NCBI GenBank assembly: GCA_003856375.1
Contig: CP034120.1
Location: 3,467,501-3,531,500, forward strand
Direction of reading: 5' to 3'
Length of the DNA stretch: 64,000 nucleotides
Origin: Glaciecola amylolytica
GTDB taxonomy: Bacteria > Bacteroidota > Bacteroidia > Flavobacteriales_D > Crocinitomicaceae
Shown here piece after piece: positions 1 through 64,000 of this stretch (position 1 is the first letter of the stretch; the number at the start of each line of letters is the position of its first letter). The position numbers and the translations under genes were made by a program. Below the pieces are notes generated by a model. That model did not search any database, was not told the DNA's origin, and worked only from the letters and a program-made list of their open reading frames with translations.

Positions 1-154
1 TCGGAACATCTATTTTCTCCCCGTGATTGGTATACTGATCCAAATAGATCACCACAATTGTAATCACCAGGAAATATGTCAGCACGATGAAGAGCGTGTG
101 CTTCAAAAAGTGTTTACTCCAAACAAATGCCTTAAGCTTTTGAAAAAACTTCAT
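1..154 (-). CDS. PASTA-domain membrane protein, N-terminal part (cut by window edge)
   Basis: Reading the reverse strand from the ATG at 152-154 gives 51 codons that run off the window. The peptide starts MKFFQKLKAF, has a short basic cytoplasmic end, one hydrophobic segment at about residues 20-38 (FIVLTYFLVITIVVIYL), and then GEKIDVP, the usual opening of a first PASTA domain. PASTA proteins of this layout are small bitopic proteins with the PASTA repeats in the periplasm and a presumed link to peptidoglycan. In Bacteroidota they are often next to ddl, as here, where the two genes are divergent. A Bacteroidota -7 box lies about 20 bases upstream. Only the first PASTA residues are visible, so the family call rests on the membrane anchor, the VP motif and the neighbour. 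Confidence 0.7.
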   Translation of the reverse strand, partial: MKFFQKLKAFVWSKHFLKHTLFIVLTYFLVITIVVIYLDQYTNHGEKIDVP

Positions 155-174
155 AAATCGATTGTAAGTTGCAA

Positions 175-182
175 CAAATATA
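175..182 (-). promoter_or_regulatory. -7 promoter box for the PASTA gene
   Basis: On the reverse strand this reads TATATTTG, a full match to the Bacteroidota -7 consensus TAnnTTTG, 20 bases before the ATG at 154. TTG triplets lie 15 and 23 bases further upstream as possible -33 elements; neither is at the ideal distance. Confidence 0.5.
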
Positions 183-261
183 GAAAGAATGTTTCTGCAA
201 GGATGCAACGACAGGTGAAGCTTTTAACAATCTATTCTGAAAACTTTTCTCCGAAGAACAA

Positions 262-289
262 TTGAAGGTTTAATTATCCGCTAATTTTG
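262..289 (+). promoter_or_regulatory. Promoter for ddl
   Basis: TTG at 262-264, a 17-base spacer and TAATTTTG at 282-289 match the Bacteroidota -33/-7 promoter consensus. The start codon of ddl follows 15 bases later, giving a very short leader. Confidence 0.6.
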
Positions 290-304
290 TAAAAAATACA
301 AGGT

Positions 305-1270
305 ATGAAGCGAGTTGGTTTATTTTGTGGCGGATATTCTTCCGAGTTTGAAATCTCATTAAAAAGTGCCCAAACCATTATAGATAATTTTCCTCTTGGT
401 TACGAAGTCGTACCGATTCATGTGTTTGAAGACGGATGGTTTGTTCCGCAAGATTCTGAAAAATTCCCGTTCTCGATTGAACACATGAGTTATCAAACTG
501 CCGATAAAGCATGTAAAATTGACATCGGTCTTATTTACATCCACGGAAATCCCGGTGAGAATGGAAAGATCCAGGCTTTATTGGATATGAAAGGAATTCC
601 TTACGTTAATTCCAACGCACTTGCTTCGGAGTTGAGTTTTGACAAATGGTATTGCAATCAGTTTCTTTCCCGTTTCGGGATTCCGGTTGCAAAATCACTT
701 TTCCTGAAATCGCGTACCGCATTTACCGAAAGCGAAATTCTGGAGCAGTTGGGACTGCCTTGTTTTGTAAAACCTTCCGATTCCGGATCCAGTTTCGGGA
801 TCAGTAAAGTTTCCAAAGCTGAAGATCTTTCGGCAGCATTGGACAAAGCTTTTGAAGAAGGTGACACCATCGTCATCGAAGCATTCTTAAAAGGCACGGA
901 AGTAACTTGCGGAATCTATCGCTCTCCTTCCGGTATCATTCCACTTCCTTTGACGGAAATTGTTACCGATAACGACTTTTTTGACTACGAAGCCAAATAT
1001 TTGGGGCAGTCTCAGGAAATCACTCCTGCAAGAATCTCCGAATCAATCAGAGATTTGGTTTGGGAGCAATCCAAAGAAATTTACAGTCTGCTTCAATTGA
1101 GATCCATTGCCCGAATCGACTTCATGATTGTAGACGGAGTTCCTCACGTAATTGAAGTAAACACCACTCCGGGATTCTCTACCGCGAGTTTAGTTCCTCA
1201 AATGTTGGGAGTTTACGGAAAATCAATTCGTGATTTCTGGACAGAGATTTTTGAAGTGGAATTGAAATAA
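305..1270 (+). CDS. ddl: D-alanine--D-alanine ligase
   Basis: This 321-residue ATP-grasp enzyme joins two D-alanines in the cytoplasm, using ATP, to supply the D-Ala-D-Ala end of peptidoglycan precursors. Visible family signatures are HGNPGENGKIQ at 80-90 (N-terminal binding motif), the ATP-binding lysine in CFVKPSDSGSSFG (K156), the arginine and aspartate of ARIDFM (about 269-274), and the metal-binding EVNTTPGF (284-291). Length fits the family. The ATG at 305 follows a good promoter by 15 bases. The gene is divergent from a PASTA protein, a common partner in this phylum. No oddities were seen. Confidence 0.95.
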   Translation: MKRVGLFCGGYSSEFEISLKSAQTIIDNFPLGYEVVPIHVFEDGWFVPQDSEKFPFSIEHMSYQTADKACKIDIGLIYIHGNPGENGKIQALLDMKGIPYVNSNALASELSFDKWYCNQFLSRFGIPVAKSLFLKSRTAFTESEILEQLGLPCFVKPSDSGSSFGISKVSKAEDLSAALDKAFEEGDTIVIEAFLKGTEVTCGIYRSPSGIIPLPLTEIVTDNDFFDYEAKYLGQSQEITPARISESIRDLVWEQSKEIYSLLQLRSIARIDFMIVDGVPHVIEVNTTPGFSTASLVPQMLGVYGKSIRDFWTEIFEVELK

Positions 1271-1348
1271 AAAAGTTTTTTCGAGCGGGTTTTTAGTTTA
1301 GATCTTTAAATGAATGACTTGTACGAGAATTTAATTAATACATTATTG

Positions 1349-1463
1349 TTTCCCGCAGATCTCGCGAATTACGCAGATATTAAATAAGGTCATAATCTGT
1401 ACTCACCTTTGGTGAGTCTGCGTTAATACCTAAATGAAAAGCGGAAAAATCTGTGTGGGTTGA
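1349..1463. repeat. Degenerate inverted-repeat element with CGCAGAT-type arms
   Basis: The left arm around 1349-1381 contains CCCGCAGATCT and TTACGCAGAT. The right arm around 1412-1460 contains GTCTGCGTTAAT and AATCTGTGTGGG, roughly complementary to the left. The centre is a perfect 7-base hairpin, ACTCACC-TTT-GGTGAGT at 1401-1417. The layout resembles an interspersed non-coding repeat that has decayed. Confidence 0.45.
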
Positions 1464-1516
1464 TTTATTATGAAGGTTGGATTGATAAGCTTGTTTTTCA
1501 AGGTGTAGAAAGCACT

Positions 1517-1600
1517 AAAATTGCATTCGATTCCCTTCCAAAACCCTTGCTGCAACTGGCCAGTACGCAATATCGCGAATTTGCAACCAAAAAGAGGAAT
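1517..1600. repeat. Direct repeat, copy 1
   Basis: The stretch 1534-1600 aligns without gaps to 1698-1764. It shares the identical 17-base core ACGCAATATCGCGAATT and about 80 percent of other positions by eye. Weaker similarity extends about 17 bases upstream with a one-base shift. The offset between copies is 164 bases. Confidence 0.6.
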
Positions 1601-1680
1601 CCTAACAACTTTGAAGGTCAGCCCCTTGCATTGAATCAAAATAGAAAATGATCTTGTTCTTCAGGGCATCAATTGTAATA

Positions 1681-1764
1681 AAAACGCATTGACTTTTCCT
1701 TCTGAAACCCTTACTATGACTAGCCAATACGCAATATCGCGAATTTGTAACCGGAAAGAGGAAA
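1681..1764. repeat. Direct repeat, copy 2
   Basis: This is the second copy of the repeat described at 1517-1600. Substitutions are spread evenly with no reading-frame bias, which argues against a duplicated coding segment. Confidence 0.6.
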
Positions 1765-1778
1765 TTCTATAAAACTGA

Positions 1779-1808
1779 AAAAGGGTACAATCCAAATAGT
1801 ACCCTTTT
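1779..1808 (-). terminator. Intrinsic terminator for the ribF-LRR transcript
   Basis: A perfect 10-base stem AAAAGGGTAC (1779-1788) / GTACCCTTTT (1799-1808) surrounds a 10-base loop. On the reverse strand the stem runs into a short T tract. It lies 110 bases past the stop of the LRR gene. Confidence 0.6.
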
Positions 1809-1917
1809 CCAAACCTAAAACCCAATTTACCAAACCAATCAGAGAGATTTCTGATTTATACTTGACACCCATATGATGTCACGAATTTTAAAAGGTTGGA
1901 AAAAAAGAAAAATATTT

Positions 1918-2490
1918 TTATTCTACACAATGACAAGGAGGATCAAAATACCATTTGACCTGCGGCATCGACTGTTCCCACTTCTGCTGAAAGCGAGGCC
2001 CAAGCATAATTGATCTCATATCTACAGCCTCTAATTTCTTCAAATTCAAAAGTTCTTCCGGCAATATATTAATCGGATTATCCCAAATATCCAGAACTTT
2101 TAAATCTGCCAAATATCCGATACAGGCAGGAAGCGAACTGATTTTATTTCTTGCCGCATGAAACCGCTGCAATTTCGGAAGCTGACAGATAACAATCGGT
2201 GCGGCATCAATGCTGTTTTTTGTAACATCCAATGTTTTCAACTGTTTGAAGACTCCCATTTCCAAAGGAAGTTCCTTCAGTTTGTTTTTGGAAATATTCA
2301 AATATTTCAGGTTCTTAAATGAATACAGGTTCTCCGGAATTTTCTCCCACTTTAATTTAGATGCATCAATCGCAAGAATCGTATCAGGATTGGCTTTCTG
2401 GACTTCCTCCCATCGATAAATTTTTAATGTATCCTGCGCATACAGGAAATTACAAGTGTACAGAAAGGTAATTACGAGCAGTAACTTCAT
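1918..2490 (-). CDS. Secreted leucine-rich-repeat protein
   Basis: This 190-residue protein begins with a clear signal peptide (MKLLLVITFLYTCNFLYAQ) and has about five leucine-rich repeats between residues 50 and 160, with the pattern LKYLNISKNKLKELP and LKTLDVTKNSI. It ends in a short tail with two cysteines in CHC. Such small exported LRR proteins usually bind other proteins; the partner here is unknown. The start is fixed by the signal peptide, so the gene overlaps the end of ribF by 41 bases in another frame, implying shared transcription. There is no T9SS sorting domain, so it probably stays in the periplasm or is anchored otherwise. Confidence 0.75.
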   Translation of the reverse strand: MKLLLVITFLYTCNFLYAQDTLKIYRWEEVQKANPDTILAIDASKLKWEKIPENLYSFKNLKYLNISKNKLKELPLEMGVFKQLKTLDVTKNSIDAAPIVICQLPKLQRFHAARNKISSLPACIGYLADLKVLDIWDNPINILPEELLNLKKLEAVDMRSIMLGPRFQQKWEQSMPQVKWYFDPPCHCVE

Positions 2491-3388
2491 CTAGTTGAAT
2501 TTGATTCTTTAAATCTTCTATGTTCTCAAAACGCTTTTCATCACGAATATGTTGCATCACTTCTATTTTCATTCGCTGTCCATAGATTTCTTCATTGAAA
2601 TCAAACAAATGAATTTCGATGGTTACTTGTCCGTTATTCGCAACCGTCGGTCTTGTACCAACATTCATAACTCCATGAATCAACTTTCCTCCGAGATACG
2701 CTTTTGCGGCATAAACTCCATTTTTCGGAACAATTTTTTCAGAATTTCCCAGGTCAATGTTTGCAGTTGGGAAGCCAATTGTACGACCGATCTGCTGTCC
2801 TTTCACTACTGTTCCTTCCAATACAAAAGGAGTTCCCAGTAAAGATGCGGCATAAGCTACATTTCCTTCCAGAATAGCATTTCGAATTTTTGTTGAACTG
2901 ATCGTTGTTTCTTCCACGGAAATTGCCGGAAGCTGATAAACATCAAAATGATACAATTCTCCCAACTCCTGTAATTCCTGAAATGATCCTTCCCGGTTTT
3001 TCCCGAAATGATGATCATGTCCGATGTGCATTTCACTGATTCCGATCTGGTTTACGAGTACATCACGAACAAATTCCATAGCGGAAAGCCGCGAAAACTC
3101 TTTTGTAAACGGAAAAAGAATTACCGTATCAAGTCCTAGTTTTTCCAGCTTTTCCAGTTTTTCTTCAACCGTATCGACCAATTTAACGGAATGACTTTCG
3201 GGATAAAGTACTTTTCTCGGGTGCGGATCGAAGGTAAACAACACTGATTCCTTTCGCTCATTTTTAGCCTTTTCAACCAACGAACGAATAATTTCCTGAT
3301 GCCCCAAATGAACACCATCATAGGTTCCCAAAGTAAGGATTGGGCTATTAAACTTAATTTCAGGACTCAATTGCCGAACGATACGCAT
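2450..3388 (-). CDS. ribF: Bifunctional riboflavin kinase / FAD synthetase
   Basis: This 312-residue cytoplasmic enzyme phosphorylates riboflavin to FMN and adenylylates FMN to FAD. The N-terminal FMN adenylyltransferase half has LGTYDGVHLGH (about 20-30) and a GHDHHFGKNREGS motif. The C-terminal flavokinase half has GRTIGFPTANIDL and YAAKAYLGG...GVMNVGTRPT. An upstream in-frame codon gives seven more residues, but I chose the ATG at 3386-3388 because a TACATTTG promoter box ends four bases before it and the protein then starts MRIVRQLS, as usual. No FMN riboswitch is possible in so short a leader. Confidence 0.93.
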   Translation of the reverse strand: MRIVRQLSPEIKFNSPILTLGTYDGVHLGHQEIIRSLVEKAKNERKESVLFTFDPHPRKVLYPESHSVKLVDTVEEKLEKLEKLGLDTVILFPFTKEFSRLSAMEFVRDVLVNQIGISEMHIGHDHHFGKNREGSFQELQELGELYHFDVYQLPAISVEETTISSTKIRNAILEGNVAYAASLLGTPFVLEGTVVKGQQIGRTIGFPTANIDLGNSEKIVPKNGVYAAKAYLGGKLIHGVMNVGTRPTVANNGQVTIEIHLFDFNEEIYGQRMKIEVMQHIRDEKRFENIEDLKNQIQLDEVTARNYLSVHL

Positions 3389-3392
3389 AGTG

Positions 3393-3422
3393 CAAATGTA
3401 GTTAAACAAAAAAAGACTGCAA
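3393..3422 (-). promoter_or_regulatory. Promoter for ribF
   Basis: Reverse-strand TTG (3420-3422), a 19-base spacer and TACATTTG (3393-3400) match the Bacteroidota consensus. The -7 box ends four bases before the ATG, so the transcript should be leaderless or nearly so. The -33 element lies inside the terminator of the neighbouring adhesin gene. Confidence 0.6.
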
Positions 3423-3439
3423 TTGCTGCAGTCCTTTTT
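3408..3439 (-). terminator. Terminator after the first adhesin gene
   Basis: AAAGACTGCA and TGCAGTCCTTT form a hairpin around a tiny loop. The A run at 3408-3414 becomes a U tract on the reverse transcript. It sits 20-50 bases after the adhesin stop at 3458. Confidence 0.65.
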
Positions 3440-3457
3440 ACTTAAATATTCATTTAC

Positions 3458-6052
3458 TCAGCGGATCAACTGAACATTTCCTTGTCCTTTCAATACTGTT
3501 CCGTTGATTCCTTCAATTTCATACTGAAAGAAATAAACACCATCTGATGCCGGATTCCCGTTTACTGTTCCATCCCAAAAGCCCTGAACATCATCGTATT
3601 CATGCATCCGGTCGCCCCAGCGGTTAACAATCGTAACTTTCACAGCTGTCACATAATTGGCTGAAATAAAAAACCGATCATTGTTGCTATCCCCGTTCGG
3701 AGTAAAAACATTCGGAATCAGAAGAACCGGATCTTCAAAAGGAAGCACAGTGATCAAAACCGTGTCCGTATCTGTACACGAGCCATTGATGGCTGTTAAC
3801 ACGACCTGATATTCTCCCGGATTATCGTAAGAAACCTGTTGTCCCGAATTATTCTGTGAGTTATACTCCAGACCGTTTCCGAAATTCCAATGATAGGAAT
3901 CGGCACCTGTGGAATTGTTCTCAAAATTAACCGTCAATGTCGGATTTCCGGAATTTATATCTGATGAAAGATTCGAAACAGGATACGGAACTACAAGAAC
4001 TGTCACCTGATCGGTATTCTGGCAGCCATTTGCGTCCGTTCCTACAACCGAATACGTTTGTGTAGTTGACGGAGTAAAAGCAACTCCATTACTCACTCCA
4101 TTGCTCCAAACATAGGTTTGTGCTCCCGAACCGGATAAGGTAATCGAAGTTCCCTGACAAAGGGATTGATCTGCTCCGGCATTTACATCGGGAAGCGGGT
4201 TCACCGTCACAACAACCTGATCAGTTGCCTGACAACCATTCACGGAAGTTCCGGTAACAGTATAGGTTTGCGTCGTATTCGGAACAAATGAAATACCATT
4301 ACTGACACCATTATTCCATGAGTACGTTTGGGCTCCGATAGCTACCAAAGTAAGTGAAGTTCCCTGACAAACAGCTTGGTCAGCTCCTGCATTCACAACA
4401 GGAACAGGATTCACCGTTACAAGTACCTGATCGGTATTCTGACAGCCATTCGCATCTGTTCCGGTACACGTATAAATGGCGGTCGCACCCGGTGTAAACG
4501 GAACATTGTTCGTTCCACCGTTATCCCACAAATAAGTTTGAGCTCCCGAACCGGATAAAGTCACATTTACCCCCGCACAAATCGTTTGGGGCAAACCTGC
4601 TTCTACTACCGGCAAAGGATTCACCGTCACAACAACCTGATCTGTTGACTGACAGCCATTCGCGTCCGTTCCGGTAACAGTATAGGTTTGTGTAGAACCC
4701 GGAACAAACGAAACACCATTGTTTATACCATTATTCCAGGTGTACGTTTGCGCTCCGGAACCGGATAAGGTCACAGATCCTCCCTGACAAAGAGACTGGT
4801 CAGTTCCCGCATCAATGGTCGGCAGAGGATTTACTGTCACAACAACTTGAGCTGTATTCTGACAGCCGTTTGCATCTGTTCCGGTAACGGTATAGGTTTG
4901 TGTGGAAACAGGTGTAAACGAAACACCATTATTTACAGAATTATTCCAACCGTAAGTCTGAGCTCCGGAACCGGAAAGCGTAATTGCCGCTCCCGCACAA
5001 ATCGACTGATTGCTTCCTGCTCCTACATTTGGAAGCGCAGTAACTACCACCGTCGTCACAGAAGTACAGGTAGAACCGTTATCCGTAACAGTTACTTCAA
5101 AATCGTATGTTCCCGGAGTTGTCGGGATCGGAACTGATGTAGGATTTTGAAGATTGGAAGTAAATCCATTCGGTCCTGTCCAGGAATAAGTTGCATTCGC
5201 AATGGTCGTTGCAAACAGATCAACCGTCGTTACTCCTTCACAAACCGGTCCGTTGTTGGTTGCTGTAACCGTGCATCCGCAAGGATTTACCACAATCGTA
5301 GCTGTAGCCGTTGTTGACGATGGGCACAATGGATTTCCGGTTGCCGAATTCACCGTGTAAGTATAAGTTCCCGGTGTCGACGGAGGTGTTGCGGTAACTG
5401 TAGAACCCGTTGTTCCGCTTAAATTCGGTGAAGCATTCCAGGTAAAAGTTCCATTACCTCCGGTTGCTGTAAGGTTCACCGATTCTCCCACACAAATGGA
5501 AGAGTTCGCAGGATTTACATCAACCGGTATCGCTACTCCTGAATTTGCAGCAAAAGTATAATCACACACATCCCCGGCAAAACCGTCGATCATAATGTAA
5601 TAAGTATTTCCGGGCGTTAATCCGGAAGCAGAAACGGATTGTGAGCTTGCAGAAGGAGCCAATTGGCTGCAATAGTAAGATGTTACGGTTCCTGAGCAGT
5701 TATTCGCAGAGAAAATCATGATCTGAATTCCATCCCCGTAAGCGGAATTAAAAACCCAGGCATCAAATGAAATTGTTGAAGACGAAGCCACAAAGGTCAG
5801 AAAAGAATTATTCTCAATCGAACCACAGAATTCTCCCGTCAGTCCGCAATCAAATAATCCTAAAAACCCGCAAGACTGGCTCCAGGTATCGATCGTATAA
5901 GAAGATGAAGTATTTCCACAATATCCGTTTAATTCACAGATTGGTGTGGCAGCTGCACAAGTATTTCCTGCAGGTGGATTCGACCCGCATGGTGGCTGGG
6001 AATAGCCGACTGAACACAAAGTCACAGTCAGCAGAAGCAATAAATGTTTCAT
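3458..6052 (-). CDS. Giant T9SS type B adhesin-like protein with five 70-residue repeats
   Basis: This 864-residue protein has a signal peptide (1-18), a cysteine-rich N-terminal module (about 20-170), Ig-like spacers, and five tandem 70-residue repeats (about 340-690) each built on DAGxDQxxCxG...SGSGAQTYxWNNG...TQTYTVTGTDANGCQ. A PKD-like domain (about 690-775, YHWNFGNG) follows, then a C-terminal gliding-motility-type sorting domain (about 780-864: NVFTPNGDSNNDRFF, IVNRWGD, GFWDGTVNG, DGVYFF). That end routes proteins through T9SS to the surface or medium. The start overlaps the stop of the small upstream gene by four bases, so translation is probably coupled. It is a close relative of the gene at 6509-9316. 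Confidence 0.9.
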   Translation of the reverse strand: MKHLLLLLTVTLCSVGYSQPPCGSNPPAGNTCAAATPICELNGYCGNTSSSYTIDTWSQSCGFLGLFDCGLTGEFCGSIENNSFLTFVASSSTISFDAWVFNSAYGDGIQIMIFSANNCSGTVTSYYCSQLAPSASSQSVSASGLTPGNTYYIMIDGFAGDVCDYTFAANSGVAIPVDVNPANSSICVGESVNLTATGGNGTFTWNASPNLSGTTGSTVTATPPSTPGTYTYTVNSATGNPLCPSSTTATATIVVNPCGCTVTATNNGPVCEGVTTVDLFATTIANATYSWTGPNGFTSNLQNPTSVPIPTTPGTYDFEVTVTDNGSTCTSVTTVVVTALPNVGAGSNQSICAGAAITLSGSGAQTYGWNNSVNNGVSFTPVSTQTYTVTGTDANGCQNTAQVVVTVNPLPTIDAGTDQSLCQGGSVTLSGSGAQTYTWNNGINNGVSFVPGSTQTYTVTGTDANGCQSTDQVVVTVNPLPVVEAGLPQTICAGVNVTLSGSGAQTYLWDNGGTNNVPFTPGATAIYTCTGTDANGCQNTDQVLVTVNPVPVVNAGADQAVCQGTSLTLVAIGAQTYSWNNGVSNGISFVPNTTQTYTVTGTSVNGCQATDQVVVTVNPLPDVNAGADQSLCQGTSITLSGSGAQTYVWSNGVSNGVAFTPSTTQTYSVVGTDANGCQNTDQVTVLVVPYPVSNLSSDINSGNPTLTVNFENNSTGADSYHWNFGNGLEYNSQNNSGQQVSYDNPGEYQVVLTAINGSCTDTDTVLITVLPFEDPVLLIPNVFTPNGDSNNDRFFISANYVTAVKVTIVNRWGDRMHEYDDVQGFWDGTVNGNPASDGVYFFQYEIEGINGTVLKGQGNVQLIR
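3985..5035 (-). repeat. Five tandem 210-base coding repeats
   Basis: Repeat units of 210 bases encode the 70-residue modules of the adhesin. Marker segments such as ACCTGATCGGTATTCTG recur near 4006, 4218, 4428, 4638 and 4848, giving the exact period. Similarity between units is high enough for slippage or unequal recombination. Confidence 0.85.
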
Positions 6053-6339
6053 TTCTGCTGATTTTTGCGGTTTTTGATGTACGCCAAAATTGCCTTGTTC
6101 GTGTCAGTGGGTTCTACCCGTGCTTTGTAGGTAAAATGTTCGTGAAGTTTATTAAACTCCGTTACAGAACATTGATCAATCAGTTCGTAAACAACATTTA
6201 GTGCTTGAGTTTTTGATTGCTCGTAAACGTACAAGTAATCAATACGTGTTTGATTTGCCTGTTTATTCGTTTGTTCCTGAGAAAATACAGAAAAAGAAAC
6301 GGCAAGCAAAAACAATTGTAGGGTAACAATTCTTTTCAT
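6049..6339 (-). CDS. Small secreted protein paired with the adhesin (unknown function)
   Basis: I do not recognise this 96-residue protein. It begins with a signal peptide (MKRIVTLQLFLLAVSFSVFSQ) followed by a polar, probably helical chain rich in Q, N and K, with one central cysteine in DQCSV. The ATG at 6337-6339 is preferred over an upstream codon because it begins the signal peptide. Its stop overlaps the adhesin start (ATGA), which strongly suggests coupled translation. The protein at 9319-9633 occupies the same position before the second adhesin and has similar size and layout. A role as chaperone, partner or surface accessory of the adhesin is inference only. Confidence 0.65.
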   Translation of the reverse strand: MKRIVTLQLFLLAVSFSVFSQEQTNKQANQTRIDYLYVYEQSKTQALNVVYELIDQCSVTEFNKLHEHFTYKARVEPTDTNKAILAYIKNRKNQQK

Positions 6340-6368
6340 AGTAGTAGTAAGTAAATAGTTCAGTTTAG

Positions 6369-6399
6369 AAGTGCCTAGCAGGCATCCCGCTAAGCACTT
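6369..6399 (-). other. Leader hairpin before the small protein-adhesin operon
   Basis: AAGTGCcTAGC (6369-6379) and GCTAaGCACTT (6389-6399) form a stem with one mismatch and a 9-base loop, 30-60 bases upstream of the ATG at 6339. It has no T tract, so it looks like a leader structure rather than a terminator. Confidence 0.4.
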
Positions 6400-6508
6400 G
6401 TAAAACAAAGTAGTAACAATTCAAAAATAGGGATAAATCGTTAAAATCAACTAATTACTTAAATTCCTTAACAGAAAAGAAACCAACTGTTTGAATCGTA
6501 ACACGCGG

Positions 6509-9316
6509 TTACTTGATCAACTGGATGTTTCCTTGTCCTGTTTGAGTCGTACCATCCAATCCGGTTGCTGTGAAATTATAGAAGTAAACTCCGTCATCTG
6601 CCAGGTTTCCGTTAAGTCTTCCATCCCAGAAACCATTTAAGCCAGAGATAGTTGCCATTTTATTTCCCCATCGGTTGACAATCGTAACCTCTACAGAAAC
6701 TGCATTCTCCAGACGAATGAAGAAAATATCATTTTGTCCGTCTCCATTCGGAGTAAAGATATTTGGCATGACAATTTTCATTGGAGGGAAAGGAATCACA
6801 ATGACTTCCAGATGAGCCGTATCCTCACAAACTCCATTACTTGCTGTCAAAACAACAGTATATGTACCCGGTGTCTGATAAGTAGAGCTTGGTGTTGCCG
6901 AAATATTAGTCGTGTGGTAGTTCAAGCCATTTCCAAACATAAAGTCGTATGAATTTGCGTTCAAACTGGAATTGTTAAACTCAACCTCCAAACCAGGATA
7001 TCCTGAAAGCGGAGAATCACTGTCGATCACAGCCGTCGGAACCAAAATAACCGTTATAACCACTGTATCAGTATTCTGACAACCGGCAGTTGATGTTCCG
7101 GTAACGATGTAAGTGTTCGTTCCAAGCGATGGAGTAAAATTCGTGTTGTTCGGAATAGAATTAGACCACACATAGGTCGCAGCACCCGAACCACTCAAAG
7201 CGATCTGTGTTCCTTCACAAATAGTTTGATCAGCTCCTGCATTGACAGAAGGAATCAAATTGACCGTTACGAGAACCTGATCCGTTCCTTGACAACCGTT
7301 TGCTGCTGTTCCTGTAACAGTGTATGTCGTCGTCGAACCCGGAGTAAATGAAACTCCGTTCGTGATTCCATTATTCCAAGAATATGTTTGCGCTCCCGAA
7401 GCAGTTAATGTTACTGATCCACCCTGACAAACAGCCTGATCAGCACCTCCGTTCACCGTTGGTGACGGATTGATCGTAACCGTAACCTGATCGGTATTCT
7501 GACAACCGTTCGCATCTATTCCGGTCACGGTATAAGTTTGCGTGGAAGTTGGGGCAAATGGCTGACCATTTACGACACCATTATTCCAGGTATAGGTTTG
7601 TGCTCCTGAACCGGATAAAACCACATTGATTCCTGAACAAACAGCTTGCGGTGCTCCTGCATCCACATTCGGAAGCTGATTTACCGTTACAACTACCTGA
7701 TCCGTTCCCTCACATCCGTAAGCATCTACTGCATCAAGCGTGTATGTTTGAGTTGTTGTAGGATTGAAAGCAACTCCATTCGTTACTCCGTTATTCCAGG
7801 TATACGTTTGTGCTCCTGAACCGGAAAGCGTTACAGCCTGACCGATACAAATCGTTTGATCTGGTCCGCCATTCACAGGAATCGTTGTATTGACAGTTAC
7901 AAGAACATCGTCCGTATCCTGACAACCATTTGCGGCTGTTCCAGTAACAGTATATGTTGCAGTTGCTCCCGGAGTGAATGGAACACCATTCGTTACTCCG
8001 TTGTTCCAGGTATACGTTTGTGCTCCTGAACCGGAAAGGGTCACAGGCTGACCTGAACAAACTGTTTGGTCCGGCCCTGCGCTTACTACCGGGTAAATTA
8101 CATTCACACTTGTCGAAGCAGAAGATGTACACGTTGCACTTCCGTAAGATGTCGTTGCCGTCATTGTGAAATTGGTAACTCCGGCCGGTAATCCGTTTGC
8201 AGAAGCATTAGCTGAAGTACTGTTTGTAATTCCTGAAGCCGGGCTTGAAGTCCACAACAAAGTAGTCGTTGCCGTAATGGTGATCGGAGTTGTTAATGTT
8301 GGTGCTACCGGTACCTGAAAAATAGAAGCCGAAGCTGCAGTACAGGAGTTATCATTAATGGCAGAATTGATCGCTCCTGAACCATAAGAAATAGATGTAG
8401 GTGAACCACAAATAGACGTTAAGTTTGAAAACGTAATCTGAGCATTGGTCAAAGAACCGACATCCGCACCGATACAGTCGTAAATCTGAACAGCCCAACC
8501 TCCTGCAGCCGCATTACATCCAATCAAACTTGACCAGTTAATCGGAGTATTGCCGGGTCCGTAAGTACTGTAAGTTCCTCCCAAAGAAGCAGGAGCAGGA
8601 CTGCAAACATTGATGTTTCCGCTTGGAGCAGTTGTAAAACAAAGATTGTTCACACCGTCAGCGCTGTTACAGGTAGGACCTTGCCCGATTACTCCCGGAT
8701 TCGGAAGCAACAGGATCGTAGGTGAACCGCAAGCAGGCGGACCAACCAAATAAAAAGCCAAATCCGAAACAAACGTATGATTCGCAGAAAAACAAACCTG
8801 AATTTGCGTATTCACATTAATCAATGATTGCGGCGGCGGCGGATTGTAATAAGAAAATGATCCGGTTGTATTTGTTGTAGAAGACAAAGATGCATTGTTA
8901 CAGTTGGACAAACCGCTTGAAGCAGTAACCTCTGTATTTAAATTCCACACCCATGCTGTAAAACAATCAGTAATGGCATTCGAAGCATCCCGGATTTCTA
9001 CACGGTATCCGTCACTAGCCAGATTCGAGATCGTTGAAGTGCTTACTCCTGCCTGAGTGGATAAAGCCTGCCAGGAAGAAGTTCCCTGATCGTGGTAATA
9101 CCAGTTAAAGGTAAATGGCCCTGTTCCACTTGTCGGAGTAGCCGTTAAGCTTCCTTGTTGAGCTCCAAGTGTTGTTCCACACCAAATATAAATAGGGTCA
9201 TTCGGAGCACCATTTGTATACGATGTCACAGAAGATCCTGAATTTCCGTTTGGAACCAACTGGGCATGACCGTACATTGAACTTGCGAATGCAAGAAGGG
9301 CAAATAACTTTTTCAT
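6509..9316 (-). CDS. Giant T9SS type B adhesin-like protein with P-domain-like region and five repeats
   Basis: This 935-residue secreted protein has a signal peptide (1-18), an Ig-like N-terminus, and a region at about 150-310 resembling a proprotein-convertase P domain (VNTQIQVCFSANHTFVSDLAFYL, then GGWAVQIYDCIGADVGSL). Five 70-71-residue repeats of the same family as in the downstream adhesin follow (about 410-760), then a PKD-like domain (YDFMFGNG) and a sorting domain (NIFTPNGDGQNDIFF, IVNRWGN, GFWDGRLNG, DGVYFYNF). It starts two bases after the stop of the small gene at 9319. With its paralogue it forms two tandem copies of a two-gene unit. It is probably a cell-surface binding or gliding-related protein; the ligand cannot be told. 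Confidence 0.9.
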   Translation of the reverse strand: MKKLFALLAFASSMYGHAQLVPNGNSGSSVTSYTNGAPNDPIYIWCGTTLGAQQGSLTATPTSGTGPFTFNWYYHDQGTSSWQALSTQAGVSTSTISNLASDGYRVEIRDASNAITDCFTAWVWNLNTEVTASSGLSNCNNASLSSTTNTTGSFSYYNPPPPQSLINVNTQIQVCFSANHTFVSDLAFYLVGPPACGSPTILLLPNPGVIGQGPTCNSADGVNNLCFTTAPSGNINVCSPAPASLGGTYSTYGPGNTPINWSSLIGCNAAAGGWAVQIYDCIGADVGSLTNAQITFSNLTSICGSPTSISYGSGAINSAINDNSCTAASASIFQVPVAPTLTTPITITATTTLLWTSSPASGITNSTSANASANGLPAGVTNFTMTATTSYGSATCTSSASTSVNVIYPVVSAGPDQTVCSGQPVTLSGSGAQTYTWNNGVTNGVPFTPGATATYTVTGTAANGCQDTDDVLVTVNTTIPVNGGPDQTICIGQAVTLSGSGAQTYTWNNGVTNGVAFNPTTTQTYTLDAVDAYGCEGTDQVVVTVNQLPNVDAGAPQAVCSGINVVLSGSGAQTYTWNNGVVNGQPFAPTSTQTYTVTGIDANGCQNTDQVTVTINPSPTVNGGADQAVCQGGSVTLTASGAQTYSWNNGITNGVSFTPGSTTTYTVTGTAANGCQGTDQVLVTVNLIPSVNAGADQTICEGTQIALSGSGAATYVWSNSIPNNTNFTPSLGTNTYIVTGTSTAGCQNTDTVVITVILVPTAVIDSDSPLSGYPGLEVEFNNSSLNANSYDFMFGNGLNYHTTNISATPSSTYQTPGTYTVVLTASNGVCEDTAHLEVIVIPFPPMKIVMPNIFTPNGDGQNDIFFIRLENAVSVEVTIVNRWGNKMATISGLNGFWDGRLNGNLADDGVYFYNFTATGLDGTTQTGQGNIQLIK
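7035..8095 (-). repeat. Five tandem coding repeats of about 210 bases
   Basis: These units encode the 70-residue modules of the second adhesin and are homologous to those at 3985-5035. Two neighbouring units (about 7790-7860 and 8000-8070) share long identical stretches, such as CCAGGTATACGTTTGTGC, a sign of recent exchange. Confidence 0.8.
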
Positions 9317-9318
9317 AA

Positions 9319-9633
9319 TTAATTGGATCCTTTAAGTTCGTTGATTCGTTGGGTAATACGGGCTTGCTCGTTGAGATAATACTCACGCTCGGATGGAGCT
9401 GCCTCATTCAGTTTGATCGACACATGAGACAAAGCCTCGATGCATTCCGGAAGATTCCAGTCCTGAATTGTTCGAACACGAACGGGTTCAATGGTTTTTG
9501 ATTCCGGTGTTTTTTCAACTCCCTGCGCTTGATGTACAATCACACCATTAGGCAACTGAGTGGTATTTGACTGTGAATGGCATAGTGTATGTGAAGCACA
9601 AACAAATAAGCCAAGAAATATTGGTTTTCTCAT
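9319..9633 (-). CDS. Small secreted protein paired with the second adhesin (unknown function)
   Basis: A 104-residue protein I do not recognise. It has a signal peptide ending near CHSQ, a low-complexity linker, one cysteine in LPECIEAL and a helical, charged C-terminus (YYLNEQARITQRINELKG). It ends two bases before the adhesin start, matching the layout of 6049-6339. The leaders of both small genes share a CTACTACTA sequence directly before the ATG. It probably works with, or is regulated with, the adhesin; the function is not known. Confidence 0.65.
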   Translation of the reverse strand: MRKPIFLGLFVCASHTLCHSQSNTTQLPNGVIVHQAQGVEKTPESKTIEPVRVRTIQDWNLPECIEALSHVSIKLNEAAPSEREYYLNEQARITQRINELKGSN

Positions 9634-9797
9634 TTTAGTAGTAGAATAACAAATTAAGGTTTCAGAAATGCTTTTTAGTTAAACGGGATACGCTTACAGA
9701 AAGTTGCACCCGATCAACGATTTTTTTCGTTGACTTATCAAGTTTTCAGCATTTTAAATTAAAATAACACTCATACTCAATTATCTTCCAATTTTTA

Positions 9798-9828
9798 TTG
9801 CACCAATACCATAAATGTGGTATTTTTG
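9798..9828 (+). promoter_or_regulatory. Promoter for the sufABCD operon
   Basis: TTG (9798-9800), a 20-base spacer and TATTTTTG (9821-9828) match the Bacteroidota consensus. The first start codon is 57 bases downstream. The leader is AT-rich and shows no obvious regulator site; no IscR- or SufR-type palindrome was recognised. Confidence 0.6.
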
Positions 9829-9885
9829 TCAACGAAATATAGCTTTATTTAAAATTAATCTAAATAAAGAATCAACATACTTGTC

Positions 9886-10209
9886 ATGATTACAGTAACA
9901 GAACAAGCTAAAAAACAAGCAATCCGATTAATGGAGGACGAAGGGAAAGCCGGTTATTTCATTCGGGTTGGAGTTGAAGGAGGAGGTTGCTCCGGTTTGA
10001 TGTATCAGCTCACATTTGACAATCAGGAAAGTTCAGAGGATAAAAGTTTTGAAGATAACGGGATTAAAGTTGTTGTCGATAAAAAAAGCTTCCTGTATCT
10101 GGTTGGGACTATTTTGGATTTTTCCGGAGGTCTGAACGGGAAAGGATTTGTTTTTTCAAACCCGAACGCCGGAAGAACTTGCGGCTGCGGTGAATCTTTC
10201 TCTTTATAA
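9886..10209 (+). CDS. sufA: A-type iron-sulfur carrier / scaffold (HesB/IscA/SufA family)
   Basis: This 107-residue protein carries the three conserved cysteines of A-type carriers: C35 in GGGCSGL and C99/C101 in the C-terminal CGCG. These bind an Fe-S cluster or iron and pass it to target proteins in the cytoplasm. It is the first gene of a SUF cluster (16 bases before sufB) with its own promoter, which favours a SufA role. Length is normal and there is nothing odd in it. Confidence 0.93.
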   Translation: MITVTEQAKKQAIRLMEDEGKAGYFIRVGVEGGGCSGLMYQLTFDNQESSEDKSFEDNGIKVVVDKKSFLYLVGTILDFSGGLNGKGFVFSNPNAGRTCGCGESFSL

Positions 10210-10225
10210 ATATTACAAACTTTAG

Positions 10226-11671
10226 ATGGGTTATACAGAAAACGACTTAGCGAAAGATTTAGAAAATTCGGAATACAAATTCGGATTTACAACTGATATC
10301 GAATCGGACAGAGCTCCGCTTGGATTGAACGAAGGTATTATTCGTTTTATTTCTGCTAAGAAAAATGAACCGGAATGGCTTTTAGAGTACCGTTTGAAGT
10401 GCTATCAAATCTGGTCGGAAATGACGGAACCTTCCTGGGCTCACATTTCATATCCGAAACCCGATTTTCAGGCAATTTCATATTATGCTGCTCCAAAGCA
10501 AACCAAAAAGTATGAAAGCTGGGATGACGTAGATCCTGAAATGAAAGAAACCATGGCTAAATTGGGGATTTCATTGGAAGAGCAGCAGCGCTTAACAGGT
10601 GTTGCCGTAGATTTTGTAATGGATTCCGTATCCGTTGCAACCAGCTTTAAATCGAAACTAAAGGAATTGGGAATTATTTTCTGTTCCTTCTCTGAGGCTG
10701 TTCAGGAATATCCTGAATTGGTTCAGAAATACATGGGTTCTGTTGTTCCTTCAACAGACAATTTCTATGCAGCTTTAAATTCAGCCGTGTTTACGGACGG
10801 ATCTTTTTGCTATATTCCGAAAGGAGTTCGCTGCCCGATGGAATTGTCGACCTATTTCCGAATCAACGAAGCAAATACCGGACAATTTGAACGCACATTG
10901 GTGATTGCCGATGAAGGTTCTTATGTTTCCTACCTGGAAGGTTGTACTGCTCCTCAGCGCGACGAGAATCAATTGCACGCAGCTGTTGTTGAATTGGTTG
11001 CCTTGAAAGATGCAGAAATTAAATATTCGACCGTTCAGAACTGGTATCCGGGAGATAAGAACGGACACGGAGGTGTATTTAACTTTGTTACGAAACGCGG
11101 ATTGTGTGAAACAAACGCAAAAATTTCGTGGACACAGGTTGAAACAGGATCTGCAGTGACCTGGAAATATCCTTCCTGCATTTTAAAAGGAGATAACTCG
11201 ATCGGGGAATTTTATTCAGTAGCAGTAACGAATAACTACCAACAGGCTGATACGGGAACCAAAATGATTCACCTCGGAAAGAATACAAAAAGTACGATTA
11301 TTTCCAAGGGAATTTCTGCCGGTAAATCCCATAACTCATACCGTGGATTGGTTCAGATTCATAAGAATGCTCACAACGCCCGCAACTTCTCTCAATGTGA
11401 TTCATTGTTGATGACGGATGAGTGTGGAGCACATACGTTCCCTTACATCGAATGTAAGAACCCAAGTGCGAAAATTGAGCATGAGGCTACAACTTCGAAA
11501 ATCGGTGAAGATCAGATCTTCTACTGTTTGCAAAGAGGAATTTCCGAAGAAAAAGCAATCAGTTTGATCGTTAACGGATACTGCAAGGAAGTTTTGAATC
11601 AGCTTCCGATGGAATTTGCTGTAGAGGCACAAAAATTATTGACCATCAGTTTAGAAGGGTCGGTAGGATAA
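10226..11671 (+). CDS. sufB: Fe-S cluster assembly scaffold SufB
   Basis: This 481-residue protein is SufB, the scaffold subunit of the SufBC2D complex on which Fe-S clusters are built in the cytoplasm. Recognisable segments are [42 protein letters not shown], the SYLEGCTAP cysteine motif, [11 protein letters not shown], and the C-terminal [22 protein letters not shown] with [13 protein letters not shown]. Length fits the family. It is followed after about 50 bases by sufC. Confidence 0.97.
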
Positions 11672-11720
11672 AAAATTAGAAAAGGACAAATTCGCGATTC
11701 GTCGCAATTTAGATAGAAGT

Positions 11721-12473
11721 ATGTTGAAAATTGAAAATTTACACGCGTCGATTGACGGAAAAGAAATCCTGAAAGGACTTAACTTAGAAGTAAAAGCTGG
11801 TGAAGTTCATGCAATCATGGGGCCAAACGGTGCAGGGAAAAGTACCTTGGCTAGTGTTTTGGCAGGACGTGAAGAATATGAAGTTACTGAAGGATCAGTG
11901 GATTTTGACGGAGCGGATCTGTTGGAAATGGCAACGGAAGACCGCGCAAGAGAAGGTTTGTTTTTGGCATTTCAGTATCCGGTTGAAATTCCGGGTGTAT
12001 CAAACGTTAACTTCCTTCGTACGGCATTGAACGAAATTCGTGAGTACCGTGGTGAAGCAGCTATTTCCGCAAAGGAATTTATGGCTTTGGTGAAAGAGAA
12101 ATCTGCTATCGTGGAATTGGATCCTAAATTGGCTTCCCGTTCTGTAAACGAAGGTTTTTCCGGAGGTGAGAAAAAGCGTAATGAGATTTTCCAAATGGCG
12201 ATGCTGGACCCGAAATTGTCTATTTTGGACGAAACGGATTCAGGATTGGATATTGATGCACTTCGCATTGTTGCAAATGGAGTAAACACATTGAAATCAG
12301 ACAAGAATGCTACGGTTGTGATTACTCACTACCAGCGTTTGTTGGATTACATCGTTCCTGATTTCGTTCACGTTTTATACGATGGAAAAATCGTAAAATC
12401 AGGGCCGAAAGAATTAGCTCTTGAATTGGAAGAAAAAGGTTACGATTGGATTAAAGCAGAATTTGCTCATTAA
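11721..12473 (+). CDS. sufC: Fe-S cluster assembly ATPase SufC
   Basis: A 250-residue ABC-type ATPase of the SufBC2D complex. It drives conformational change of SufB/SufD during cluster assembly. Walker [10 protein letters not shown] (34-42), signature [10 protein letters not shown] (about 145-154), Walker [13 protein letters not shown] (about 167-178) and a switch histidine in VITHYQR are all present. The ATG at 11721 lies 49 bases after sufB. It ends 13 bases before sufD. Confidence 0.97.
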
Positions 12474-12486
12474 TAACTTTATTCAG

Positions 12487-13755
12487 ATGCAAATTATTGA
12501 AAAAGAATCGGCAGCAAGCGTAAACTGGCAATTAAACGGATCCTTTGTTTTGAATCCGGAATTGCGCCAGAAAGCTCTTGAAGTCTTAGATCAAACTCCG
12601 TTTCCGACAACCAAAACAGAAGCCTGGAAATATACGCGTGTTGCAAAGATTAAAAACAGCACCTTATCCGTTCAGGAAAATCCGCTTACAGTAAACGGAA
12701 ACTTCGGCTTAGAAGAGAATTCTATTCAGTACGTTTTTGTAAACGGTCATTTCTCCGCAGAACTTTCTTCGAAAAGCTATCCGGAAGGTTTGAAAATCGA
12801 AGCACTTTCTCACATGGAAGCAACAGAAGCAGCTGTTTTAGGTACTGCTGTTCCTTTGGACGGAGAAGTTTTTTCAGCGATCAATACGGCATATGCAACA
12901 GACGGATTATATGTTCATGTTTCTGCTAAAATGCAGATCGAGCCGACTATTGAAATCATTCAGATCAATACAAACAAAAATATTCTTTCGAATCTGCGCC
13001 ACGTTTTAGTAGCGGAAGCATTTGCCGAAGTTCGTTTTGTTCAGCGTTCGATCTCTGTTGATGGTTCTGAAAACTTCACGAATGTGATTTCAGAAATCCG
13101 TGTGGGGAAAAACGCAAAATTGATCATCGATAAGCTTCAGGAAGAAGACGCATCTTGTTTTCAGATTTCTACCGAGTTGGTGAGCCAGGAACAAGATTCG
13201 AATTTTACGATTAACACCGTTACCTTAAACGGTACATTGGTACGTAATAATCTAACCATTGAGGTAGATGGACAAAATTGTGAAACGCATTTGAACGGAG
13301 CATATATTTTGAACGGAAATCAGCATGTTGACAATCATACGATCGTAGATCACAAAGTTGCGAATTGCGAATCCAATGAATTGTACAAAGGTGTAATCGA
13401 CGGAAAAGCAACAGCAGTATTCAACGGAAAAGTATTTGTACGCAAAGATGCACAGAAGATCAATGCATTCCAGTCGAACGCAAATGTCTTGTTGAGTGAC
13501 GATGCAACCATCAACAGCAAACCGGAATTGGAAATTTATGCTGATGACGTGAAATGTTCTCACGGTTCAACAACCGGCCAGTTAGACGAAGAAGCGGTTT
13601 TCTATCTGCGTGCAAGAGGATTGAGCGAAGCAAGTGCCCGCCAGTTGATGGTTGGAGCTTTTGTTGAAGATGTATTGCAGAAAATTGAAAATGAATCTGT
13701 AACGAATCGCATTCATTTCATTTTAAAAGAACGATTCAATTGGGTTATTGAATAA
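12487..13755 (+). CDS. sufD: Fe-S cluster assembly protein SufD
   Basis: A 422-residue SufD, partner of SufB in the SufBC2D scaffold and needed for iron acquisition. The first half is divergent; the second half has the SufB/SufD beta-helix with NGKVFVRKDAQKINAFQSNAN, DDVKCSHGSTTGQLDEEAVFYLRARG and an ARQLMVGAFVEDV end. An upstream in-frame start would overlap sufC, so I use the ATG at 12487, which gives MQIIEKESA. A strong terminator follows. In many relatives sufS comes directly next; here it is almost 10 kb away. Confidence 0.95.
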   Translation: MQIIEKESAASVNWQLNGSFVLNPELRQKALEVLDQTPFPTTKTEAWKYTRVAKIKNSTLSVQENPLTVNGNFGLEENSIQYVFVNGHFSAELSSKSYPEGLKIEALSHMEATEAAVLGTAVPLDGEVFSAINTAYATDGLYVHVSAKMQIEPTIEIIQINTNKNILSNLRHVLVAEAFAEVRFVQRSISVDGSENFTNVISEIRVGKNAKLIIDKLQEEDASCFQISTELVSQEQDSNFTINTVTLNGTLVRNNLTIEVDGQNCETHLNGAYILNGNQHVDNHTIVDHKVANCESNELYKGVIDGKATAVFNGKVFVRKDAQKINAFQSNANVLLSDDATINSKPELEIYADDVKCSHGSTTGQLDEEAVFYLRARGLSEASARQLMVGAFVEDVLQKIENESVTNRIHFILKERFNWVIE

Positions 13756-13786
13756 TCCGATTCTTAATAAAATTCCCTTAAAATTC

Positions 13787-13823
13787 AAAAATCCATCTGT
13801 CAGCTGACGGATGGATTTTTTAT
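13787..13823 (+). terminator. Terminator of the sufABCD operon
   Basis: AAAAATCCATC...CAG at 13787-13803 pairs with CTGACGGATGGATTTTTT at 13804-13821. A T run completes a classic intrinsic terminator 32 bases after sufD. The A run on the left makes it usable from the opposite side too. Confidence 0.85.
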
Positions 13824-13862
13824 TTCCTGTTGTTTGTTTTAAATCGAAAGCGATGCTTTCTC

Positions 13863-14138
13863 CTAATCCGGTTTTTTAGCACTCGAATGAACGGTTGTTA
13901 CTTGCTCCGGTTTATTTGAAATCGGTTGATTTTCCTTCACAACAGGCTCAACCTGAATGACCGGTTTGGACATTCTTCCCATTGAATTCACAACAATCGT
14001 ATCTGCCACATGTTCCTGTGGAGCTTTTTCTTCCGTCGAAACAGGAGTAATCGTTGCTTTTCTTTCGCCGGAAACCTGTTGAGAAAAAGCCGTGGTGGAC
14101 AAAATACTCAATCCACTGATTAAAAGAAGTTGTTTCAT
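13863..14138 (-). CDS. Small secreted hypothetical protein
   Basis: A 91-residue protein with a signal peptide (MKQLLLISGLSILSTTAFSQQ) and an otherwise low-complexity, probably disordered chain rich in V, P, E, K and T. The start is the ATG at 14136-14138; a longer frame would need a TTG. It lies 10 bases after the collagen-like gene and is probably the last gene of that transcript. The duplicated cassette at 17838-20511 has no equivalent. Its function is unknown; a spacer-like periplasmic or surface protein is possible. Confidence 0.55.
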   Translation of the reverse strand: MKQLLLISGLSILSTTAFSQQVSGERKATITPVSTEEKAPQEHVADTIVVNSMGRMSKPVIQVEPVVKENQPISNKPEQVTTVHSSAKKPD

Positions 14139-14148
14139 GATCCGCAAA

Positions 14149-15033
14149 TTAATTTAACACCATAATTGTCATCTCTCCCGGATTGGTATCCAAAGCAGCA
14201 TTCCCTCCGATATTTACACTTGACGTTCCTGTACTTCGCGCAGTTCTCAATTCAATGGTATGAGCGCCTGCCGGCAAAGTAATCATGGTATTAATCGCAC
14301 AGGTGCTGAAACTGTTCGTCCCCGTTCCGTTCACTACGGAAAATCGGTTCCATCCTCCATTTGGAAGGAAATTTCCGTCTACATAAACAATCATATCGAT
14401 ATTTGAATATGCTCCGGTAGTTGTAACCGTATTCAATGCCCCGATTGTTGCCCAGATAATCACAGTTGAAGAAGCCGCCAGGTTAATTGTCTGCGTCATT
14501 CCCGGCTGTAACGTTGCAACATTTGATGTTACCGCAGCTCTTCCCCCTGTACCATAAACATGATATTTATCAATGATTCCCGGAGGGCCTTGCGGACCTG
14601 TTGGCCCCGCTGCTCCCGCCGTTCCAGGTGTTCCGGCCGGACCTGCTGCACCTGCAGGGCCTTGAGATCCTGCTGGTCCTTGTGGACCGGTTGCACCAGT
14701 TGGACCTGCAACACCTTGCGGTCCTGCCGGACCCTGAGGACCAGTTGCTCCTGCGCTGCACAAGTTTTGCCATGCCAGGGAAGTGCTTTCATAAAAGAAG
14801 AAGCAATTCACATCGATGTCATAAACCATTAATCCTTCCGTTGGAGCGGCTATTGCATTTCGCTGTGCGGTAGTCATTCGTGGCACTAAAACTCCCTGAG
14901 TGGTAGATTGCATTTCCAAAACGGCATTCGGATTCGGAGTCGCAGTACCGATCCCTACATTGTTTTGTGCATAAGCTGCATTCAATCCGAAGATTAGAGC
15001 GAAAGCAGCAATTAAGTTCTGTTTTTGTCGCAT
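14149..15033 (-). CDS. Secreted collagen-like protein (copy 1)
   Basis: This 294-residue protein has a signal peptide (1-22), a conserved N-terminal module (23-94, [18 protein letters not shown] ... FFFYEST...WQNLC), an uninterrupted collagen-type stretch of 19 Gly-X-Y triplets (95-152), and a beta-rich C-terminal domain (about 155-294) that may form a trimeric head. Many prolines are in position Y (GPAGPQG), as in bacterial collagens. It starts 12 bases after a T9SS type B adhesin and is homologous along most of its length to 17838-18716. No sorting domain is visible, so the export beyond the periplasm is unclear. It may assemble with the adhesin at the surface. Confidence 0.85.
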
Positions 15034-15045
15034 AGTACTTTTTGA

Positions 15046-16824
15046 TTAGTTGCGGATAACCGTCACGTTACCCTGATAGTTGTATTCTTTTGTAGCAGAG
15101 GTTGCCTTCAATTTATAAAAGTAAACACCTTCGTTTACCGGCTGCCCGTTTGTTTTTCCATCCCAGACAACTGTAGGGTCGCTGGATACGAAAACTGTAT
15201 TTCCCCATCGGTTGACAATCACCAGATCATACGTTTTGATTCCGGAAGTTTTGATGAGGAAGAAGTCGTTTGTACCGTCGTTATTCGGTGTAATAATGTT
15301 TGGAACGGTGATATCATGGAAAATTTCAATCATTTGTGTCGCACCTCCCACACAACCGTGATTATTGGTAACAACCAATGTTACCTGAAAAGAATCGCCG
15401 CCGTCTTCATACACATGAACCGGATTCTGGCTTGAAGAACCCTCTCCGTCACCAAAAGACCAATTCCATGAAACAGCCCCGTTTGACTCATCCGTAAAAC
15501 TGTAATTCGATCCTTCTTCCGTATATGTAAATTGTGCTAAAGGCGATGGATTTACCGTCGGGGTGCAATTTCCGGGCTGGGAAGAACATCCGTTTGCTCC
15601 CATATCAATAACCGTAACCTGCCCCGTTCCTGTTGTCCAGTCAACGGTTACATTCGAAGTTCCCTGACCGGAAGTAATTGTTCCGCTTGAAGGAAAAGTC
15701 CACTGAAAATTTCCGGAACCTCCAACAACCGTAAACACGTTATTCAGCGTGTTTTCACAAATCGTAGGGCAATTCAATGTCGGCGGACCCGGTCTGACCG
15801 TAGATAAAATATAAGGGTGTCCCGGGTTTGGAAAATTCCATCCGGCTACTGCTCTGGTTGTAAATCCTCCATTGATATTTGAAGTTGTAGCTCCCATATC
15901 ATTCCAATTTGAGCTGACAGTTCTCCAATGCGCCATTCCTGTCCAATCTCCATCGTCTGCGATAACATAAAACATACGAACATCTGTTGGAGCCGTGCCG
16001 ATCAAGCGTTCAATCGAATGATAGTAAGCCGGATTCAATGCGCACATATTCCCATCCGTTTGGGTTCTGTCAAAAGCATCTGTGTTCGCATCGTAATTAT
16101 TGAAACGCACCGTGTATTCTGCCCCCAGATTTGATTGAGGAGTTAATTCAATCGGGCGAAAACGCAGCGTTCCCGTACTTGATCCTGTTGGGAACATATA
16201 GGTACTTGCAAAGTTTGTTATTCTGGAAAGCGTTCCCGGTTCCAGACTGCTCACAAAGCCTTCTGCCCCAAAAGTGTTCGAATAAGTTATCGCAGCAACA
16301 GCCGGATTCTTCACAAAAAACGTGTTTGTTTGTGTTTCCAGTTCTCTGGAATTCAGTTGAAGCGTTCCGGATGTAGCCGTAGTTGCATCAACACCCTGTA
16401 ACGTTTTTTTCCGGTCATTGCCCGTTCCCGTTCCGGTGAGAATCAAATCATTGAAAACAGTAGCAACTCCGTTCGTGGAAGTAATAAACTGCTGAGTATT
16501 TCCAAACAGCGTAACTTCGGAAGTTCCTCCGTTAAAAATCCCGTCATTGATCCAATCCTGCTCTACAAAATAGGTTCCGTTTCCACTGACCGTAGAATTT
16601 GCTCCTATTTTGAATGTACCGGGGATTGGAAATGAAGAAATTTTGGTAGTCACCAGAGATCCGTCATTTGTGAGGTTTGTCACCTGATTCAGTTCAACAC
16701 CGCCGTTTACGTAAACAACCGCTCCTGAGGAAATCGAAATTAAGGCTCCGTTTGAGTAAAACATCTGCCCGTAAGAATAAAATGAGCATAATGATGCCAG
16801 TAGTACACCAATTAGTAGTTTCAT
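15046..16824 (-). CDS. T9SS type B surface protein of the collagen cassette (copy 1)
   Basis: This 592-residue protein begins with a signal peptide (MKLLIGVLLASLCSFYSYGQ), which decides the start at the ATG 16822-16824. A long beta-rich region (about 20-360) contains FYSNGALISISSGAVVYVNGG and LILTGTGTGNDRKKTLQG. An Ig-like segment, a PKD domain (about 435-505, WNWSFGDGEG) and a type B sorting domain follow (about 510-592: NIITPNNDGTNDFF, IVNRWGN, VVWDGKTNG, EGVYFYKL). It is co-directional with and close to a collagen-like gene. The pair is duplicated at 17838-20511. It is presumably surface-exposed; the role is unknown. Confidence 0.88.
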   Translation of the reverse strand: MKLLIGVLLASLCSFYSYGQMFYSNGALISISSGAVVYVNGGVELNQVTNLTNDGSLVTTKISSFPIPGTFKIGANSTVSGNGTYFVEQDWINDGIFNGGTSEVTLFGNTQQFITSTNGVATVFNDLILTGTGTGNDRKKTLQGVDATTATSGTLQLNSRELETQTNTFFVKNPAVAAITYSNTFGAEGFVSSLEPGTLSRITNFASTYMFPTGSSTGTLRFRPIELTPQSNLGAEYTVRFNNYDANTDAFDRTQTDGNMCALNPAYYHSIERLIGTAPTDVRMFYVIADDGDWTGMAHWRTVSSNWNDMGATTSNINGGFTTRAVAGWNFPNPGHPYILSTVRPGPPTLNCPTICENTLNNVFTVVGGSGNFQWTFPSSGTITSGQGTSNVTVDWTTGTGQVTVIDMGANGCSSQPGNCTPTVNPSPLAQFTYTEEGSNYSFTDESNGAVSWNWSFGDGEGSSSQNPVHVYEDGGDSFQVTLVVTNNHGCVGGATQMIEIFHDITVPNIITPNNDGTNDFFLIKTSGIKTYDLVIVNRWGNTVFVSSDPTVVWDGKTNGQPVNEGVYFYKLKATSATKEYNYQGNVTVIRN

Positions 16825-16846
16825 GGGGGTTTCAATTAATGTTAAG

Positions 16847-16876
16847 CAAATATAAATTAACCAACTAATAACCAAA
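16847..16876 (-). promoter_or_regulatory. Promoter for collagen cassette copy 1
   Basis: Reverse-strand TTTG (16873-16876), an 18-base spacer and TATATTTG (16847-16854) match the Bacteroidota consensus. The ATG is 23 bases downstream. Confidence 0.6.
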
Positions 16877-17030
16877 CGTTATAATTTAAAAAATAGTTGC
16901 TTATACCCTTGATTTTATTAGGATTACGTGAATCATTAAACAGCTTTGTGAAATTAAATTCAGATTAAGTTCATAATCAAAGGATCGGGTTAAATAATCC
17001 TTAGTATAGGAGCAATTGCTTCACATCTAT

Positions 17031-17038
17031 TACTTTTG
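17031..17038 (+). promoter_or_regulatory. -7 box for the tlyA-type gene
   Basis: TACTTTTG ends four bases before the ATG at 17043. This spacing is the same as at ribF and sufS, so the transcript should be leaderless. No well-placed -33 TTG is visible. Confidence 0.5.
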
Positions 17039-17042
17039 TACT

Positions 17043-17774
17043 ATGGAAGAACGTTTAGACAAATTGTTGGTTGACCGCGGTCTGGTAACTTCAAGAACCA
17101 GAGGGGAAGAACTCATTAAAAACGGCGACGTTTTGGTCAATGGAATTTCCATTGAAAAACCCGGAAAGAAAGTTTCTCTGGACGCCAAAATTTTGTTGCT
17201 AAACGAAGAGTTAACCTGGGTATCTCGCGGAGCATTGAAATTGTTAAAAGCAATTGAGCACTTTGAAATTCCGATAGCAGGGAAATCGTTTATTGACCTC
17301 GGGGCTTCAACAGGCGGATTTACGGAAGTTCTTCTCAGCAAAGAGGCTGCTCACGTGTATTGCGTGGATGTCGGGCACGGACAGCTTCACGAACGAATCC
17401 GAAGCAACCCGCTTATCACGAATATTGAGAAAACACACGTCCGGGAATTAACCTCTTCCCACGTTCCGAATCCAGTGGATGGAATTGTGATTGATGTTTC
17501 GTTTATCTCATTGGAAAAAGTACTTCCGTTCACCAGTAGTTTTGTTGAATCGGATGGTATTTTGGTTGCGCTCATCAAACCTCAGTTTGAATTGGAAAAG
17601 AAATTCCTGAACAAACATGGCGTCGTGAAAAGCGCTTCGGTTTACCCGGATATTTTGAAACGAATTGAAAAGGCTGTCATCGACTCGAACTTTGAAGTCG
17701 TCGGAATTATCGATTCTCCGATTATCGGCGGAGACGGAAACAAAGAGTTTTTGTTATTCGCCCGCAAAAAATAA
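17043..17774 (+). CDS. tlyA: TlyA-type rRNA 2'-O-methyltransferase (S4 plus FtsJ-like domains)
   Basis: This 243-residue protein has an N-terminal S4 RNA-binding domain (about 1-60, RLDKLLVDRGLVTSRTRGEELIKNGDVLVNG) and a C-terminal SAM-dependent methyltransferase (about 65-243) with FIDLGASTGGFTEVLL as SAM motif, DVGHGQLHERIR and IKPQFE. TlyA enzymes methylate a cytidine 2'-hydroxyl in 16S/23S rRNA; some family members have been called hemolysins. The start at 17043 is supported by the promoter box and by MEERLDKLL. It is the only plus-strand gene inside a minus-strand surface-protein island. Confidence 0.9.
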   Translation: MEERLDKLLVDRGLVTSRTRGEELIKNGDVLVNGISIEKPGKKVSLDAKILLLNEELTWVSRGALKLLKAIEHFEIPIAGKSFIDLGASTGGFTEVLLSKEAAHVYCVDVGHGQLHERIRSNPLITNIEKTHVRELTSSHVPNPVDGIVIDVSFISLEKVLPFTSSFVESDGILVALIKPQFELEKKFLNKHGVVKSASVYPDILKRIEKAVIDSNFEVVGIIDSPIIGGDGNKEFLLFARKK

Positions 17775-17780
17775 GCATTA

Positions 17781-17819
17781 AAAAATCCCGTCTCGGTTGA
17801 ACCAGGACGGGATTTTTTT
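17781..17819. terminator. Bidirectional terminator between tlyA and the collagen-like gene
   Basis: AAAAATCCCGTC and GACGGGATTTTTT flank a 13-base loop between two convergent genes, with A and T tracts on both sides. It serves both directions. Confidence 0.85.
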
Positions 17820-17837
17820 ATTGAATCAGACTTCAAG

Positions 17838-18716
17838 CTATTCTTTAATAATCAGAACAGACAAATTTCCTTTGATCAGATCTGCCGCTGCACTTCCGAT
17901 GTTTAACGGCGCAGTACCCTCAGCATATTTTGCGCGTAATTGAATGGTATGTGATCCGGCAGTCATATTGAACACGCTCGACAAACTCCACTGAGAAATA
18001 ATTTGTCCCAGTGAAGCAGAGTTTGCAGCAGGAACTCTTCGTTGTAAAGTTGAAGCAACGCCATCAACAAAAATCGCAAAGTCGGCTACTCCGTGGTTTA
18101 CTCCTGCATTCGCATTTTGAAATCCACCATCACTTGAGATATATACTTTTGCATTTGCCGGAACTGTAATCGTTTGTGTCAATCCCGGAACCAGGGTATA
18201 AGTCGTCGAAGCGGTAGTTAGTTGCAATTGGCTGGTGGTATAAACCGTTCCGGCAAATTGTCCGGTTGTTCCCGCAGGACCTTGAGCACCCGCTGCTCCG
18301 GCCGGTCCCTGTGGACCAGTTGCACCAGCAGTACCATTCGCACCTGCCGGGCCTTGTGCTCCAGCTACTCCCTGAGGGCCTGTTGCTCCCGCTGGTCCTG
18401 CCGGACCTTGTGGCCCGGGAACTCCTGCACCACCTCCGGCGCAAAGATTCTGCCATGCAGCTGCAGTACTTTCATAAAAGAAAAAGCAATTCACATCTGT
18501 ATCATAAACCAACAAACCTTCAGTTGGGGTTGTAATCGCATTTCTTTGTGCAGTTGTCAATCTGGGAACCAAAACTCCCTGAGTCGTTGACTGCATGTCC
18601 AGAATGGCATTTGGATTAGGTGTATTTGTACCAATTCCCACATTGTTTTGAGCATTTCCATTCAAACTCAATACGATCGTAAAAGAAGCTAGCAAGGCTT
18701 TCGTGTGTGTTTTCAT
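17838..18716 (-). CDS. Secreted collagen-like protein (copy 2)
   Basis: A 292-residue paralogue of the protein at 14149-15033. The first 92 residues after the signal peptide are almost identical (NNVGIGTNTPNPNAILDM...[10 protein letters not shown]-type module). A collagen stretch of 18 Gly-X-Y triplets (98-152) follows, then a beta-rich C-terminal domain (about 155-292) that is more divergent than the N-terminus. It starts 10 bases after its adhesin partner. The pattern of conserved head and triplets with a diverged tip suggests a common assembly with different exposed faces. Confidence 0.85.
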   Translation of the reverse strand: MKTHTKALLASFTIVLSLNGNAQNNVGIGTNTPNPNAILDMQSTTQGVLVPRLTTAQRNAITTPTEGLLVYDTDVNCFFFYESTAAAWQNLCAGGGAGVPGPQGPAGPAGATGPQGVAGAQGPAGANGTAGATGPQGPAGAAGAQGPAGTTGQFAGTVYTTSQLQLTTASTTYTLVPGLTQTITVPANAKVYISSDGGFQNANAGVNHGVADFAIFVDGVASTLQRRVPAANSASLGQIISQWSLSSVFNMTAGSHTIQLRAKYAEGTAPLNIGSAAADLIKGNLSVLIIKE

Positions 18717-18726
18717 TTTTAGTTGA

Positions 18727-20511
18727 TTATTTTCTTATGACTGTTATATTTCCTTGATAGTGGTATTCCTTCGTATTGGAAGATGCTTTCAGCTTATAGA
18801 AATAAACTCCTTCTTCCACCAGTTTTCCGTTGGTTTTTCCATCCCAGATAACATTCGGGCTGTTGGAACTGAAAATTAGGTTTCCCCAACGGTTAAAAAT
18901 CTGCAATCCATAATCTTTTACTCCAATTGCTTTGATGTAAAAGACGTCGTTTATACCATCATTATCAGGTGTAAAAATGTTAGGCACGACGATTTCCGAG
19001 AATAACTCAACAATTTGTGAAGCCTGACCAACACAGCCGTTTGCATTGGTCACTTCCAGAGTTACAAGATAATTGTCCTCGATTCCGGAATAAGTATGTG
19101 ACGGAGCCTGCGCTGATGAACCGAAACCATCTCCAAAACTCCAGGTCCAGGAAATCGCACCGGACGTATGATCCGTAAATTGATAGCTCGTGCCATTTTC
19201 AGTATACGAGAAATCAACTGCTGCATTCGGAATAATATTCGGAGTACAGATTGCCGGCAGTGAACTGCAACCATTCGCATCAACCGCCACTACTGAAACC
19301 TGCCCCGATCCGGATTGCCAGTTTGCTTCAGCAACAGCTGTTCCCTGCCCCGACACCAATGTTGCGTTGGAAGGAAAAGTCCATTGATAATTTGTGGTCG
19401 TTCCAGTAAGAGTAAATACATTCTCCACAGAGTTTTCACACACATCCGGACAATTCAATTGAGGAATTTCCGGACGCAAACGCGAAAGAATATACGGATG
19501 CCCCGGAACAACAAAGTTCCATGCCGCTTTGGTTCTCGTATCAAAACCGCCGGAAACAGCAGCACTTGTGACACCCATATCTGTCCATTCGGAAGCAGGA
19601 TTCTGCCACTGAGCCATTGCCGGCCAATTACCATCTGATGCAGAAATATAAAACAAGCGCAAATCTGTAGGAACTGAACCAACAACACGTTCTATCGAAT
19701 GATAATAGTCGGGATTCAGAGAGCAAGTTATGTCATCAGTTTCCGAACGGTCAAAATTATCGACAGATGCATCCACATTATTCAAACGAGCCGTATACTG
19801 AGAAGCCGCATTCGTTGAAGGAGTGAGTTCTACAGGCCTGAAACGCAAAGTTCCGGCACTGGATCCGGTAGGAAATAAATAAGCCGCAGCCTGATTCGTA
19901 AGTCGTGAAAAAGTTCCCGGAGCCAAACTACTCACAAATCCTTCTGCTCCGAAGGTATTCAAATAAGTAACAGCTGTTGTAGACGGATTCAGAACAAAAA
20001 ATGAGTTCGTTTGAGTTTCCAGTTCGCGGTCATTCAGGTTCAGGATTCCGGTTGCTCCTGTTGAAGCATTCACTCCGTTCAGGGTTTTCTTCCGGTTATT
20101 ACCCGTTCCGGTACCTGTAAGAATCAGGTTATTAAAACTGGTCGCAATTGCATTGAGCGAAGTAATGAATTGCTGCGTATTTCCGTATAAAGTAACTGTT
20201 GAAGTTCCCGAGTTAAATGTTCCGTTATTGACCCAATCCTGTTCAATCAAATAAACTCCGTTTCCATTGACCTGAGATACCGTCCCGATGATAAAATTTC
20301 CGGGAACAGAAAGTGTCGAATTTTTGGTGACAGTCAGAACGCCATTGTTTGACAAACTGGTTGTCTGGGTCAAATCAACTCCTCCATTCACGTGTACGAC
20401 AGATCCGGGTGATAACGAAACAGAAGCTCCATTCGAAAAAAGAGTTTGGGCGTAGGAAATAGAATATATTACTGAGACCGTCAGTAATAGCAGGTTTGTA
20501 GTAAGCTTCAT
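18727..20511 (-). CDS. T9SS type B surface protein of the collagen cassette (copy 2)
   Basis: A 594-residue paralogue of 15046-16824 with the same order: signal peptide (1-21), beta-rich region with LFSNGASVSLSPGSVVHVNGG, NFNNLILTG-type motif, Ig-like segment with CENSVENVFTLTG, PKD (WTWSFGDGFG) and type B sorting domain (NIFTPDNDGINDVF, IFNRWGN, VIWDGKTNG, EGVYFYKL). It is likely exported by T9SS. Similarity to copy 1 runs along the whole length, so the cassette was duplicated as a unit. Confidence 0.88.
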   Translation of the reverse strand: MKLTTNLLLLTVSVIYSISYAQTLFSNGASVSLSPGSVVHVNGGVDLTQTTSLSNNGVLTVTKNSTLSVPGNFIIGTVSQVNGNGVYLIEQDWVNNGTFNSGTSTVTLYGNTQQFITSLNAIATSFNNLILTGTGTGNNRKKTLNGVNASTGATGILNLNDRELETQTNSFFVLNPSTTAVTYLNTFGAEGFVSSLAPGTFSRLTNQAAAYLFPTGSSAGTLRFRPVELTPSTNAASQYTARLNNVDASVDNFDRSETDDITCSLNPDYYHSIERVVGSVPTDLRLFYISASDGNWPAMAQWQNPASEWTDMGVTSAAVSGGFDTRTKAAWNFVVPGHPYILSRLRPEIPQLNCPDVCENSVENVFTLTGTTTNYQWTFPSNATLVSGQGTAVAEANWQSGSGQVSVVAVDANGCSSLPAICTPNIIPNAAVDFSYTENGTSYQFTDHTSGAISWTWSFGDGFGSSAQAPSHTYSGIEDNYLVTLEVTNANGCVGQASQIVELFSEIVVPNIFTPDNDGINDVFYIKAIGVKDYGLQIFNRWGNLIFSSNSPNVIWDGKTNGKLVEEGVYFYKLKASSNTKEYHYQGNITVIRK

Positions 20512-20963
20512 GGTTCATTGATGTGCGCAACAAATAACGCTACAAAAGCCTTAAAAAACAAACGAATCCGGATTAAAAAACATTTTTTTATAACCGTCAA
20601 ACGCTAAGTTTCTAAGGATAAAACCCTTAATGATTTTGATTTTTCCGGAAGCCGTCAGATTTCTATTTGCGAAACGGATTCTGATCAGGAATTTTTGTTG
20701 TTTTTATCCGTTGCTTAACCGTTAAAAACCTTTAGAGGTCTGCTATCAGTGAGTTTGAAGTAAAACTCTGAATTTTCCGTCAGTTCCAAACAAAAAAAGA
20801 GCCCGTCAATGACGAGCCCTTTTAATCAAGCCAGTTCTACCTTGCCTCGACTATTTCGTTATCGTTTGAGTTGTAGTAATTTTTCAAACTCCTTTGGAGA
20901 AGCTGACAACGAAATAAATATCTTTCCTGGTAACTAGATGCACCGTTTTTTCAAAGGTTGGAA
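20512..20963. other. Intergenic region without recognisable genes
   Basis: About 450 AT-rich bases upstream of the copy 2 surface-protein gene and downstream of the anti-sigma-like gene. Apart from a terminator-like hairpin (20792-20824) I see no gene, strong promoter or repeat. No full TAnnTTTG box was found for the gene starting at 20511. Confidence 0.5.
20792..20824 (-). terminator. Possible terminator of the sigma/anti-sigma operon
   Basis: An A run, then GAGCCCGTC-AAT-GACGAGCCC (a stem with two mismatches), then TTTT. It lies about 140 bases past the stop of the anti-sigma-like gene. The imperfect stem and distance lower confidence. Confidence 0.45.
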
Positions 20964-22346
20964 TTAAAATGAATATTTTATTTGAAGTTTTACCCCCTGA
21001 ATATCGCTGAAGTCCGCATTACCACTTTTAAGCTTTGATACAAATTGATATTGCATCCCAATTCCAAGAGCAGTTTTATTTTTAAACGGCGCTAAATGAT
21101 AGTCGATTCCGGCAGTTGCTCCGATCTGGAACTTATTGGAATTGTATACATTGGTGATCGTTGAACGATTCGCTTCATAGCCGCTCAACAGGCGATTCAG
21201 TGAAACTCCCGCATAAACTGTAGCGCCTCTATACGTGTATCCAACCGAAGACATCAGAAAAATGGTATTCAATCGCTGATCCAAACTGGTATAGCGTCCA
21301 TTGATATAACTTCCGTTTGATTGTGCGTATTGACTAAATCCTAAATCCTGGGTCAAACGAACATTTCCGAGGTAATAATGATATTGGAAATCCGCTGCTA
21401 TCCCCATGGAAGGAAGAGAACTCGAGAATGCACTTCGGTTCTTTTCATTGATGAATGAGAACTGTCCGCCAAACTGAAGGCTGAACCGTGGTTTGAACGG
21501 AGATTTCAAAGGAATGAACGTGAAATCACCAATCGAGCCGTATTCGTCTCTTGTTTCAAAAGCTATTTCCTTTGTTCCCAATTCATCCAGTTGTGCCAGA
21601 TCGTTGAAGGTGTTTGACGTATTTTCAGTCAATATATTATTATTGTTATTCGTACTGTTTTGAACCGTTCCGTTCGTTATCACATGTTTCGGATCCTGTT
21701 GAAGTCCGTCATTTTTAAGTGCCAGATTTCGTTGCTGTTCGGCATTTTGTACGTTTGGATTTTCAAACAATTCCTTGTTCTGACGGTTGCGATTAGCCAA
21801 TTGATTCTCTTTGGTAATGACGTTTTCAGCTAAAACAGCTTCCTTATCTCCTGCTCCTGCAGTTTCAACAGAATTGTCTGCCAAATCGGTTTCTTTTTCC
21901 GGATTGGAAATCGTTTTCAAACCACTTATACCGGCAATCGACTCCTGACGGGTATCAGAACTTGTAAAGTAGTCTGTATAGAATGAAAGAAACACAAAGA
22001 AAACAGAAGCCGCCGCCATTTTCATCCACGGAATTCTGGTTGTAACCGGATAATTCAATGTGGTATTTAATCTGTTCCAAACACGCTCTCTGGAAAGTTG
22101 CTCTTCCAGTTTTGTCCATCCGTCACCGGAAGTATTCGGAGACCAATTGTCATAAGAATCTGCTAAGGTTTTATCAGCAGGACTTCCGTTTAACTCCAAC
22201 GTTTCATCCAAACGGTCCCAAACGGCAGAAACAGCCAAATCCGCCTCCAAATCTTCCCATAAATCAGAAGACGGTGTTCCCGCATCCCAATTCTGGTAGG
22301 ATTTATGAAGAGATTTAAACTCTTTATGTGAATTTGTTTGGTCCAT
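20964..22346 (-). CDS. Dual-membrane-spanning anti-sigma-like protein (Dma-type)
   Basis: This 460-residue protein has an unusual order of parts. Residues 1-105 are soluble and contain two copies of a tryptophan-rich repeat (14-50 and 62-98; SYQNW...VWDRL and SYDNW...VWNRL). Residues 107-124 are the single hydrophobic segment. Residues 130-265 are a disordered N/Q-rich linker. Residues 285-460 look like an outer-membrane beta-barrel of about eight strands ending in the aromatic signature KYSF. There is no signal peptide. It begins one base after the ECF sigma gene. This is the architecture described for Bacteroides Dma proteins, in which a cytoplasmic anti-sigma domain, inner-membrane helix, periplasmic linker and OM barrel form one chain. 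The anti-sigma activity here is inferred. Confidence 0.75.
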   Translation of the reverse strand: MDQTNSHKEFKSLHKSYQNWDAGTPSSDLWEDLEADLAVSAVWDRLDETLELNGSPADKTLADSYDNWSPNTSGDGWTKLEEQLSRERVWNRLNTTLNYPVTTRIPWMKMAAASVFFVFLSFYTDYFTSSDTRQESIAGISGLKTISNPEKETDLADNSVETAGAGDKEAVLAENVITKENQLANRNRQNKELFENPNVQNAEQQRNLALKNDGLQQDPKHVITNGTVQNSTNNNNNILTENTSNTFNDLAQLDELGTKEIAFETRDEYGSIGDFTFIPLKSPFKPRFSLQFGGQFSFINEKNRSAFSSSLPSMGIAADFQYHYYLGNVRLTQDLGFSQYAQSNGSYINGRYTSLDQRLNTIFLMSSVGYTYRGATVYAGVSLNRLLSGYEANRSTITNVYNSNKFQIGATAGIDYHLAPFKNKTALGIGMQYQFVSKLKSGNADFSDIQGVKLQIKYSF

Positions 22347-22347
22347 T

Positions 22348-22866
22348 TTAAGAAACGAGTTTTTGTTTTAATACCGAGCGTGCGTAATTTAATTGGGATT
22401 TGGAGGTTCCGACCGAAATCTCCAGTTCTTCCGCAATTTCAGAATGCGACCAGCCTTCCAGGGCATACAATTTCAATACCAATCCGGCTTTTGTCGGCAA
22501 CAAGTTGATTTCTTCCAGCACTTTCGCAAAAGGGATTCCTGTTTCCAGATCCGCTTCGTCCTGATCCATTACCGGAATTTCTGCCAATTGTGTAAAGTTC
22601 TTTCTTTTTCTCAGGGTTTGTAAACAGCAATTCACCGTCACTCTTCTCAGCCAGCCTTCAAAAGACCCCGTGAAAGTGTATGAACCAATGTTTTTATAGA
22701 TATGCATGTATGCATCATGCAGCATATCTTCCGCATCCTGAGTATCCGAGCCGTATAACTTGCAAACCTTGAATAAATCCTTGGAGAAAAGACGATACAA
22801 TCTTTCCTGTGCAGATCGTTCCCAATTTGCACAGCCATCGATAATATCTTTATACTCGGCAGACAT
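22348..22866 (-). CDS. ECF-type RNA polymerase sigma factor
   Basis: This 172-residue cytoplasmic sigma factor has a sigma-70 region 2 (about 22-90: LYRLFSKDLFKVC, QDAEDMLHDAYMHIYKNI, FEGWLRRVTVNCCLQTLRKR) and a region 4 helix-turn-helix (about 120-168: LPTKAGLVLKLYALEGWSHSEIAEELEISVGTSKSQLNYAR). It lacks region 3, as expected for ECF sigmas. Its start overlaps the stop of the upstream lipoprotein by one base (TAATG) and its stop is one base from the anti-sigma-like gene, so all three are one operon and probably one stress-response circuit. Confidence 0.93.
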   Translation of the reverse strand: MSAEYKDIIDGCANWERSAQERLYRLFSKDLFKVCKLYGSDTQDAEDMLHDAYMHIYKNIGSYTFTGSFEGWLRRVTVNCCLQTLRKRKNFTQLAEIPVMDQDEADLETGIPFAKVLEEINLLPTKAGLVLKLYALEGWSHSEIAEELEISVGTSKSQLNYARSVLKQKLVS

Positions 22867-23528
22867 TACTCAACGGTTAAGATCAAAGCTTTCGGTAATT
22901 GTTCGGTGATTTTACTGAACAATTGATTATTGTTACCACTAGCACTATTTATCAATAGAGTCGGAACACCATTTTCCATGACGAAATTGGGTTGACTCCA
23001 TAAAGAACTCGGAACATTTTCAAACAATTTCTTGGCATCGAAACCAATGAACACTTTGTAATTTTTCTTTCTTTCCAGAGAGAACGGATTCTGAATCTTA
23101 AAACTCAACGCTTCGTAATTGCTCCATTCAATAATCATCGGAACGGGTTCTGTTCCTTTATAAAAAGTACCTTCCAGTCGGATGCACGGATGATTTGAAT
23201 TATCAATCAGTGTCGAAATATCAAATTCGATATAGTCTCCCATCGGAATGTCCAAAGCAATTCCCAAATCCGTTTCACCGGAAAATTCGATCTTATCTCC
23301 GCTGAGGTTTTGTGTAATTTTTACGTCAGAGCCCTTCACCCGTTTTCCTGAAACGGTAAACTGGGTGGAGTAGAAATATCCTTTATTAACAACGGCATTT
23401 CCCTGACTGGATGTTGTAGAATGAAACTTCCAGTTCAAACTCAAATAAGCGGGTTGTTTCAGTTTCCACCTCTCACAACCGCCGGATCCCATCAGAATCA
23501 CTATCAATAGTAGGTATAAACCTCTCAT
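22866..23528 (-). CDS. Putative lipoprotein upstream of the sigma factor
   Basis: A 220-residue protein. A longer frame exists, but the ATG at 23526-23528 starts a signal sequence (MRGLYLLLIVILMGSGGC) that ends in a lipobox-like SGGC with Cys18, so I chose it. The rest is beta-rich with no motif I recognise (DYIEFDISTLI, CIRLEGTFYKGTEPVPMIIEW, KKNYKVFIGFDAKKLF). It overlaps the sigma gene by one base. A job as envelope sensor or product of the sigma circuit is plausible from context only. Confidence 0.65.
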   Translation of the reverse strand: MRGLYLLLIVILMGSGGCERWKLKQPAYLSLNWKFHSTTSSQGNAVVNKGYFYSTQFTVSGKRVKGSDVKITQNLSGDKIEFSGETDLGIALDIPMGDYIEFDISTLIDNSNHPCIRLEGTFYKGTEPVPMIIEWSNYEALSFKIQNPFSLERKKNYKVFIGFDAKKLFENVPSSLWSQPNFVMENGVPTLLINSASGNNNQLFSKITEQLPKALILTVE

Positions 23529-23614
23529 TTGCAATTTATTTAAAACTAAGATACGACTAAAATAAAAAGGTTGGAAATTAAACTTATTTAGAACTAATAC
23601 AAATAGCATTTAGT

Positions 23615-23622
23615 TATCTTTG
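23615..23622 (+). promoter_or_regulatory. -7 box for the sufSE-DUF59 operon
   Basis: TATCTTTG ends four bases before the ATG at 23627. This gives the sufS half its own promoter, consistent with its separation from sufABCD. No -33 TTG is seen at the usual distance. Confidence 0.55.
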
Positions 23623-23626
23623 TACC

Positions 23627-24862
23627 ATGGAAAATGCAGCAACAAGAAAATTCAACGTGCGTGAGATTCGACAGGATTTCCCGGCTCTGCGTCAACAAGT
23701 TTACGGAAAGAATCTCATTTACTTTGATAACGGAGCAACTTCTCAAAAACCGCAAATGGTCTTGGATGCCATTAACCAATATTATAGTCTGGACAATGCA
23801 AACATTCATCGCGGAGTTCACCACCTGAGCCAGAAAGCAACTTCTGAATACGAAGATGCCCGTGAAACGGTTCGCCGTTTTATCAATGCTCCGAAAAAGG
23901 AAGAAATTATCTTCACAAAAGGTACAACCGACGGAATTAATCTGGTTGCTTCTTCTTTCGGCGAGTTATTGCAGGCAGGTGATGAGATCATTATTTCGGC
24001 GATGGAACACCACTCCAATATTGTTCCGTGGCAAATGCTCGCTGAACGCAAAAAACTGGTTCTAAAGGTGATTCCTATGAACAAAAGAGGTGAATTGCTT
24101 TTGGAGGAATACCAAAACATGCTTTCTTCCAAAACAAAACTGGTTGCGATTACACATATTTCAAACAGTTTGGGAACAATCAATCCTTTGGATCAGATTA
24201 TTCCTGCGGCGCATGCTGCAGGCGCAAAAGTTTTAATCGACGGAGCGCAAAGTATTCAGCATACCAAAGTGGACGTTCAGGCAATGAATTGCGATTTCTT
24301 CGTTTTCTCCGGACACAAGGTTTTCGGACCAACTGGAATCGGAGTTTTGTACGGAAAAGAAGCTATTCTGGACGACATGCCTCCTTATCAGGGAGGTGGA
24401 GATATGATTTCCAAAGTTACTTTTGAACGCACCACTTACAACGAATTACCGTTCAAGTTTGAAGCCGGAACACCTCATATTGCAGGAGGAATCTGCTTGG
24501 GTACGGCATTGAACTATCTGAATCAATTTGATTCGAAAGAACTGGAAGAATACGAACGTGATTTGACGGAATACGCTCAGGAAATGCTGGAAACTTTCGA
24601 GAACATTACCTTGATCGGAACTGCGAAAAACAAAACTTCGGTGGTTTCTTTCCACGTACCCGGAATTCATCCTTTTGATATCGGAACACTCTTGGATAAG
24701 CAGGGAATCGCAGTTCGAACAGGACATCACTGCACACAGCCTTTGATGGATTTTTATCAAATCCCGGGAACGGTGAGAGCATCATTTGCATTTTACAACA
24801 CACGAGAAGAAATAGACCAATTTATAGCAGCAGTAGAGAAAAGTATTTCCATGCTGGCATAG
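23627..24862 (+). CDS. sufS: Cysteine desulfurase SufS
   Basis: A 411-residue PLP enzyme of the class V aminotransferase fold that takes sulfur from cysteine as a persulfide for Fe-S assembly. The PLP lysine is K231 in FSGHKVFGPTG and the catalytic cysteine is C369 in RTGHHCTQPLM, the group II (SufS) form. MEHHSNIVPWQ and DGAQSIQHTKVD are further family motifs. It is directly followed by sufE, its activating partner. Normal length; the start is supported by a promoter box four bases upstream. Confidence 0.97.
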   Translation: MENAATRKFNVREIRQDFPALRQQVYGKNLIYFDNGATSQKPQMVLDAINQYYSLDNANIHRGVHHLSQKATSEYEDARETVRRFINAPKKEEIIFTKGTTDGINLVASSFGELLQAGDEIIISAMEHHSNIVPWQMLAERKKLVLKVIPMNKRGELLLEEYQNMLSSKTKLVAITHISNSLGTINPLDQIIPAAHAAGAKVLIDGAQSIQHTKVDVQAMNCDFFVFSGHKVFGPTGIGVLYGKEAILDDMPPYQGGGDMISKVTFERTTYNELPFKFEAGTPHIAGGICLGTALNYLNQFDSKELEEYERDLTEYAQEMLETFENITLIGTAKNKTSVVSFHVPGIHPFDIGTLLDKQGIAVRTGHHCTQPLMDFYQIPGTVRASFAFYNTREEIDQFIAAVEKSISMLA

Positions 24863-24871
24863 GAGAACAAC

Positions 24872-25288
24872 ATGAGTATTGAAGAAAAGCAACAAGAGAT
24901 CATTGATGATTTTGCCATTTACGATGACTGGATGGAAAAATACGAGTACATCATTGAACTTGGAAAAGATCTGCCTTTGATTGATCCGTCCAGGAAAACG
25001 GACGACCGTTTGATCGAAGGATGTCAGAGCAGAGTTTGGCTCGATGCAGCAATCGACGAAAACAAACTTCGTTTAACGGCCGACTCGGATGCAATTATTA
25101 CCAAAGGAATTATTGGCTTGCTGATCCGGGTTTATGATAACGAAAGTCCGGAAGATATCGTGAAAAGTAATCTTCATTTCATTTCCGAAATCGGGCTTCA
25201 GGAACATCTTTCACCAACGCGGGCAAATGGTTTGGCAAGCATGGTGAAGAAAATTAAATTAATGGCATTGTCCGCATTAGCAAAGTAA
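24872..25288 (+). CDS. sufE: SufE sulfur-transfer protein
   Basis: A 138-residue cytoplasmic protein that accepts sulfur from SufS on a conserved cysteine, here C51 in LIEGCQSRVW, and passes it to SufB. It begins 10 bases after sufS. The family opening (QQEIIDDFAIYDDWMEKYEYIIELG) is clear. Confidence 0.95.
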   Translation: MSIEEKQQEIIDDFAIYDDWMEKYEYIIELGKDLPLIDPSRKTDDRLIEGCQSRVWLDAAIDENKLRLTADSDAIITKGIIGLLIRVYDNESPEDIVKSNLHFISEIGLQEHLSPTRANGLASMVKKIKLMALSALAK

Positions 25289-25289
25289 A

Positions 25290-25595
25290 ATGGAACATCT
25301 GGAAGACAAAATTGTCACAATTTTAAAAACCATTTTCGACCCGGAAATTCCCGTAGATATTTACGAACTCGGGTTAATTTACGAAGTACGCATTTCGAAG
25401 GAAGGTGTTGTTGAAATCGATATGACATTGACTTCTCCGAACTGTCCGGTGGCGGAATCTCTGCCGAAAGACGTAAAAGAAAAAGTAGAAAGCATCGAAG
25501 AAGTTTCGGAAGCACATGTAAACATTGTTTTTGACCCTCCGTGGGACAAGGATATGATGAGCGAAGAAGCAAAACTGGAATTGGGATTTTTATAA
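25290..25595 (+). CDS. DUF59/MIP18-family protein of the SUF operon (SufT-like)
   Basis: This 101-residue protein has the MIP18/DUF59 fold, with FDPEIPVDIYELGLIYEV and LTSPNCPVAESLP carrying the conserved cysteine, and VVFDPPWDKDMMSE-type end. In SUF operons these proteins help in Fe-S maturation of targets. It starts one base after sufE, so it is translationally linked. It resembles the C-terminal half of SufT; a separate symbol is not assigned. Confidence 0.9.
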   Translation: MEHLEDKIVTILKTIFDPEIPVDIYELGLIYEVRISKEGVVEIDMTLTSPNCPVAESLPKDVKEKVESIEEVSEAHVNIVFDPPWDKDMMSEEAKLELGFL

Positions 25596-25624
25596 CAAGT
25601 GAAAATAGAGAATTGTAAAATTGA

Positions 25625-25668
25625 CAAGAAACTGCATTAACATTTGTTTCTTGCTTTTTCTTCTTTTC
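25625..25668 (+). terminator. Possible terminator of the sufSE operon
   Basis: CAAGAAAC (25625-25632) and GTTTCTTG (25646-25653) form an 8-base perfect stem with a 13-base loop, followed by a T-rich tract. The stem is AT-rich, so strength is uncertain. Confidence 0.45.
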
Positions 25669-25784
25669 AATGACCCATTTTAAATTTTCAATTCTTTTAG
25701 CTTCTTTTAAAACAAGACAACTAAATTTATTGCGCGAATCTGAGCAACTGATCGGATTCATTTAATTAATCGAAACAAATTGTT

Positions 25785-27029
25785 ATGACAAGAAGAGTTG
25801 TAATTACCGGATTGGGAGCCCTTACGCCAATCGGAAATAACGTTCCCGATTTTTGGAACAACATGAAAGCTGGTAAAAGCGGTGCTGCACCCATTACCAA
25901 ATTTGACACTACAAAATTTAAAACTTCTTTTGCCTGCGAAATAAAAGGCTATAATCCTGCCGATCATTTTGATGTAAAGGAAATCCGAAAGTACGATCCT
26001 TTCTCCCAATATGCTTTGGTTGCAGTGAGAGAAGCAGTTGCAGATGCTGGAATTAATTTCGAAAATCTGAACAGAGATCGTATCGGAGTGATTTGGGGAT
26101 CCGGAAACGGAGGAATCCAGACTTTCCAGGATCAAATGAAGGAATATTGTGCCGGAGACGGTACTCCGCGTTTTACACCTTTCTTTATTCCCCGCATTTT
26201 GGTGGATATTGCTTCCGGGATTATTTCCATGGAATATGGTCTGCGCGGAATCAATTACTGTGCTGTTTCGGCGTGCGCTACTTCCAACACGGCCATGATT
26301 GATGCTTTTAACTACATCAAATGGGGAAAAGCAAACATGATTATCTCCGGTGGTTCTGAAGCTGCAATTAATGAAGCAGCAATGGGCGGATTCTCTTCTG
26401 CACAAGCATTATCCAAACGCAATGATTCCCCTGAAACAGCTTCCCGTCCGTTCGATGTAACGCGTGATGGCTTTGTTATGGGTGAAGGAGCTGCAGCAGT
26501 GATTCTGGAAGAATACGAACACGCGGTGGCTCGTGGCGCTAAAATCTACGCAGAAGTAGTTGGAGGTGGAATGGCGGCAGATGCTTATCACTTAACGGGA
26601 ACTCACCCGGAAGGAGACGGAGCTGTTTTAGGAATGGAAGAAGCGCTTCGCGATGCGGAAATCACTCCGGACCAAATCGATTACATCAATATGCACGCAA
26701 CTTCTACAGCACAGGGAGACAACAGTGAGTTGATCGCTTTGAGACGTGTATTCGGTGAAAGACAATCCTTAAGTGTTTCGGGAACGAAATCGATGACCGG
26801 ACATTTACTCGGAGCTGCAGGAGCTGTTGAAGCCATTTCCTGTATTCTGGCGATTCAGGATTCAATCGTTCCTCCAACGATCAATACAACGGAGATCGAG
26901 CCGGATTTCAAGGATTTGTTTGATTTTCCTTTGCAAAAAGGGAAAGAGAAAGAAATTACGTATGCCATGAGCAATACCTTCGGTTTCGGAGGACATATTG
27001 CAACGGTGATTTTCAAGAAATTTCAATAG
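25785..27029 (+). CDS. fabF: Beta-ketoacyl-ACP synthase II
   Basis: A 414-residue condensing enzyme that elongates acyl-ACP with malonyl-ACP in type II fatty-acid synthesis. The Cys-His-His triad is complete: C164 in VSACATSNT, H304 in NMHATSTAQGD and H340 in MTGHLLGAAGA. The N-terminal RRVVITGLGALTPIGN and C-terminal SNTFGFGGHIATV are typical. It is a single gene here, not in a fab operon. The upstream 190 bases have no clean TAnnTTTG box. A shared palindromic terminator follows. Confidence 0.96.
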   Translation: MTRRVVITGLGALTPIGNNVPDFWNNMKAGKSGAAPITKFDTTKFKTSFACEIKGYNPADHFDVKEIRKYDPFSQYALVAVREAVADAGINFENLNRDRIGVIWGSGNGGIQTFQDQMKEYCAGDGTPRFTPFFIPRILVDIASGIISMEYGLRGINYCAVSACATSNTAMIDAFNYIKWGKANMIISGGSEAAINEAAMGGFSSAQALSKRNDSPETASRPFDVTRDGFVMGEGAAAVILEEYEHAVARGAKIYAEVVGGGMAADAYHLTGTHPEGDGAVLGMEEALRDAEITPDQIDYINMHATSTAQGDNSELIALRRVFGERQSLSVSGTKSMTGHLLGAAGAVEAISCILAIQDSIVPPTINTTEIEPDFKDLFDFPLQKGKEKEITYAMSNTFGFGGHIATVIFKKFQ

Positions 27030-27036
27030 AACAAAA

Positions 27037-27076
27037 AAACAATTCGGGGCGAAAAATTTTTCGCCCCGAATTGTTT
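27037..27076. terminator. Perfect 40-base palindromic bidirectional terminator
   Basis: AAAACAATTCGGGGCGAAAA and its exact complement form a perfect 20-base-pair hairpin centred at 27056/27057 between convergent genes. The last base overlaps the stop codon of the hydrolase gene. Confidence 0.9.
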
Positions 27077-27909
27077 TATATCTTATCAATCCAATCGATA
27101 ACCTGCTGGCAAAAAAACTGTAATTCCTCGGAATCACGTTTCATTGGATGTGTTGTATTCAACGTGTGTCCTGCTTGCGGAATCGGGAGGAATGCATTCT
27201 TCAGATTGTTCTTATAAACCCACGAAAAAATCGTTCTTCCATGTTCGAAAGGAACGGCTTCGTCATCCACAGCATGCGCTACAAAACAGGGAATAGTCAA
27301 TTCTTCAACGATTGGCTGCATATTCCACGCAGTATCACTGGCTAAAGTTTCTTCTAAAAACTCAGGACCCTGCGGCAATTCTTGTTTGGTTCGCATATTC
27401 GGCCTGAAGTAAACTCCGTTTTTCTTCCATTCCTCCATAATTTCGGGAGTCCGGGTATTGAGTGTCCGCAAGGAATTCAACAAAATAATTCCTGAAAGCG
27501 CGATTCCGTTCTTTTGAATTTGCCGGCTTGCAAATGCTGCGGAAAAACCTCCCATACTGTGACCAAAAAGAAACAAGTGTTTCGGCGGGGAAATCCATTC
27601 TCCCGACATCATTTTTTGAGCCATGAAGGATAAATCTTCTACTTCCAGCCGTCTGCTGTTGGCTTTGTAGCTTTCCAGATCATCGAAGTAGTCTCCGTCG
27701 TCAGAGATTCCGCAATGCGTGTAGTTGAACGCCACAGAAGAAATTCCGCTTGCTGCAAGAGAATCCTGAATAGTCGGGAACATCCCGAAATGATAAAAAC
27801 CATTGTGACCGCAAGCCATCAAAACCCAGGGACTGCTGTTTCCGCAATCCACTAATTTTCCACGGATCATTCCGTTGGGACTTTCTAACTGAAAAAGTTT
27901 CGTCTGCAT
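27076..27909 (-). CDS. Alpha/beta hydrolase
   Basis: A 277-residue cytoplasmic serine hydrolase. The nucleophile elbow is GHSMGG with S118; the acid is D215 or D216 in AHAVDDEAVP and the histidine is H248 in QAGHTLN, so the triad is complete. The chain opens MQTKLFQLESPNGMIRGKLV, suggesting a lid-less esterase or lysophospholipase-like fold. There is no signal peptide. The substrate cannot be told from sequence. It faces fabF across a shared terminator; no functional link is implied. Confidence 0.8.
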   Translation of the reverse strand: MQTKLFQLESPNGMIRGKLVDCGNSSPWVLMACGHNGFYHFGMFPTIQDSLAASGISSVAFNYTHCGISDDGDYFDDLESYKANSRRLEVEDLSFMAQKMMSGEWISPPKHLFLFGHSMGGFSAAFASRQIQKNGIALSGIILLNSLRTLNTRTPEIMEEWKKNGVYFRPNMRTKQELPQGPEFLEETLASDTAWNMQPIVEELTIPCFVAHAVDDEAVPFEHGRTIFSWVYKNNLKNAFLPIPQAGHTLNTTHPMKRDSEELQFFCQQVIDWIDKI

Positions 27910-28016
27910 GTTTTATGAGTTGACTTGTTCCCTTATTTGTCCGTAAAAAGTAAACACCTTTTAGCACATTCACAACTTCAGGTGCGAATCCTCCGGAAAT
28001 TTCATGTTTTCAGGAA

Positions 28017-28889
28017 TCAGAACATCCCGAAATAACAGACACCGTTTCGCCAGAAAACAGCCGGGAACGGGATTTTGATCGTATTCAATGGTTTCAGCAC
28101 TTTTCTCAACCACGGTTTCTTAATCGGAAGCTGCGACCAATCGATATCCAGTGAAATGGCGTATTCCTGCTTTGCAAAGTACGATCTGCCCGAATTCACA
28201 TCCGTGTAGGAATTTAAGTATCCGTGCAATTTTGCATCAATGCTGTAGCCAAATCCGATCTGAATCCACTTCGGAAAGGAAGATTCCTTGAAGAATGTTC
28301 CGGGTGCAACACACAGCCAATAGCTTTGGGCATTGTAATCCTTGAGAAGTCTTTCCGGAAAATTCGAACCCAATGTATTCGGACGAATTTTGGCGTAAGG
28401 AGATGATTTATAACCGAATTTCAGTTGAAAACGCTGCTCATCCCAGCCCAATTGCTGACCGACAAATAATACCGATCCGAGGGTGTTTGCAGTCAAATCA
28501 GCGACGGAAAACCCCCATTCGCTGCTGAATCCGTCCAATACTTCTACCGACAACTGATATGTCCAGGCAATTCCTCCAGAGAGCCAAACCGCCTTTTTTC
28601 GCGGCATTCTTGCCCAACGCCAGGCTGCGTATTCGGCCATGGAAAGCTGATATGCCGTGTAAGCGTGCCCCAATTTATCCATGTACATCCATTCTTTGGA
28701 ATCGTCGAAGGTGTGAAACCCGGATTTCGGATAATCCTGATACCAAACAGCTGAAAGCAATGCAATACTTCCTCCTCCGAGCGCTACATTCGTTCCGGCA
28801 ACCCAATAAGATCGTTTATTCCAGGAGGAATCCTGTTGAGCAGAGGAATTGAAAATCACAAAAAAAAGACAGAAGAGAAGTACTTTCAC
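28017..28889 (-). CDS. DUF2279 (YfiM-like) family protein
   Basis: A 290-residue protein. A longer frame would begin with TTG at 28940. I prefer the GTG at 28887-28889 because it starts a signal sequence (VKVLLFCLFFVIFNSSAQQ) and a near-consensus TATTTTTC box ends five bases upstream. The DUF2279 core is visible: FHTFDDSKEWMYMDKLGHAYTAYQ, ...GGIAWTYQLSVEVLDGFSSEWGFS and DLTANTLGS. These proteins are predicted envelope proteins of unknown function with several hydrophobic or amphipathic segments. It does not share a transcript clearly with its neighbours. Confidence 0.75.
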   Translation of the reverse strand: MKVLLFCLFFVIFNSSAQQDSSWNKRSYWVAGTNVALGGGSIALLSAVWYQDYPKSGFHTFDDSKEWMYMDKLGHAYTAYQLSMAEYAAWRWARMPRKKAVWLSGGIAWTYQLSVEVLDGFSSEWGFSVADLTANTLGSVLFVGQQLGWDEQRFQLKFGYKSSPYAKIRPNTLGSNFPERLLKDYNAQSYWLCVAPGTFFKESSFPKWIQIGFGYSIDAKLHGYLNSYTDVNSGRSYFAKQEYAISLDIDWSQLPIKKPWLRKVLKPLNTIKIPFPAVFWRNGVCYFGMF

Positions 28890-28948
28890 GCCTGAAAAAT
28901 ACAACTTTCTGTCTTTAAATTTTGTTCTGACGAACAACAAATCAGATT

Positions 28949-30481
28949 TTATCGTGCCAACGCAACTTCAAAAGTGATATCCACCAAATCCCCGATCTTG
29001 GAATCGGACGTCATGTTGTGTTTCGTTCTGTCTATTGCCGATTTACCAACAAATACAAGGATCTCACTTCCGTCTTTATTCACTTTGGAAACAAAACGCA
29101 GGTTTACGGTCACTTCCACTTTCGCCCCTACAAATTCCAGATCTCCTGTAATTCTGTAATCCTCGCCTACTTTTTCAATCTTTTTGGAAGTGTACGTGAT
29201 TTTCGGATATTTTTCAGATTGGATGAATTCATCACTTAAAACCGATTCATCTCGAATATCATTGAATGTCGTTAGACTTCCGCTTTTCATTTCAACCTGC
29301 AAATTTCTGATCACTCCCGCTTTGTCCAATTGAACTTCTGTTGTGAATTCCTTGATAGCTCCGGCGGTTCTGCTGGCAGGAGGCCCTACTTCAAATTCCA
29401 GTTTTGAATTGGCAGCAACACTTTTCCATGCTCCCGCATCTCCATCAGTCAATGCAATTGCAGGAATATCCATCACATCTTTTTTCTTCGCCGTTTGATT
29501 TTCAGGCTCATTTCCATTATCCAACAGGGTTTCTACTTTCAACTTTTCCGGTTGGAACAGTGAATCTACCGGGTTGGTGAATCCGATCAGGATCAAAGGC
29601 AATAACATGCCCTGAAAAGGTTTGCCCGGTTCCGGTTGTTCTATCAAAGCCAAAGCCAGAGAAGATCCGATAATTGCTCCTAACAAAGTTGGCGTGCCTC
29701 CGAAGTTTTCATTGATAAAGCCGAAACTTACCAAAACTCCTAAAATCAGAACGGGAATAAATAAACTTATAAAGACATTTTTGATTGATTTACAAGCCCA
29801 CAATGAACCTAAACCTGCCAGAATTCCCATCCACAGATTGCCTTTCAACAAAGAGTCGGAAATTCCTTCCAATGAATTCAGGGAGAAGAAAATCCACGCT
29901 ACGGCAAAAAGTAAGATACTTAATTGCAAACCACTGTTTGACCGAAGTGCCAGATTCGACGCAAAATAACCGGTTGCCAATAAAATCACTCCGAAAGTGG
30001 ATACGAAAAACGAAGCGGCAAACACAAAGATTCCCAAATAAACCAATGAAACCGCCGAATTGAATTCCGTTCCGTTTGCCCCGAACCAACGAACTGCAAA
30101 ATAGTCCTTGATCTTAGCCAAAAGCGGAATCAACGATCCGATGATTGCAAACGCTGCAACTTCGAAAGTCCAATCTACTTCAAAACCCTGATACGTTGCC
30201 TTTGCTCCGATCGGAATCAAAGCCAGAAATCCGACAAAATAAGATGCCACCATTCTGATTTTCTCCGAAAGCAGGGAAATAAAATATCCCAATCCAATCA
30301 TTCCGATCAGCGTAAAGCAGATCATACCCAATGAAGGATCGTGTTCGAATCCACTTGTCAAAGCAACGATCAAACAGCAGATCGCGATGCTCAGTGAAGT
30401 CTTAAAAAAAAATGCTGATTTTGCTAAAAAGGCGGTTATGATTGCTATTATTCCGACGCCCAGTCCTAGATAATTTTCCAT
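28949..30481 (-). CDS. Polytopic membrane protein fused to a YceI-like lipocalin domain
   Basis: This 510-residue protein starts at the ATG 30479-30481 (MENYLGLGVG), preferred over a longer frame because the membrane segments begin at once. Residues 1-315 hold about ten hydrophobic helices with short loops. A charged linker (about 320-350) leads to a C-terminal YceI-like domain (about 355-510) with KSVAANSKLEFEV, the FNDIRDESVLSDEFIQSEKYPKITYTSK segment and HNMTSDSKIGDLVDITFEV. YceI proteins are usually free secreted lipocalin-like binders of isoprenoids or lipids; the fusion would place the domain at the membrane. Function unknown. Confidence 0.75.
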   Translation of the reverse strand: MENYLGLGVGIIAIITAFLAKSAFFFKTSLSIAICCLIVALTSGFEHDPSLGMICFTLIGMIGLGYFISLLSEKIRMVASYFVGFLALIPIGAKATYQGFEVDWTFEVAAFAIIGSLIPLLAKIKDYFAVRWFGANGTEFNSAVSLVYLGIFVFAASFFVSTFGVILLATGYFASNLALRSNSGLQLSILLFAVAWIFFSLNSLEGISDSLLKGNLWMGILAGLGSLWACKSIKNVFISLFIPVLILGVLVSFGFINENFGGTPTLLGAIIGSSLALALIEQPEPGKPFQGMLLPLILIGFTNPVDSLFQPEKLKVETLLDNGNEPENQTAKKKDVMDIPAIALTDGDAGAWKSVAANSKLEFEVGPPASRTAGAIKEFTTEVQLDKAGVIRNLQVEMKSGSLTTFNDIRDESVLSDEFIQSEKYPKITYTSKKIEKVGEDYRITGDLEFVGAKVEVTVNLRFVSKVNKDGSEILVFVGKSAIDRTKHNMTSDSKIGDLVDITFEVALAR

Positions 30482-30624
30482 AATTTGTAATTTTTCACAA
30501 GTATACAAATAATTTATTTACCGTGGTATATATTTCTTTTGGAATTATTATAGGGAAAATTTAGAATAAAAAAATGAGCTTTCCAAAGATAATTTTAACA
30601 ATTAGGATCGCCCGAATCTGTTTG

Positions 30625-31368
30625 TCAGAGAAACAAAGGGTTTTTGACCTTCTCTTCCAGTAAACGATGAAAAAGCGGGTCTTTCAAAGATCTTTCCAGC
30701 GTTTCCAAATGTTGAATCCGGTGACAGTCGCTGCCCAAAATGTCAATTAATCCGGCTTTCAGGAGTTTGATTGCCTGATTTTTTATTTCAGGTCCGTAAT
30801 GTCCGGTAAAAGAGTTTAAATTGACCTGAATCATGCAGCCCCGTTCCTGCAATTGTTTTGCCACTTCAATGGAAGGATGGTAATACAGGTATCTTTCAAA
30901 ATGCGCCAGAATGGGTTGATATCCGGCAGATTTCAGTTGAAAAACCACCTCTTCTACCCGGGAAGGCTGATTGCGGAATGAAAATTCAAAAAGGATGTGA
31001 TTTCCATGAAAAGGCAGTAAATCTTTGGTTCGGATCCGTTCAAAAAAAGTTTCGTCAAAATAATATTCAGCTGATGCATCCAACTGAAGTTTCAACCCCA
31101 ATTCTTCACTCACTTTTCTGACTTCCTGCAATTTTCCGAGGATAATTTCAGTGGTGTTGTCGTATACTCCCGACATGACGTGCGGAGTAAAGATCAGTTT
31201 TTGATATCCCAGTTCTTCAAATTTCCGAAGCATGCCGATGGTGTGATCCATAGAAGGAGCTCCGTCATCGATTCCGGGAAGTAAATGACTGTGTATATCG
31301 ACCTGCAAAATTCCGCCAATATCTGCAGCTTCCTTCTTCCGGCCCTTAAACACATTGAATAAACTCAT
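30625..31368 (-). CDS. CpsB/CapC-family tyrosine-protein phosphatase
   Basis: A 247-residue PHP-fold metal phosphatase that removes phosphate from tyrosine kinases controlling polysaccharide export. Metal-binding motifs are DIHSHLLPGIDDG (about 24-36), TPHVMSG, AHFERY and GSDCHR. The ATG at 31366-31368 (MSLFNVF) is two bases from the stop of rfbB, while a longer frame would run into rfbB. The likely substrate is the Wzc-like kinase at 61080-63434. A cytoplasmic enzyme; all motif residues are present. Confidence 0.85.
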   Translation of the reverse strand: MSLFNVFKGRKKEAADIGGILQVDIHSHLLPGIDDGAPSMDHTIGMLRKFEELGYQKLIFTPHVMSGVYDNTTEIILGKLQEVRKVSEELGLKLQLDASAEYYFDETFFERIRTKDLLPFHGNHILFEFSFRNQPSRVEEVVFQLKSAGYQPILAHFERYLYYHPSIEVAKQLQERGCMIQVNLNSFTGHYGPEIKNQAIKLLKAGLIDILGSDCHRIQHLETLERSLKDPLFHRLLEEKVKNPLFL

Positions 31369-31369
31369 T

Positions 31370-32416
31370 TTAGCGCTGATTGTACATGCTTTTGTAATAA
31401 TCCTGATAAGCACCGGAAGTCACTTCTTTCACCCAATCCTGATTATTCAGATACCATTTCACGGTTTCACGCAATCCTTCTTCAAAAGTAATGCTCGGTT
31501 TCCAGCCCAATTCATCAAAGAGTTTTGTGGCATCGATCGCATAGCGCAAATCATGTCCGGCACGATCTTTCACATAGGTGATCAATTCTGCGCTTTCACC
31601 TGCTTTTCTTCCGAGCTCCTGATCCATAATTTGACATAATTCATGAATCAGATCGATATTCCGCCACTCATTCCATCCTCCGATATTGTAATTGCAGCCA
31701 ATCGCTCCTTTGTGAAAAATCACGTCTATTGCCCGAGCGTGGTCTTCCACCCAAAGCCAGTCTCTCACGTTAATCCCTTCACCGTAAACAGGCAGAGGCT
31801 TTTTGTTGAGGATATTATTGATCATCAGGGGAATTAATTTTTCCGGATGATGATTGCTTCCGTAATTGTTTGAGCAATTCGATCTTTTGATCGGGAAATC
31901 GTATGTGTGATAGTAGGCAGAAACAAAATGATCGGAAGCTGCTTTCGATGCCGAATAAGGACTTCTCGGGTCGTAAGATGTCGTTTCAGTAAAGAAACCT
32001 TCCAAGCCAAGTGAACCGAAAACCTCATCGGTGGAAACATGGTAAAAAACATGTCCTTTATTGGTTTTCCAATAAGCACGCGCCTGATTCATCAGATTTA
32101 CCGTTCCGACTACATTGGTGTGAACAAATTCCATCGGTCCTTCGATCGATCGGTCAACATGAGATTCTGCCGCCAAATGAATGACATCCGTGATCTGATA
32201 TTTCTCAAACGCCGTTTTCACATCTTGTTCGGAAGTGATATCTCCTTTGACAAAAATGTGATTCTTTGCATCCATCACGTCTTTCAGATTTGCCAGATTC
32301 CCCGCATATGTCAGGGCATCAAATGTCACAATCTGATAAGATGGATATTTATTCACCAGCAAGCGAACCAAATGCGAACCAATGAAGCCTGCGCCTCCCG
32401 TAACCAGAATATTCAT
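31370..32416 (-). CDS. rfbB: dTDP-glucose 4,6-dehydratase
   Basis: A 348-residue short-chain dehydrogenase that converts dTDP-glucose to dTDP-4-keto-6-deoxyglucose for rhamnose and related sugars. GGAGFIGSHLVRLL (NAD binding), HLAAESHVDRSI, STDEVFGSLG and the catalytic YSASKAASDHF are typical. The start is the ATG at 32414-32416 (MNILVTGG); the 20 residues upstream are not needed. It is separated from rfbC (63439) by 31 kb, so the dTDP-rhamnose genes are dispersed; rmlA and rmlD are not in the window. Confidence 0.95.
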   Translation of the reverse strand: MNILVTGGAGFIGSHLVRLLVNKYPSYQIVTFDALTYAGNLANLKDVMDAKNHIFVKGDITSEQDVKTAFEKYQITDVIHLAAESHVDRSIEGPMEFVHTNVVGTVNLMNQARAYWKTNKGHVFYHVSTDEVFGSLGLEGFFTETTSYDPRSPYSASKAASDHFVSAYYHTYDFPIKRSNCSNNYGSNHHPEKLIPLMINNILNKKPLPVYGEGINVRDWLWVEDHARAIDVIFHKGAIGCNYNIGGWNEWRNIDLIHELCQIMDQELGRKAGESAELITYVKDRAGHDLRYAIDATKLFDELGWKPSITFEEGLRETVKWYLNNQDWVKEVTSGAYQDYYKSMYNQR

Positions 32417-32511
32417 AGAAATGTTGCTCTTTGATGTAAAGTTACATAAAATATGGTGCGGTGTTTCAGGATTCATGCATCCGGAATTCCATCATTTCAA
32501 AAAAACAGGTT

Positions 32512-32542
32512 AAAAAAAGAATGCGGCCCAAAAGCCGCATTC
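32512..32542 (-). terminator. Terminator after the 725-residue surface protein
   Basis: GAATGCGGC (32519-32527) and GCCGCATTC (32534-32542) form a perfect 9-base stem; the A run at 32512-32518 is a U tract on the reverse transcript. It lies 50 bases after the stop at 32592. Confidence 0.85.
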
Positions 32543-32591
32543 CATTATTGAAGGTACAATAACAAAAGAACTAAAAACTGATGATTATTCA

Positions 32592-34769
32592 TTAACGTAA
32601 AACTTCAATAAAGCCTTGCTTTTCTATTTCTTCTCCCGATCCTAAAATGGCTTTTAATCGATAGAAATAAACTCCTTCGGCCATTTCTTTTCCGGACTCA
32701 TCTTTTCCGTCCCACTGAAAATCAGGTTTGGCAAACGAACAAACCGGATTTCCCCAGCGATTGACAATCGCTATTTCCAGGGATTGAATTCCGGCATAGG
32801 AAACCAATGAGAAGTAATCGTTCACATGATCTCCGTTCGGGGTGAAAATATTCGGAACTTCTACGAAACAAGCCAACGACATGTCGACCACAAATGAATC
32901 TGTTTCAGAAATACAAGCTCCGTTTTGAGCGAAAACATAATAAGTTGTCGATGTATTTGCATATAAGGTATTCGTTGATCCGCTCAGATTTCCCGGCGTC
33001 CATACAAAAGTGCTGTTCGGTACATCGGAACTGACCGTTGCTACAACTGACGTTCCCGGACAAACCTGAAAATCATCCGGAACCGTAATCTGAGGATTTG
33101 GCAAAGCAGTCGTTAAAATCGAATCTCTTCCCAAAGGACAGCCGTGATAGGAACCCGTTGCATAAATCCATCCTGCATTCTGATCGTTTACCAGGAAGGT
33201 TTGATTTGTACTTCCGGACGGAATCCAGACATAGGTCATTCCCGGCATATTTCCTGAGACGGAAAGCATGGTTGAAGCTCCTTCGCAGAATTCAGAAGTT
33301 CCCGAAATGGTTACTTCCAATGCCGGAATCACCAAAACAGGAGTTGCTTTCGTATCCGTGCAGCCATTCGGTGATGTTCCAATGACTGAAAATGTGCTGT
33401 TTGAAACTGGAGAAACCAATCTGACCGGTTGCGTATTCCCATCGTTCCAGAGATAATTTGTCCCGTTGACAGACGATGTAACCATCAACTGTACCTGATC
33501 ACCAAGGCAAATTGTGTCATCTGAAGCCTGCAGTGTCAATACCGGACTTGGTCTTACAATTGCAGCAGTTGACACCATGTTCGAAGTACATCCGAAAGCA
33601 TTCGTTCCAACCACCGAATAAATCGTTGTGGAACCCGGAGTGACCGAAAGAGTGGAACCCGCTATGTTTCCGGGAGTCCAAACATAAGTCATATTGTTGC
33701 TTGTGGAAGAAGCGGTAAAAACGGCCATTTCTCCGGCACAAATAGTATCATTTCCACTGACGGTAATTACCGGCGGCGGTATCAGATTAATTGTGAATGA
33801 AACCTGATCAGAACAACCAATTGCTCCGTCATATACATACAAGGTTTGCGAAGAAATAATTGCTGCTCCCGGTAAATATGAAGTACCTGTTCCGTTCGGA
33901 CCTGTGTAATAGCGCTGATTACCACTTAAGTTCGTTCCCGAAATAACGGGCAATATATAAAACGAACAAGTGGTAATGTCCTGAACCGGATTAAGTGTTG
34001 GTGTCTGAATAATCGAAACCTGAATATTTGCTACTGAATCGGCACAACCGGGTGCTCCTCCAATCGTATAATGATAGGCTCCATTGGTATTTGTTCCCGG
34101 TGTAAATGTTCCCAGATAACCGTTTGAAAGGGTTGAAGGTCCGGTCCAGATACCGTTGGAAGACAAGATTCCTCCGGTAATTTCTGAATACAAGTTCAGG
34201 GAATTGGCAGAAGCACATTCCGTTACTCCGAAGTTGAGTGGGATCGGCTGACATTGAAACAATTTCAAATCGTCAAAGCCCACATCGTTTCCTCCGGTTC
34301 CGGCAGTATTTGTACTGATTTCAAAAACAATCGAATTTGTTGGTGCAGTAAATGCGACCATCGTAATATCGTTCCAGGTGCTCCCGTTGATGACGTTTTG
34401 AGTCACCAATACATTTCCCCCGTTGTCTTTCACCTGAATGGTCAGATTGTTTGTACTTGTCCAGGTGTCGCGGGTGGAAAATGAAAACCGGTATTGCTGT
34501 CCGACGCAAACATCTGTGAATGGCTGCGAATAAAGCAAGCCAACATAACCATCCACAATATTCATATACATTCCGTAGGTTCCTGTGCGGACACAACCTG
34601 CATATGTTTGAGGATTATTCTGGTAAGTGGTTCCGGGTAATAAATGAGGAATAACAGTGGTATACTCATAAGACTCATGATAAATCTGCGTCCAGTTGCA
34701 TTGAGTATATCCTGTAAAATAATTGGAAATAGCTATCAATAAGAGAAGGGAACCCGTTCGTAGTTTCAT
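32592..34769 (-). CDS. T9SS type B surface protein A1
   Basis: A 725-residue protein beginning at the ATG 34767-34769 with a signal peptide (MKLRTGSLLLLIAISNYFTGYTQ). The N-terminal CNW module (about 24-190; SYEYTTVIPHLLPGTTYQN, FSFSTRDTW, NDVGFDDLKLFQC) looks like a carbohydrate-binding-type jelly roll. About six Ig-like repeats follow with motifs such as GxDTICxGexxxFTAS and TYVWTPGN, then a type B sorting domain (about 640-725: NIFTPNGDHVNDYF, IVNRWGN, FQWDGKDESG, EGVYFYRL). It shares its N-terminal module with the gene at 43172. The gene starts 71 bases from the stop of B1 and no own promoter was found. Confidence 0.88.
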   Translation of the reverse strand: MKLRTGSLLLLIAISNYFTGYTQCNWTQIYHESYEYTTVIPHLLPGTTYQNNPQTYAGCVRTGTYGMYMNIVDGYVGLLYSQPFTDVCVGQQYRFSFSTRDTWTSTNNLTIQVKDNGGNVLVTQNVINGSTWNDITMVAFTAPTNSIVFEISTNTAGTGGNDVGFDDLKLFQCQPIPLNFGVTECASANSLNLYSEITGGILSSNGIWTGPSTLSNGYLGTFTPGTNTNGAYHYTIGGAPGCADSVANIQVSIIQTPTLNPVQDITTCSFYILPVISGTNLSGNQRYYTGPNGTGTSYLPGAAIISSQTLYVYDGAIGCSDQVSFTINLIPPPVITVSGNDTICAGEMAVFTASSTSNNMTYVWTPGNIAGSTLSVTPGSTTIYSVVGTNAFGCTSNMVSTAAIVRPSPVLTLQASDDTICLGDQVQLMVTSSVNGTNYLWNDGNTQPVRLVSPVSNSTFSVIGTSPNGCTDTKATPVLVIPALEVTISGTSEFCEGASTMLSVSGNMPGMTYVWIPSGSTNQTFLVNDQNAGWIYATGSYHGCPLGRDSILTTALPNPQITVPDDFQVCPGTSVVATVSSDVPNSTFVWTPGNLSGSTNTLYANTSTTYYVFAQNGACISETDSFVVDMSLACFVEVPNIFTPNGDHVNDYFSLVSYAGIQSLEIAIVNRWGNPVCSFAKPDFQWDGKDESGKEMAEGVYFYRLKAILGSGEEIEKQGFIEVLR

Positions 34770-34797
34770 TGTTTGGAGAAGATTAATGCGTGATGAT

Positions 34798-34833
34798 AAA
34801 AAATCAGGCAAGAAGAGTTCCTGCCTGATTTTT
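34798..34833 (-). terminator. Terminator after surface protein B1
   Basis: AAAAAATCAGGCA and TGCCTGATTTTT form a long stem with an 11-base loop just after the stop at 34841. The T tract is on the reverse strand. Confidence 0.8.
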
Positions 34834-34840
34834 CTGGTTT

Positions 34841-37800
34841 TTATTGAATCACTAATTTAATAGTGCTTGCTTTGCTTTCGTTCTGAACGCGTACGAAGTA
34901 AACTCCCGGAGTCCACCCCTGAACAGATAATTCTGTTTGAGCATCCAATTTTTCAATCGTAGAAATCAATGTTCCTGTTGTTGAATAAACTGCTGCAGAT
35001 GCATCTGTTGTTTCAGGAATTGAAATGATCACTTTATCAGAAGCCGGGTTCGGGTAAACACTCAATCCTTCGATTCCGTTTTCTTCAATTCCGGCTGTAC
35101 TTGTTACCACGATTGTTTGAATAACCGTTTGTGTTCCACATTCGTTTGTCAACGTTGCCGTAACCATGTATGGACCTGCCACTGTGTAGGTATGACTGAT
35201 CGTTGAAGGTGCATTTGTCAACGTTGTTCCGTCTCCGAAATTCCATGAATACGAATCAACGTTTTGCGGATTCAATACAGTGAAAGTATAAGTCGGCATG
35301 TTGTTTTGAACAAACAACGCGCTGTTTGCAGTAGGAATATTGTTTACTGTTACGTTAACGGAACCGATTCCTGTACATCCGTCAGCATTTGTAACATATA
35401 CCACATACGGACCTGATTGTGTCACCGTTCTTGTTTGAGTAGTCACTAAAGATCCGCTCCAAACATAAGTAGCACCAGGATTTCCTGCATCCAAAATAAC
35501 GGACTCACCTTCACAGATTGTTGTGTCATTTCCTAATTGCACGGATGGGTTTACATTCACAATTTCTACCGTTTCGATTTTCTTCGCACAAGCAGCACTT
35601 CCGTTGTTACTCATCCAAACATCGTATTCTCCCGGTTGAATTCCTGTAAACGTTACATCATCCCCCCATACAGCAGGAGTTGTACCTTGAGGAACCAAGG
35701 CAAACTTGCATAATGAACTTGAAATCTGCCAATCAGAAATTGCCTGACGCATAGCATCTCCACCTGTAGCAGCACTGAAAGCATGTTTCCACGTTGAAGT
35801 ATTCGCACTCATATAAGCTGCAGGCATTTGAATATTGGAGAAAATACTTACTCCGTCAACAGACAAACTAGCTTTTCCAGCAATATCAATTTTGAAAATT
35901 ACCTGAGCATCTGTTTTCAATTTCCACGCTGTAGTATTGGTACTGAAATAAAGTGTAGAAGAAGCAACCGGTGTAACTGCTGTAGCACTCACACCACCTG
36001 TATTTCCGTAAACCAGGTAAACTCCAACTGCATTCACACCATTTCCTGCAGCATCGAAAACCAATCTTAACTTGGATCCGCTACCATTATGGTTTCCGTT
36101 GTTTGCAATATCGTCTGCAAATGAATAAGTGATTCCGTCAGCTCCTCCCGTACCGAAAGCATTGATCGGTTGATCGGCAGTCATTTTAAACTTCATAATA
36201 AAGGAGTTATTCGCTCCCAACACAATTGCAGGATCCTGAATAATCGCGGAAGCACCTGCAATACTTGTTGCAGAAGGTGTTATTACCAATCTTCCTCCTG
36301 TGATCGCTGCAGTACTTTGTAAAGTCACATTCGTCAAATCAGTTCCGGCATTTGCAAACGGGTTTGCGTAAATGATTGTTTCTGTCGGTTCAAAAATATC
36401 CGACAAAGTCACGATTCCTCCCAGGTTGTTGCAATCGTAATCTACAACTGCTACATCCGCTCCGAATCCAACAATGACATTCAAAGGCAATGAATCAACC
36501 TGATCCGGACAACTGCTGCTTTTAACCTCATAATAAATCGTATAAACACTGTCTGCTCCCGGAACAAAATTGTAAGTATTCGTAGCGTTCCACGGCTGCA
36601 ATACAGCTCCTGTACTGCTTAAGAATTGGTATTCCCAGGTTGATCCTCCGTTGATCAAAGCCGGAGTAACTGTAGTTGTAACAGCAACAGGTGATCCCGG
36701 TGCACAAATCTGGTTTGGAGTATACGCCGCTGTGCGGGTAACTTTAGACAAAGGAGAAACAAAAGCTGTGGTCGTTGATGTACAACCAAAAGAGTTCGTT
36801 CCTGTGATCGTATAAACCGTTGCATTTGCAGGATTAGCCAATACAGTGTCATTGTTCGTTACATTCAATCCCGTAGCCGGAGCCCATGCAAAGGTAGTTG
36901 TCGGGCTTACATCTGATACAGTCAGTTGTACGTTATCTCCTGCACAAAAAGCAATTTGTGGAGTATTTACAGTCATAACCGGAACCGCATTCACATTTAC
37001 CGAAGCCTCTTCGGAAGTATCGCGATCGCTGGTTGCCAAACAAGTTGTAATTGCACGAACATTGACTGTTTGTGTCGGTGAAGTTGAAAAAGTAGCATTC
37101 GTTGCAGAAGCGTAATCAGCCCATCCTGAACCATCATTATATTGCCACTGGTATCCGAAACCGGTATTGAATGAGCCACCTGTTAAACTGAAATTAACCG
37201 CTTGTCCGGGGCAAATTGTCGAATTGTTTGAAACTGCCGTAAGATGAGCCGGAGCTCCTGAACATCCGGGAGCAGCTGTCCACTCCAATTGTACATTCGG
37301 AGCCCACGTACCACGTGATGTAGCCGTTGGTGGTGCTAAAGGATCCGGGTTCGTTGTTGCGTTACCATAATAGATCGTTCTGTTATCGCCTCCAGAGTTC
37401 GTATATCTCCAAAAGGAACCTGCTGCAGATCCCGGCTGATTTTCATCCACTCCAATAACGATATTATCTACACCATTCCATTGAAAAGGAGTCGTTAAGG
37501 TAATTTCCAACCAGTTTCCTGTTGCCGGAAAAGTGACTGTTCCTGAAAAACAGTTCGTTAGTCCTGCTCCGGGAATCCAATCTGTAGTTGATGTGAAATT
37601 CACTTTGTTTGTATGTCCAAGGTATACGGTCCACCCTGTTGTATTTGCAGATCCACCTGAAGCGTAATAATAACGAACTTTCGTAATCGTACCGATCCCA
37701 TTTCCTCCGGCAGCAATAATATCTGATGCCTTGTAAATACTTTGAGAGTAATGATAGACATTTGCTGCGTTTACCGGAGCATTGTTTGTAGTGGCGGTAC

Positions 37801-37927
37801 CAGTACCAACCGTAACCATTGTTTGAGCAGAAGAAAAGAAAGAAGTCATTGCCAAGGCAAGTCCGAAAGTGTACTTGCCGAAGAGCAGACCTCTACGCAT
37901 TTTGTTAAAAGTTAGTTGTTTCTTCAT
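34841..37927 (-). CDS. T9SS type A surface protein B1 with lectin-like domain
   Basis: A 1028-residue protein with a signal peptide (about 1-35, MKKQLTFNKMRRGLL...SSAQT), Ig-like regions, and a concanavalin/L-type-lectin-like beta-sandwich at about 530-740 (IMKFKMTADQPINAF, GADGITYSFADD, GSGSKLRLVFDA). Further Ig-like and PKD domains (SYSWNFGDGTT at about 895) follow, then a type A sorting domain (about 945-1028: LSVYPNPASDKVIISI, VQGWTPGVYFVRVQ, STIKLVIQ). Type A domains lead to attachment on the surface via A-LPS in species studied. It is a tandem paralogue of 38251-41340, with a nearly identical last 560 bases. Confidence 0.9.
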   Translation of the reverse strand: MKKQLTFNKMRRGLLFGKYTFGLALAMTSFFSSAQTMVTVGTGTATTNNAPVNAANVYHYSQSIYKASDIIAAGGNGIGTITKVRYYYASGGSANTTGWTVYLGHTNKVNFTSTTDWIPGAGLTNCFSGTVTFPATGNWLEITLTTPFQWNGVDNIVIGVDENQPGSAAGSFWRYTNSGGDNRTIYYGNATTNPDPLAPPTATSRGTWAPNVQLEWTAAPGCSGAPAHLTAVSNNSTICPGQAVNFSLTGGSFNTGFGYQWQYNDGSGWADYASATNATFSTSPTQTVNVRAITTCLATSDRDTSEEASVNVNAVPVMTVNTPQIAFCAGDNVQLTVSDVSPTTTFAWAPATGLNVTNNDTVLANPANATVYTITGTNSFGCTSTTTAFVSPLSKVTRTAAYTPNQICAPGSPVAVTTTVTPALINGGSTWEYQFLSSTGAVLQPWNATNTYNFVPGADSVYTIYYEVKSSSCPDQVDSLPLNVIVGFGADVAVVDYDCNNLGGIVTLSDIFEPTETIIYANPFANAGTDLTNVTLQSTAAITGGRLVITPSATSIAGASAIIQDPAIVLGANNSFIMKFKMTADQPINAFGTGGADGITYSFADDIANNGNHNGSGSKLRLVFDAAGNGVNAVGVYLVYGNTGGVSATAVTPVASSTLYFSTNTTAWKLKTDAQVIFKIDIAGKASLSVDGVSIFSNIQMPAAYMSANTSTWKHAFSAATGGDAMRQAISDWQISSSLCKFALVPQGTTPAVWGDDVTFTGIQPGEYDVWMSNNGSAACAKKIETVEIVNVNPSVQLGNDTTICEGESVILDAGNPGATYVWSGSLVTTQTRTVTQSGPYVVYVTNADGCTGIGSVNVTVNNIPTANSALFVQNNMPTYTFTVLNPQNVDSYSWNFGDGTTLTNAPSTISHTYTVAGPYMVTATLTNECGTQTVIQTIVVTSTAGIEENGIEGLSVYPNPASDKVIISIPETTDASAAVYSTTGTLISTIEKLDAQTELSVQGWTPGVYFVRVQNESKASTIKLVIQ

Positions 37928-37993
37928 AAGTAATTTAAATTTAATTTTCCGCTAACATATGGAAATAGGGTACTTTCTTTCAAAAAAGAAGAA

Positions 37994-38010
37994 GGACAAA
38001 AAGGAGACAA
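37994..38010 (-). promoter_or_regulatory. GGACAAAA direct repeat upstream of B1
   Basis: GGACAAAA (37994-38001) and GAGACAATT overlap region (GACAA at 38006) are spaced exactly 11 bases, 67 bases before the ATG. The same 11-base spaced motif lies upstream of B2 and A2. It is a candidate activator or operator site. Confidence 0.5.
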
Positions 38011-38201
38011 TTAACGTTTTGTTATTTTTAAAACATATCAGACCGTTATTGCTAATTATTTGAAACCATTCCACTGATAATCAGCATAAAGTTCATTCCA
38101 CTTTGAGGCAACTTTTTATTGCATTCAATCGAAACAGAGGTTGATTTCAGCATTAATTGCTTAGTTGATTCTTCTTTTGGGCTTAAAAAATCAGGTAAAA
38201 A

Positions 38202-38235
38202 AAATGCGGACAGAATTAAATCCTGCCCGCATTCC
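38202..38235 (-). terminator. Terminator after surface protein B2
   Basis: AATGCGG-a-CAG and CTG-c-CCGCATT pair with one internal mismatch around a 9-base loop, preceded by an A run that is a U tract on the reverse transcript. Confidence 0.75.
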
Positions 38236-38250
38236 TTTTTCTAGTTGTTA

Positions 38251-41200
38251 TTATTGAATCACTAATTTAATAGTGCTTGTTTTGCTTTCGTTCTGAACGC
38301 GTACGAAGTAAACTCCAGGAGTCCACCCCTGAACAGATAATTCTGTTTGAGCATCCAATTTTTCAATCGTAGAAATCAATGTTCCTGTTGTTGAATAAAC
38401 GGTTGCAGATGCATCTGTTGTTTCAGGAATTGAAATCGTTATTTTATCAGAAGCAGGGTTCGGGTAAACACTCAATCCTTCGATTCCGTTTTCTTCAATT
38501 CCAGCCGTACTTGTTACTACGATTGTTTGAATAACCGTTTGCGTTCCACACTCATTTGTCAAAGTTGCCGTAACCATGTATGGTCCTGCTACTGTGTACG
38601 TATGACTTGCAGTAGAAGGTGCGTTTGTCAACGTAGATCCGTCTCCGAAATTCCATGAGTAAGAATCAACGTTTTGCGGATTCAATACAGTGAAAGTATA
38701 AGTCGGCATGTTGTTTTGAACATACAATGCGCTGTTTGCAGTAGGAATATTATTCACTGTTACGTTAATAGAACCGATTCCTGTACATCCGTCAGCATTT
38801 GTAACATAAACGACATATGGACCAGCTTCTGTAACTGTTCTTGTTTGAGTTGTAAGTTGAGAATTACTCCAAACGTAAGAAGAACCTGTATTTCCTGCAT
38901 TCAAAGTGATGGATTCACCTTCACAGATCGTTGTGTCATTTCCTAATAACACAAGTGGGTTCAGGTTTTCTACCTCGATTGTTTTGATTTTCTTAGCACA
39001 AGAAGTAGTACCGTTACTGCTCATCCAAACATCATATGTACCTGGCTGAACATTTGTAAATGATAATCCTGATTGCCAAGCAGCCGGTGTTTGGTTAGCA
39101 GCAACCATCGCAATCTGAGAAATCGGTGCAGTTATAACCACATCTGAAATCGCCTGACGCAATGCATCTCCACCTGTACTTGCACTGAATGCCTGTTTCC
39201 AGGTTGTTGTATTTGCATTCATGTAAGCTGCCGGCATTTGAACATTAGAGAAAATTGTCAAACCATCCAATGTTAAACTAGCTTTTCCTAACTCATTAAT
39301 TGTTAATACTGCCTGAACATCTGTTTTCAATTTCCACGCAGATGTATTGTTGCTGTAATAAAGTGTAGAAGCAGCACCCGGTGTAACTGATGTTGCACTC
39401 ACACCACCTGTATTTCCGTAAACCAAATAGATACCTGTAATGTTTGCACCATTATCAGCAGCATCAAATACCAATCTCAATTTAGATCCGCTACCATTTT
39501 GGTTTCCGTTGTTTGCAACATCATCACCAAATGAATAAGTCAAACCATCAGCTCCGCCTGTATTATACGTATTGATCGGTTGATCAGCAGTCATTTTAAA
39601 GCTCAATGTCATTGCATTGTTTGTTCCTGTCTGGAAATTCGGATCAACGATAACAGCAGAAGCACTTGCAATACTTATTGCTGAAGGAGTTATTACCAAT
39701 CTTCCTCCTGTAATTGCAGCTCCACCAAGTAGAGTCACATTCGTCAAATCAGTTGTAGCATTCGCAAACGGATTGGAATAAACAGGACTTTGTGATACCT
39801 GACCAAAATCATTACTCAAAGTAACCGTTCCACCCAGGTTATTACAATCGTAATCTACCACATTTACAGTTGCACCAAAACCAACAATAACAGAAATCAA
39901 ACTTGAATCGATTGCATCCGGACATGTTGTAGAACGCACATCGTAATAGATTTTGTAAACGCTGTCAGCAGCAGGAACAAAGTTGTAAACACCTGTAGAA
40001 TTCCAAGGCTGTAATTCAGCACCATTCGCCCCGATGAAACGGTATTCATAAGAACCACCACCAAAAAGAGTTGCTGGCGAAGCAGATGCCGTTACAGTTA
40101 CCGGAATTCCCGGAGTACAGATTGTAGAAGGAGAATAACTTGCCGTTTTCACTACTTTAGAAACAGGAGAAATCAATACTGTTGTCGTGTCTTTACATCC
40201 AACCAAATCTGTACCGATTACAGTGTATGTTGTTGGGTTAACAGGGTTTGCATTCACTGTATCGTTGTTTGTAACGTTCAATCCTGTTGCAGGAGACCAT
40301 ACGTAAGTTGCAGCACCATTTGCAATTACCTGAGCCGGAGTTCCGGAACAATATGCTACGGAGGTAAAGTTTGCAGCTACCGTTGGGGCTGCATTTACAA
40401 CAATTGAAACATCTTCAGAAGTATCGCGGTCATTCGTTGTCAAACAAGTTGTAATTGCACGAACGTTCACCGTTTGAGTTGGTTGTACGGAATAAGTTGC
40501 ATTTGTCGCTGACGGATAATCTACCCAGCCAGATCCGGTATTGTATTGCCATTGATATCCCAAACCAGTTACCCATCCTGTAGCAGCACTGCTTAAACTT
40601 AGGTTTACAGGTGTTGTGCTATTAGAACAAATAGTTGAAACGGATGACTGTGCCATTGCATGAGCCGGAGTTCCAGCACACGGCTGCTCTATTTCATGAA
40701 CAAATTGAGCTTGAGGCACATATCCAAATCTACCTGACGCAGTCGGTGGTGATGCAGGATTCGGATTGTTTGAATCATCATAATAATACATTGATCTGTC
40801 GGCACCTGTAGCATGTGATCTCCAGTTAATGGTTGAATAACCGGTTGTGTTTTCATCTACTGCAACGACTACATTGCTCACACCATCCCAAATAAATGGA
40901 GTTGACAAGGTAATTTCCATCCAGGTATTGGTTCCCGGAGCAGTTAAGTTACCGGAGAAAACCTGCGTCATACTGGTTACAGGAATCCATGAAGACGTAG
41001 TCGAAAAGCTAGTCAGGGAAGTTTCACCCATGTATACTGTCCATGAATTTGCATTTGTAAGTGATCCCGTAGCATTGAAAAATCGGATTTTAGTAATGCG
41101 GTTTACTTGTCCGGCAACTGCTACAGCAAAATCAGATGCTAAATAAATTTGCTGAGAATAAGTATAACCGTAATAACCATAAATAGGAAGATTTCCGGTC

Positions 41201-41340
41201 GTAGTTGTTCCTGTAGCTACACTTGTAGTTACAGTTTGTCCAAACGACATAACAGAACTCAATGTGGCAGCAAATGCAATTGCAAGCTTGCCCGATAGAA
41301 TTCTCTTACGCATTTTGTTAAAAGTAAGTTGTTCTTTCAT
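38251..41340 (-). CDS. T9SS type A surface protein B2 with lectin-like domain
   Basis: A 1029-residue paralogue of B1 with the same layout: signal peptide (MKEQLTFNKMRKRIL...SFGQT), a beta-rich N-terminal module (TKIRFFNATG), Ig-like domains, the lectin-like domain (about 530-740), PKD (SYSWNFGDGST), and a type A sorting domain ending STIKLVIQ. The N-terminal two-thirds have diverged, while the last 560 bases are about 97 percent identical to B1. This suggests recent exchange at the 3' end. The upstream region resembles that of B1 (CCATAAGTTAGC), with a GGACAAAA repeat. Confidence 0.9.
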   Translation of the reverse strand: MKEQLTFNKMRKRILSGKLAIAFAATLSSVMSFGQTVTTSVATGTTTTGNLPIYGYYGYTYSQQIYLASDFAVAVAGQVNRITKIRFFNATGSLTNANSWTVYMGETSLTSFSTTSSWIPVTSMTQVFSGNLTAPGTNTWMEITLSTPFIWDGVSNVVVAVDENTTGYSTINWRSHATGADRSMYYYDDSNNPNPASPPTASGRFGYVPQAQFVHEIEQPCAGTPAHAMAQSSVSTICSNSTTPVNLSLSSAATGWVTGLGYQWQYNTGSGWVDYPSATNATYSVQPTQTVNVRAITTCLTTNDRDTSEDVSIVVNAAPTVAANFTSVAYCSGTPAQVIANGAATYVWSPATGLNVTNNDTVNANPVNPTTYTVIGTDLVGCKDTTTVLISPVSKVVKTASYSPSTICTPGIPVTVTASASPATLFGGGSYEYRFIGANGAELQPWNSTGVYNFVPAADSVYKIYYDVRSTTCPDAIDSSLISVIVGFGATVNVVDYDCNNLGGTVTLSNDFGQVSQSPVYSNPFANATTDLTNVTLLGGAAITGGRLVITPSAISIASASAVIVDPNFQTGTNNAMTLSFKMTADQPINTYNTGGADGLTYSFGDDVANNGNQNGSGSKLRLVFDAADNGANITGIYLVYGNTGGVSATSVTPGAASTLYYSNNTSAWKLKTDVQAVLTINELGKASLTLDGLTIFSNVQMPAAYMNANTTTWKQAFSASTGGDALRQAISDVVITAPISQIAMVAANQTPAAWQSGLSFTNVQPGTYDVWMSSNGTTSCAKKIKTIEVENLNPLVLLGNDTTICEGESITLNAGNTGSSYVWSNSQLTTQTRTVTEAGPYVVYVTNADGCTGIGSINVTVNNIPTANSALYVQNNMPTYTFTVLNPQNVDSYSWNFGDGSTLTNAPSTASHTYTVAGPYMVTATLTNECGTQTVIQTIVVTSTAGIEENGIEGLSVYPNPASDKITISIPETTDASATVYSTTGTLISTIEKLDAQTELSVQGWTPGVYFVRVQNESKTSTIKLVIQ

Positions 41341-41408
41341 AAAAAAGATGATAAGTTTAATTTGGAGCTAACTTATGGATAATACGAAGGTTTTACTAAA
41401 AGTTTACT

Positions 41409-41428
41409 AGGACAAAACAGGGACAAAA
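41409..41428 (-). promoter_or_regulatory. GGACAAAA direct repeat upstream of B2
   Basis: AGGACAAAA (41409-41417) and GGGACAAAA (41420-41428) are spaced 11 bases. The inner copy lies 34 bases from a TAAGTTAG box (41368-41375), the same distance as at B1. Confidence 0.55.
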
Positions 41429-41483
41429 GGGGGCTTCTGTTAAATACTTAATAGTAAAATAATTAGATTGTTTTTATTTGAAA

Positions 41484-43112
41484 CTAAATCGCTTTAATAA
41501 AACGTGTCAGGTCATCCAGCGACTCAATGTTCAGCTTTTTTCTCAGACGCAGATTGGTTTTCCGAACCGAATCAGGAGAGATGGCTAAGGTTCTGGCCAT
41601 TTCAATATTCGATAAGTTCAACTTAATCAGGGCAGCCAAACGAATTTCTGCCGCAGTGATCTCCGGAAACTTATCATGAAAGAAGTCAAAAAAGCCCGGA
41701 TTCAGTTTTTCAAATAATCTTTTGAACTCAATCCAATCATTTTCCGTTAACAGCGAAAACGACTGAAGGTTGGTCAACATGGATTCTTTTTCAGAGTCAG
41801 ATCTTACAAACTGGTTCTTTTCAGCTGTTTCAAGTTGCTCGCTCAGTTCAGAAATAACTTTGTTCTTATCAAAAATGGTCGACAATAAAGCACGCATTTC
41901 ACGTTCGGTTGCATTCAGTTCGTCTTCCATTTTCAGAGCTCTTAATGTAAGAATCTCTTTATCCTGTTTGCGTTTGCGTTGAATCTGCTTGATAATGATG
42001 AAACTGGTTAAGCCTAAAATCAGACAAATCACAAAAAGGCCGAGAATGATCAGGTCGCCCTTCTTCTTCTTCTCCTTGTATGCGATATTCTCCCCTTGTT
42101 TCTTTTCAAACTCAATTTGAAATTCGGCATTTTGAATATTCAGAAACTGTCTTTCTTCATCTAAGATCTCTTTGTACGAAATGTACTTCCTGAAATTCAA
42201 CAAGGCTTTTTTGTCCTCGCCGATTTTCTCGTAATAAACAGTCTTTGTGCGGTACAAAAGCCCCAAAAGCTGTGGACTTTCCTCACCAACCATCAAACTA
42301 TCGAAGGTTTTCATCTTCAAAGTCGACTGAGCAATCTTACTCTCCATCAAATCCAATTCGATGAGTAAGGCCAACGCATTTAATTCGCTGCTTGTCTGTT
42401 TGTTTTTCTTGCTCATGAGAAAATCAAGCTCTATCAACTTTCGTGCTTTCTCATTTTCCTTTTTTGTCAAGGCAATGTATCCCAGATTTCCCGAAAGGAT
42501 TCCGGTCCAGGCTTCGTTCTTTAATTTTACGGCCTGATTATATGCTTTTTGCAGATAAACCTCAGAAGTCTTATTATCCAGTTTGTCCCGGTAAATCAGA
42601 CTCAGGGTATTGTAAATTTTGATTTTACTTACTTCCGAAATATTCGGGTGGTTTAAACTGATTTTCAAGTGCTTTTCCGACAGGTCGAACCTCCTGAAAA
42701 AATAGTAAACATGACCCAAAGCTTCGTGAAAATGAGATAAATACGGTTTATCAGATGTGTAAACATCTTTTTCTTCCCGCAGCGTAATATACAAGAAATA
42801 GTATGCGTCCCGGTAATTCTGGCCTTCATTCAAGCGGCTTCCGATCGAAAAACAAAACTCGGGAAAATCAGGCTCTGCCGCGATCTCGTCATTTTTCGTC
42901 AGCTCCTTCAAAAACCTGATCCATTCGGCACGATCCGTAAAATCAGAGCCCTGATAGTTTTCAAAAAGCTTCACATAGGAAAGTCCATTACCACGGTGTT
43001 CCGAAATAATTCGATTCACTCCTTTCTCTGCTGTCAACCTGGCTCCAAACAAGGTAGTGCCAAGAATACAGAAGAAGGCCAGCAAGATTAAGTTCCGGTA
43101 AGTTTGTTTCAA
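41484..43112 (-). CDS. Membrane-anchored TPR regulator with LuxR-type HTH
   Basis: This 542-residue protein has an N-terminal signal or anchor segment (about 7-24, LILLAFFCILGTTLFG), TPR-like helical repeats (about 60-320), one membrane span (about 350-376, DLIILGLFVICLILGL), a coiled coil (about 380-440) and a C-terminal LuxR/GerE-type helix-turn-helix (about 482-535: TAAEIRLAALIKLNLSNIEMARTLAISPDSVRKTNLRLRKK). The TPR part would be periplasmic and the HTH cytoplasmic, so it may pass an envelope signal to promoters. The frame begins at TTG (43110-43112); no ATG is near and an in-frame stop lies upstream. It sits between surface-protein genes. The targets are not proven. Confidence 0.85.
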   Translation of the reverse strand: MKQTYRNLILLAFFCILGTTLFGARLTAEKGVNRIISEHRGNGLSYVKLFENYQGSDFTDRAEWIRFLKELTKNDEIAAEPDFPEFCFSIGSRLNEGQNYRDAYYFLYITLREEKDVYTSDKPYLSHFHEALGHVYYFFRRFDLSEKHLKISLNHPNISEVSKIKIYNTLSLIYRDKLDNKTSEVYLQKAYNQAVKLKNEAWTGILSGNLGYIALTKKENEKARKLIELDFLMSKKNKQTSSELNALALLIELDLMESKIAQSTLKMKTFDSLMVGEESPQLLGLLYRTKTVYYEKIGEDKKALLNFRKYISYKEILDEERQFLNIQNAEFQIEFEKKQGENIAYKEKKKKGDLIILGLFVICLILGLTSFIIIKQIQRKRKQDKEILTLRALKMEDELNATEREMRALLSTIFDKNKVISELSEQLETAEKNQFVRSDSEKESMLTNLQSFSLLTENDWIEFKRLFEKLNPGFFDFFHDKFPEITAAEIRLAALIKLNLSNIEMARTLAISPDSVRKTNLRLRKKLNIESLDDLTRFIKAI

Positions 43113-43139
43113 CGCGTAATTTGTTCAGTCTGATTTTTA

Positions 43140-43167
43140 CAAATGTAAGCTATTTCTATTGAGCAAA
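43140..43167 (-). promoter_or_regulatory. Promoter for the TPR-LuxR regulator
   Basis: On the reverse strand TTTTTTG is followed after 16 bases by TACATTTG (43140-43147). The TTG start codon is 28 bases downstream of the -7 box. Confidence 0.55.
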
Positions 43168-43171
43168 AAAC

Positions 43172-46100
43172 TTACCTCATCAAATTCACATGTCCGGCAA
43201 ATTGAAACTTCTCGTCATTATCATCATCCTTGAAACGAATCACCCAGGTGTAAAGTCCGTTTTGAACCATACTTCCGCCATAAGTTCCATCCCAACCAAC
43301 AGAGATATCTTTGGATTCGAAAATCGTTTCTCCCCAGCGATTGTAAATGTAAAACTCATATGTTGCCGGAGAAAACCCTGCTGTCATAATCGGAAGGAAG
43401 ATATTGTTATGCTCGTCCCCGTCAGGAGTGAAGGTATTCGGTACGTAGAACAACAACTGATCTTTTACCACTACCACTCTGTAAGTTGTATCCCTACAGC
43501 CCTGATCCGAAACAACAATCAGTTCGACATTGTAGTTCCCTACCTGACCGATCGGAAACTGATGAGTCGGATTCACCTCCTGAGAAGTGGAACCATCATC
43601 AAAATTCCAGAAATTCTGGTTGTTCAGAATCGATGTGTTTTCAAAATTCGTTGTCGGATCGATGGAAAATACCTGTTGCGGATTAAAGTTGAAACTTGCA
43701 ATCGGAAGCGGATCAACACAGATCATATCGCTCACCGTTTTGGTAGTCGTACATAGATTATCCGCAGTAATCGTCAGTGTTACGTCAAAACAATCAATCC
43801 CGGTATACGTGTGATTCACAATCGAAGGATTCGGCAAAATGGTTCCGTCTCCCAGATTCCATTCCACCACCGAATTCGGATTGGAAGTGCTTTCGTTTAA
43901 AAATTCGACATCTAGCGGGAAACATCCTTTTACGACATCAGAAGAAAAGGCAATGATCGGATTTTCCGTGATGCGAACACTTACTTTCACCGTATCGTTA
44001 ATACACATCGTATCAGCCGGCAGCACATATGCAAAATCATAGTTTCCGTTTGGCAGCAAAGACAAATCCAAAACTCCTGTCGGTGCATCAAACTGATTCG
44101 TCGGGAAAGCAGAAGTTTCTGTCCAGAACGGGTTTTTAGTCTGAATCGATCCGTTTGTGTACGGATTCAAATCAACGGTCGAACCGGCAGAATTACACAA
44201 ATGAAGATTCGTAGGATTTACTCCGACCGGCTGGCTGTTTACTAAAATCTGGAAGTTGCTCGTATCATTCGGACAGAAAGTTCCATGCACTACATATTCC
44301 AGTACATTGGAACCAATAGCTCCGCTGACAGTCAATAAACCTCCGGGCGTTAAGCTTGCTCCCAAACCATTGTTTACATCGGCCCAAATTCCGCCTGCAG
44401 TTACTCCGCTTGAAAGTAAATTATTCAAATCCACTACTCCGTTGGTTTCACACCAAACTGCAGAACTATCCGATCCGGCGTGCTTCTGAGCTTCGAAAGA
44501 CACAACAATCGCATCTGTTTTCGCACATTGTGCAGCATTTTTTACCGTTACCTGATAAGTTCCGGCTGTTGTTACGTTCAGCGTCTGGTTTGTTGAGCCG
44601 TCGTTCCATAAGTAAGTACCGCCTGCATTCTGAGCATCCAAAAGCAAAGAAGAACCCTCACAAAGCGTAGTATCTGCTCCCAGATTCACTACCGGGAAAG
44701 CGCTGTAAGTTACAACTACCGTGTCGTAAGAATAACAGATCGGTTTAAATGTAATATCGTCTAAAAGGAAATCGTTTCCTCCGTTGTTCACGTTTTGATT
44801 CAGGATACAGATCTGTGCGGAGGTATTCAGACCTGAATTCCAGGTTTGAAAGAATTGCTGCCACGTACAACCGATAGTCGAAGTTGAAAATACCGTTCCG
44901 ATTGTGGAATTATTGATCGAAAACTGCAATTGAGCCACATTCGCATTGGTTAATGCATTGGAAATCCACGTTCCGAACTGGTAATCCGTGTTTGCCTGAA
45001 CCGGAACGTTCTGACACCAAACATTGGTTCCTGCTGTTCCTGAACCATTCACAACCATCATTTGGGTTCCCGGTGCCGGTGTATGATCCTGACAGTTATT
45101 GAAATCGTTATGAGCAAGCGACGGATTGGTAGTTACGGCATACGTTCCCTCATTGGTAAGCAAACCGTAAGATCCTCCCGTTCCCATAACATAACCGGTT
45201 GTAAAACCTGTATTTCCGGATTCAAAATCACCGTTTACAATTTGGTTGTTCCCCAATTTCCCCACTTTTACGCTGTACGTTCCCGCACTCGTTACAAAGC
45301 GCGTCGGCGCAGTTGAATTGTTGTTCCATTTATAGCTGTCGTAAGGCCCGGAAAGCGCTGCGTTGAGCGTAATTGTCTGTCCGGTACACAAGGTTGTATC
45401 CGGTCCGAGATTTACGGAAGGAATGTTTCCGATCGAAATCGTAAAGGTTGCATTATCAGCCGGACAAGCCCCAACTGCCGGAACCTGATAAGAGAAGGTA
45501 TAAACTCCTTGAGCAAGACCGTTTGTATTGAATACGCTTGTTGCGGCATTGAAACTTCCGGATGCAGGAGTGGTAGTTTCGCTCCACGTCCCTGAAGCGG
45601 AAGCACCTGCAGATAAAAAGCTGTTCAGAGTAATTGCAGGCCCGGGACCACAATAGTATGCTCCGTTGTCGAATCCTGCGGAAAGCGGTTGTGAAACCGT
45701 AACCGTAAATAGTTCCTCATCAGAACAGCCAACTGCGCCTCCGTAAGCATAAAGCGTCTGAGTCGTTGTGATCACTTGTCCTGCATTGTAGCTCGTTCCC
45801 GTTCCTCCTGTTCCGGTATAATATTTTTCATTTCCTGCCAGCGTTGTTCCTGTAATAGCCGGCAAAGTGTAAGAGGTACAAGCCTGTACATTCGCTATCG
45901 GATTCAAGGAAGGCGTACTTGTCAGTGAAACCGTAATTTGTGCAGTAGAATCGCTGCAACCCGTCGCATTATTGATCGTGTAAGTATACGTTCCGTTTGT
46001 GTTTGTTCCCGGCGTGAATGTTCCCTGATATCCGTTCGTTAAAGCCGACGGACCTGTCCAGACTCCTGTTTGCGACATGCTTCCGGGAATTTGTGAAAAC

Positions 46101-46690
46101 AAATTATGTGTTCCTGTACCGGCACAAGCCGTTAAGTTCCCGACCAAAGGAATCGGATTACATTGCGCAAGCACCAGATCATCGAATCCTACGTCATTTC
46201 CGGGTCCTCCGGGTGTATTGGTAACGATCTCGAAAGAAATACTGGTCGTAGGCGCAGTAAACGCCGTCATGGTAACATCGTTCCAGGTTGCTCCGCTGAT
46301 CACATTCTGCGTTAAAATGAGTATTCCGGTTCCATCCTTGATGTTAATTGTCAAATTATTGGCTCCTGTCCAGGCATCGCGGGTTGAAAAAGAAAAACGG
46401 TATGATTGCCCCACACACAAGTTGTTGAAGGGTTGATTGTAAATCAAACCGGAAAAATTATCCACGATGTTCAGATACATTCCTCTGGAACCTGTTCGGA
46501 TACAACCTGCAAACGTTTGTGGAGTATTCTGATAGGTTGTGCCGGGAATAATATGCGGAATGACAGTTGTGTATTCGTATGAATCCGAGAAAATGGTATT
46601 CCAATTGCATTGTGAGAACGAAGGAGAGCTCATTCCCAATGCGGCTAAGAAACAAAAGTGGATTGATTTTGAGAGACTTTTGAATATCAT
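43172..46690 (-). CDS. T9SS type B surface protein A2
   Basis: A 1172-residue protein. The ATG at 46688-46690 starts a signal peptide (MIFKSLSKSIHFCFL...SFSQ); a longer frame begins with TTG inside the promoter. The CNW N-terminal module (about 27-190) is very like that of A1. Ig-like repeats, a second jelly-roll module (about 482-650, IVNGDFESGNTGFT...FLLDDITFKPIC), two PKD domains (about 925-1075) and a type B sorting domain follow (about 1085-1172: NTFTPDGDEHNNIF, IYNRWGE, VGWDGTYGG, NGLYTWVI). Both jelly-roll modules suggest glycan binding. It is transcribed in the same direction as the regulator downstream. Confidence 0.9.
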   Translation of the reverse strand: MIFKSLSKSIHFCFLAALGMSSPSFSQCNWNTIFSDSYEYTTVIPHIIPGTTYQNTPQTFAGCIRTGSRGMYLNIVDNFSGLIYNQPFNNLCVGQSYRFSFSTRDAWTGANNLTINIKDGTGILILTQNVISGATWNDVTMTAFTAPTTSISFEIVTNTPGGPGNDVGFDDLVLAQCNPIPLVGNLTACAGTGTHNLFSQIPGSMSQTGVWTGPSALTNGYQGTFTPGTNTNGTYTYTINNATGCSDSTAQITVSLTSTPSLNPIANVQACTSYTLPAITGTTLAGNEKYYTGTGGTGTSYNAGQVITTTQTLYAYGGAVGCSDEELFTVTVSQPLSAGFDNGAYYCGPGPAITLNSFLSAGASASGTWSETTTPASGSFNAATSVFNTNGLAQGVYTFSYQVPAVGACPADNATFTISIGNIPSVNLGPDTTLCTGQTITLNAALSGPYDSYKWNNNSTAPTRFVTSAGTYSVKVGKLGNNQIVNGDFESGNTGFTTGYVMGTGGSYGLLTNEGTYAVTTNPSLAHNDFNNCQDHTPAPGTQMMVVNGSGTAGTNVWCQNVPVQANTDYQFGTWISNALTNANVAQLQFSINNSTIGTVFSTSTIGCTWQQFFQTWNSGLNTSAQICILNQNVNNGGNDFLLDDITFKPICYSYDTVVVTYSAFPVVNLGADTTLCEGSSLLLDAQNAGGTYLWNDGSTNQTLNVTTAGTYQVTVKNAAQCAKTDAIVVSFEAQKHAGSDSSAVWCETNGVVDLNNLLSSGVTAGGIWADVNNGLGASLTPGGLLTVSGAIGSNVLEYVVHGTFCPNDTSNFQILVNSQPVGVNPTNLHLCNSAGSTVDLNPYTNGSIQTKNPFWTETSAFPTNQFDAPTGVLDLSLLPNGNYDFAYVLPADTMCINDTVKVSVRITENPIIAFSSDVVKGCFPLDVEFLNESTSNPNSVVEWNLGDGTILPNPSIVNHTYTGIDCFDVTLTITADNLCTTTKTVSDMICVDPLPIASFNFNPQQVFSIDPTTNFENTSILNNQNFWNFDDGSTSQEVNPTHQFPIGQVGNYNVELIVVSDQGCRDTTYRVVVVKDQLLFYVPNTFTPDGDEHNNIFLPIMTAGFSPATYEFYIYNRWGETIFESKDISVGWDGTYGGSMVQNGLYTWVIRFKDDDNDEKFQFAGHVNLMR

Positions 46691-46720
46691 TAGTTCTGTA
46701 TAGTTTAGAATGATAAACTT

Positions 46721-46728
46721 CAAAAGTA
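46721..46728 (-). promoter_or_regulatory. -7 box for surface protein A2
   Basis: Reverse-strand TACTTTTG, a consensus match, 31 bases before the ATG. No good -33 TTG is present, but the GGACAAAA repeat lies 24 bases upstream, as expected for an activator-dependent promoter. Confidence 0.5.
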
Positions 46729-46751
46729 GGTTAAGGTTGCTTGATGTTATT

Positions 46752-46790
46752 GGGACAAATGCGGGACAAAATGCCTCAAATAAGACAAAA
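46752..46790 (-). promoter_or_regulatory. GGACAAAA direct repeats upstream of A2
   Basis: GGGACAAAT (46752-46760) and GGGACAAAA (46763-46771) are spaced 11 bases, and a third, AGACAAAA (46783-46790), follows. The spacing of the first two is identical to the sites at B1 and B2. Confidence 0.55.
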
Positions 46791-46803
46791 TGTTATTTAT
46801 TAA

Positions 46804-46842
46804 AAAAAATAGCGGCCTTTTTAACAAAAAAAGCCGCTATTT
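46804..46842 (-). terminator. Terminator of the nucleotide-sugar operon
   Basis: AAATAGCGGC (46807-46816) and GCCGCTATTT (46833-46842) form a strong stem with a long A-rich loop; the A run at 46802-46809 becomes a U tract. It lies 55 bases past the last gene. Confidence 0.85.
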
Positions 46843-46896
46843 AATAAAAAAGATTGTTTTTCCGATTTTAGACTTTTACCGGATGTAAAATTCTTG

Positions 46897-48198
46897 TTAC
46901 AAACTCCAGTACTCCAAATCTTTAATTTTTCCTTTATAGATTCCTTTAATGTCGACAAAAACTCCCTGTCCGTCTTTCATGATAGACTTAAAATAATTTT
47001 CATCCAGGTTCTTATAGTCTTTGTGATTTACTGCTACAATGATCGCGTCGTAGTTTTGTCCGATCTCCACCAAACCAACTCCGTACTCGTGTTCCATTTC
47101 TTCAGAAGATGCGTGTGGATCTACCAGATCAACTTTCACCTGAAAGGACTTCAACTCGTTCACCACATCAATCACTTTCGAATTCCGGATATCGGAAACG
47201 TCTTCTTTAAAGGTAGCACCCATCACCAACACTTTTGCGTCCTGAATGTGCTTTCCTTGTGCAATGATCTTTTTAGTAGTCTGCTTTCCGATATAGAATC
47301 CCATGGAATCATTCACATAACGACCACTGTTGATGATCTTTGCGTGATAACCGGCCTGCTGTGCTTTGTGAGTCAGATAATATGGATCCACACCGATGCA
47401 ATGTCCTCCTACCAATCCCGGAGAGAATTTCAGGAAATTCCACTTCGTTCCTGCAGCTTCAAGCACATCGTAGGTATTAATTCCCAGTCGGTTGAAGATG
47501 ATAGACAATTCATTGATCAATGCAATGTTTACGTCGCGCTGTGTGTTTTCGATAATTTTTGCAGCTTCCGCCACTTTGATTGATGCCGCACGGTGTACAC
47601 CAGCTTCAACAACCAATTCGTATGTTTTTGCAATTTCTTCCAAAGATTCATCACCACATCCCGAAACAACTTTCACTACGTTCTGAAGCGTGTGTTCTTT
47701 GTCTCCCGGATTGATTCTTTCCGGAGAATATCCTACTTTGAAATCCTGCATGAATTCCAATCCGGAAAGGTCTTCCAAAACAGGAATACAGTCTTCTTCC
47801 GTACAACCGGGATAAACCGTAGATTCAAAAACCACGTAATCTCCTCTTTTCAAAACTTGCCCTACCGTTGTTGAAGCTCCTAACAAAGGTTTCAAATCCG
47901 GTAAGTTCGCGTCATCAATCGGAGTTGGAACCGCCACCACAAAAAACTGAACGTCTTTCAGATCGTTGATATCAGCCGTAAAATGAATGTCACAATTATC
48001 AAAAGCACTTGCCTCCAATTCATTGCTCGGATCTTTTTTGTTGCGCATCAAATCCACGCGGGACTGATTGATGTCAAAACCAACCACTTTGATTTTCTTA
48101 GCGAATTCAAGTGCAATCGGCAATCCGACATATCCCAAACCGATAACGGCCAGTTTAGCCTCTTTTGCTACTAATTTATTGTAAATTGAGTTGCTCAT
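46897..48198 (-). CDS. UDP-N-acetyl-hexosamine 6-dehydrogenase (WbpA/TviB type)
   Basis: This 433-residue nucleotide-sugar dehydrogenase oxidises C6 of, probably, UDP-GlcNAc to UDP-GlcNAcA. N-terminal NAD motif LAVIGLGYVGLPIALEF (17-33), VAVPTPIDD, the STVYPGCTE segment, and the catalytic cysteine in GLVGGHCIGVDPYYL are seen. It is more similar in character to WbpA/TviB than the Ugd at 50979, for example KKDPSNELE near the N-terminus. It is the last gene of the operon and overlaps the preceding oxidoreductase by 23 bases. Substrate assignment is from context. Confidence 0.85.
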   Translation of the reverse strand: MSNSIYNKLVAKEAKLAVIGLGYVGLPIALEFAKKIKVVGFDINQSRVDLMRNKKDPSNELEASAFDNCDIHFTADINDLKDVQFFVVAVPTPIDDANLPDLKPLLGASTTVGQVLKRGDYVVFESTVYPGCTEEDCIPVLEDLSGLEFMQDFKVGYSPERINPGDKEHTLQNVVKVVSGCGDESLEEIAKTYELVVEAGVHRAASIKVAEAAKIIENTQRDVNIALINELSIIFNRLGINTYDVLEAAGTKWNFLKFSPGLVGGHCIGVDPYYLTHKAQQAGYHAKIINSGRYVNDSMGFYIGKQTTKKIIAQGKHIQDAKVLVMGATFKEDVSDIRNSKVIDVVNELKSFQVKVDLVDPHASSEEMEHEYGVGLVEIGQNYDAIIVAVNHKDYKNLDENYFKSIMKDGQGVFVDIKGIYKGKIKDLEYWSL

Positions 48199-49222
48199 TT
48201 CTTACCTTATAAATGCGTTCAATAATTTCTACCACTTTCAATCCTTCCAAAGCATTTGTCGTTGCGGAAGTTCTTCCTTTCAGTGTGTCAATTACGTTTG
48301 TAATGACGTAATGATGGTTTGCAGCGGACCCTTTGTATGCTCCGTAATCGTTTCCTGGATTCGTTGGCGCCAATTCAGGCATTTCGTATCCCGGAATGTT
48401 GCATACTTCCACTTCGTTCATATATTGTCCCCCGATTTTCACACTTCCGTTTCTACCGATAATGGTCATGGAACTTTCGAGGTTTTTATCTGCAACGGCT
48501 GTCGAGTAATTGATACTTCCCATTCCTCCGTTGATAAAATCAAAACTCACAAATCCGGAATCCTCGAAATCCGTGGAATCTTTGTGCGTGAAATCCGCAA
48601 ATTTCCCTTGAATATTGTCGATATCTCCGAAAAGCCAGTACATAATATCGATGAAATGCGAAAACTGTGTAAACAAGGTTCCTCCATCCAGATCCTTCGT
48701 TCCTTTCCAGCCTCCGGCTTTGTAATAACGCTCATCGCGGTTCCAGTAGCAATTCAACTGAACCATGAAGGTATCGCCCAAAACTTTCGTCTCAATCAAG
48801 TCCTTGATCCATTCACTTGGCGGTGAATAGCGGTTTTGCATCACACAAAAAACCTGTCTTGACTGCTGAAGCGATTTAAAAATGACTTTTTCACACTGAT
48901 CTTTGGTCAAACCCATCGGTTTTTCCACTACCACGTGCTTTTTATTTTCCAATCCGCCCAAAGCCTGATCTGCATGCAATCCGTTCGGAGTACATACATT
49001 CAATACATCAAATTCCAATCCGGACGCCAACAATTCCTCCAATGTTTTAAAGAAAGGAACCCCAAAATCCACAGCTGCACATTCTTCCATAGAACGCACA
49101 TCAATCATCGCTACTAATTCAGCTTCAGCATCTCTGCGAATCATTTCCGCATGCCTTTTACCGATGTGACCCGCTCCTAAAACGGCAAACTTTACTTTTT
49201 GATTTTCTGGTATCATATTCAT
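48176..49222 (-). CDS. Gfo/Idh/MocA-family oxidoreductase (WbpB-like)
   Basis: A 348-residue NAD-dependent oxidoreductase with AVLGAGHIGKRHAEMI (NAD binding) and VVVEKPMG (lysine of the EKP motif). In the neighbourhood of WbpA-, WbpD- and WbpE-like genes, the likely job is oxidation of UDP-GlcNAcA at C3, as in WbpB. The start could be 49222 or two codons later. An internal promoter at 49269-49297 lies upstream. It overlaps the next gene by 23 bases. Confidence 0.82.
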   Translation of the reverse strand: MNMIPENQKVKFAVLGAGHIGKRHAEMIRRDAEAELVAMIDVRSMEECAAVDFGVPFFKTLEELLASGLEFDVLNVCTPNGLHADQALGGLENKKHVVVEKPMGLTKDQCEKVIFKSLQQSRQVFCVMQNRYSPPSEWIKDLIETKVLGDTFMVQLNCYWNRDERYYKAGGWKGTKDLDGGTLFTQFSHFIDIMYWLFGDIDNIQGKFADFTHKDSTDFEDSGFVSFDFINGGMGSINYSTAVADKNLESSMTIIGRNGSVKIGGQYMNEVEVCNIPGYEMPELAPTNPGNDYGAYKGSAANHHYVITNVIDTLKGRTSATTNALEGLKVVEIIERIYKVRNEQLNLQ

Positions 49223-49268
49223 TGATGTATGTTGTTATTGATCATCTTTCAGGTCAACAGTTGAGGCG

Positions 49269-49297
49269 CAAAAGTAATAAAATTTGGTTGTGGCAAA
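49269..49297 (-). promoter_or_regulatory. Internal promoter in the nucleotide-sugar operon
   Basis: Reverse-strand TTTG (49294-49297), a 17-base spacer and TACTTTTG (49269-49276) form a full consensus promoter 47 bases upstream of the oxidoreductase gene. The last two genes may thus be transcribed independently. Confidence 0.6.
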
Positions 49298-49329
49298 TAA
49301 CCTATAAATGGCTATTCATTGATCTCTTT

Positions 49330-49899
49330 TTAAAGTACCGTCACACGGCCATCAAGTAATTGATAACGTTCATTGCTTTCAGGGCAAACTGCAGATCCGT
49401 TTTCATCAAAGGTTAAGCGGTGTCCGAAAGAGCTCATCCAACCGATTTGACGTGCCGGATTTCCCACTACCAATGCATAAGCCGGTACTTCTTTTGTAAC
49501 TACTGATCCTGCTCCGATAAACGCATACTGACCGATATCGTTTCCGCAAACAATTGTTGCATTCGCACCGATAGATGCTCCTTTGCGAACGACTGTTTTG
49601 GAGTATTGATCTCTTCTGTTGACTGCAGAACGCGGATTCATCACATTGGTAAATACCATGGAAGGTCCTAAAAACACATCGTCTTCACAGATAACACCTG
49701 TATAAATGGAAACGTTGTTCTGAATTTTTACGTTGTTTCCCAAAATCACTTCCGGAGAAACCACCACATTCTGTCCGATATTACATCGTTCTCCGATCGT
49801 ACAATTGGGCATAATATGTGAAAAATGCCAGATTTTTGTTCCTTCTCCGATCGTACATCCCGGATCAACAACAGCAGTTTCGTGTGCAAAATAATTCAT
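49330..49899 (-). CDS. Hexapeptide N-acetyltransferase (WbpD-like)
   Basis: A 189-residue left-handed beta-helix acyltransferase, with hexapeptide repeats [26 protein letters not shown] and later [31 protein letters not shown]. The opening and the FTNVMNPRS segment resemble WbpD, which N-acetylates the 3-amino group of UDP-GlcNAc(3N)A. It lies between the decarboxylase and the oxidoreductase genes of the same strand. Confidence 0.87.
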
Positions 49900-49978
49900 T
49901 TCTTGAAGTCAAAGGTTAAAAGTGAGAAGTCAAAAAAGTATCATTTAAACTTTTACCTCCTCACTTTTCAATTACTAA

Positions 49979-50977
49979 TTAGCGAACAATGTACTTTTCG
50001 AAATCGATGTGATCCGATTGGTACAATTCTTCCTTGGTTAAACTTTTAAAATACGCATAGGTTCTCTTCAAACCTTCTGCACGGTCGATCTGCGGTTCCC
50101 ACTTCAACAACTGTCTTGCTTTTGAAATCTCCGGCTGACGTTGTTTCGGGTCATCTACAGGCAAATCCTTGTAAATCACTTTTTGAGTGGTTCCTGTCAG
50201 TTTAATAATCTCTTCTGCAAACTGGCTGATGGTAATTTCATCCGGGTTTCCGATGTTTACCGGATCCGAACAATCACTGTGCAGCAAGCGTACAATTCCT
50301 TCCACCAAATCATCGACGTAGCAAAAAGATCTTGTTTGAGAACCATCGCCGAAAATCGTCAGATCTTCTCCGCGAAGAGCCTGTCCGATAAATGCAGGCA
50401 ATACACGTCCGTCATTCAAACGCATACGCGGCCCGTAAGTATTGAAGATGCGTACAATCCGGGTTTCAACTCCATGAAACGTATGATACGCCATGGTAAT
50501 TGCTTCCTGAAAACGCTTTGCTTCGTCGTAAACACCTCTTGGTCCTACCGGATTTACATTTCCCCAATAGTCTTCCGTTTGTGGATGAACTGTCGGGTCG
50601 CCATAAATTTCAGAGGTACTTGCAATCAATACACGTGCTCCTTTTACAAGCGCAAGTCCCAGACAATTGTGAATTCCCAAAGATCCTACTTTCAAAGTCT
50701 GAATCGGAATTTTCAAATAATCAATCGGGCTTGCCGGTGAAGCAAAATGTAAGATATAATCCAGGTTTCCCGGAACATGAATGAACTTGCACACATCGTG
50801 GTTGTAAAACTCAAAGTTCTCCAGATGAAACAAATGTTCAATATTTTTCAGTCGTCCGGTAATCAGATTGTCCATCGCGATAACATGGTAATCATCCTTG
50901 ATGAACCGATCACATAAGTGTGACCCTAAAAATCCGGCTGCTCCGGTAATCAATATGCGTTTTCTGCCTGTATCCAT
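49979..50977 (-). CDS. UDP-glucuronate decarboxylase (UDP-xylose synthase)
   Basis: A 332-residue extended short-chain dehydrogenase with [69 protein letters not shown] (catalytic Tyr-Lys) and a RMRLNDGRV-type arginine region. These are diagnostic of UXS, which makes UDP-xylose from UDP-glucuronate. It starts one base after ugd, whose product is its substrate. Cytoplasmic and complete. Confidence 0.93.
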
Positions 50978-50978
50978 G

Positions 50979-52295
50979 TTATTTCAAAACTATTGAACGA
51001 CCAATTGAATTATAATAGAATCCTTTGCTGTTCATTTCGGAAGTCTCAAACAAGTTTCTTCCGTCAAATATCACTGCATCCTTCATCAGAGATTTTATCT
51101 TATTAAAATCAGGATTTCTGAAAACGCCCCATTCCGTGCAAATCAATAATGCATCTGCATCAATCAAGGCATCGTATTCCGTATCTGCGTAAGCAATCTT
51201 ATCTCCGATCAGGGTTTTCACATTCTCCATCGCTTCCGGATCATATGCCACCACGTTTGCTCCCGCATTCGTCAACGCATCGATCATATATAAGGAAGGA
51301 GCTTCACGGATATCATCCGTATCCGGTTTGAATGCCAGACCCCAGATTGCAATTTTCTTTCCTTGTAAATCTCCTCTGAAGAAGTTTTGAATCTTCGGGA
51401 AAAGAACGGTCTTCTGCGATTCATTCACAGCCATCACCGACTTCAGAATTTCAAAGGAGAATTGGTTTTCCATTCCGGATTTCACCAATGCGTGTACATC
51501 TTTCGGGAAACAAGAACCTCCGTAACCGATTCCGGGAAACAAAAAGCGTTTTCCGATCCGGTCATCCGATCCGATTCCGATCCGTACTTTATCTACATCA
51601 GCTCCTACCAATTCACAGAAATTCGCGATTTCGTTCATGAAAGTGATTTTGGTTGCCAGGAATGCATTTGCCGCATATTTTGTCAATTCCGCCGATTTTT
51701 CATCCATGAAAAGAATCGGATTTCCCTGACGAACAAACGGTTTGTAAAGCTGTTCCATGATCTTCTCCGCTCTTTCGGAAGAAGTTCCCAAAACAACACG
51801 ATCCGGCTTCATGAAATCATCTACCGCGAAACCTTCTCTCAGGAATTCCGGGTTCGAAACCACGTCAAATTCCACTTTGGCATGTTTCGCAATGGCAGCA
51901 TGCACTTTTTCAGCAGTACCAACAGGCACCGTGCTTTTATCTACAATGACTTTATATGAAGTCAGGAGTTTCCCCAATTCATCAGCAACACCAAGAATGT
52001 ATCTCAAATCGGCAGAACCATCTTCTCCCGGAGGAGTGGGCAAAGCCAGAAAAATAATTTCCGCATCTTTGATTCCTTCTTCCAGGTTTGTGGTAAAGGA
52101 CAAACGGTTCGCTTTGATATTCCGCTCGAAAAGCACATCCAAATGAGGTTCGTAAATGGGAACTTCCCCATTTCTCATACGTTCTACTTTCTTGCTATCT
52201 ATATCTACACAAATAACCTGATTTCCGGTTTCCGCAAAACACGTTCCGGTTACCAATCCAACATATCCTGTTCCAACAACAGCAATCTTTTTCAT
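50979..52295 (-). CDS. ugd: UDP-glucose 6-dehydrogenase
   Basis: A 438-residue enzyme that oxidises UDP-glucose to UDP-glucuronate. N-terminal NAD motif [39 protein letters not shown] and the catalytic [14 protein letters not shown] are clear, as is the [14 protein letters not shown] end. It is one base from the aminotransferase upstream and from uxs downstream, so the genes are tightly coupled. Confidence 0.95.
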
Positions 52296-52296
52296 C

Positions 52297-53430
52297 TTAG
52301 TTCGCGTTTACAAAATTTAGAATCTCAGCACAAATATACGCTTGCTGTTCTTCAGTCATTTCAGTATGAATCGGGAAGGAAATCACATTCTTTGTCAATT
52401 CCTCCGTAACAGGAAGATCTAAGCCCGTTAAATTAAATGACGCAAACATTCCTTGTTTGTGTGCAGGAATCGGATAATAAATCATCGATGGGATATCTTT
52501 CGAAGCCAAATATTCCTGCAAAGCATTCCGGTCTACTCCGTTCAACTGAACAGTATATTGATGGAAAACGTGTTTTGATTTTCCGTCTCTGAAAGGAACG
52601 GTAATTTTCTCCGATGCTCCCAAAACGCGGTCATAATAATCCGCAACCTGAATTCTTGCTGCAATGTACGTATCCAATTTCGGCAGTTTCACATTCAAGA
52701 CTGCTGCCTGAATGGCATCCAATCTGGAATTACATCCAACCACATCGTGTACATATTTTACTTTTTGACCATGGTTTGCAACCATTCTCAATTCTTCGGC
52801 AAGTTTATCGTCGTTGGTGTAAATTGCTCCACCATCTCCGTAACAACCCAGATTTTTGGACGGGAAGAAACTCGTACAACCGATCGTTCCGATGGTCCCC
52901 AGTTTTTTCACTTCTCCGTTTGCAGTATAATAATCCGACCCGATTGCCTGTGCATTATCTTCAATCACAAAAAGTTTGTGTTTGTTCGCAATTTCCATAA
53001 TCGCATCCATATCACACCCTTGTCCGTACAAATGAACCGGAACAATCACCTTTGTTTTTGGTGTAATTGCCGCTTCGATTTTCGACGGATCCATACAGAA
53101 TGTCTTCGGATCAACATCTATAAAAACAGGAGTCAGGCCCAGCAATGCAATTACTTCCGTTGTTGCGATATACGTAAATGAAGGAGTGATTACCTCATCT
53201 CCGGGCTTCAATCCCAAAGCCATCATCGCAATCTGAAGTGCATCCGTTCCGTTTGCACATGGAATTACATGCTTTGATCCAAGGTAGCTTTCCAGTGATT
53301 TCTGGAATCTCTGAATAACCGGTCCACCGATGTAAACGGATGAATCTAAAACTTCTTGAATTGCGGAATCTATATCAGATTTCATTGCTTGGTACTGCGT
53401 AGCCAAGTCGACCATTTGAATTTTTTTCAC
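52297..53430 (-). CDS. DegT/DnrJ/EryC1/StrS aminotransferase (WbpE-like)
   Basis: A 377-residue PLP sugar aminotransferase. HVIPCANGTDALQIAMMALG, VPVHLYGQGCDMDAI, EDNAQAIGSDY and the PLP lysine in FFPSKNLGCYGDGGAI are typical of the WbpE/DesV group. With WbpB- and WbpD-like genes downstream it probably transaminates the 3-keto sugar. The start is GTG (53428-53430); an ATG at 53413-53415 is the alternative. It is the first gene of a six-gene operon with a TAATTTTG box upstream. Confidence 0.87.
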   Translation of the reverse strand: MKKIQMVDLATQYQAMKSDIDSAIQEVLDSSVYIGGPVIQRFQKSLESYLGSKHVIPCANGTDALQIAMMALGLKPGDEVITPSFTYIATTEVIALLGLTPVFIDVDPKTFCMDPSKIEAAITPKTKVIVPVHLYGQGCDMDAIMEIANKHKLFVIEDNAQAIGSDYYTANGEVKKLGTIGTIGCTSFFPSKNLGCYGDGGAIYTNDDKLAEELRMVANHGQKVKYVHDVVGCNSRLDAIQAAVLNVKLPKLDTYIAARIQVADYYDRVLGASEKITVPFRDGKSKHVFHQYTVQLNGVDRNALQEYLASKDIPSMIYYPIPAHKQGMFASFNLTGLDLPVTEELTKNVISFPIHTEMTEEQQAYICAEILNFVNAN

Positions 53431-53471
53431 GAGCGTTATCTATGTCGATTACTAATTGTGTTCTATTACTA

Positions 53472-53479
53472 CAAAATTA
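53472..53479 (-). promoter_or_regulatory. -7 box for the nucleotide-sugar operon
   Basis: Reverse-strand TAATTTTG, a consensus match, 41 bases before the GTG start of the aminotransferase. A TTTG 25 bases upstream is too distant for a standard -33. Confidence 0.5.
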
Positions 53480-53539
53480 ATAAAAGCACTGAATTGAAGA
53501 ACTTCAAATCCGGAACTTCCTAATCAGTCGAAAAGTATC

Positions 53540-53547
53540 TATTTTTG
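53540..53547 (+). promoter_or_regulatory. -7 box for the beta-barrel gene
   Basis: TATTTTTG, 18 bases before the ATG at 53566. No TTG at -33 is visible. Confidence 0.5.
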
Positions 53548-53565
53548 ATACTAAAAGAACGACTT

Positions 53566-54300
53566 ATGAAGAACCATTACTTATCCCTTGCAGCGATCTT
53601 TTTATCCGCTGTTTTTAACTCATTTCACGCTCAGGAAGGAGGACTCAAATTTAAAAATCCCTTTGAAAATGCTTCAAAACACACTTCGTTTGGTGCAATG
53701 GCTGCAATTCCGGTTGGGAAATTCAGTTCCACGAGCATCGACAACGGCGGATTTGCAAAAACCGGATGGGGTCTTTATTTCGATTCCAAAAGCACGTTGA
53801 AAAAAGGTCTGAGCTTTGTCTCTCACTCCACTTATTCCTGGGTTCCGATGGATCAGCAAGCTCTGGAAAAAGCATTTTCAGACAATCTCGGACGCAAAAC
53901 AGAGATTAACGGCGGAAAACACAGACCATTTATGACAACTTTGGGCGTCGGCTACGATTTTCATTTAGGATCGAAAATAAGTGCAGCCGTAAGCGCGCAG
54001 GGAGGTTTCATGTACAATTCTGCAAAAGGTTTCGACATGACGGTCTATGATACGGACAATACAACGGTGCTTTTTTCCGATAATTTCAAATACGATTCCG
54101 AATTTTCGTTTGCCTACACTTTCAGCGCTCAGTTGAATTTCAATATTGTCAAAGATGTTGTCTCGTTTCAGGTATATTGCGATTATTCCGGCTCACAGTA
54201 CAACAGCCCGATTCGTTCCTATCATTTGCCAACGATTAAAACCTCTCAAAGCATTCAATTGGTGAATGTAGGAGGTGGATTTTGTATCAAAACCAAGTAA
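53566..54300 (+). CDS. Outer-membrane beta-barrel-like protein
   Basis: A 244-residue protein with a signal peptide (MKNHYLSLAAIFLSAVFNSFHAQ) and alternating beta strands (FGAMAAIPVG, TKIS-type hairpins, FSFAYTFSAQLNFNIV, QLVNVGGGFCIKTK). The general pattern is that of small OM barrels (OmpW/PorT-like layout), but I recognise no family. The ATG at 53566 is chosen for the signal peptide and promoter spacing. It is divergent from the sugar operon with only 135 bases between. Confidence 0.7.
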   Translation: MKNHYLSLAAIFLSAVFNSFHAQEGGLKFKNPFENASKHTSFGAMAAIPVGKFSSTSIDNGGFAKTGWGLYFDSKSTLKKGLSFVSHSTYSWVPMDQQALEKAFSDNLGRKTEINGGKHRPFMTTLGVGYDFHLGSKISAAVSAQGGFMYNSAKGFDMTVYDTDNTTVLFSDNFKYDSEFSFAYTFSAQLNFNIVKDVVSFQVYCDYSGSQYNSPIRSYHLPTIKTSQSIQLVNVGGGFCIKTK

Positions 54301-54384
54301 TTCCGGGACTTATCCGGAGATTTGGTGGTTTTTTGAAAATCTCCCGCTGAGGAGGTTAGAGCCTTGATTCTAAATGGCGTGAAA

Positions 54385-54445
54385 TGGCAAAATTGCCAAT
54401 TCACAATCCTGATAGCTATCGGGACGAATCGATAGCAAAATCAGG
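54385..54445. repeat. Inverted repeats at the end of the alkB-type gene
   Basis: TGGCAAAATTGCCA (54385-54398) is a perfect palindrome. CCTGATAGCTATCG (54408-54421) faces CGATAGCaaaaTCAGG (54430-54445). The second hairpin overlaps the last codon of the AlkB gene and may act as a terminator or as a small interspersed repeat of the GATAGCTATC type. Confidence 0.5.
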
Positions 54446-55061
54446 GGTTTTCAACAATCATTCTGAAAGTCAGATTGATGCGTGGTTCACGGATTTTTTT
54501 GCTTGGCGGAAGTCGGTGCAACCAATGAGTTTGCGTTGTGTCTTTCATCACCAGCAAGCTTCCGTGTTCCAGGATCAGTTCTGCTTTTTCCAGCGTTCGC
54601 TTGTGTTTGAAGGTAAATTTTCGTTCCGCTCCAAAACTCATCGAAGCAATGGCTCCGTCTTTTTTGAGGTCGGTTTCTGCGTCGCTGTGCCACGCCATTC
54701 CTTCTTCTCCGCTGTGATACAAATTCAACAGACAAGAGTTGAATGTTTCTCCCGTTTCCTTTTCGGCAAGCATTTTCAATTCCTGTAATTCATCTGTCCA
54801 AGGCAAAGCATACTTAGTCGTGTTGGAATAGGTATAACTGAATGCTTTTTCGCCATACCAGGCCACTTTTCGTTTGGTCAGGATGCGCTTTCCGAAAATC
54901 ACTGCTTCATCGTTTTTCCATTCGATGTTCTCCAGCAATCTTTTCAGGTAAAAATCGGCTGTTTCCCGCTCCAGTAATTTGCCGTGGTAATGAACCGTTC
55001 CGTCGCAAGGAAGCAAATTCCGGTTCTTATCAATCATTTCTTCGTCTTCAAATAATTTCAT
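54441..55061 (-). CDS. alkB: AlkB-family 2OG-Fe(II) dioxygenase
   Basis: A 206-residue enzyme that oxidatively removes alkyl groups from DNA bases using 2-oxoglutarate and iron. The iron ligands are HSD in MAWHSDAETDL and the histidine of THWLHRLP; the 2OG arginine is in RINLTFR. LLNLYHSGEEG and the GSLLVMKD segment fit AlkB-like proteins (ALKBH2/3 type). It starts within the preceding small gene (14-base overlap) and is the last of three co-directional genes. Confidence 0.92.
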   Translation of the reverse strand: MKLFEDEEMIDKNRNLLPCDGTVHYHGKLLERETADFYLKRLLENIEWKNDEAVIFGKRILTKRKVAWYGEKAFSYTYSNTTKYALPWTDELQELKMLAEKETGETFNSCLLNLYHSGEEGMAWHSDAETDLKKDGAIASMSFGAERKFTFKHKRTLEKAELILEHGSLLVMKDTTQTHWLHRLPPSKKIREPRINLTFRMIVENP

Positions 55062-55293
55062 GCTCCCACTTTTGGTAAGATTCTCTCATGCAGTGCCCGC
55101 AAGGACGATATCCATCACGAAGCGCTTCTTCTTCCGATTCGAAAAAGACCCGGTTTTCCCGTTTCATTCTTTTACCGGAAGCGCAATGCAGACTTCCATA
55201 GATTTTCAATTTCCGGTTTCCACCCCAAAGGATCTTTTTGTTCCGGATGTTGCTTCGCAATACACGATCCGAAATTTCTCCGTGTAATACCAT
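55048..55293 (-). CDS. Stand-alone Ada-type metal-binding domain
   Basis: An 81-residue protein made almost entirely of the Ada N-terminal zinc domain: SLHCASGKRMKRENRVFF-type segment followed by ALRDGYRPCGHCM. In full Ada four cysteines bind zinc and one accepts methyl from phosphotriesters; here I count C37, C66 and C69, so one usual cysteine is replaced. It overlaps alkB by 14 bases. It may bind DNA or sense alkylation damage; catalytic methyl acceptance is doubtful. Confidence 0.8.
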   Translation of the reverse strand: MVLHGEISDRVLRSNIRNKKILWGGNRKLKIYGSLHCASGKRMKRENRVFFESEEEALRDGYRPCGHCMRESYQKWEHEII

Positions 55294-55295
55294 CC

Positions 55296-56009
55296 TTAAC
55301 TGATTGCATCGTGAAAAATGATTCCGAGCGTAACTCTTTCCCCGGAATGCAATTCGCTCACACCATGCTTCATGATTGTCCGGTAATAACCTTTCGTTCC
55401 TTTTTCCGGTTTGAAATTGGTCGTAAAAATCAGCAAATCCCCCTTTTTTGGTTTCAAAACAATGGCTTTCGATTGCGCCCGGGGAACTTGCTGCGTCAAA
55501 ACAAATTCGCCTCCTGTATAATCAATGTCCGGCTCACTCAGGAACAATACCATCTGAATCGGGAAGTAGACATCTCCGTATAAATCCTGATGCAAAGTGT
55601 TAAATCCTCCTTTTCCGTATTTCAGGATGAGAACTGTTGCCAGTTTTTGACCGTTGTCATGGCATTCTTTCAGCAATTCTTCGTGTTGCAAGGGGAAAGT
55701 CCTGTCGATATTCAATGCTTTAAACCAGGCGTTTGCGATCGGTGCAAGTTTCGGATAAATCCGGGTTCTGATCTCCTGAATTAATTCCGGCAAAGGATAA
55801 GTGAAATACTTGTATTGTCCCAACCCGAAACGGTGACGCTCCATATGGACCGTTTTCCTGTATGCATACGGAGCATTATAAGCAGCTTTCAGTTCCTCGC
55901 ACTGCGAATTCGAGAATACGTTTGGAATCGTGGCATAGCCATTTTGATGCATTGCTTCCGCAACGGAATTCCAATCCGTGTTTTCTATTTTTTGAATGAA
56001 ATTTTGCAT
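55296..56009 (-). CDS. 2OG-Fe(II) oxygenase of the alkylation-repair group
   Basis: A 237-residue protein. The iron motif is HQD in NTLHQDLYGDVYFP and the distal histidine is in IMKHGVSEL, with RVTLGIIFHDA as the arginine end. Such proteins occur near Ada and AlkB genes in several bacteria. Its substrate is not known; a role in repair is inference from context. It precedes the Ada-domain gene by two bases. Confidence 0.8.
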   Translation of the reverse strand: MQNFIQKIENTDWNSVAEAMHQNGYATIPNVFSNSQCEELKAAYNAPYAYRKTVHMERHRFGLGQYKYFTYPLPELIQEIRTRIYPKLAPIANAWFKALNIDRTFPLQHEELLKECHDNGQKLATVLILKYGKGGFNTLHQDLYGDVYFPIQMVLFLSEPDIDYTGGEFVLTQQVPRAQSKAIVLKPKKGDLLIFTTNFKPEKGTKGYYRTIMKHGVSELHSGERVTLGIIFHDAIS

Positions 56010-56134
56010 TGTTTTGTTATTAGTTGATAAGTTGTCAGCAGGTAGTTGTCAGCAAGACCTCAGAATGTAACAAACTATTAATCAACAACAACCACCTTGG
56101 TCATTATTGGATTTTTATTAACTTAAAAAGAAAA

Positions 56135-56494
56135 ATGGTCGTCATAAAGTTTGAAGATTTAATTGCCTGACAAAAAGCACAAGACCTAGCAGTGATCGTT
56201 TACGCAAATTTTAAAGAGTCAAAAGATTGGGGATTTCGAGATCAGATTTATCGGGCAGTTGTTTCTATTTCCAATAATATAGCAGAGGGTTTTGACAGAC
56301 AAAGTGCACGAGAATTTGCTCGATTCTTATATTTTTCATTGGGTTCGGCAAGTGAAGTCAAATCAATGTTGTATCTGGCAAAAAAATTAGACTATTTAGA
56401 TGAAATCACAACTAAACGACTTGTCGATCAAACAACCGAAATTTCGAAAATTATTACCGGATTAATCAAATCGCTAAACGCGAAAAAACAGTAA
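56135..56494 (+). pseudogene. Four-helix-bundle protein (S23/IVP family), broken by an internal stop
   Basis: Reading from the ATG at 56135 gives MVVIKFEDLIA, then TGA at 56168-56170 exactly where the family has a tryptophan (FEDLIAWQKAQDL), then an intact frame to 56494 (QKAQDLAVIVYANFKES, RAVVSISNNIAEGFDRQS, FLYFSLGSASEVKSMLYLA). One G-to-A change explains it. A GTG at 56192 could restart translation without helix 1. The family is best known from intervening sequences in 23S rRNA. Flanking bases carry inverted repeats (TAGTTGTCAG at 56044 and its complement near 56515). It looks like a recent loss or a weakly expressed selfish gene. Confidence 0.8.
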
Positions 56495-56553
56495 TCAGTA
56501 ACTGAACACTGTCTACTGACAACTATCTCACTGATCACTATGTTACTGATTAC
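56491..56553. repeat. Inverted repeat linking two convergent stop codons
   Basis: GTAATCAGTAAC (56491-56502) and GTTACTGATTAC (56542-56553) are perfect 12-base complements. Each includes the stop codon of one of the convergent genes. The bases between carry ACTGACAACTATC, the complement of a sequence upstream of the pseudogene at about 56040. Confidence 0.65.
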
Positions 56554-57394
56554 TTTTCGCGCCTTCCCAGCCTATGATTGCCGTTTTTCGCGTTGTTCCC
56601 CACATATAACCTCCCAAAACTCCGGATGATTGAATCACGCGGTGACACGGAATCAAAAAGGCAACAGGATTGCTTCCGATAGCGGTCCCAACAGCCCGGG
56701 AAGCATTGGGATTTCCAATCTGGCTGGCAACAGAGCCATACGTTGCGAGTTTTCCCATCGGGATCTTCAACAAGCTTTCCCATACCTTTAACTGGAAATC
56801 CGTTCCTTTCAAATGCAATTTGATTTCCGACAGCCTGCTCCAATCGTTCTGAAAAATAAACAGGGCATTTTGCTGCAATAAATCCAGCTTTTGCTGAAAA
56901 ACTGCGTTCGGAAATTTGTTTTTAAGGTCGTTGAGCGCCTGTGCTTCCTCTTGCTGAAATGCCATGTAACAAACACCTTTGGGAGTTGAAGCCACAATCA
57001 GCGAACCGAAAGGACTTTCTGCAAAACTGTAATTGATCGTCAGGTTTTTTCCTCCGTTTTTGTACTCTGCCGGTGTCATTCCTTCAATGTTCACAAACAG
57101 GTCGTGCAGCCGGCTTGTACTCGAAAGTCCGGTTTCGTATGCTGCATCGAAAAGTGTAGATTGATCTTCCTCTTTCAAGAGCTTTTTGGCGTGTTCCACA
57201 CTTACATATTGCAGGAATTTCTTCGGACTTGTGCCTGCCCATTCGGTAAAAAGGCGTTGAAAATGTGCAGGACTCAAATGAATCTTTTCCGCAATTTCAT
57301 CCAAACCCGGTTGTGATTTAAAATGCTGATTGATGTATTCGATCGCCTGAGCTATCCGATCGTAATTTCTGTTTTCTTGCTCTTCCATCTTCAT
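56543..57394 (-). CDS. AraC-type regulator fused to O6-methylguanine methyltransferase
   Basis: This 283-residue protein has an AraC helix-turn-helix domain (about 5-105: AQAIEYINQHFKSQPGLDEIA, SPAHFQRLFTEWAG) and a C-terminal methyltransferase (about 110-283) with the active cysteine in LIPCHRVIQSSG. It is the AraC-Ogt part of Ada without the N-terminal zinc domain, which is present separately at 55048-55293. It removes alkyl groups from guanine O6 and may activate repair genes. The ATG at 57392-57394 is chosen; a GTG upstream is less likely. Confidence 0.9.
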   Translation of the reverse strand: MKMEEQENRNYDRIAQAIEYINQHFKSQPGLDEIAEKIHLSPAHFQRLFTEWAGTSPKKFLQYVSVEHAKKLLKEEDQSTLFDAAYETGLSSTSRLHDLFVNIEGMTPAEYKNGGKNLTINYSFAESPFGSLIVASTPKGVCYMAFQQEEAQALNDLKNKFPNAVFQQKLDLLQQNALFIFQNDWSRLSEIKLHLKGTDFQLKVWESLLKIPMGKLATYGSVASQIGNPNASRAVGTAIGSNPVAFLIPCHRVIQSSGVLGGYMWGTTRKTAIIGWEGAKSNQ

Positions 57395-57479
57395 TCGTTT
57401 TAGAATACAAATATCCGAACGGCCACTCACTCATAAAATCCGAAATATGCTCAGTTTCGCAATTCGCAATTCGCAATTC

Positions 57480-58967
57480 TTATTGATAAAGCACCATTGC
57501 ATTAAACACCTTCTCCATTTGTTCTACCGTGTATTCTGAAGAGCAGTTGAAATTATTGATGATAATGGAAAAACAAATTCGCTTTCCGGCTTTCGTTTCA
57601 ACATATCCGGAATAGGCTTTGATGCGTTTCATTGTTCCGCTTTTGGCGTGAACCTTACCTTCTCCCGGCTGATTTTTACAAACCGAAGAAAGTGTTCCCG
57701 AAACGCCTGCAACCGGAAGTGTTCCGTAGAATGCATCAAATTCTTTCGAGCCGGTCATGAATTTCAGCATCTCGCAAAAATGATTTGCAGAAATGGCATT
57801 GCTTCTCGATAAACCGGAACCGTCTGTAATGTATAAGCCGATTGTGTTGATTTTTCCCGACCAATAATTCATCATACGAGCAACGCTGTTATCGATCGAA
57901 CCGTTTCCGGAAGTTCCGTATCCGATCCAGCAAAGCACTTCTTCGGCAAACAAATTCACCGATTTCATATTCGTCCACCAGGCAATGGAATTCAGGTTTT
58001 TTCCTTTATGTACAAAAAACAATTTCATGGCTGTATACCTGCTAGTTGCCGAAACCATTGCCAGATTGCGCGATGCCAGTGGTTTTTCCTTCACATCGAT
58101 TCCTTTCGATTTCAAAATACGGGTGAATTCCTGTGAGAAAGTCAATTCCGGATCGGGTAAACTTCCTTTTACCGTAAATTTTCCGAGACCAGCCCCCAAA
58201 GTTCCTGTTCCGAAGCGATCCATGGAATAAGGCGCTCCGTAGATATATGAATTGTCGCCTGAACCACCTGTGTTAATGTAATTGACGTAATTTAAGCCGC
58301 TGACAGTGGGGAACGTTCCCAAAAAGGTTGTTTTCATTCCACTTTTCGAGCCAACCTGAAAGTTGTATCGCAGCATATTGTCGTAAATCGGCAATCCGGA
58401 AGCTCCTGCCCCGTAATAATTCCCCATATCGCCCCAGTTCCAGCCGTCGGGCGCACCTTCATAACCAAATTCAGAAGCATCGGAAACCACCGCACCGTTT
58501 ATTTTTTTAATTCCCAGTTTCATCAAAGTATCCGCCCATTTTTCCAGAAACTCAGCTTCGCGCCCTTCTCCGTTGTAATAGCGGCTTCCAAGCGCCACAT
58601 CTCCACCTCCGCGAATCCAGAGATTTCCATTTAAAACGCCGTCTTTTGTCAATGTGCCATCCAGATAAATGCGGGTTTGAGGAGTATAATTCTTTCCAAG
58701 CAGCTGAAAAGCCGTAGCAGTTGCGAATAATTTGGTTGTCGAAGCGGGAGGTAAAGCCAGATTCGGATTCTTTGATGCTAAAATCTGTCCGTTGGAGCAA
58801 TCCATCGCCATGAAGCTAACCGACGCATTTGCAAAATAGGCATTGGAAGAAAAAGCGTCAATTGCTGTTTGAATACTATTGGGATTTTGTGCAAAAGCAA
58901 CACTCTCTGCAAAAAGAGAACTTAATCCCAGAGAAATTACCTGCACTATTAGTTTAAAACGAATCAT
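57480..58967 (-). CDS. dacB: D-alanyl-D-alanine carboxypeptidase/endopeptidase (DacB/PBP4 type)
   Basis: A 495-residue periplasmic class C penicillin-binding protein. The signal peptide (MIRFKLIVQVISLGLSSLFAESVAFAQ) fixes the start at the ATG 58965-58967. The active site has SxxK in PASTTKL (S76, K79), SxN in GLSRSNAI and KSGT in VHAKSGTMKRI. The large insertion between SxxK and SxN is as in PBP4. It trims or cuts peptidoglycan peptides. It is divergent from the glycosyltransferase. Confidence 0.93.
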   Translation of the reverse strand: MIRFKLIVQVISLGLSSLFAESVAFAQNPNSIQTAIDAFSSNAYFANASVSFMAMDCSNGQILASKNPNLALPPASTTKLFATATAFQLLGKNYTPQTRIYLDGTLTKDGVLNGNLWIRGGGDVALGSRYYNGEGREAEFLEKWADTLMKLGIKKINGAVVSDASEFGYEGAPDGWNWGDMGNYYGAGASGLPIYDNMLRYNFQVGSKSGMKTTFLGTFPTVSGLNYVNYINTGGSGDNSYIYGAPYSMDRFGTGTLGAGLGKFTVKGSLPDPELTFSQEFTRILKSKGIDVKEKPLASRNLAMVSATSRYTAMKLFFVHKGKNLNSIAWWTNMKSVNLFAEEVLCWIGYGTSGNGSIDNSVARMMNYWSGKINTIGLYITDGSGLSRSNAISANHFCEMLKFMTGSKEFDAFYGTLPVAGVSGTLSSVCKNQPGEGKVHAKSGTMKRIKAYSGYVETKAGKRICFSIIINNFNCSSEYTVEQMEKVFNAMVLYQ

Positions 58968-59097
58968 ACTATAAAGTTCCTTATTCTCTGCTTGCAAAAG
59001 TTCTGCCAATCGAAAACTTTTGAACAGTTCACTTAGGAAAGTTTCCAATTAACGACATCTAATTATCATTTTACGTAAGCTTTAGTTGGATTATACG

Positions 59098-59105
59098 TAA
59101 TTTTG
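59098..59105 (+). promoter_or_regulatory. -7 box for the exopolysaccharide operon
   Basis: TAATTTTG matches the consensus and lies 34 bases upstream of the ATG at 59140. No clear -33. Confidence 0.5.
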
Positions 59106-59139
59106 ACTGATTTTAAACATCTAGTACAACTGAGAAGTA

Positions 59140-60318
59140 ATGCCAAAAGTGCTCAGAATTATTAACCGGTTCAATATCGGCGGACCAACATACAATGCTA
59201 CTTTCTTAACGAAATTTATCTCGGAAGATTATGAAACGTTGTTAGTAGGCGGCCTGCCGGAAGCAGATGAGTCGGATTCGCTGCACATTCTGGAGAGTTA
59301 TGGCGTAAAACCTCTTTTGATTCCGGAAATGAAGCGCCTTCCGAATTTCAAATCGGACCGGGAAGCTTACCGGAAAATCAAACAGATCATTCAGGAATTC
59401 GAACCGGATATCGTTCATACACATGCGGCAAAAGCCGGAGCACTTGGAAGAAAAGCAGCAAAAGCATGCGGCGTTCCCGTGATCGTGCATACGTTCCACG
59501 GACATGTTTTTCATTCTTATTTCGGACGGGCGAAAACCTTGTTGTATAAGACCATCGAAAGACGTTTGGCAAAAATTTCTACCGGAATTGTAGCCATCAG
59601 CCCGATTCAGAAGGAAGAACTGAGTAAAACACACCGCATTTGCAAAGCAGATAAAGTGCGTGTGATCCCACTGGGATTCGACCTGAATAAATTTCAGGAG
59701 AACCTTGCCGAAAAGAGAATACAGACAAGAAACACATACAAACTCTCCGAAGAAGAAGTCGCAGTGGCAATTGTCGGGAGATTAGCACCGATTAAAAACC
59801 ATCAGCTGTTTCTGGACGTACTTGAAGCAGTGGCAAAGAACGGCGTTAAGGCGCGTTATTTTATTGTTGGTGACGGACAGGAAAGAGAAGCGATCGAAAA
59901 AAGAGTTGAAAGTCTGAGAGCGGCTTATGGTCTTCAGATTGAATTGACCAGCTGGATAAAAGATATTGCCACGTTTAATGCCGGAATGGATATCATTTGT
60001 TTGAGCTCGGATAACGAAGGAACACCCGTTAGTTTGATTGAAGCTCAGGCCAGCGGAGTTCCGGTCATTTCAACGGATGTAGGCGGAGTGAGAGATATTT
60101 TAAATGAAGGAGAAACCGGTTACGTGGTTCCGAAAAAAGACCTTGCGGCATTCAGCGAAAAGCTTCAACTTTTAATTGAAAATGAAGAAATTCGCACAAA
60201 AATGTCACAAAATGGCTGGAACTTCGTAAGAGATAAATTCCATTACACCACTTTGGTGAAAAATATGGAGAATTATTACGCGGAATTAATTGAAAAGACT
60301 GGAAAAAATGCGAAATAA
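59140..60318 (+). CDS. Glycosyltransferase family 4
   Basis: A 392-residue GT-B fold enzyme that transfers a sugar from a nucleotide donor to a growing lipid-linked glycan at the cytoplasmic face. N-terminal GGPTYNATF, the C-terminal donor motif IVGRLAPIKNHQLFLDV and the E-x7-E segment in SSDNEGTPVSLIEAQASGVPVISTDVGG are typical. The sugar cannot be predicted. It overlaps the export lipoprotein by 11 bases. Confidence 0.92.
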   Translation: MPKVLRIINRFNIGGPTYNATFLTKFISEDYETLLVGGLPEADESDSLHILESYGVKPLLIPEMKRLPNFKSDREAYRKIKQIIQEFEPDIVHTHAAKAGALGRKAAKACGVPVIVHTFHGHVFHSYFGRAKTLLYKTIERRLAKISTGIVAISPIQKEELSKTHRICKADKVRVIPLGFDLNKFQENLAEKRIQTRNTYKLSEEEVAVAIVGRLAPIKNHQLFLDVLEAVAKNGVKARYFIVGDGQEREAIEKRVESLRAAYGLQIELTSWIKDIATFNAGMDIICLSSDNEGTPVSLIEAQASGVPVISTDVGGVRDILNEGETGYVVPKKDLAAFSEKLQLLIENEEIRTKMSQNGWNFVRDKFHYTTLVKNMENYYAELIEKTGKNAK

Positions 60319-61078
60319 AGGTTTACTATTTTCTCTACTTACGGCTTTGTTCCTGTTACAATCCTGCGGGATTAACAGTAACCTGATGTTCAGAACCCCG
60401 AAAGGAGTGAAAGAAGTAAAAGACAGCATTCCTTTGAAACCCGTTTCCGAGTATAAGATTTCCAGAGACGATAAATTCACCTTTATGCTTTACACCAATG
60501 AAGGGGAACGCATTGTGAATGAAATGGCAGGAATGAATAAAGATGCCATTGCAAAAGCTGAAATCGAATACGTGGTGAGACCGGACGGAACTGCCGATCT
60601 GCCGATTCTCGGTGCAACAAAAGTTTCCGGTTTGACCGTCAAGGAATGTGAAGATACGCTGGCCAAACAATTCGAAGCGAAAAACGGGTATAACAAGCCT
60701 TTCGTACAGGTAAAACTGACCAATCAGCGCGTGATTGTATTTCCCGGAAACGGAAGTGCCGCTAAGGTAATCCCGCTCCAAAACACAAATACAACCCTGA
60801 TGGAAGCCATTGCTCTTGCAGGCGGAATTGCCGACAGGGGAAAAGCAAGCAAAGTCAAGATTATGCGCGTGGTCAACAACGTCAGAACCATGTACGTGGT
60901 CGATCTGTCCAGAATTGAAGGGCTTGAGTATGCTGATATGATTATTCAGGCAAACGACTATATTTATATTGAACCGAAGGAACAGGTGGGACAGGAAACG
61001 TTAAAAGTGGTAGCTCCTATCGTTTCACTGGTTTCAAGTGCATTGGTTATCATTACCGTATTTTCAACACTGAAGTAA
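60308..61078 (+). CDS. Polysaccharide export lipoprotein (Wza-like)
   Basis: A 256-residue protein with a lipoprotein signal (MRNKGLLF...LLQSC, Cys20), a polysaccharide-export domain (about 85-160: YVVRPDGTADLPILGATKVSGLT) and a SLBB-like domain (about 160-225, FPGNGSAAKVIPLQ), and a C-terminal hydrophobic helix (about 236-253). It probably forms the outer-membrane channel for polysaccharide. The ATG at 60308 is preferred over an in-frame TTG. The Wzc-like kinase starts one base after. Confidence 0.9.
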   Translation: MRNKGLLFSLLTALFLLQSCGINSNLMFRTPKGVKEVKDSIPLKPVSEYKISRDDKFTFMLYTNEGERIVNEMAGMNKDAIAKAEIEYVVRPDGTADLPILGATKVSGLTVKECEDTLAKQFEAKNGYNKPFVQVKLTNQRVIVFPGNGSAAKVIPLQNTNTTLMEAIALAGGIADRGKASKVKIMRVVNNVRTMYVVDLSRIEGLEYADMIIQANDYIYIEPKEQVGQETLKVVAPIVSLVSSALVIITVFSTLK

Positions 61079-61079
61079 C

Positions 61080-63434
61080 GTGAATAATTCAAATTCAACC
61101 ATATTTATAAACAAAGATTACAATCCCATTATTGTGAGTGTAATTCTTCGCCGCTATTGGTGGTGGGTATTACTGTTGATTTTGTTTTTCATGAGCATTG
61201 CTTTTTTCTATCTGAGATACACCAAGCCTGTTTATGATTCCAGTATGCTGATTCAATTAGCAGAAAAAGATCAGGGAAAAGAGCTTCTTGAAATCGATAA
61301 TGTCAATAAACGAGTCGATATTTCTACCGAAATTGAATTGCTTCGTTCTCAACTATTGTTCGAAGTGGCTATTGCCAAAATGAATATGAATGTATCCCTG
61401 TTTTCCAAGGGAAAAATTCTGACGGAGGAAAAATATCACCAAAGCAGCTTCACGATTTTACCTTACAGTTTAAGTGACAGCGCCCTTTGTGATGTTCCGA
61501 TCTGGATCGAAACGTCGGGAAATCGCCGGATAAAATTGTCCTATACGCTCAACGATAAAAACTATTCCGTTAAATCAGATGTCAATAAACCCATCAAAAC
61601 CAAGCATTTTGAAATCGGATTTAAGGTCGAAAACTGGGAGGTTTTAAAACAGGACGACGAGGCAAACGAGTTGTATTTCACCTTCAACAATCAGAAAACG
61701 CTGGCATCCCGTTTAATCGCCAATCTGGAAGTAAATCCGGTGGACGCAAACGCCAAAACCATCGAATTAAGATACAACGGAAACAATCCGGAACTGTGTA
61801 AAGACATTATACAATCTGTTGCCCAAACATTCTTCAATTATGATGAAGAAGCCAAGCGAAAGAGTGCCGACAACATCCTGAATTTCATTCAAATACAGCT
61901 CGATTCCATTTCCGGAGAATTAAAAGATTCTAAAGACAGTCTGACGGATTTCCAGCGAAAAAGTCATCTCAGTGATCCGGAAAATGAGGGTGGAAATCTT
62001 TCTCAGGATATCGACAAATACCAGGATTTGTTGTTCGAACTCGACAATGAACTGGCAACTTTGAGAACCGTTAATTCCAAGCTGAGATCAGAACCCAACA
62101 GGCTGGATATTTACCGTCTGATTCCTGAAATGCTCGGAAAAAGTTTCGAAATATCTCTTACCAAACAGATCACAGATCTAAACCTGCTTCTCGAAAGAAA
62201 AGAAGAACTTTTGACCAACGTAACAGAGAACAATTCGGAATTGAAAAATCTGAATCTGCGGATTCAATCGAAAATCCAATCGATCAGACGAAGTGTGGAA
62301 GTTATTCAGGAACGAATTCTGGAGCAAGCCAAGGTGATCAGAGGAAAAATCGGGATTGTAGAAGGTGAATATTTAAAGATGCCGCAGAAAAAGATGGAAT
62401 ACAACCGTCTGAAATCATTGCAGGACTTAAACGAGAAATACTATACTTTACTGACTGAAAAGAAAATAATGTATTCCATCTCGAACGCCGGATATACATC
62501 CAACAATCGTGTATTGAATGAAGCTTCCCTGAATTTTACACCGGTAAGCCCGAACAGAAAACTGGTTTATGCAGGGTTTATTTTTATTGGTTTTGTGTCC
62601 GGATTTGCATTTCTGTTCTTTAAGTACGTTACGTTCAACGAAATCAATACCATCGACGACCTGAAACATCTTTTACCGGACAAAGTCACTGTTTTAGGGA
62701 ATATTCCACTGTTGAAAGAAAGTACGGAATACAGTCAGTTGCTGGTGCACAATACGCCCAAATCGATTCTGGCTGAATCCATGCGGAATATCCGGACAAA
62801 TTTGAGCTTTGTCAATTCGGATGTCCGGGTTATTGCGATTTCCTCATCCATTTCGGGAGAAGGAAAAACCTTTGTAGCCTTGAATCTTGCGGGAATCATC
62901 GCCTTATCGGGTAAACGAACGATCGTAATTGACCTGGATCTGCGCAAACCGAAAGTCCATCTGGGCTTGAACGTTCCCAATGAAAAGGGAATCAGTAATC
63001 TGATCATTAAACAGGTTACTCTGGAAGAGTGTATCCGCAAATCGGAAATTGAAAACCTCGATTTTATCAGCGCCGGACCGATTCCTCCGAATCCTTCGGA
63101 ATTGATCTTAAGTGATTCCTTCCAGGAGATTCTGGAAACACTGAAAGCGACCTACGACATTGTAATCATTGATAATCCGCCGGTTGGTTTGGTTACAGAC
63201 GGTGTTCAGATTCTGGCAAAAGCAGATGTTCCGATCTACATCTTTAAAGCTCACTACTCGAAGCGTATTTTTGCAGGCAGAGTTCGTGAATTGTTTGAGA
63301 TGAACCAGATCAGTCATCTGAATATTATCCTGAACGGAACAAAAGCATATAAGGGAAAATATGGTTATGGATATGGTTACGGCTATGGATATGACTATTA
63401 TGATGAAGAGGATAAGAAGAAGAAAAAAAAGTAA
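61080..63434 (+). CDS. Wzc-like chain-length determinant and tyrosine kinase
   Basis: This 784-residue inner-membrane protein has Wzz-type domains between membrane spans (about 25-48 and 495-518) with a long periplasmic coiled coil, and a cytoplasmic BY-kinase domain with Walker A SGEGKTFVALNLAG (about 590-603), A' VIDLDLRKPK (about 618) and B DIVIIDNPPVG (about 692). The C-terminus is a tyrosine-rich tail of YG repeats ending in D, E and K, the usual autophosphorylation cluster. It starts at GTG one base after the Wza gene. The phosphatase at 30625 is its likely counterpart. It regulates polymer length and export. Confidence 0.95.
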   Translation: MNNSNSTIFINKDYNPIIVSVILRRYWWWVLLLILFFMSIAFFYLRYTKPVYDSSMLIQLAEKDQGKELLEIDNVNKRVDISTEIELLRSQLLFEVAIAKMNMNVSLFSKGKILTEEKYHQSSFTILPYSLSDSALCDVPIWIETSGNRRIKLSYTLNDKNYSVKSDVNKPIKTKHFEIGFKVENWEVLKQDDEANELYFTFNNQKTLASRLIANLEVNPVDANAKTIELRYNGNNPELCKDIIQSVAQTFFNYDEEAKRKSADNILNFIQIQLDSISGELKDSKDSLTDFQRKSHLSDPENEGGNLSQDIDKYQDLLFELDNELATLRTVNSKLRSEPNRLDIYRLIPEMLGKSFEISLTKQITDLNLLLERKEELLTNVTENNSELKNLNLRIQSKIQSIRRSVEVIQERILEQAKVIRGKIGIVEGEYLKMPQKKMEYNRLKSLQDLNEKYYTLLTEKKIMYSISNAGYTSNNRVLNEASLNFTPVSPNRKLVYAGFIFIGFVSGFAFLFFKYVTFNEINTIDDLKHLLPDKVTVLGNIPLLKESTEYSQLLVHNTPKSILAESMRNIRTNLSFVNSDVRVIAISSSISGEGKTFVALNLAGIIALSGKRTIVIDLDLRKPKVHLGLNVPNEKGISNLIIKQVTLEECIRKSEIENLDFISAGPIPPNPSELILSDSFQEILETLKATYDIVIIDNPPVGLVTDGVQILAKADVPIYIFKAHYSKRIFAGRVRELFEMNQISHLNIILNGTKAYKGKYGYGYGYGYGYDYYDEEDKKKKKK

Positions 63435-63438
63435 TTAG

Positions 63439-63987
63439 ATGAATTTTGAACGTACGGCTATTGCTGATGTTATTTTAATAAAACCTACTTTGTTTGGTGA
63501 TGATCGCGGATACTTTTTCGAGTCATTTCATCAGCAAAAATTCAATGAATTTGTTGGATCCGAGATTCGGTTCGTTCAGGACAATGAATCCAAATCGTCG
63601 AAAGGAGTTCTTCGGGGTCTGCATTTTCAAGCTCCTCCGCATGCACAAGGAAAACTGGTTCGTGTGGTCAAAGGAAGTGTTCTGGATGTGGCTTTGGATA
63701 TTCGCAAAAACTCCCCGACTTACGGGCAGCATGTATCCTTTGTTCTCAGTGAAGAAAACAAGCTGCAGGCTTATATTCCTGAAGGTTTTGCTCACGGTTT
63801 TGCAACCCTGGAAGACAATACCATTTTCCAATACAAATGCACCAACTGGTACAATCCTTCCAGTGAAGGAAGCATCCTTTGGAACGACCCTGCGTTAAAC
63901 ATTCAATGGGACGTAGAAGAACCTATTCTGTCTGCTAAAGACAAATTGGGCGAACTACTGGCAGATTTTAACTCTCCATTCGTATAG
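63439..63987 (+). CDS. rfbC: dTDP-4-dehydrorhamnose 3,5-epimerase
   Basis: A 182-residue cupin enzyme of dTDP-rhamnose synthesis. FGDDRGYFFESFH, LRGLHFQAPPHAQGKLVRVVKGSVLDVALDIR (catalytic His) and YIPEGFAHGFATLED are family motifs, with NWYNPSSEGSILWNDPALNIQW at the end. It begins four bases after the Wzc-like gene. The preceding enzyme, rfbB, lies at 31370-32416. The stop is 13 bases before the window end. Confidence 0.95.
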   Translation: MNFERTAIADVILIKPTLFGDDRGYFFESFHQQKFNEFVGSEIRFVQDNESKSSKGVLRGLHFQAPPHAQGKLVRVVKGSVLDVALDIRKNSPTYGQHVSFVLSEENKLQAYIPEGFAHGFATLEDNTIFQYKCTNWYNPSSEGSILWNDPALNIQWDVEEPILSAKDKLGELLADFNSPFV

Positions 63988-64000
63988 GTCTTATGTCGTA

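Follow-up and report, generated by a model that had tools for sequence, protein, structure and literature searches.

A Dma-type anti-sigma candidate, an ECF sigma factor and a partner lipoprotein encoded in one operon, with a predicted small RNA gene behind it, in a Bacteroidota genome

The 64,000-nucleotide stretch of DNA analysed here (the window) carries an operon of three minus-strand genes for a lipoprotein, an ECF sigma factor and a 460-aa anti-sigma candidate, and directly behind it a second predicted promoter and a structured small RNA gene (Table 1). The sequence supports the 460-aa protein as a Dma-type dual-membrane anti-sigma candidate, and its gene is called dma below; the name of the Dma proteins reportedly dates from 2024. 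A Dma-type circuit is in itself of known kind, and the small RNA was previously unannotated. The parts fit a positively autoregulated circuit whose operon is followed by an output slot, and it is rather probable that the Dma-type protein, the partner lipoprotein, the sigma factor and the RNA arm make up one autoregulated envelope-response module. According to this proposal, the two tandem cytoplasmic units would tether the sigma factor to the inner membrane, and the disordered linker would bridge the periplasm to a small barrel in the outer membrane; there the co-translated lipoprotein would report on the barrel or stabilise it. A disturbance of the outer membrane, the barrel or the lipoprotein would free the sigma factor, which would then fire TTCCAACC-type promoters, ahead of its own operon as well as behind dma. 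The promoter behind dma would yield, in the genus's main operon, a structured small RNA adjusting envelope genes post-transcriptionally. Sigma binding, membrane placement, sensing, the use of these promoters by this sigma factor and the function of the RNA are what we infer from the sequence. The host appears to be a freshwater bacterium of the Bacteroidota, and its genus appears to be Fluviicola.

Table 1. Position and description of the genes, protein regions, predicted promoters and RNA features of the operon and its 3' side
Feature	Positions in the window	Strand	Description
Predicted ECF promoter of the operon	23550-23576	-	TTCCAACC-N14-GTATC
Lipoprotein gene, operon head	22866-23528	-	220 aa, start MRGLYLLL, lipobox Cys18; beta-sandwich model
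ECF sigma factor gene	22348-22866	-	172 aa; one base in common with the lipoprotein gene
Dma-type anti-sigma candidate gene	20964-22346	-	460 aa; predicted to reach from the cytoplasm to the outer membrane
Cytoplasmic unit 1	22185-22304	-	about residues 15-54; unit HMM 3e-7; HMM without family members 2e-3
Cytoplasmic unit 2	22053-22163	-	about residues 62-98; unit HMM 2e-8; HMM without family members 4e-3
Predicted transmembrane helix	21978-22034	-	residues 105-123; hydropathy and model helix 104-136
Disordered linker	21489-21938	-	about residues 137-286; low pLDDT, Asn/Glu/Thr-rich
Eight-stranded beta-barrel	20967-21488	-	residues 287-460; AlphaFold2, Foldseek, profile match to Dma1/2-type barrels
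Second predicted promoter, just behind the dma stop	20937-20963	-	TTCCAACC-N14-GCATC
Small RNA gene	20788-20931	-	about 140 nt, 5' end approximate; fold z -4.93
Intrinsic terminator of the small RNA	20795-20823	-	13-pair stem, then T run

The sigma start codon and the lipoprotein stop codon overlap by one base in the string TAATG, and a one-base spacing separates the sigma stop codon from the 460-aa gene. This three-gene layout with its one-base overlap had been put forward in the initial annotation and was recovered with unchanged coordinates. The gene preceding the candidate had been called an ECF sigma factor, and its product indeed matches Sigma70_r2 (1.6e-11), Sigma70_r4_2 (3.9e-11) and TIGR02937 (1.7e-22) in Pfam and NCBIfam. 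The 460-aa protein is present in one copy in its own genome. The promoter boxes and the RNA gene fall outside the range covered by that annotation (20964-23528) and are absent from it. The next minus-strand gene after the small RNA begins at 20511; just past the RNA gene, the stretch 17838-20511 (minus strand) encodes two proteins, one with collagen repeats (PF01391) and the other with PKD and a CHU_C type IX secretion tail.

In most family loci TTCCAACC or a close form of it stands ahead of the lipoprotein gene and is followed after 13-17 bases by GTATC, GCATC, CGAC, CGTT or similar letters (by eye). Of 33 loci searched ahead of that gene, 26 carry [CG]CAACC in the sense orientation and 6 in the antisense one, the expectation from shuffled sequence being 2.8. 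A fuller promoter pattern, composed after the sites had been seen, gave 85 matches over 49 loci against 11 in the reversed sequence. It precedes the lipoprotein start in 14 of the 16 triads (lipoprotein, sigma factor and Dma-type gene) from outside the family, lying within an over-long open reading frame call in L145, L150 and L165; the exceptions are L166, with a near form, and L171, with none. The box ahead of the lipoprotein gene has the look of an ECF promoter and of autoregulation. The CGTC of many sites resembles the CGT box at -10 of the SM6 (ECF) promoters of Flavobacterium psychrophilum, as given in the available part of that report (PMC9723704). The operon-head site is present in 9 of 14 genomes of the genus. 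The own genome holds only four sites with the promoter pattern, one at the operon, two before genes and one within a 1782-aa open reading frame, and these are suggestive only. The two before genes (L256, G000:C1:2508500-2514500, and L257, G000:C1:3413000-3419000) precede a gene for a 524-aa lipoprotein and one for a protein with a T9SS tail (PF18962, 4.1e-12), which are possible further regulon members. A conserved promoter box would make regulons of this kind readable from sequence.

A second box stands behind the dma stop codon in 13/13 main-operon loci of the genus, its -10 part being off-pattern in L116. In the paralogous triad of the genus (L115, in G505) what comes after this box is a small lipoprotein-like gene. 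Other lineages often have the second box ahead of genes, frequently lipoprotein genes: besides the DUF4382 cases given below, it lies before a Fib_succ_major protein (L150) or before small lipoproteins (L010, L122, L124 and L126, by eye), and in L119 and L120 an open reading frame of 90-93 aa comes first after it.

Conservation strongly supports the lipoprotein as a member of the sigma-Dma circuit. Among 150 family genomes the lipoprotein profile matches 33 and the Dma profile 24, all of which are inside the 33; of the nine genomes with the lipoprotein match alone, five have a triad with a diverged Dma (L129-L133), one locus is cut by the contig end (L128) and three are weak matches. All 33 family loci long enough to take in the three genes have the order lipoprotein, sigma factor, Dma; these were retrieved via the lipoprotein or the Dma profile, many being near copies, and are therefore silent on how often the sigma factor occurs without the lipoprotein. 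Outside the family, the lipoprotein lies directly upstream of the sigma gene in 16 of 78 sigma loci, in a set that may favour triads because it was gathered with one short sigma pattern, from among the matches listed, and with an alignment restricted to the sigma factors of triads (at least 80 loci, reduced to 78 by removal of L141 and L144, copies of L002 and L119). The lipoprotein-headed loci include Marinilabiliaceae, Saprospiraceae and Cesiribacteraceae. In a sigma tree of 107 rows the lipoprotein label (48 rows) needs two changes, with a bootstrap range of 2-3, against 35 in shuffles; the labelled rows form a single clade in none of the bootstrap trees, and one origin or more than one would both fit. 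The sigma factors of L177 (record titled Mollicutes) and L220 (Limnohabitans) sit among those of Bacteroidota in the tree, and these are probably mis-binned contigs. A search of 395 phylum genomes gave lipoprotein-profile matches in 12, and 10 of the 11 besides the own genome are without a sigma gene nearby (by eye); these were set aside. In L045, a lipoprotein-profile match, a sigma gene and a short anti-sigma-like gene lie ahead of the match.

AlphaFold2 models the lipoprotein as a confident beta-sandwich (pLDDT 89.9). Cys18 does not vary in alignments of 11 and of 17 rows, and the other residues invariant in the latter are Pro26, Gly61, Arg63, Gly66, Asp93, Gly97, Tyr99, Gly120 and Ile193. 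Neither Pfam nor NCBIfam gave a match for the window lipoprotein; a Pfam scan of six other triad head lipoproteins, DUF4382 (PF14321) included, gave nothing over the cut-off, and the distant head lipoprotein of L043 reached 0.04 with DUF4382, below the cut-off. A Foldseek search of the PDB found no convincing relative (best match 3.3e-3; TM on query length at most 0.26 among the best 50 matches), and the weak matches to toxin beta-sandwiches were not read as function.

The most serious alternative makes the lipoprotein an effector only and not a sensor, that is, the first product of an autoregulated operon, serving outer-membrane repair or coating; it is plausible, falling a little short of an even chance. 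Lipoproteins of the same profile do lie behind dma after the box in L166 and L208, and at greater distance in L159, and lipoproteins of the DUF4382 family (7e-34 to 2.8e-36) follow the second box and fill the slot behind dma in L143, L158 and L171. The lipoprotein considered here is, however, the head gene, and its junction with the sigma gene is an overlap or a gap of at most 9 bases in 31/31 measured loci, a tightness that a plain effector would not need. Read as a sensing or stabilising partner, the lipoprotein, which accompanies the sigma-Dma pair in several orders, offers a concrete candidate for the Dma input still being sought; the substrate of Dma2 is still to be found according to its authors, in the available part of their report (PMC13088901).

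In the main operon of Fluviicola the second box is followed by a conserved stretch that holds no gene and ends in an intrinsic terminator. A terminator scan of the region gave 5 such sites, with 2.7 expected. The window RNA folds at -42.2 kcal/mol, a value matched by none of 200 shuffles, and over 10 of the 13 RNAs of the genus the fold z ranges from -1.15 (L117, no better than chance) to -4.93. Stem P1 is maintained with altered letters in L008, L116 and L117, and the 5' arms of the terminators all differ among the 13 relatives, yet every one pairs. RNAalifold on the 13 RNAs gave only 7 pairs, 4 of them changed on both sides, at -4.28 kcal/mol, an energy that is weak because diverged rows align poorly. 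The string AAAAUUACUACAA is exact in 7/13 RNAs and AGGUAGAACUGG in 11/13. Single-base insertions and deletions between the RNAs of close relatives shift the reading frame, so that a protein-coding role is unlikely. A contact between the two RNA loops, considered by eye, was dropped since L116 is without one partner. Rfam gave nine listed matches for positions 20500-21000 (STnc430, STnc390, McaS and others), none of which reaches its gathering score, and they were taken as chance.

Among 180 family genomes a covariance model of the RNA matches 11, which all belong to this genus, with every full copy directly behind dma and a partial copy elsewhere in G522. As all 11 genomes supplied training rows, the search gives place and copy number and not independent discovery. 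L116, from outside the training set, scores 7.6e-5 and was nevertheless missed in the search of 180 genomes; the RNA of L117 was found by position only. G511 and G517 have diverged forms by position, that of G511 also by the model. In G046 the covariance model found no RNA, and the lipoprotein and Dma profiles are also silent there.

It is unlikely that this RNA is mere 3' untranslated region of the operon with its terminator. Such a region would account for an RNA that comes directly after the stop codon and ends in a terminator there; against it stand the promoter box at the stop codon in all main-operon loci of the genus, the loss of alignment similarity just past the terminator, and three loci (L121, L123 and L125) in which the opposite strand carries, pointing toward dma, a TTCCAACC-N-GCATC box and then an RNA-like stretch (by eye). 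The string CAAGGTAGTAGCTG is present in L123 and L125, and the RNA-like stretches of these three loci are perhaps related to the small RNA in inverted orientation.

Some of these features recall the sigma-E system of Escherichia coli, with RseA/RseB and the RNAs RybB, MicA and MicL. Both have an ECF sigma factor, a membrane anti-sigma factor, a periplasmic partner and small RNAs as response arm, whereas in E. coli the anti-sigma fold is without a barrel and the RNA genes lie elsewhere in the genome; no kinship is claimed. That the operon represents an old and widespread two-promoter circuit of the Bacteroidota, in which the sigma-holding domain works through tandem units of varying number and whose sigma-driven output slot turned in Fluviicola from a lipoprotein gene to an RNA as a sigma-E-like arm, has about equal weight for and against it. 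An ECF-driven small RNA, if true, would add a post-transcriptional arm to envelope control in Bacteroidota, where no report of such an RNA was found in the largely open-access literature searched. The phylum does have a documented case of an RNA under an alternative sigma factor, the putative regulatory RNA Rfp36 of F. psychrophilum, listed under an SM4 promoter; unlike the RNA proposed here it depends on sigma-54 and not on an ECF sigma factor, and the available text mentions no Dma-type protein or linked RNA gene (PMC9723704). A different relation is described in the accessible part of PMC10861873, where BT_4721/BT_4720 is a likely anti-sigma/sigma pair and BT_4721 a predicted target of the RNA BTnc353: there an RNA would act on the sigma pair, whereas here the pair would make the RNA.

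The initial annotation had described the 460-aa protein as soluble repeats, one membrane helix, a 135-residue disordered linker and a C-terminal barrel ending in an aromatic residue, without a signal peptide. A hydropathy scan found no hydrophobic stretch in the first 60 residues, where a signal peptide would lie, and placed the 19-residue peak at 105-123 (1.46, a modest value); together with the model this agrees with a single helix and no signal peptide. The AlphaFold2 model, from 17 alignment rows, has a mean pLDDT of only 56.7. Its cytoplasmic part consists of six helices in two triplets (7-53 and 56-98) with block pLDDT of 38-54, and for this reason the helices lean also on the repeat evidence given below. 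After the long helix 104-136, most of 137-286 is of low confidence; the linker is thus disordered as described, but about 150 residues long. Structure prediction of the protein alone, the check proposed for the barrel, gave eight long strands and a short one over residues 287-459, with ten-residue blocks at pLDDT 71-92 except two (56 and 51), and outer-membrane proteins as Foldseek matches. The best of these in the PDB are NspA (5.1e-6) and OmpA (2.3e-5; 1qjp, TM 0.68 normalised on OmpA's own length), and Foldseek groups the OmpA-like barrel with NspA, OmpA, OmpX and OmpW. The last residue is Phe in the window protein, as had been noted, but as a marker this is weak because an aromatic end is shared by only 29 of 47 triad proteins. 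A merely apparent dual-membrane layout, in which the protein would remain in the inner membrane or be cleaved before it gets to the outer one, is improbable: the missing signal peptide, the modest helix and the lack of an aromatic end in many relatives would suit it, whereas the top fold matches of the barrel are outer-membrane proteins and related Bacteroides proteins, by the available part of PMC13088901, reach from the outer membrane into the cytosol.

The Dma-type reading, which had been suggested from the likeness to Bacteroides, agrees with the described layout. In the portion of the report available (PMC13088901), the Dma proteins have an N-terminal anti-sigma domain, a transmembrane helix, a disordered tether and a C-terminal barrel, with an ECF sigma factor as neighbour, and Dma1/Dma2 with Das1/Das2 of Bacteroides thetaiotaomicron have this order in common with the window pair. 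A dma2 mutant shows a rise of das2 and neighbouring genes, by the same portion of the source (PMC13088901). In sequence the comparison with Dma proteins, proposed earlier as a check, succeeded with a broad alignment and failed with a narrower one: in hhalign, a 17-row broad triad alignment (A4) against four Dma1/Dma2-type barrel proteins (A9) gave 94% (E 1.3e-7, in the barrel region, a single comparison), and an 11-row family alignment (A1) against the same four only 14% (E 0.0019). The window sigma factor is 31-32% identical to Das-type sigma factors. The A1 profile (11 family Dma proteins) found no convincing full-length homologue outside the family in 395 phylum genomes; it gave matches in 15, and 11 of the 15 non-own matches are confined to the membrane helix and linker (model positions 87-254), none being taken as a homologue.

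A search with DUF4943 (PF16301) found a match in 3 of 296 phylum genomes. In G336 and G328 a sigma factor, a barrel protein, DUF4943 and two more genes follow each other in the order of the dma2 operon as given in the available part of PMC13088901 (the two last genes by eye). Both genomes have a second sigma/barrel pair, which is probably Dma1-type because its sigma factor is 52-55% identical to the first and it has a NigD-like neighbour (by eye). The window operon differs from the dma2 operon in that a lipoprotein gene without a Pfam family lies ahead of the sigma gene, whereas there, by the same part of the source, DUF4943 lies on the dma side (PMC13088901). It also has two tandem cytoplasmic units, whereas the four Bacteroidales Dma-type proteins have a single unit each ahead of the helix (by eye), and a small RNA behind dma. 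The M0N98_03761/03760 pair of Phocaeicola vulgatus, induced by BcpT, is likewise a sigma factor followed by a large anti-sigma factor for which a span across the periplasm and a C-terminal barrel are predicted, and its signal is thought to be envelope stress; unlike here, the available text makes no mention of a lipoprotein head gene or a small RNA (PMC9308784).

Residues 1-105, which contain the two units, are the putative sigma-binding part. An HMM of the unit, trained on 109 anti-sigma-like proteins with the window protein among them, finds two copies in the window protein and none across 109 shuffled proteins, and the repeats claimed at the outset are therefore real. Copy number is 0-3 per protein in 33 family proteins by this HMM, and by eye L121 and L123 have four units each, some lacking Trp. 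An HMM seeded from 60 non-family proteins also finds both window units, and in many relatives only one unit or none. Of two Dma2-type proteins, one has a match to the unit HMM (8e-3) and neither has one to the HMM seeded outside the family. Chitinophagaceae have tandem units as well, in shorter anti-sigma-like proteins such as the 312-aa one of L189, which has four. Such short proteins (about 260-310 aa) adjoin ECF sigma factors and carry 2-4 tandem Trp-containing units in L189, L173 (Niabella), L184, L203 and others.
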